DNA of 20,126 nucleotides, taken from positions 1 to 20,126 of the IMG/VR virus record IMGVR_UViG_3300031227_004569, one strand, 5' to 3'. The DNA is from a virus. The position numbers and the translations under genes were made by a program. How positions within the stretch are numbered: the first letter of the stretch is position 1; every line of letters begins with the position of its first letter. The notes beneath the pieces were generated by a model. The model saw only the letters and a list, made by a program, of their open reading frames with translations, had not been told where the DNA came from and ran no database searches. Of the stretch, positions 1 to 20,126 are shown piece after piece.

Positions 1-1
1 T

Positions 2-127
2 GAACAAGGTGAACAAGGTGAACAAGGTGAACAAGGTGAACAAGGTGAACAAGGTGAACAAGGTGAACAAGGTGAACAAGGTGAACAAGGTGAACAAGGT
101 GAACAAGGTGAACAAGGTGAACAAGGT
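2..127 (+). repeat. 9-bp tandem repeat, 14 perfect copies, coding (Glu-Gln-Gly)n
   Basis: The unit GAACAAGGT is repeated 14 times without a single mismatch up to base 127 and continues past the left edge of the window. The unit is a multiple of three, so gain or loss of copies would change fibre length without shifting the frame. The lack of silent changes between copies points to recent expansion or ongoing homogenisation. Confidence 0.95.
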
Positions 128-964
128 ATCACAACTGCCGTAGTTCAAAGCGACTCGAATATCGTAACGCAGCTGGAAACCCTACAAGTTAAATATGATT
201 CGCTCCTGGAAAAGACTGAAAATTTAATCTATTACCTCGATCAATACGCAACAACACTAGAGGATTATTTTTCGATTTTATCCGCACAGATTGATTTGAA
301 TACTGAAAACATAGCCGCCATATTAGATTCTACAGCTCCGGCGTCTCCTATATTAGACGGTTATGTCGATGTTTATATGAACTGGGCTACCAGTTACGAC
401 AATTTCAATTTACAAATATTGAACAACTTTAATTGTAAAATTGATTCATTACAGCTCAATATTTGGAATGGCGGTATATTCGATTATATATGGGACATAC
501 CTTTAGGTGTAACGGTGTTACCTGAATTGGGCGATAATCAGGATGAACTCATATCCGATTATATACGTATACTTTGCGGAGATGTCATTCCTTCCAGAGC
601 CGAATTACAATTTGGTCTCGGCGATGTTGATGGGGACAATACTAATATTATTGTGGATATTTGGGCTGCCGGGAAGTTAACTTCCGCATCGTTTGTAGAT
701 GGTGCTGCGCGCGTCTACGCGCGCGAGCGTGGTAAGATAGTTATAAGTTGGCTATCTAATACTGAAGAAGACCTGGCCGGATATAAAATATATTACGGAC
801 GAGCATCTCATATTTATACTACGTCTGTAGATGTCGGTTCTGCAACGGGCCATACTTTCGAAGGTTTAGAAAGTAATATTAAATACTATTTTGCTGTTAC
901 AGCTTACGATATATGCGGCAACGAAAGTACTTATTCGACAGAATCCTGGATCGTAATAAACTGA
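2..964 (+). CDS. Fibre-like structural protein, 3' part (collagen-like repeat plus C-terminal Fn3 domain)
   Basis: The reading frame is open from the left edge, so the gene starts outside the window. The first 42 codons are 14 perfect copies of Glu-Gln-Gly, a collagen-like Gly-X-Y tract. Then come about 60 residues of likely helical stalk, a middle domain holding GDVDGD (a possible calcium-binding loop, near base 630), and from about base 735 to the end a fibronectin type III-like domain (GYKIYYG, then YYFAVTAYD followed by GNES). Collagen-like tracts in phages are typical of trimeric tail or head fibres, and Fn3 domains often decorate virion surface proteins; that this protein is a fibre is inferred from this architecture. 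Odd point: it lies on the plus strand next to nucleotide-metabolism genes, while the other tail genes here are on the minus strand. The frame is near certain, the fibre role likely. Confidence 0.8.
672..725. repeat. Cluster of two perfect inverted repeats inside the fibre gene
   Basis: Bases 672-685 are a 14-bp perfect palindrome (GGAAGTTAACTTCC). Bases 707-713 and 718-724 form a second perfect inverted repeat, GCGCGCG with a TCTA loop and CGCGCGC. The second is strikingly GC-rich for this AT-rich region. They sit at the junction between the middle domain and the Fn3-like domain of the encoded protein. The function is unknown; a recombination or domain-shuffling boundary is one possibility. 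Confidence 0.6.
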
Positions 965-974
965 GGTTTTTCAT

Positions 975-1580
975 ATGCAGCCCCGTGAATGGTTTTTTAT
1001 GAACGCTTGGAGATGGAAGTGTGGCCTACCTCCAATTGAGTATACTTTAAATCATATGCCAGATCTCGATGTCCTAAAAAACCTTCAGTGGGATGAAGCC
1101 TTTGAAGTATCCTGCCGGAATCTAATGGAATTTTGGGATGAACAATTCATACGTTACTGTAAACGCCGTATGATACAAGGTGCCTTTAGATACGGTACTC
1201 TAGAAAAGAATAAAAATAAAGATGCTTCTGTAGCGTTAAATAATATAAAATATCGATTAGAACGTTTTTGGGCTACTAAAGATTTAACATTACTATGCGA
1301 TGCGGCTAATTTTGCCTTTATCGCTTTTTATAATTTTAGGCATCAAGGTTACGAAGCAATGCCTGCATTAATACCGAGGATCCATGCAACAAAAACCCGA
1401 AGCGTCGCAGCTACTTCCTTTAAAGTCATCGAACTTTTTACAGAACATTTTAACAATACACATAATTTAACGACGCTTTGTCTGATATTTAATTTCTGTA
1501 TGGTATTGTTTTCAAAATTTAAAGAGGTGCCAGGCTGTACATTCGCAGAGACGAAAACGAAAGAAATTATTTGGTCTTAA
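975..1580 (+). CDS. Hypothetical phage protein, 201 aa, with a possible internal duplication
   Basis: Starts at ATG 975, preceded by a TGAGGT ribosome binding site, 10 bases after the fibre gene stop. No catalytic motif was recognised. Residues 71-124 (FRYG, then RLERFWATKDLTLLCDAANFA and FYNF) recall a family of small phage proteins of unknown function with an RYG, RLxRY and LxDAANFA pattern; this is from memory of the pattern, not a search. Residues 150-182 (ELFTEHFNNTHNLTTL, then IFNFCMVLFSKF) look like a diverged second copy of the same helix pair. The position between a structural gene and the deazaguanine genes says little about the role. Confidence 0.7.
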   Translation: MQPREWFFMNAWRWKCGLPPIEYTLNHMPDLDVLKNLQWDEAFEVSCRNLMEFWDEQFIRYCKRRMIQGAFRYGTLEKNKNKDASVALNNIKYRLERFWATKDLTLLCDAANFAFIAFYNFRHQGYEAMPALIPRIHATKTRSVAATSFKVIELFTEHFNNTHNLTTLCLIFNFCMVLFSKFKEVPGCTFAETKTKEIIWS

Positions 1581-1590
1581 ATATCTGATA

Positions 1591-1620
1591 AAATTTTTTG
1601 TGGTATTTACTGTATAATAA
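1591..1620 (+). promoter_or_regulatory. Putative promoter upstream of queC (TGTATAAT box)
   Basis: TGTATAAT at 1612-1619 lies in the 72-base gap before queC, 34 bases before its start codon. A consensus -10 TATAAT is present but no good TTGACA -35 is seen; the upstream DNA is an A/T tract. The same eight bases occur at matching distances before the genes at 3503 and 9111, which strengthens the call. Confidence 0.55.
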
Positions 1621-1652
1621 ATTGAACTTAGAAAATAATTTCGGAGGATACG

Positions 1653-2381
1653 ATGTCGAAAAAAGCCGTTATATGTGTAAGTGGTGGTATGGATAGTATG
1701 GTTGCTTTAGCTTACGCAGCTTTAAAATACGAACCCGTTATGATGCATATTGACTACGGGCAGTTAACTGAAGCCCGAGAGCGTGAAAGTTTCACCCAAC
1801 TCGCATCTTGGTATAACGTTCCTGTAAGTAACACACATTTTTTTAAGACGGACGTCCTGCAAAAGATAGGTACATCCTGTCTAACGGATGCGAGTATTGA
1901 AGTTCCTAAGGGTGGTATACGGCCTGATACCATTCCAGAATCCTACGTACCCTTTCGTAATGGTATTATTCTATCGATGGCTGCAGCGCTCGCACAGGCA
2001 ATCGACGCAAATTATATTTACACAGGCTTCGTAGAAGAGGACAGTTCGGGTTATCCAGATTGCCGCGAAGTATTCGTTGAAGCTTTCCAATATGCTATTA
2101 AAGAAGGTCTTCGCCCTACTGCCGATGTCAGGATTATGACTCCTGTATTACGTATGACGAAAATGGAAGTCGTTAAAGTTGCGATTACATTGAAAACGCC
2201 TCTGCATTTAACCTGGTCATGTTATGAAAAAGAAGATCTTGCATGTGGCGTTTGTGATAGTTGCAGACTTCGTATCAAAGGATTCTCTGAAATGGGTGTT
2301 ATTGATCCTATCCCTTATGCGCTCAATATAGTCTGGCCGAAAGATTGCAAACCCTATACCAGTGTAGCTCCTAATGCCTAA
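1653..2381 (+). CDS. queC: 7-cyano-7-deazaguanine (preQ0) synthase QueC
   Basis: QueC converts 7-carboxy-7-deazaguanine plus ammonia and ATP to preQ0, the last step of preQ0 synthesis from GTP. The 242-residue protein has the PP-loop ATP-binding motif SGGMDS at 10-15, YVPFRN at 98-103 (QueC-typical VPxRN), DSSGYPDCR at 130-138, and the C-terminal zinc site with Cys190, Cys198, Cys201 and Cys204 (CGVCDSC). Length is normal for QueC. Start ATG 1653 has a GGAGG site just upstream (TCGGAGGATACG). It opens the modification block and overlaps the next gene by 8 bases. In a phage, preQ0 is most often used for DNA modification, and a DpdA-like gene lies downstream at 7186. Confidence 0.95.
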   Translation: MSKKAVICVSGGMDSMVALAYAALKYEPVMMHIDYGQLTEARERESFTQLASWYNVPVSNTHFFKTDVLQKIGTSCLTDASIEVPKGGIRPDTIPESYVPFRNGIILSMAAALAQAIDANYIYTGFVEEDSSGYPDCREVFVEAFQYAIKEGLRPTADVRIMTPVLRMTKMEVVKVAITLKTPLHLTWSCYEKEDLACGVCDSCRLRIKGFSEMGVIDPIPYALNIVWPKDCKPYTSVAPNA

Positions 2382-2658
2382 GTGGCGTCCCAACCAATTC
2401 CGGATGGTAATCAAAGGTGATTTTAAAGTATTACTTCCAGAATTTGAAATTCTAGATCCGCACGATCAGTCTATACCCGCGGATTATACAGGTAAGATAA
2501 TCTTTCTTGCGCTGCTATTAAATGATTGCGTCCCTGATGTATACCTCGAAACTATATCGAAATCATACGCATCTGCAATTAGCCAGTTACGAAAACTTAT
2601 TCAACCTTATAATATTAAGATTGCACGCGTACGAGGTACTGGTTACAAACTACTTTAA
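2374..2658 (+). CDS. Small OmpR/PhoB-type winged-helix DNA-binding protein
   Basis: This 94-residue protein resembles the isolated C-terminal DNA-binding domain of OmpR/PhoB response regulators. The last 30 residues carry the recognition-helix and wing signature: YASAISQLRKLI, then ARVRGTGYKLL, which fits the family pattern VxxxIxxLRxKL with TVRGxGYxL. No receiver domain is present. ATG 2374 overlaps the end of queC by 8 bases, suggesting translational coupling; no clear ribosome binding site is seen. ATG 2404 is an alternative start. Its place between queC and folE2 makes it a candidate regulator of the deazaguanine genes or of phage gene timing, but that is inference. Confidence 0.7.
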   Translation: MPKWRPNQFRMVIKGDFKVLLPEFEILDPHDQSIPADYTGKIIFLALLLNDCVPDVYLETISKSYASAISQLRKLIQPYNIKIARVRGTGYKLL

Positions 2659-2674
2659 AATGGAGACTTTTCTA

Positions 2675-3442
2675 ATGAAAGACGTACAGGCCGAAATCGA
2701 TCGTCGAGGTAAACTTATACATAAAGTCGGTGTACGAAATGTTCGTACGTTGGTACGCTTCGACGAATGCCAATTTTGGGCTAATATAAGTTCTTACATA
2801 ACACTTGAGGATTTTCAACGCGGCGCACATATGTCGAGATTTATAGAAGTCCTGGATAAAGTACCGCAGACTATCGATAAACCCGCGCAGTACCTGCGTG
2901 ACTATTTGTACGCGTTATGTACTGTACATAATGCAAAAGAAGCCTTTCTTAAAGTACGCACTTCATTACCCCTTTGTACAATCTCACCTGTGTCGAATAA
3001 GACCTCTCTTAGACATATTCCTTGTGAGTTAGAAGGGGAAAAGCATTTAGCTGGCTACAAATGTTTCGTACGTATTAAGATGTTCGTAACTTCCCTTTGC
3101 CCATGTAGCAAAGATATTTCTGAGTACGGAGCACATAACCAACGTGCAATGATTGATGTACGCGTGCAAATTAAAAATGATATAGATCTAAGCGACTTCA
3201 TGTATCGTTTAAGTATGTTAGGAAGCTCTCCTATTCATGAGCTGCTTAAACGCCCTGATGAGAAGTTTGTAACGGAAGCCGCTTTTGAAAATCCTAAATT
3301 CTGTGAAGATATCGCACGCGATGTATCCCTCGAAGTAGACAAGATGAGAAATATCACCGACTACAGTGTCGTTGTAGAAAGTGAGGAAAGTATTCACGAT
3401 CATAATGCTCTCGCGATTATCGACCATTTTAAATTCGCTTAA
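2675..3442 (+). CDS. folE2: GTP cyclohydrolase I type 2 (FolE2 / GCYH-IB)
   Basis: FolE2 converts GTP to dihydroneopterin triphosphate, the shared first step of folate and preQ0 synthesis. The T-fold protein shows DVQ at 3-5, VGVRNVR at 18-24, GAHMSRF at 50-56, the signature LCPCSK at 141-146 with the active-site Cys, YGAHNQR at 151-157 and EAAFENPKF at 201-209. I chose ATG 2675 (255 residues) because TGGAGA eight bases upstream is a good ribosome binding site; ATG 2660 is in frame but overlaps that site. The related T-fold enzyme QueF is excluded by the FolE2-specific CPCSK and YGAHNQR motifs. With queC it supplies two of the four preQ0 steps; QueD and QueE are not in the window. Confidence 0.93.
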   Translation: MKDVQAEIDRRGKLIHKVGVRNVRTLVRFDECQFWANISSYITLEDFQRGAHMSRFIEVLDKVPQTIDKPAQYLRDYLYALCTVHNAKEAFLKVRTSLPLCTISPVSNKTSLRHIPCELEGEKHLAGYKCFVRIKMFVTSLCPCSKDISEYGAHNQRAMIDVRVQIKNDIDLSDFMYRLSMLGSSPIHELLKRPDEKFVTEAAFENPKFCEDIARDVSLEVDKMRNITDYSVVVESEESIHDHNALAIIDHFKFA

Positions 3443-3467
3443 CTTTTATATTAAATTTGTGTATAAT
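3439..3467 (+). promoter_or_regulatory. Putative promoter upstream of dut (TGTATAAT box)
   Basis: TGTATAAT at 3460-3467 lies 36 bases before the dut start codon in a 60-base gap. A weak -35 candidate, TTAACT at 3439-3444, is 17 bases upstream of TATAAT and overlaps the folE2 stop. The box matches those before queC and the ssDNA-binding gene. Confidence 0.55.
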
Positions 3468-3502
3468 ATAATAGGTAACAAAAAATATTTAAAGGAATAT
3501 AT

Positions 3503-3979
3503 ATGCGGGCAATACGTAATTTATTTTTCAACTTTATACAACAACAGTTAGATACAACTATAACCGTAAAATTTAAAAAACTTGCTGACGCGGCTATCAT
3601 ACCTCGTAGAGCATTAGACTCCGATGCCGCCTTTGATTTATTTACATATCAAAAAGTAGTGATACCTCCCAAAACTATGCAATTAATAAACGTGGGCATA
3701 GCTGTAGAACCTCCTCATTGGTTATGTTGGACGTTACGCTCAAGAGGTTCGATGCATCTTTATGGAATTTGGGCGTATCCTGGAATGGGAGATAGCAATT
3801 ATCGCGGAGATATAGGTATTAACCTTTGGAATACCACGAGTAAGCCTTTAATTTATAACAGAGGTGAGCGTGTAGGTCAAATTCAATTTATGTTACGACC
3901 TAATATCATATTGCAAGAGGTACAAGAACTTGAAGACAGCGAGAGGGGTGCCAAAGGATTCGGAAGTACTGGACGTTGA
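3503..3979 (+). CDS. dut: dUTP diphosphatase (trimeric dUTPase)
   Basis: Hydrolyses dUTP to dUMP and pyrophosphate, lowering uracil incorporation and feeding dTMP synthesis. All five motifs of the trimeric family are visible: I DSDAAFDL at 39-46, II RSRGS at 79-83, III GMGDSNYRGD at 94-103 with the conserved Asp97 and Tyr100, IV RGERVGQI at 120-127, and V ERGAKGFGSTG at 147-157. An N-terminal extension of about 20 residues precedes the usual start of the fold. ATG 3503 has AAAGGAA upstream and follows the promoter-like box. The 3' end overlaps the next gene, whose N-terminal domain removes uracil from DNA, so the two adjacent genes share one purpose. Confidence 0.95.
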   Translation: MRAIRNLFFNFIQQQLDTTITVKFKKLADAAIIPRRALDSDAAFDLFTYQKVVIPPKTMQLINVGIAVEPPHWLCWTLRSRGSMHLYGIWAYPGMGDSNYRGDIGINLWNTTSKPLIYNRGERVGQIQFMLRPNIILQEVQELEDSERGAKGFGSTGR

Positions 3980-6356
3980 ACCCTTTGATATACGAAAATT
4001 CTGTGTAGCATGCCCCTATAAAGGTAATAAAGCTCTCCCTATGGAGGTAAGTCCTTCTGCAAAGGTGTTGCTTATAGGTGAAGCTCCCGCGCGTGAGGAA
4101 ATGGAAGGCGACCGTAATTTCATAGGTGCTTCAGGACGCTTACTTACGCGATATCTACGTGCGGTAAGACATCATCGAAGAGATGTACATATAGGTAATA
4201 TTATAAGATGTAAACTCCCAGATAATTTATCCCGAACACAAAAAGATTCTTTAATAGTAAAACTATCACGACCTTGTGGACGTTACGTATTATGGGACGC
4301 TTTAAAATTAAAACCTAAAATTATCGTTTTACTAGGTAAACCCGCCACACATTATTTTGTTAAAGGAAAGCCTTCCATAGTATCAGTACGTGGAAGGATC
4401 TTTTATTCGGAACTAGCTAAAACGCATATTATATGTACATACCATCCTGCAGCGGTTATGCGTGATTGGTCTTATGAAAAGTTAATCATCCGCGACTTAG
4501 AAAAAGCTTTTGCGTTTATTGATAACCCCGATGTATCTATAAAACCTACGCAATATAAAATAGCCAGAGATTTAGAAGAGTCTTTAAGCATATGTGAGTA
4601 TTTACGTAACCAGGATGAAATTGTCTTCGATGTTGAAACAAATGCTTTAGACTGGAATACTCCAGAGGGAGAAGTTCTTAGCTGGGGTTTTTCATCTAAA
4701 CCTTTTACGGGTATAACCATACCATTTACATCTATTCATAGTACACCCCTTACAAAAAAAGGGCAGATAAAACTAATCGCTGAAGGTATTAAACCTTTGC
4801 TAGAAAGCTCGAATAAAAAGATAGGTCAGAATATAGGATTTGATTGTCATTGGGCTCTCAACTACGGTATAAATGTAGATAATATTTCTTTTGATACAAT
4901 GCTAGCGCATCATTTGATCGATGAAAATATGCCTCTTAATCTCGACACCCTAGCAGATTTTTATACTGATATGGGTACATACGCTGATGAATTATACGCG
5001 CATTTGCCTAATAAAAAAACTAGCTATAATGTAGTTCCAGATGAGGTACTTTGGAATTACGGTGCCAAAGATTGCGATGCGGAGTTTCGTATAAAAGAAA
5101 TCTTCGAAGAAAAACTTGATCAGGAAGGTGTACGTTGGGTATTTAAAAATATTAGCGTACCTATGATATCCGTAATAAATCGTATAGAGCGCCGCGGTGT
5201 ATACGTTGATCGCAACGGCTTTGAAAAAGCCGATGCGGAGGCTGGCAAAGAACTAAATCGCCTACGTAACGAAATGCTAGTATACTCAGGTATGGGAGAA
5301 GATTTTAATCCCAATTCCACGCAGCAGATACAAAAGATATTATTCGAGGCACTCAAGTTAGCTCCCGGGCGTAAAATTAAAACTGGTTATTCTACAGACG
5401 ATAAAGTTTTGGAACAACTCGAGGGGCAACATAAATTTGTTGATCTATTACGCCTCTATCGAAAGGTAGCCAAATTTAAAGGTACTTATTTAGATGGTAC
5501 CAAAGAAGGTAAAGAAGCAGGCCTAATGCGTCGAATAGGCCCGGATGGTCGTATTCATACTTCATATAAAATACCTGGTACAGGTACTGGACGTTTATCC
5601 TCGAGTGACCCCAATCTTCAAAACGTTCCTCGAGGAGACACTTTCAGACCTTTATTTAAAGCAGCTCCAGGTTATAAATTCGTCATAGCGGATTTTGAAA
5701 GGGGTGAGTTATATGCTGCAGCGCATTTGAGCCGTGACTCGCAATTAAAAAAGGCGTTACAGCAAGATGTGCATAGACTTTTAGCAGCTAAGATGTTTAA
5801 TAAACGTCCTGAAGATGTTACGAAAGAGGAACGTATCGATGCGAAGACAGTTATATTTGGTATTCAATATGGTCGTGGACCCGATTCAATCGCGAAACAA
5901 TTGAAAATAAGTAGACATGAAGCTGTAAAGTATATCGTACAATTTTTTGATAGTTACCCGCAATTAGAAGCCTGGATAAAACGTCAGCATGAACAAACAA
6001 AACGCTATGGATTCGTGCGCGATCTTTTTGGACGCAAACGTCATCTATACGGAATATTTTCAGTACAGAATACTTATGTGTTTGGAGAGATGCTTCGACA
6101 AGCACAGAACATGCCTGTTCAAGGTTCGTTAGCTGACGCGGGACATTTAGCAACTATCGAATTTGATAATCGCCTACAAGAGGAAAATCTAGATGCGGGA
6201 CTTGTACTTTTAATTCATGATGAAATTGTTGTTGAGTCCCGAGAAGATCTAGTCCCGCAAGTATCTACCTTGATAAAAGACTGTTTTGAAAAACCTCGTA
6301 AAGGTTTACAGATACCAGTAGAAATTCTCGTAGGTGACAATTGGGGTGCGAAATGA
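3930..6356 (+). CDS. Uracil-DNA glycosylase (family 4-like) / DNA polymerase I fusion
   Basis: An 808-residue three-part replication enzyme. Residues 20-200 match family 4 uracil-DNA glycosylase: Cys25, Cys28, Cys94 and Cys116 as probable 4Fe-4S ligands, GEAPA at 50-54, DRNFIGASGRLL at 61-72 and HPAA at 172-175. Residues 225-395 are a DnaQ-like 3'-5' exonuclease with Asp234, Glu236, Asp305 and Tyr377/Asp381. Residues 400-808 are a family A polymerase: TGRLSSSDPNLQNVP at 553-567, motif A Asp588 and Glu593, motif B Lys639, Phe643 and Tyr647, motif C HDE at 763-765. Motif A reads DFERGEL instead of the usual DYSQIEL. SPO1-type phage polymerases have a comparable N-terminal glycosylase-like domain. 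The start is uncertain: TTG 3930 has AGAGG nine bases upstream and would overlap dut by 50 bases; GTG 3948 is an alternative. Confidence 0.93.
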   Translation: MKTARGVPKDSEVLDVEPFDIRKFCVACPYKGNKALPMEVSPSAKVLLIGEAPAREEMEGDRNFIGASGRLLTRYLRAVRHHRRDVHIGNIIRCKLPDNLSRTQKDSLIVKLSRPCGRYVLWDALKLKPKIIVLLGKPATHYFVKGKPSIVSVRGRIFYSELAKTHIICTYHPAAVMRDWSYEKLIIRDLEKAFAFIDNPDVSIKPTQYKIARDLEESLSICEYLRNQDEIVFDVETNALDWNTPEGEVLSWGFSSKPFTGITIPFTSIHSTPLTKKGQIKLIAEGIKPLLESSNKKIGQNIGFDCHWALNYGINVDNISFDTMLAHHLIDENMPLNLDTLADFYTDMGTYADELYAHLPNKKTSYNVVPDEVLWNYGAKDCDAEFRIKEIFEEKLDQEGVRWVFKNISVPMISVINRIERRGVYVDRNGFEKADAEAGKELNRLRNEMLVYSGMGEDFNPNSTQQIQKILFEALKLAPGRKIKTGYSTDDKVLEQLEGQHKFVDLLRLYRKVAKFKGTYLDGTKEGKEAGLMRRIGPDGRIHTSYKIPGTGTGRLSSSDPNLQNVPRGDTFRPLFKAAPGYKFVIADFERGELYAAAHLSRDSQLKKALQQDVHRLLAAKMFNKRPEDVTKEERIDAKTVIFGIQYGRGPDSIAKQLKISRHEAVKYIVQFFDSYPQLEAWIKRQHEQTKRYGFVRDLFGRKRHLYGIFSVQNTYVFGEMLRQAQNMPVQGSLADAGHLATIEFDNRLQEENLDAGLVLLIHDEIVVESREDLVPQVSTLIKDCFEKPRKGLQIPVEILVGDNWGAK

Positions 6357-6637
6357 AAAAGCTTGATGATGTCGATTTTGAAGACCAGCCGGATATAGAA
6401 AACTTTCTAAGTCAATACATCTGTCCTTATAAACACGTAGGAGATGTACGCCATGTTTTAAATATTGCAGCATGGCAAGTTCGTGGAGAAGACGGATCTA
6501 ATGCGTTAAAAGGACACGCTCTACACGTATTTTGTAATTGCGGTTTCGCGAGCGCGAAAGTATTCGAGCCTATCGGTGAAAATCGTACGCGGGAAGCAAT
6601 CGACGTTTTTTTAAACGGAGCACTTTTTTTAGGATAA
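6353..6637 (+). CDS. Hypothetical protein, 94 aa, with a CxC motif
   Basis: ATG 6353 overlaps the polymerase stop as ATGA, with GGGGTG just upstream, so translation is probably coupled. The protein is acidic at its N-terminus (KKLDDVDFEDQ) and contains Cys-Pro near residue 24 and FCNCGF near residue 65, which could bind a metal. No family was recognised. The spacing to the next start codon is only a few bases, placing it firmly in the polymerase to dpdA operon. Confidence 0.7.
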   Translation: MKKLDDVDFEDQPDIENFLSQYICPYKHVGDVRHVLNIAAWQVRGEDGSNALKGHALHVFCNCGFASAKVFEPIGENRTREAIDVFLNGALFLG

Positions 6638-6641
6638 CAAA

Positions 6642-7196
6642 ATGTCTATAAAAATCTGTTTTGTGGGTGCACATGGAACTGGTAAAACTACTCTAGCCTT
6701 TGAAGTACATAAATGGCTCGAGCGTGAAAAGCGTATACCTTGTAAATTGTTTTGTGAGAGTACCGATAAAGCGGTTAAGGATATCCCCAAGTACGACCCA
6801 TTTTATGAAAGTATACTTATTCAACGGCGCAAAGAACTTTTTATGCAGCATGAAAATTTTATTTCGGATAGATCCCTTATAGATCCATTAGGTTATCAAT
6901 TTGTTAAAAAAGAATGCTTTCATCCTGGTACGTATAAAATAGCTTTAGAAGCAACACGTAAAGACGCACATATACTATTCTATATTCCTATTGCAATACC
7001 TTTAAAAGGCGAAGGCCACCGTCCGAAGGATGTTAAATATCAGCTAAGCGTAGCCAAGGCTATCAAACATGTTTTACATCAAGAACAATTAGTAATATAT
7101 GAAATAACCCGCGTCGATTTAGTAGAACGCTTAGAATTTGTAAAGCATATATTAGCCAAACGCATCCAAATCTTTGGAGGATCTAATGATAAGTAG
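6642..7196 (+). CDS. P-loop NTPase, AAA_28 / nucleoside-kinase-like
   Basis: The 184-residue protein has a Walker A motif, GAHGTGKTT at 9-17, and a DRS motif at 76-78 (ISDRSLIDPLGY) like the substrate-binding DR(S/Y) of deoxynucleoside and thymidylate kinases. HRP at 126-128 could be a lid arginine region. The layout resembles NadR/AAA_28-type kinases found in many phages. The substrate cannot be read from the sequence; the position directly before the DpdA-like gene makes a nucleotide or modified-base role attractive but unproven. ATG 6642 has AGGA six bases upstream, and the gene overlaps the next by 11 bases. Confidence 0.75.
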   Translation: MSIKICFVGAHGTGKTTLAFEVHKWLEREKRIPCKLFCESTDKAVKDIPKYDPFYESILIQRRKELFMQHENFISDRSLIDPLGYQFVKKECFHPGTYKIALEATRKDAHILFYIPIAIPLKGEGHRPKDVKYQLSVAKAIKHVLHQEQLVIYEITRVDLVERLEFVKHILAKRIQIFGGSNDK

Positions 7197-8019
7197 TGTT
7201 AAAATGTTTCATACAGCACCCGTTGCCCTCATGCCGCAGTTAGAAGACCATCAAGACTTTTTATTCATCGAAGCGGCTATGGCTTTGGAGAATAAAAAAT
7301 ATTTTGATTATATACTGCGGCTACGTACGTTGCATCCCAATATGTATATCATTATGGATAACTCTGCGTACTTACTGGGTAAGCCCATGCCCGAAAAAGA
7401 TTTTATGCGTGCCTATGAATTTTTCTCGCCTGACTGCATCGTAGTGTTAGACCATCCCTATCAACGCGAGAAAACCCTTGATCTCACAGAAGCTTTTATT
7501 AAAAAGTATCATGGACGTATCAAAGCTAAATTTATGGGTGTACCTCAAGGAAGTACCTTTGCGGAGTATATGCTGTGTTTTCAACTTATGAAACGCTACA
7601 ACGAACTTAGCGTAATCGGCATCAATATGTTTATGGATTGGGAACATCCAGATTTAAGTAAGCTGGAAAAAACCGATCGTGTATGCCGCTTTCGTTCTAC
7701 AGTTATGTTAAATATAAACGCCTCACTCACAGAACATAATAAACTTAAAGAGGGTAGCTTTAAAGCTATACATCTCCTAGGACTTACATTAGGACGAGAA
7801 CTTGCTTTTGCTACGAATCAACATATGACTTTAATAAGGTCATGCGATAGTTCTTCAGCGTTCATACACGGTTATCAAGGTATACGTTACGGTAAGGAAG
7901 GTCTCGTCAAGAAAGACTGGGAGCACAAAATGGATTTCGCCATTCAAAAAATTAGCGGTAAACAACTGACTAATATATTACATAATGTAGCAGTCATTAA
8001 TACAATGAAGGATTTCTAA
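7186..8019 (+). CDS. dpdA: DpdA-like 7-deazaguanine DNA transglycosylase (TGT-like TIM barrel)
   Basis: DpdA enzymes are relatives of tRNA-guanine transglycosylase that replace guanine in DNA with preQ0. The 277-residue protein shows the TGT-like pattern: MDNSAY at 57-62 with Asp58 (as in the TGT DSGG motif), VVLDHP at 86-91, GVPQGS at 118-123 (TGT VQGG region), HLLGL at 196-200 and RSCDSSS at 218-224 with Asp221 as the probable nucleophile. It lacks the TGT zinc-binding tail, as expected for an enzyme not acting on tRNA. ATG 7186 is preferred because GGAGG at 7176-7180 precedes it by five bases; an in-frame TTG at 7174 lies on that site. queC and folE2 in the same window support the DNA-modification role. 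The exact final base is not readable from sequence. Confidence 0.82.
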   Translation: MISSVKMFHTAPVALMPQLEDHQDFLFIEAAMALENKKYFDYILRLRTLHPNMYIIMDNSAYLLGKPMPEKDFMRAYEFFSPDCIVVLDHPYQREKTLDLTEAFIKKYHGRIKAKFMGVPQGSTFAEYMLCFQLMKRYNELSVIGINMFMDWEHPDLSKLEKTDRVCRFRSTVMLNINASLTEHNKLKEGSFKAIHLLGLTLGRELAFATNQHMTLIRSCDSSSAFIHGYQGIRYGKEGLVKKDWEHKMDFAIQKISGKQLTNILHNVAVINTMKDF

Positions 8020-8609
8020 TGTCATACTATAAAGATCAAATTCTTGAAGAACTGGTGCAGGTAAAGCGTCCAGATATACCTGAATTAATTAAGTACCTTG
8101 AAGAAAGTGACTTCTTCACCGCACCAGCCTCAACACGATATCACGATTCGGAACCTGGAGGTTTGGCATACCATAGCTGGACTGTTTTCAGATTGTTCAA
8201 GCATAAAAATGGTATTTATAAACTCGACCTACCTGGGGATACTATCCGTATAGCAGGATTATTACACGACGCATGTAAAATAAATTATTACAAAATGGGT
8301 AAAAAGTGGTACAAGGACGAATCCACGAATTGGAAGTGGGCTCAACAAGACGTATGGCAAGTAGAAGATCAATTCCCAGTAGGCCACGGAGAAAAATCCG
8401 TTATTGTACTACAGAAATATATTGCGCTTACTGAGGTAGAAATTTTATTGATCCGTTGGCATATGTCTTCGTTTGATGCTGCTACACATTTCTACCCACA
8501 TAAATTTGCTTTTAATGATGCCTTAGAAAAATGTCCCGGTATAGTAGCTTTAGCTTCGGCTGATTGGGAATCGAGAATAGTACCTGAGGAAGGGGCTTCG
8601 AATGGATGA
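8019..8609 (+). CDS. HD-domain phosphohydrolase
   Basis: The 196-residue protein carries the HD metal-binding pattern: His52 (AYHSW), His83-Asp84 (LLHDACK), His123 (GHGEKS), His148 (RWHM) and Asp182 (ASADW). HD enzymes of this size hydrolyse phosphoester bonds in nucleotides or RNA; the substrate is not evident. The start codon shares one base with the dpdA stop (TAATG), and the end overlaps the next gene as ATGA, so it belongs to the dpdA operon. A role in trimming dNTP pools or salvaging the displaced base is conceivable only by context. Confidence 0.82.
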   Translation: MSYYKDQILEELVQVKRPDIPELIKYLEESDFFTAPASTRYHDSEPGGLAYHSWTVFRLFKHKNGIYKLDLPGDTIRIAGLLHDACKINYYKMGKKWYKDESTNWKWAQQDVWQVEDQFPVGHGEKSVIVLQKYIALTEVEILLIRWHMSSFDAATHFYPHKFAFNDALEKCPGIVALASADWESRIVPEEGASNG

Positions 8610-9004
8610 GTTTCAAGGCTTACACAGCGGGCTATTTCGATGGCGAGGGCTCCATTCAGATTACAGTAGATTATACATTACGTATTTCGATAGGGAATAC
8701 GTGCCTATCTACAATAAAGTGGCTACATTCAATCTGGGGCGGGAATCTTTATGAATTTCGAGCTCCCACTTCAAAAAGAAGGGTTTTACGTTTGAATTTA
8801 AGCGGTAGCGCAGCTGCAAACTTTTTATATGAGATATTACCCTATTTACACGATAAAAAGCGCCGAGCATTATTAGTATTGAGTTTTTACAGGTATAAAA
8901 GGTTGTATAAACTTGGTAGAGGAAGCAGAAGTCCTAGAGACAAAAAAATACTTAAACGTCGTGAAGCTTATAAAAAGTCTTTAAGCGTTTTAAATCATAG
9001 GTAA
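8606..9004 (+). CDS. LAGLIDADG-type homing endonuclease (free-standing, single motif)
   Basis: The N-terminus has TAGYFDGEGS at residues 7-16, a clear single LAGLIDADG motif with the catalytic acidic residue at its end (Asp12/Glu14 region). At 132 residues it would act as a homodimer. The C-terminal third is very basic (YRYKRLYKLGRGSRS onward), as expected for DNA binding. It is not inside a recognisable intron or intein: it is joined by a 4-base ATGA overlap to the HD gene, with GAGGAAGGGG about ten bases upstream of ATG 8606. Such free-standing phage endonucleases usually cut relatives lacking them, near their own insertion site, and spread by repair. Confidence 0.82.
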   Translation: MSFKAYTAGYFDGEGSIQITVDYTLRISIGNTCLSTIKWLHSIWGGNLYEFRAPTSKRRVLRLNLSGSAAANFLYEILPYLHDKKRRALLVLSFYRYKRLYKLGRGSRSPRDKKILKRREAYKKSLSVLNHR

Positions 9005-9039
9005 AAACCTTTCGGAAAATACATAATAAAGGCTCTCGA

Positions 9040-9068
9040 TTAAATTTTAATTTTAAATTTTGTATAAT
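9040..9068 (+). promoter_or_regulatory. Putative strong promoter upstream of the ssDNA-binding gene (TGTATAAT box)
   Basis: TGTATAAT at 9061-9068 follows an uninterrupted A/T tract from 9040 that resembles an UP element; TTAAAT at 9040-9045 sits at -35 spacing. It is 43 bases before the start codon at 9111. The gap of about 105 bases between the endonuclease gene and 9111 holds nothing else recognisable. Confidence 0.6.
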
Positions 9069-9110
9069 TATATAGAGAATAATCTTACTGTAACGAAGGA
9101 GGTTTTGAAA

Positions 9111-9920
9111 ATGGCCGTGAATAAGTATGGTGTCGATATCGACGATCTCAGACAAGAGATGAAAGATATCGAGAGACGATCTGCGCGGGGTCCTTATTGG
9201 ACGCCTCAAGTAGGTAAGAACGTTGTACGTGTTCTACCCGCCTCAGCGGAGGGGAAACCTTTCTATCACAAGGTGTGGGGACATTGGGTGCGTTCGAAAA
9301 GCACTTCTTTTCCATGCCTCAGTAAAATGAAGGGCGAGAAATGCGCCCTTTGCGAGGAGGTAGATAGGCTCCGCGAAGCTGGCGATCGTAAAAAGGCTAG
9401 CGGACTTAACGCATCCGCGCGTTACTACCTGCAGCTTGTTGATCGTAAGGCTCCCGAAAACGGAGTGCAAATTTTCAATACCGGTGCGACGGTATTCAAG
9501 GGTATTGTCGCTCTCCTCGATGACGAGGATTGGGGTCCAGGTTTGCTGGACATAAAGACGGGTTACGACATCGTTATCGAGCGCGTCGGAGAAGGTCTCG
9601 ATACCACGTATCCATCCATTCGGGCTCGGAAAGATCCTTCACCATCAGAAATTTCTATCGAGGCCCTCCTCAATCTCGAAGATATCATCGATTACTATAC
9701 CTACGATGAAATGCACGCTGTTGTCGCGGGTGAAGCTACCTCGTCGGCCCCTGCAGAGGCTCCACCCATTGAGGCTTCATCCGATACAGAAAGCAACGAG
9801 AAATCGCCGCCGGCGAAAAAGGGAAAGCCGGAGTGTTACAAGAAGTACAATCCTGATGACGAAAAATGTAAAGCCTGTGAGTACAATTTCGATTGCGAAA
9901 TCGATACACCGGCCTCTTAA
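9111..9920 (+). CDS. Single-stranded DNA-binding protein, T4 gp32-like
   Basis: Coats single-stranded DNA during replication and recombination. The 269-residue protein shows a gp32-like OB-fold arrangement with a zinc subdomain (His53 or His58, Cys69, Cys78, Cys81 in KGEKCALCEEVDRL), then YYLQLVDR, VFKGI and the GYDIVIERVG strand. A Pro/Ala/Ser-rich acidic linker follows (residues 205-240). Unlike gp32 it ends in a second Cys cluster, Cys242, Cys253, Cys256 and Cys262. ATG 9111 is chosen for the perfect AAGGAGG upstream; a longer frame from 9060 would begin inside the promoter box. Codons are visibly richer in G and C than in neighbouring genes, in keeping with high expression. Confidence 0.85.
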   Translation: MAVNKYGVDIDDLRQEMKDIERRSARGPYWTPQVGKNVVRVLPASAEGKPFYHKVWGHWVRSKSTSFPCLSKMKGEKCALCEEVDRLREAGDRKKASGLNASARYYLQLVDRKAPENGVQIFNTGATVFKGIVALLDDEDWGPGLLDIKTGYDIVIERVGEGLDTTYPSIRARKDPSPSEISIEALLNLEDIIDYYTYDEMHAVVAGEATSSAPAEAPPIEASSDTESNEKSPPAKKGKPECYKKYNPDDEKCKACEYNFDCEIDTPAS

Positions 9921-9921
9921 T

Positions 9922-10125
9922 ATGGTGAGTACCATCAGTAAGCTAGCCGGAAGTATATTGCTTCTATACGCGGTTTATTACGCTTTTACTAATCTATTCG
10001 GGATACTTCCTCCCCCAGCGGATCGCTGTAAACGTAGCATCTGGGAGATAGCGAATTGGACAATGGCTTTCGTGCGAACAACTTTAATTGCTTGTATCGG
10101 ACTTATACTTTTACATTTGATATAA
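9922..10125 (+). CDS. Small membrane protein, two predicted TM segments
   Basis: A 67-residue protein starting at ATG 9922, one base after the ssDNA-binding gene stop. Two hydrophobic stretches (about residues 8-26 and 46-66) flank a short polar loop containing Pro-Pro-Pro and one Cys. No clear ribosome binding site is visible, so coupling to the preceding gene is likely. The same frame stays open far upstream inside the ssDNA-binding gene, but that part is a basic shadow translation. A membrane anchor or superinfection role is possible; nothing in the sequence decides. Confidence 0.6.
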   Translation: MVSTISKLAGSILLLYAVYYAFTNLFGILPPPADRCKRSIWEIANWTMAFVRTTLIACIGLILLHLI

Positions 10126-10137
10126 GGAGGTAATTTC

Positions 10138-10518
10138 ATGATCGGCAGGAAGAGAGAGGAAGAGGTAGCAAAGGTAGCAGAGGACGCACGTGATACGGAT
10201 GTGGTGGAAACAGAAACGCAGCCCGAGCCTCCCGCACGCACTGCCTCTGAAGATGTGCGTATCATTCAAGAAATGCTTAAACAACTTTTGCCCACAGCGC
10301 AGGAAGATCCTGTATCTATCAGCCGTATTCCTGAGCACTGCGCGGCAATTATGTCAGCAGCTTTGAACCTTGAATGGTTCGGACATACTGGAGGTAAGCA
10401 ACCTCCGGGCAAGGAGCACGCTACGAATGTTATCGCTGTACGCATTTTCAATCTGGATATGACGCTCGCGGAATTTTTCGAGAAGGTACGGGGAATCTTA
10501 CAGCGCGTCGAAAAATAA
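10138..10518 (+). CDS. Hypothetical protein, 126 aa
   Basis: ATG 10138 follows a perfect AAGGAGGT by seven bases, one of the best ribosome binding sites in the window. Residues 1-40 are charged and probably disordered (RKREEEVAKVAED, then a Pro-rich stretch). Residues 40-126 look folded and mostly helical (IIQEMLKQLL, IPEHCAAIMSAALNLEWFG, then AEFFEKVRGILQRV). No family was recognised. It is the last gene before a strong terminator, in the same GC-richer, probably highly expressed group as the ssDNA-binding gene. Confidence 0.75.
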   Translation: MIGRKREEEVAKVAEDARDTDVVETETQPEPPARTASEDVRIIQEMLKQLLPTAQEDPVSISRIPEHCAAIMSAALNLEWFGHTGGKQPPGKEHATNVIAVRIFNLDMTLAEFFEKVRGILQRVEK

Positions 10519-10537
10519 TCAGCAACCTCCTGGTGTC

Positions 10538-10587
10538 AGTACGCCGCTTATATGTATTTATACGCTCTCATAGGCGGCGTACTTTTT
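10538..10587 (+). terminator. Rho-independent terminator
   Basis: AGTACGCCGC at 10538-10547 pairs perfectly with GCGGCGTACT at 10574-10583; TTAT and ATAG extend the stem to 14 pairs with one G-U wobble. The 18-base loop is followed by a T-run (10583-10587). It lies 20 bases after the stop of the gene ending at 10518 and closes the ssDNA-binding operon. Confidence 0.88.
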
Positions 10588-10793
10588 AACTCTAAAAGTT
10601 TCATCTACTCCTGAAGTTCTTAGCCTAAAAGACTTTAAAAGATGGTTTACAAAGTTAAATCTCGATATTTAAAGTTTAATGGGTATATTTTAGAATCTTA
10701 CGTAATAACATTAATAGTAATAGGGACAAAGTAAATTACTTTGTATGTACTTGGTAAAATAATACAATTTTTAAGTAGATTTGAAAAAAGGTT
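10588..10793 (+). other. AT-rich regulatory gap before the replication operon
   Basis: After the terminator there is no credible gene until the resolvase start at 10800. The stretch is AT-rich with a 19-bp palindrome at 10726-10744. TTACTT at 10736-10741 and TAATAC at 10760-10765 could be a weak promoter overlapping the palindrome. The TGTATAAT box found before three other transcription units is absent here. Confidence 0.5.
10726..10744. repeat. 19-bp perfect palindrome, putative operator
   Basis: ACAAAGTAA, a central A, and TTACTTTGT form a perfect 9+1+9 inverted repeat, typical in size for a dimeric repressor site. It lies about 55 bases upstream of the resolvase start codon and overlaps a weak promoter candidate. 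A role as a replication-origin element is the alternative. Confidence 0.55.
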
Positions 10794-10799
10794 GTGCTT

Positions 10800-11393
10800 G
10801 TGAAAATACCCAGAACAAAAATTGTGAATCCTTCCGTATTCTTTGGGTTGGACATTATGGTGCGCAATGCTGGTATCGTGGGTATTAATGCTGAAGGCGA
10901 TAAGGTCATATCCGAGATATGGGACTGTCCTCTTAAAGGTATTAAACGCGTAAATTTTTACTACGAACGCTTCTTAGAACTTATTTCGCAATATCCAAAT
11001 GCTTATTATGGCCTAGAAGATTACGCTTATGGCAAAGGGGGGAAAAATTCACGTTCAGTTTTTACCATAGGTGAAATCACTGGTGTATATAAAATGCATT
11101 TATACAGAACACGCATGCCTTTATTTATATTTGGTATAGGACAAATCAAGAAATTTTTTACTAGTAGCGGAAATGCCCCCAAAGAAGATATGATTGATAA
11201 AGCTTTAGACATGATCGATTGGATACCAACACCCAAATTAAAAAAAGATATTAATCCTATTTCTCATATAGCAGATGCTTATGCAATCTCACTTATGACA
11301 CGCTACTATGCATGTGGTAGTACCTCGACTCTAGAAGCGGCACAAATAAGTTGGTTGGAGGCGCACAATGCCGGAGAGTTTAATATTCGGTAA
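10800..11393 (+). CDS. RuvC-like Holliday junction resolvase
   Basis: A 197-residue RNase H-fold nuclease. FFGLDIMVRNAGIV at 14-27 supplies the first catalytic Asp18, GLEDYAYG at 71-78 supplies Glu73 and Asp74, and HIADAYAISL at 156-165 supplies Asp159; GQIKKFFTSSG at 114-124 matches the RuvC region before the last motifs. It would cleave four-way junctions and branched replication products before packaging. GTG 10800 is preferred because AAAAGG lies eight bases upstream; GTG 10794 is in frame but too close to that site. It overlaps the helicase gene by 26 bases and heads the replication operon. Confidence 0.85.
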   Translation: MKIPRTKIVNPSVFFGLDIMVRNAGIVGINAEGDKVISEIWDCPLKGIKRVNFYYERFLELISQYPNAYYGLEDYAYGKGGKNSRSVFTIGEITGVYKMHLYRTRMPLFIFGIGQIKKFFTSSGNAPKEDMIDKALDMIDWIPTPKLKKDINPISHIADAYAISLMTRYYACGSTSTLEAAQISWLEAHNAGEFNIR

Positions 11394-12639
11394 CGAATTT
11401 AAATTAACTCTTCTGGCCCTTATTCTTAAGGATAAAAATGTAGTTACTAAATTAAGACATTTGAAAGATTTATCTCATGTATTTGAGGATGATCTTTCGA
11501 AGGCGTGTGTAGATATAATATTTGCTTTTTATAAGGAATATGATAATTTACCTACGCAAGAGCAACTACTATTTGAACTTGAGAAAAGAGGCCACGTTCA
11601 AGTACAAAAGGCAATTCAAGCAGCCCTTAATGTAGAAGTAGAAAACCCTGATTGGTATACCCAACAAGTATACGAATTTATACAGCAACAAAATTTTAAA
11701 AATAACCTCGTTAAAGCTGCCTCGGCCCTTGAAAAGGGAGATTTCGATAAGGCCACTTCGATAATCCAAGCTACCTCAAAATTATCACGTTCCAGTTCAA
11801 ATTCAGGTTTAAATTTATTCGCTTCTATTGGAGAGCCTTACACTGAAGATGTACGTAAGGTAGCTACTTCTATCGAACCTCTTGATGAAGCTTTAGGCGG
11901 TGGTTTAGGCCTCGGTGAGCTAGGTCTTATAATGGCTCCTCCAGGCGTAGGTAAAAGTATGATGTTATGCTATTTAGGGAAGCAAGCAGTTTTACATAAC
12001 TATAAGGTAGCACACTTTACATTCGAACTCTCTGCGGAGCGAACTCGCATGAGGTACGAAGCGAGTCTATCCGAAATTCCTATAAATGAATTGCGTATAC
12101 GTTTTGAAGAAAAGTGTAAACGTATACATAAACTCAATTCTGACAACAAATTTGATAATAGTATTTACATAGTCGAATATCCAACTAAAACTTGCCCCAT
12201 TGCTAAAATACAAACGCATCTTGATATGCTAGCCGACCAAGATTTTGTACCCGATTTAGTCATTGTCGATTATCTAGATCTTATTATGTGGGATCGAAGT
12301 ATGGACAAACGCGATGGCTTAGGTGCAAATACGGAAGGCCTTCGTATGATCGCCGCAGAAAGAAAAATTCCGGTATGGAGTGCCACACAAACGAATAGAA
12401 CTGCGGTGGATAAAATTATTTATGGGATGGAAAATGTTTCAGAATCCTTCGAAAAAGTAATGATTACAGATGTCATTATAACTATATGCCAAACAGAGGA
12501 TGAGCATAAAAATAATACATGGCGTTTATTTGTTGCGAAGAATCGTAATAATAGGAAGGGTCAAGAAATAGAAAGTGAATACGATTTTGCTACTATGAAT
12601 TTAGACATACGCAGTAGCGCATTAAATGCTGGAGGTTAA
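11368..12639 (+). CDS. DnaB-like replicative helicase
   Basis: A 423-residue RecA-fold helicase that unwinds DNA ahead of the polymerase. The N-terminal 150 residues are helical and resemble the DnaB N-domain and linker. The motor domain has Walker A APPGVGKS at 190-197, the H1a glutamate in HFTFEL (Glu220), Walker B LVIVD at 297-301, the sensor SATQTNR at 338-344 and the arginine-finger region KNRNNRKG at 391-398. ATG 11368 has GGAGG upstream and lies inside the end of the resolvase gene. The adjacent primase supports the assignment. Confidence 0.93.
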   Translation: MPESLIFGNEFKLTLLALILKDKNVVTKLRHLKDLSHVFEDDLSKACVDIIFAFYKEYDNLPTQEQLLFELEKRGHVQVQKAIQAALNVEVENPDWYTQQVYEFIQQQNFKNNLVKAASALEKGDFDKATSIIQATSKLSRSSSNSGLNLFASIGEPYTEDVRKVATSIEPLDEALGGGLGLGELGLIMAPPGVGKSMMLCYLGKQAVLHNYKVAHFTFELSAERTRMRYEASLSEIPINELRIRFEEKCKRIHKLNSDNKFDNSIYIVEYPTKTCPIAKIQTHLDMLADQDFVPDLVIVDYLDLIMWDRSMDKRDGLGANTEGLRMIAAERKIPVWSATQTNRTAVDKIIYGMENVSESFEKVMITDVIITICQTEDEHKNNTWRLFVAKNRNNRKGQEIESEYDFATMNLDIRSSALNAGG

Positions 12640-12641
12640 AC

Positions 12642-12941
12642 ATGATAAGTTTACCGGAAAGCATTTTTGATATAACTAATGATATACGCATAAATACTTA
12701 TACGGCTGATACAAAAGTTGAGGCTTATCTACGGTCAAAACTTAATATAATCGAAATACCTAGTGCGGAGAGTTGTACATTAGCTAATATACCTATAGGT
12801 CTCACAAAAGAAGTATCTATAAAAACTGATATGAGCACGTATAGACGCGAAGAAATATTTTATATAGGTGAGCATGTAATTATGCAAACGCTTCTTACTA
12901 TCGATAACGAGGGACGTATTACGTTAGACATAAGAGATTGA
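12642..12941 (+). CDS. Hypothetical protein, 99 aa
   Basis: ATG 12642 is preceded by TGGAGGT, which overlaps the helicase stop region; the next gene starts one base after its own stop. The protein looks mostly beta-stranded (EEIFYIGEHVIMQTLLTIDNEGRITLDI at the end, in parts) with one Cys. No family was recognised. Its place between helicase and primase suggests a helicase-loader or primosome accessory, but no loader motif is visible, so this is context only. Confidence 0.75.
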   Translation: MISLPESIFDITNDIRINTYTADTKVEAYLRSKLNIIEIPSAESCTLANIPIGLTKEVSIKTDMSTYRREEIFYIGEHVIMQTLLTIDNEGRITLDIRD

Positions 12942-12942
12942 G

Positions 12943-13806
12943 ATGTCCTATTTTAACATCGAAAAATTCGTAGAAACTAGTGAGTCTATCGAAAGACGCT
13001 CCAACGCAAATGAAATGTGTTTCACATGCCCTTTTTGTGAGGCGGATGGTAAATTTTATGTAAACCGTTCAACATTAAAATATTTCTGTCAAGTATGTAA
13101 TTCCGGGGGAGGGCCTCGAAAAGACCTTAGCAATAACATACGTCTGGTGCCTCCAGCCACGCTACAGTTAATTCGAGTCCCTCCCGGATATATAGAGCTG
13201 ATGCCCCAGCCAAAAAATATATTTCATTCTTTAATACGTGAAAAGCCTCTTATTAGAAATCTCTTGCGGGATAAAAATTTTCGTTGGGAAGACTTGCAAG
13301 GTTGGGAATTAGGCTATTGTACGCATGGGGCTTTCGAAGACCGTCTTGTTATACTTGTACATTTTAACGGACGTTTAGTAGCGTTACAGGCACGTACTTT
13401 AAATAATGCAAAACCCAAATACAAGAACCGCGCGGGTTCAGGTGTTTATGCTCAAATTTTTTATAATTGGGACCGGGCTAAACATTATAATCATATCGTA
13501 ATTGTAGAAGGGCTTTTCGACGCGATGCGCGTCGGTTTCAATGCAATCGCGACAATGGGTACTGCTTTATCGACATATAGAGTAGACCTTATCAATCGCT
13601 TACATCCAAAACGTATTACGCTTGTATTCGATCCAGATCGCGCAGGCAAACGCGGTATGTATCAAGCCTCACGTAAAATATTTCCTACCATAGACGTTTG
13701 CAACGTTACTCTCCCAAAAGAAAAGGACCCCGCTGATATGAATCGCGAGGTCCTTCTAAAACTAATCGCTGAAGCTCAAAAGGTTACGTTAGCACAACTC
13801 TTTTAG
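12943..13806 (+). CDS. DnaG-type primase (zinc finger plus TOPRIM)
   Basis: Makes RNA primers for lagging-strand synthesis. The 287-residue protein begins with a zinc ribbon (Cys26 or Cys29, Cys32, Cys49, Cys52: CPFC and CQVC), followed by DRLVILVHFNGRLVALQAR, a DnaG-like core strand pair, and a TOPRIM domain with VEGLFDA (Glu189, Asp193) and FDPDRAG (Asp230, Asp232). It is shorter than bacterial DnaG because the helicase-binding C-terminal domain is missing, as is common in phages. ATG 12943 follows the previous stop by one base. Its stop codon at 13804-13806 overlaps that of the convergent gene. Confidence 0.93.
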   Translation: MSYFNIEKFVETSESIERRSNANEMCFTCPFCEADGKFYVNRSTLKYFCQVCNSGGGPRKDLSNNIRLVPPATLQLIRVPPGYIELMPQPKNIFHSLIREKPLIRNLLRDKNFRWEDLQGWELGYCTHGAFEDRLVILVHFNGRLVALQARTLNNAKPKYKNRAGSGVYAQIFYNWDRAKHYNHIVIVEGLFDAMRVGFNAIATMGTALSTYRVDLINRLHPKRITLVFDPDRAGKRGMYQASRKIFPTIDVCNVTLPKEKDPADMNREVLLKLIAEAQKVTLAQLF

Positions 13807-14117
13807 GCCCCATCTTCCAGAACTGCATCGACATCTCCCAGAACTTCATCGACGACTTCGAACAGCTCATCAATGAGCTTATCGTCATAAGGTGTCGGCG
13901 ATTTTGCGACGGCGTCACGGAGTTCAGCTTCGAATTCGTTCACCGCAAAGGACATGATCCGCACGATCCGGACGACGGTTGCATTCTCTGCACCGGTATT
14001 GTACAGCATCAGGAGAACGTTGGAGATGTAGCCCATAACCATCAAAAAAACCGGATTCAGACCGGATGAGGCGACTGCGGTGAACTTCGCTGCCAGGATT
14101 TTGAATTTCTCATTCAT
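13803..14117 (-). CDS. Small hydrophobic protein, 104 aa, function unknown
   Basis: ATG 14117 follows a strong AAAAGGAGTAAC site. The protein has a hydrophobic stretch (about residues 17-40, FLMVMGYISNVLLMLY) and an acidic tail (residues 79-104, many Asp and Glu). The PTPYDDKLIDELFEVV segment recalls the C-termini of several small phage proteins of unknown function. The gene is visibly richer in G and C than its neighbours, which suggests high expression or separate origin. One TM segment, small size and location beside lysis genes make a holin possible, but an abundant virion component fits the codon use equally well. Confidence 0.7.
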   Translation of the reverse strand: MNEKFKILAAKFTAVASSGLNPVFLMVMGYISNVLLMLYNTGAENATVVRIVRIMSFAVNEFEAELRDAVAKSPTPYDDKLIDELFEVVDEVLGDVDAVLEDGA

Positions 14118-14157
14118 GATGTTACTCCTTTTTTTGAATTCTTGCCTTATGGCATTA

Positions 14158-14175
14158 AGAGGCTACTACGCCTCT
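14158..14175 (-). terminator. Weak hairpin at the end of the sulfatase-like gene
   Basis: On the minus strand AGAGGC, a 6-base loop and GCCTCT form a perfect 6-bp stem followed by TTAAT. The hairpin includes the stop codon of the gene ending at 14166. The T-run is poor, so it may be an attenuator or RNA-stabilising hairpin rather than a full terminator. Confidence 0.35.
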
Positions 14176-14939
14176 ATAATTCTATTAAGAATAGGTACTT
14201 CTAAAAGTTTTGGATGATATATTTTGTGCCCGTACAGTCCATCTTCACCGCGACAATCTCCATGGTCGGCGAATACAAAAATATGTATAGGTTTCGGTAA
14301 CAGTGACAATAATTTTGGAAAATGGCTATCTACATAGTGTATTGCGGGCATCTGACCTCTGAATGAATAGGGCATATGTGTATCCGAAATATTTATAAAG
14401 AAGAATAATTTTTCTTTCTTAGGTAACAATAAACCTTCCATGTACGCTAATTGGTTCTCAAATGCTCCGGAAACTTTTTCGGAGAAATCCGTTTGCCAAT
14501 GAATTCCATCTTTAAAAAATTGTCGCCAAATTTCTCGCGATAAACACGCACGAGTATCAAACCAACTAACCCCGCCTATACCGACGGTTTCGTAGCCTAA
14601 GCTTTCTAAAGCTTTCACAAAATTAACATCATCATGTATACGATAATGATGTCGTATGCCCAAACCTGGATGGTGTGTACGCACGTTAAATACTTGAAAC
14701 CAACGCTCGGTTTTATAATTATAGATTCCGGGCTTCGTACTTTGCGGAAGCCATGCGTTATGAAATAATGCAAGATGTACAGGTAGCGTAAACCATCCAC
14801 AAGACCATGCTTGCGTAAATTTACCTAATTTATCTATATTAGGCGTTAACGCTTTATATGCGATATCGTAACGAAGAGAGTCCAATACAATAAAAGCGAT
14901 ATTTATAGGCTCTTTACGTAGATCTACGTTATAACGCAT
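14166..14939 (-). CDS. Sulfatase / alkaline-phosphatase-superfamily hydrolase
   Basis: A 257-residue protein with the sulfatase-superfamily order of motifs: NIAFIVLDSLRYD at 13-25 with metal ligand Asp20, TPNIDKL at 32-38, the nucleophile region FTLPVHLALF at 50-59 (Thr51 in place of the Cys/Ser of true sulfatases, as in TxPSH enzymes), SDTHMPYSF at 185-193, ADHGD at 224-228 with Asp225 and His226, and GHKIYHP at 237-243. It is shorter than most sulfatases. Thr as nucleophile points to phosphoester or phosphoglycerol chemistry as much as to sulfate. ATG 14939 lies inside the end of the preceding gene (11-base overlap). A cell-surface target is plausible, given neighbouring lysis and tail genes; no signal peptide is seen. 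Confidence 0.75.
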   Translation of the reverse strand: MRYNVDLRKEPINIAFIVLDSLRYDIAYKALTPNIDKLGKFTQAWSCGWFTLPVHLALFHNAWLPQSTKPGIYNYKTERWFQVFNVRTHHPGLGIRHHYRIHDDVNFVKALESLGYETVGIGGVSWFDTRACLSREIWRQFFKDGIHWQTDFSEKVSGAFENQLAYMEGLLLPKKEKLFFFINISDTHMPYSFRGQMPAIHYVDSHFPKLLSLLPKPIHIFVFADHGDCRGEDGLYGHKIYHPKLLEVPILNRIIEA

Positions 14940-15273
14940 CCCGCACTCTTTTCTTTTCGCGCAAACATTTATCCAAGGCAGTCCCAGATGCTCCGAGTAC
15001 TGTGAGGCCGAAGCCTACCCAAAAACTATCCGCTTTAATACCCGCTAACACTGCCGCGGGTATTTGCGGGATAAATGCACGCAAGAATCTTCGCAAGACC
15101 GATATTTTAGCATAGCGAGGTAAAGGCGTTCGAACTGTTTTGTCGAACGCCTTTATACGCTGTAGCGTTTTACTTTCGGCCACTACCTTGACCCGTTTTA
15201 CGCGTAGTAGGACATCCACCGCGTCCTTGATTGGCTCGTGTACCTTTACCCGAACCGTCCCGTTTCGGAACAC
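14929..15273 (-). CDS. Small membrane protein (start uncertain)
   Basis: The C-terminal half is convincing: RRFLRAFIPQIPAAV (residues 61-75), a hydrophobic stretch FWVGFGLTVLGASGTAL and a basic end LDKCLREKKR, a pattern seen in short phage membrane proteins of unknown function. The N-terminal half is doubtful. The frame opens at GTG 15273 without a ribosome binding site, overlaps a better-supported peptide gene in another frame (15170-15286) and contains a 12-bp hairpin. A start at TTG 15096, giving about 55 residues, may be the true one. It overlaps the sulfatase-like gene by 11 bases. Confidence 0.55.
   Translation of the reverse strand: MFRNGTVRVKVHEPIKDAVDVLLRVKRVKVVAESKTLQRIKAFDKTVRTPLPRYAKISVLRRFLRAFIPQIPAAVLAGIKADSFWVGFGLTVLGASGTALDKCLREKKRVRDAL
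15121..15155 (-). terminator. Perfect 12-bp hairpin after the Arg/Gly-rich peptide gene
   Basis: TAAAGGCGTTCG at 15121-15132 and CGAACGCCTTTA at 15144-15155 pair perfectly around an 11-base loop. On the minus strand it starts 14 bases after the stop codon of the 38-residue gene and ends in CCTTTA, a weak T-run. It may terminate or process the transcript before the membrane-protein and sulfatase genes. Confidence 0.55.
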
Positions 15274-15286
15274 TTTTTGTCGCCAC
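15170..15286 (-). CDS. Tiny Arg/Gly-rich peptide, 38 aa
   Basis: GTG 15286 has GGGAGA nine bases upstream, directly after the endolysin stop region upstream of it. The peptide reads MATKSVPKRDGSGKG, then TRANQGRGGC and ends GQGSGRK: very rich in Gly, Arg and Lys with one Cys. Short basic proteins with the PKRDGSG and RANxGRGGC pattern recur in phages in my recollection; their function is unknown to me, nucleic-acid binding being a natural guess. It is read in a different frame from the 114-residue frame ending at 14929 and is the better supported of the two over this stretch. Confidence 0.6.
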   Translation of the reverse strand: MATKSVPKRDGSGKGTRANQGRGGCPTTRKTGQGSGRK

Positions 15287-15310
15287 CGTAGTTATCTCCC
15301 TATTTTTACA

Positions 15311-15853
15311 TTATGATATCGTATTCATTATTTTATTGTAAAACTCTTTTATAGTGGTAGCGTTCCAGATATAGAATCTACCTTTAAAATTTAACATCGC
15401 CTTGGGCTTCTTAGAGTTCAAATAGCTGGGTATAGATACATGTATAAATCTTGTACGATAATCATCTGTTATATATAATATAACTTGATGCCAGTTATGT
15501 TGAAGATGCACTTCGATAAAATCGAATGCTTGTATTAGCAAGTTATTATTATACGTGGGATCTAAAAAACCCCAATCAGCAGCCTCGCATAAAACATGCT
15601 GTGAAGTTTTACTACCTCCGATTTTAGTATTTAACTCTTGAGAACGTTTTCCGGACGTAATAGCCATAGGACATTGAAATTTATCACGTACAGGTTGTAG
15701 GAGTAGCTTGGCGATGAAAAAACTCTTATACTTTTCAAGGGCATCGAAAGTAATCTGCGAGGCTAGCTCTGGATATTGTTCTGACGCCGCGAACTCGTCT
15801 AAATAGAAATTATCCGTAAGCTTAATAGGTTTTACGCGGGCTTCTTTTGACAT
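15311..15853 (-). CDS. Endolysin, peptidase M15 family
   Basis: A 180-residue peptidoglycan peptidase that would open the cell wall at lysis. It fits the M15 (M15_3-like) pattern: NFYLDEFAASE near the N-terminus, LLLQPVRDKF, ITSGKRS, the zinc ligands in QHVLCEAADWGF (His followed by six residues then Asp) and the last His in FIHVSI. No signal peptide is visible, so release would need a holin. ATG 15853 is chosen for AAGGAG upstream; a longer frame from 15943 would run into the preceding gene. Neighbours are a tail-completion-like gene upstream and small membrane proteins downstream, a normal lysis setting. Confidence 0.85.
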   Translation of the reverse strand: MSKEARVKPIKLTDNFYLDEFAASEQYPELASQITFDALEKYKSFFIAKLLLQPVRDKFQCPMAITSGKRSQELNTKIGGSKTSQHVLCEAADWGFLDPTYNNNLLIQAFDFIEVHLQHNWHQVILYITDDYRTRFIHVSIPSYLNSKKPKAMLNFKGRFYIWNATTIKEFYNKIMNTIS

Positions 15854-15881
15854 CGTAATGCTCCTTCCAAATACGCATAAA

Positions 15882-16283
15882 TTATCTTTCAATAGCAAAT
15901 ACATCATAGCGCATGACATATCCGTAAGCCTTGGCTGTTTCATCGTATAATTGCTGCGCGGTTAATCTAATAGTTAGCACAGCGAACATCTCAATCGCTT
16001 CGATACGAGCGTTAGCCAATTGAGTTTCCAAAGTATTTAAGATTTTGCTGGCTTCATCATAACCATCGGTCGACCAACCCCATATTTGTAAAGTTCCATC
16101 GAAAGTTTCTTTCGTACGACCTACGGCATGCCCCTGTAAAACTTCCAAGTTCGCGCAGGGGTATACAGGATTGGATACCTTCGCGAGCTCAGACGGATAA
16201 AAACGATCCTCAATTAAATCGCGTACTGCTTGCGCGTCGAGTCCGTAGTAGCGTACTGCATTATACAATTTGCGAACGTCCAT
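15882..16283 (-). CDS. Tail-completion / neck-like protein (DUF3168-like)
   Basis: The 133-residue protein has a layout like small tail-completion proteins: an N-terminal helix pair (KLYNAVRYYGLDAQAVRDLI), a central strand region and TLQIWGWSTDGYDEASKILNTLETQL, in which a beta strand ending in W-S is followed by a GYxEAxxI helix. This resembles the DUF3168 pattern but the similarity is weak. ATG 16283 shares a base with the previous stop (TAATG) and has AGGAG upstream. The tail-gene context supports a structural role. Confidence 0.55.
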   Translation of the reverse strand: MDVRKLYNAVRYYGLDAQAVRDLIEDRFYPSELAKVSNPVYPCANLEVLQGHAVGRTKETFDGTLQIWGWSTDGYDEASKILNTLETQLANARIEAIEMFAVLTIRLTAQQLYDETAKAYGYVMRYDVFAIER

Positions 16284-16849
16284 TAGAAAGCTCCTGTAAG
16301 AAAACCTACGAGGATGAGTCCTCCAAGTGTGCCAGCCCCGATCCCAACACCCGTCCAGAATTTGGACTTAGGCTTGGGAATCTTCTCAAAATATTCTTTA
16401 ATAAGATTTTCTTTATGGGGCGTTATACTTAAATTATTCTCAAAATACTTTGCGGGCATAAATCCGTAGGCTTTTACAACGGATTCTACATCCACCAAAG
16501 ATCTACCCTCAGTGCCTAGTAATACCTCACGAAATGTTTTTTGCGATACTATAAGTTCCGTGGGAGATACCTCAGATGGTACAAACGTAGTATCAGGACC
16601 AATCTTCGCTGGAAGTTCTTCAACATCGCTTTCCAACTCCCCAATACGTTCGATTAACTCGGCCATTTCTACTTTCCACGTTGTATCAGGAGGTACGGGA
16701 GCGAATCGTACAAGAACTTCATCGGGGATATGATCCCAAACGGGCTTTTCAACGATAACCTCAATCTTTCGAGGTTTGACAAAGTATAAAACCGTGAAAA
16801 ATGATAATACAATTAAAAGTACCGTATAAATTATAGTAGACCATTTCAT
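16283..16849 (-). CDS. Two-TM membrane protein with an extra-membrane coil, 188 aa
   Basis: An N-terminal membrane anchor (about residues 4-24, IIYTVLLIVLSFFTVLYFV), a mainly charged central region with a short coiled-coil-like segment (MAELIERIGELESDVEEL), and a Gly-rich hydrophobic C-terminus (about residues 166-188, GVGIGAGTLGGLILVGF). ATG 16849 has a perfect AGGAGGT seven bases upstream. The N-anchor plus coil is like an inner-membrane spanin, but the second hydrophobic end is not. Position between tail and endolysin genes fits lysis or tail assembly; no family was recognised. Confidence 0.65.
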   Translation of the reverse strand: MKWSTIIYTVLLIVLSFFTVLYFVKPRKIEVIVEKPVWDHIPDEVLVRFAPVPPDTTWKVEMAELIERIGELESDVEELPAKIGPDTTFVPSEVSPTELIVSQKTFREVLLGTEGRSLVDVESVVKAYGFMPAKYFENNLSITPHKENLIKEYFEKIPKPKSKFWTGVGIGAGTLGGLILVGFLTGAF

Positions 16850-16862
16850 TTTATTTTACCTC

Positions 16863-17732
16863 CTACACGCTTAAAGGTTTACTTTCTAACAAGAATATAG
16901 GTTTGAATATCATCTTACCCACATGACCTGCATAAACGTCTCCGAAATATTTTTGCTCAAATCTTCTATCCCATTTAACCGCCACCCAGTATTCATAATC
17001 GTAATGTGGTTGCAACCATACAAAAGCCGCTTCGGATAAAAGTAATCTATAATACTCAGTCTGAGCATCGAGATAATCATATTCCAATACGAAATTAGGT
17101 GCCCAACCTTTAACGTATTCTTTTAAAGTACCATCTACAAGACGCGCTGAAGACATAATATCTTCATCGTAGATAGGCTCATTTTTATTCGGATTATATG
17201 GAAATTCCGAATATAAATCTGTCGTAATACTTCTACAGGAAACTTTATCTATATAAGTATCATTCGCGTAACTGCCTCCAGCCACCGCAAAAATATCGAC
17301 ATTAAATGCTTGTAAAGTAGACGTCGTAAAAGCAAAGACTCCGAAAAAATGTTTATAGTCTGCCGTAATAACTTTCGTCTGCGCTGCAAGGGATTCATCT
17401 ACAGCGGATATTAATACACTACAAGTTGCAGCAGCAGCACCCTTAACATAGAAAGATAACGCATAAGATCTTCCAGCCAACGCCGAAGATTCCTGTATTG
17501 CATATCGAGCTCTAGAACGCGATACTTGCGCTCCAGCGTCTACGATTTTACATGAATAATCTCCCCAGAAAGTATCAGAGTCTAATACACGCGAAATTTT
17601 ACTTGCGCTAGGCGAACCAGCCCATCCATTAGTATTAGCCTCAAAACTTTGATTGGCAATAAGTTCAGAGCCGCAAATAAGAAATCGTGGGCGGCCTGAC
17701 CCTCCGAGAACTGTCGACCAGTTAAGACTCAT
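16863..17732 (-). CDS. Tail-associated protein with carbohydrate-binding-like jelly-roll domain
   Basis: Residues 20-170 match the general pattern of CBM4/9-type beta-sandwich domains: LIANQSFEANTNGW at the start, a DYSCKIVDAG strand, RYAIQESSALAGRSYALSFYVKG, then a final strand with DTYIDKVSC. The 289-residue protein continues with a Tyr/Trp-rich region of about 110 residues (WLQPHYDYEYWVAVKWDRRF) of unknown fold. The ATG overlaps the end of the 743-residue tail gene by 11 bases. Sugar binding on the host surface is a reasonable inference for a virion protein, not shown by conserved ligand residues. Confidence 0.65.
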   Translation of the reverse strand: MSLNWSTVLGGSGRPRFLICGSELIANQSFEANTNGWAGSPSASKISRVLDSDTFWGDYSCKIVDAGAQVSRSRARYAIQESSALAGRSYALSFYVKGAAAATCSVLISAVDESLAAQTKVITADYKHFFGVFAFTTSTLQAFNVDIFAVAGGSYANDTYIDKVSCRSITTDLYSEFPYNPNKNEPIYDEDIMSSARLVDGTLKEYVKGWAPNFVLEYDYLDAQTEYYRLLLSEAAFVWLQPHYDYEYWVAVKWDRRFEQKYFGDVYAGHVGKMIFKPIFLLESKPLSV

Positions 17733-19953
17733 GACTTTCCAATCCTTTTATACTGAGTTTGCCTGTTTTAGATGATAATCTTAATTCTGCAAGTACCCAT
17801 TTACGGTCTCTATTTAAAGGATAAAAACGTGTCGGGTATAACAATTGTACTATATCAAATGGATCTAAAAAGGGTGCAAAAGGTAATACCTGAGTTAAAG
17901 CTTTTCGTTCGCGTCCAAATTTACATAAAAGCATATCAGCAGCATGCCCCGATAAATTCTGTATCTGTATAAAAGGATTACTATCTAATGCAAGGGTCCT
18001 TTGTTCACCCCTCGCAACACCTCGTATTGTTTCACCGCTCTCATTTTCAAATGCCCAACTTACGGTAACTTTATCGTAACAATGCTCCCAACGCTTAGGT
18101 ACTGGACCCGGCTCAGCATAGGCAGCAATACCCATCGTAGGATCTATTGTAAAAGGTTTGTCAATAGTACCTCGACCCTCCCATACATAATAAGTAGCTA
18201 TTACAGGGTCGGCTTCTGTACCAGAGGCATCCGTTCCTCTAAAAACTACAATGAATGGATCTGAAGGTATAGAATCTACTAATGTAAGAGTTATAAGAAC
18301 ATCTCGTATTGTACCCGTTAAAGTTAAGGTAGCGTTTACATCCGTAGGATTAGCTTGTGTATAAACAAATCCAAAAGCTTCTACTTGTATAGAGGCCCAA
18401 TCGACGTCAATATATGTTATCGGATTGTATTTTAAATGTATAGATACAGATGTTAAATTACTTAACGTTTGATCCGTAGTGGGTAAGAGATCCTCAAAAT
18501 AAGGTCTGCCTTGTATGTAAGGTTTAGTTGTTAAACCTCCATAGGCACCTATATCATGCATAGGACCGAGTTTACCCATATAAAACTCAGAGTAGGGACT
18601 TAACCGATCATCGTATCTATCCGGACTACCTATGTTAATCAGCTTAGAATCCCCAGACTCTAAATAGCCGAAACCCATTTGAATAAGCTTTTCATACAAA
18701 TCATCCCATGCAAGTTCGTGCGTAGTCACCAATATAAAACCTAATGCGGTCCATGCTATATATGGAAAAGTAGCGTTAAATTCATGAAAAGGTCCGTAGG
18801 ATAATTGCGTAATCGTATTAATCCAGTTAGAATCTTTAGATAAATCTTTATGCAGTATATGTAAAGGCGTTTTATACAAAGGAACATCACGCCCATCAAG
18901 AAAATCGTCTCTACGTGTATAACCATCATCATAATCCCACGTAGATGAATACCAGTTACCTCCTTGCTTCCACTTCAAAAAAGGTCTATTCACGCCTAGC
19001 ATCGAATTAGGAATTACCGTGACGGCTCCAACATAAACGTGTTTATACTTAAAGGGATTGATTGCTACGTCAACATCTTTAAGCATAAATACATAAGGGC
19101 CTTGATGAGAACCTCCTTCACCGCTACTCCACGTATAATATCCAAAAGCTAAGCGATTCATCCCGTACGCCGCATATACGACTCCAGAACCTACTGACCA
19201 TCCTTCAGTACTAATTCCATACAAACGTTGCGTTATACCTTCACTAGCCCACATGCGTGTTTCATGTGTAGTAGTATTAGATTCAGTAGCCGAGGCTCCT
19301 GAATCTTCATAATGGCGCGGTGTAGGACAATCCTCGAAATTGCAATAACTAAACGTAAGTTTTTGATTTGTTAGTAAATAGGATATGTATTCATTAATAG
19401 TTTGAAATGCACAATCATTTACGATGTGTTGCCCGGAGTTGGATTGTATTCTTATCACAATATTAAGCTGTGCGAAGGTACAATTACGTATTAAAATACC
19501 TTGTGAGCCTACCACATCACAATTTATTCCTATAGGCCAGTTACCGCTATAATCGTTACGTCCGGGTCCTATAATAGCAACTTGTTCTAATTGTACGCCT
19601 AAAGCATTTTTATAATAAATAAGGGGTCTATAAGTTTTACCTACGGGCTGAGCATTTACACCCCAATATCTAAATACGATACGTTTTATATGTAAAAGAG
19701 CACTCGCGTTATCTACTTCGATAATTTGATGCGCCCTATATACATGACCTATTTCTACAACAGGCAACGAGCCTTGTGCATCGACACGACCTTCAATAAG
19801 CAAACTTTTATTACATGGAATCCCCGTAGTAGTATCAGGTACTGATATTATATGAGTACCCGGCATTACGATAATTGTATCACCATCGTTCGCGGATATT
19901 ATAACGGCGCCTAAATCGTCACCGGTATAAGGATATACGTAATGCGTAGCCAT
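17722..19953 (-). CDS. Tail / baseplate protein with right-handed beta-helix domain
   Basis: The 743-residue protein starts like pectin-lyase-fold tail spikes: YPYTGDDLGAVIISANDGDTI and VMPGTHI at residues 8-35, then strand-turn repeats to about residue 215 (IRNCTF, VNDCAF, SYCNFEDC). MHDIGAYGG at 465-473 is the end signature often found after such helices. The last 150 residues look different and resemble tail-hub C-termini (PFLDPFDIVQLLYP, then KWVLAELRLSSKTGKLSIKG). So it may be a baseplate protein carrying a receptor-binding beta-helix. ATG 19953 shares a base with the preceding stop; AAAGGAT lies upstream. No glycosidase catalytic residues could be assigned. Confidence 0.75.
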   Translation of the reverse strand: MATHYVYPYTGDDLGAVIISANDGDTIIVMPGTHIISVPDTTTGIPCNKSLLIEGRVDAQGSLPVVEIGHVYRAHQIIEVDNASALLHIKRIVFRYWGVNAQPVGKTYRPLIYYKNALGVQLEQVAIIGPGRNDYSGNWPIGINCDVVGSQGILIRNCTFAQLNIVIRIQSNSGQHIVNDCAFQTINEYISYLLTNQKLTFSYCNFEDCPTPRHYEDSGASATESNTTTHETRMWASEGITQRLYGISTEGWSVGSGVVYAAYGMNRLAFGYYTWSSGEGGSHQGPYVFMLKDVDVAINPFKYKHVYVGAVTVIPNSMLGVNRPFLKWKQGGNWYSSTWDYDDGYTRRDDFLDGRDVPLYKTPLHILHKDLSKDSNWINTITQLSYGPFHEFNATFPYIAWTALGFILVTTHELAWDDLYEKLIQMGFGYLESGDSKLINIGSPDRYDDRLSPYSEFYMGKLGPMHDIGAYGGLTTKPYIQGRPYFEDLLPTTDQTLSNLTSVSIHLKYNPITYIDVDWASIQVEAFGFVYTQANPTDVNATLTLTGTIRDVLITLTLVDSIPSDPFIVVFRGTDASGTEADPVIATYYVWEGRGTIDKPFTIDPTMGIAAYAEPGPVPKRWEHCYDKVTVSWAFENESGETIRGVARGEQRTLALDSNPFIQIQNLSGHAADMLLCKFGRERKALTQVLPFAPFLDPFDIVQLLYPTRFYPLNRDRKWVLAELRLSSKTGKLSIKGLESHES

Positions 19954-20126
19954 TATAAATGTAGATCCTTTATTTTTATAGTGTTATCTTCGTGCACACG
20001 CATATGCATTCCGAGGGGCGCACATAAATGTTCGAACATCTCGCGCCCATTCATATCAGACAGATCTGCATACTGAATACGCGGATAAAATGTACTGCTT
20101 ATCTGAAAAATATTACCCTTATGAGG
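19953..20126 (-). CDS. Tail protein, C-terminal 57 residues (partial)
   Basis: The minus-strand frame enters from the right edge and is open for 57 codons to TAA at 19955-19953, which shares its last base with the next ATG. The end reads DMNGREMFEHLCAPLGMH, then EDNTIKIKDLHL, a layout like the part of tail-hub proteins where a helix is followed by a strand pair (GMxxxVxxDNTIKI). The frame is secure from the coupled stop; the identity is a guess from context. Confidence 0.7.
   Translation of the reverse strand, partial: PHKGNIFQISSTFYPRIQYADLSDMNGREMFEHLCAPLGMHMRVHEDNTIKIKDLHL

Follow-up and report, generated by a model that had tools for sequence, protein, structure and literature searches.

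Phages with 7-deazaguanine DNA have been studied for their escape from restriction, and to our knowledge the timing of gene expression in these phages has been little studied. The cassettes that encode the modification have been surveyed in phages such as 9g, CAjan and Rosebush, and in the available part of that survey's main text the words regulator and operon are absent (PMC6884629). A second described system is AgrR, a member of the OmpR family. According to the accessible part of its description, AgrR binds an inverted repeat plus extra in-phase direct half-sites, needs no phosphorylation for activity and mostly occupies the position of a type II activator (PMC7380067). Here we describe a phage in which a small OmpR/PhoB-type gene lies inside a preQ0 cassette, together with a recurrent composite DNA element that its product may bind.

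Source records and putative modification cassette

The window, by which we mean the whole stretch of DNA analysed, is a 20,126-base IMG/VR record. A second record (G001, 61,347 bases) overlaps the window from approximately position 6338 to its end with two base differences, and extends the same phage without covering the queC region. A third record (G002, 49,544 bases) represents a distinct relative in which most genes are syntenic, with 24–85% identity over matching ORFs. Polymerase-based scans recovered only this same relative and one distant contig (L013).

The window encodes the 7-cyano-7-deazaguanine synthase QueC (1653–2381, plus strand; PF06508, E = 3e-63; TIGR00364 above cut-off) and the GTP cyclohydrolase IB FolE2 (2675–3442, plus strand; PF02649, E = 1e-66), the latter with an ATG at 2675 and GGAG upstream. 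It also encodes a DpdA-like (DNA guanine transglycosylase-like) protein (7186–8019, plus strand), linked by tblastn to an annotated Flavobacterium phage DpdA (24% identity, E = 2e-10). ATG 7186 is preferred over TTG 7174 as the start of this gene because GGAGG lies upstream. No Pfam or NCBIfam transglycosylase model matches the protein (7174–8019), and the only other matches are PHROGs of unknown function; it may thus represent a divergent branch. In the relative, queC, a small homologue of the winged-helix gene and folE2 follow one another in the same order as in the window, and queD and queE-like genes that score below NCBIfam cut-offs lie upstream of queC.

These gene sets partly resemble the phage 7-deazaguanine cassettes described in the available part of the survey (PMC6884629): QueC, a GTP cyclohydrolase and a DpdA-like protein are present in the window, and QueD and QueE-like proteins in the relative. 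Unlike those cassettes, the window phage uses FolE2 instead of FolE and carries a winged-helix gene inside the operon. In six other 7-deazaguanine phages that we examined, the cassettes contain no annotated regulator, and none of nine hypothetical neighbours tested there has a DNA-binding Pfam match. A literature search combining phage, queC, helix-turn-helix, folE, dpdA and regulator found nothing alike.

The two phages also differ in gene content elsewhere. Between the polymerase and kinase genes, the relative has thyX (TIGR02170; L003 8810–9454) and the window has an unrelated 98-aa ORF (6341–6637) that lacks a family match. A LAGLIDADG-like ORF (8606–9004; PF14528, E = 0.012, below cut-off) lies between an HD-domain gene and the SSB gene in the window and is missing from that place in the relative. 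A minus-strand ORF (14166–14939) looks sulfatase/phosphatase-superfamily-like by eye and has no match among the relative's ORFs.

A stand-alone winged-helix gene between queC and folE2

The winged-helix gene (2374–2658, plus strand) runs for 94 codons from ATG 2374 to a stop at 2656–2658 and overlaps the end of queC (2381) by 8 nt. At the GC content of the window, the chance of 94 open codons is approximately 0.002 per start. The relative's counterpart is 53–55% identical and occupies the same position. Identity between the two phages is 53% for this protein, as compared to 67% for QueC, 63% for FolE2 and 73% for the polymerase. Synonymous sites are saturated, which makes dN/dS unusable, and we used codon-position identity in its place; the values of 62/68/38% form a coding pattern, as in the neighbouring genes. 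The encoded proteins are basic, with pI values of 9.3 and 9.6 in the two phages. The ORF is a real gene, and the sequence-only reading was right to place a 94-residue frame with an 8-base queC overlap inside the preQ0 cassette.

How the gene is started is less apparent. There is no visible Shine–Dalgarno sequence upstream, and queC, folE2, dUTPase and SSB each have one, a pattern that points to translation coupled to that of queC. Near the start of the relative's frame there is no ATG, and the candidates are TTG (at L003 4791 or 4815) or a less common start codon. This missing ATG raised the idea of a QueC–winged-helix fusion made by frameshifting, which is conceivable but not needed to account for the gene. 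Weak start signals in both phages would also fit a functionless passenger or decaying remnant, but the two proteins are conserved in a coding pattern (53% identity, synonymous sites saturated) and gene order is kept, which together make this extremely unlikely. A role in defence was rejected as well, as PADLOC returned nothing for the protein.

We identified no further homologues among viral contigs besides the one relative and none among genome contigs, and a search of a phage collection gave no meaningful match (6 records, best E = 6). This absence is weak evidence because the recall of single-protein scans is limited: QueC and FolE2 queries missed the same relative at 63–67% identity.

An AlphaFold2 model of the protein, built from a two-sequence alignment (pLDDT 87, pTM 0.76), contains an N-terminal beta-sheet, three helices and a C-terminal beta-hairpin wing. 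At the top of a Foldseek search against the PDB were OmpR/PhoB DNA-binding domains, including SaeR (E = 3e-4), a Thermotoga OmpR/PhoB homologue, OmpR, PhoP and PhoB. VIA-align superposed the model on the DNA-bound AdeR domain with a Z of 11.2 and an rmsd of 1.9 over 84 residues, and a separate alignment of the protein with AdeR shows the RG-GY wing signature and an LRK in the recognition helix. The protein is thus predicted to have the fold of OmpR/PhoB domains (PF00486; AdeR, PhoP, SaeR, PhoB) over its whole length. It differs from them in its low identity (11–26%), in its PF00486 score, which falls below the Pfam gathering cut-off (E = 0.013; 16 bits, cut-off 26.2), and in having no receiver. 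The relative's copy has no PF00486 match at all, a profile built from both proteins found no PDB chain and a BFVD search gave no match at E ≤ 0.001.

A receiver domain with a phospho-acceptor aspartate is absent and the ORF consists of a DNA-binding domain only, so the protein is not a response regulator. From the predicted structure, we assign it with good confidence to the OmpR/PhoB-type winged-helix domains. Both the domain type and the missing receiver had been proposed in the sequence-only reading; the structure prediction agrees with the former and the extent of the ORF with the latter.

A promoter class at non-structural genes

The motif TGTATAAT occurs 6 times in the window versus 1.9 expected. 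A GATTAAATTTT-like element (matching at 9–11 of 11 positions) accompanies the three copies that lie upstream of queC, dUTPase and SSB, and likewise five copies in the relative. In both phages, these class-1 promoter-like elements (GATTAAATTTT-N12/13-TGTATAAT) lie ahead of non-structural genes, among them queC, dUTPase and SSB; none was found before virion genes. The element of the operon formed by queC, the winged-helix gene and folE2 (1587–1618, plus strand) comprises GATAAAATTTT at 1587–1597, which matches 10 of 11 bases of the upstream element, and TGTATAAT at 1611–1618, and is kept in the relative. The other sites are located at 3460–3467 and 9061–9068 in the window and, in the relative, at L003 870, 4078, 5928 and 11439 and L010 569.

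The half-sites of the composite operator described below are not enriched at the eight class-1 promoters: the best match is 8/9, at one of the eight, and the others are 6–7/9, within the shuffled range. The TGTATAAT promoters form a conserved class of their own, in which the composite operator is absent. This result does not support the earlier proposal that three of these promoters are targets of the winged-helix protein. The gene's operon position, kept in both phages, would suit a local regulator that acts on preQ0/modification genes through TGTATAAT promoters or senses a product of the pathway, as had also been suggested. We consider such a role very unlikely: half-sites beyond chance occur at 0/8 class-1 promoters, the protein has no second domain (neither ligand nor receiver) with which sensing could be supported, and the six other cassettes and their hypothetical neighbours offer no comparable regulator.

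A composite element upstream of replication and virion genes

The ruvC–dnaB operon begins with a RuvC-like resolvase gene (10794–11393, plus strand; PF02075, E = 1.4e-5, above cut-off; phrog_159, E = 2e-17) and is preceded by a conserved non-coding control region (10584–10793). Local alignment of this region with the relative (L003 12905–13124) scored 60, a value reached in 0/500 shuffles (maximum 21), and conservation runs along the whole block. The letters GTAGATGAA within it are common to the window phage and the relative. A terminator-like hairpin with 14-nt arms followed by TTTTT (10538–10583, plus strand) forms an inverted repeat 3' of ORF 10138–10518. We further observed, inside the control region, an 18-codon minus-strand ORF (10548–10604) with CAGGAG upstream, located after the remote half-site described below, which is possibly a leftward mini-gene.

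Within the control region lies a candidate operator core, ACAAAGTAA-A-TTACTTTGT (10726–10744). This palindrome by itself is only mildly unusual (13/500 shuffles are equally good), so the weight rests on its recurrence. With up to 3 mismatches and 20 shuffles for each genome as the null, ACAAAGTAA-N-TTACTTTGT has 3 copies in G001 versus a shuffled mean of 0, at 56941 (window 10726), 41482 and 21058, and 5 in G002 versus 0.05, at 1076, 11302, 22240, 22361 and 35325. Seven of the eight cores are free of coding bases and the eighth includes a single one; by the same ORF map, non-coding sequence makes up 7.6% and 3.1% of the two genomes. Cores precede the ruvC–dnaB operon in both phages, and two in the relative (22240 and 22361) share one gap. 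An orthologous virion-region gene is also preceded by a core in both (G001 41482, G002 35325), and the G001 core at 21058 precedes the head maturation protease and major capsid genes. The remaining cores of the relative are found at two intergenic places.

Additional half-sites accompany the cores at fixed distances. Around the eight cores, ACNNNGTAA-type half-site scores sum to 53 at an offset of −11 bp and to 30–39 at the 21 other offsets tested. The extra half-site 11 bp away is present at 5/8 cores, and in the window corresponds to ACCAAGTAC (10747–10755, minus strand), which keeps an 11-bp phase with the core. In the window phage, 3/3 cores are followed by a full 9/9 half-site at a distance of exactly 70 bp, including ACTTTGTAA (10647–10655, minus strand), and in the relative 3/5 cores are followed by one at exactly 71 bp (1076, 22361 and 35325, not 11302 or 22240), giving a remote half-site at 70 or 71 bp in 6/8 cores overall. 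Among all half-site pairs with gaps of 0–200, only 70 and 71 recur and 1/40 shuffled genomes had a gap with two pairs. These comparisons of spacing are not blind, as the half-site variants were derived from these very sites, and the sites are not independent, as two loci are orthologous between the phages. The earlier suggestion that the 10726 palindrome is a candidate target is strongly, if indirectly, supported by its recurrence in the two phages together with extra half-sites at fixed distances.

Two other readings of the region were rejected. A promoter reading, in which a −10 hexamer follows the core at a constant distance, did not reach significance (91/2000 shuffles as good), and Rfam gave 0 matches over five sources for a structural RNA.

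The composite faces the gene at G002 1076 and the virion loci, where the remote half-site lies a short way upstream of a start codon; at ruvC it faces away in both phages. The constant 70/71-bp spacing, and an orientation at ruvC that is not tied to the gene, could indicate a site of fixed geometry for a replication, packaging, partition or recombination complex with the winged-helix protein as an architectural component. Winged-helix proteins in such roles are known, RdfS being an example according to the accessible part of its description (PMC11963761). Several intergenic copies per genome, several of them shortly upstream of virion start codons, argue against this possibility, as does the fact that no partner system was recognised, and we regard it as quite unlikely.

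A strict composite pattern that matches 5/6 full phage copies had 0 matches in 84,980 species genomes, and blastn of the control block against a phage collection returned short weak pieces only. In the collections searched, the composite with its constant spacing thus appears only in these two phages. Its half-sites generally resemble what we take to be the GTAAA-type half-sites of the OmpR family. AgrR/CopR-like operators likewise combine an inverted repeat with an in-phase direct half-site (present here at 5/8 cores), a likeness of layout only: half-site sequence and spacing differ, and the remote half-site at 70/71 bp is unmatched in the part of that description available (PMC7380067). By analogy, the phage element may work like the AgrR operator, rather than being a member of the same group.

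Candidate binders of the composite element

Of the 39 proteins without assignment that we scanned in the two phages, only the winged-helix protein gave a helix-turn-helix match; a weak sigma-like protein was also found. We favour the winged-helix protein as the binder because of this single match and the precedent of the AgrR layout. From the observed gene, its conservation and predicted fold, and the composite and its positions, we infer, tentatively and somewhat short of calling it probable, that this protein binds the composite element and times the replication and virion genes.

In such a system, the winged-helix protein would be expressed, probably early, from the TGTATAAT-type promoter of its operon, with translation probably coupled to queC. 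As a receiver-less protein, it would be constitutively competent. Its candidate targets would be the ACNNNGTAA half-sites of the composite, of which two are 11 bp apart, one is inverted and one is 70/71 bp off. Binding before ruvC–dnaB and the virion genes could then act as a switch of later genes, for which we slightly favour activation; repression by looping is possible. Class-1 promoters, probably early, would drive the nucleotide, preQ0 and regulator genes, and the composite would form a second element before the replication and virion genes.

Several observations count against this reading. Two of three positions that we take to be base contacts in PhoB differ between the aligned proteins of the two phages (A/V and Q/R), though the operators are nearly the same. 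A −10 hexamer at a fixed distance from the core is not significant, and the composite is oriented away from ruvC. Finally, both genomes are incomplete, so a further regulator is possible, and a sigma-like ORF is present. This 167-aa ORF, in the longer record of the window phage (L007 1161–1664, minus strand), matches phrog_351 (E = 2e-4) and, below cut-off, Sigma70_r2 (E = 0.0085).

Alternatively, the composite could be bound by another factor, such as a regulator of the host, the sigma-like protein acting with a partner or a phage repressor encoded in unread sequence. The winged-helix protein would then act at other places, for example at promoters of the host, where, lacking a receiver, it could compete with one of the host's response regulators. 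Besides the incomplete records and the sigma-like and unassigned ORFs, the similarity of the winged-helix protein to host-type OmpR domains, detectable by sequence, speaks for this arrangement, but an OmpR-type protein would fit the GTAA-type half-sites and their 11-bp phase. The lack of composite matches in the 84,980 species genomes, in which the host may be missing, makes a widespread host regulon unlikely. For another candidate DNA-binding protein (L003:911–1303), the structural model was uninformative (pLDDT 38). Overall, we judge a different binder to be rather unlikely.

Implications

Returning to the winged-helix protein as the binder, a broader claim would be that a receiver-less OmpR-type domain serves as master switch of a tailed phage. 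It would form the same fixed-length looped complex on a tandem 11-bp plus 70/71-bp site at each replication and virion control region, and would link the genes for modification with the later programme through a single operon. We hold this claim to be doubtful.

The domain itself is of a known kind; what appears new is the phage-borne composite with its 70/71-bp spacing and the location of a putative regulator gene inside a preQ0 cassette. Because the protein is small and the candidate DNA sites are short and precisely delimited, binding can be tested directly. If the winged-helix protein does not bind, the composite remains a strongly conserved phage control sequence in need of explanation. 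If it does bind as proposed, these phages would control a regulon through a lone OmpR-type domain and an operator whose fixed spacing is unusual.
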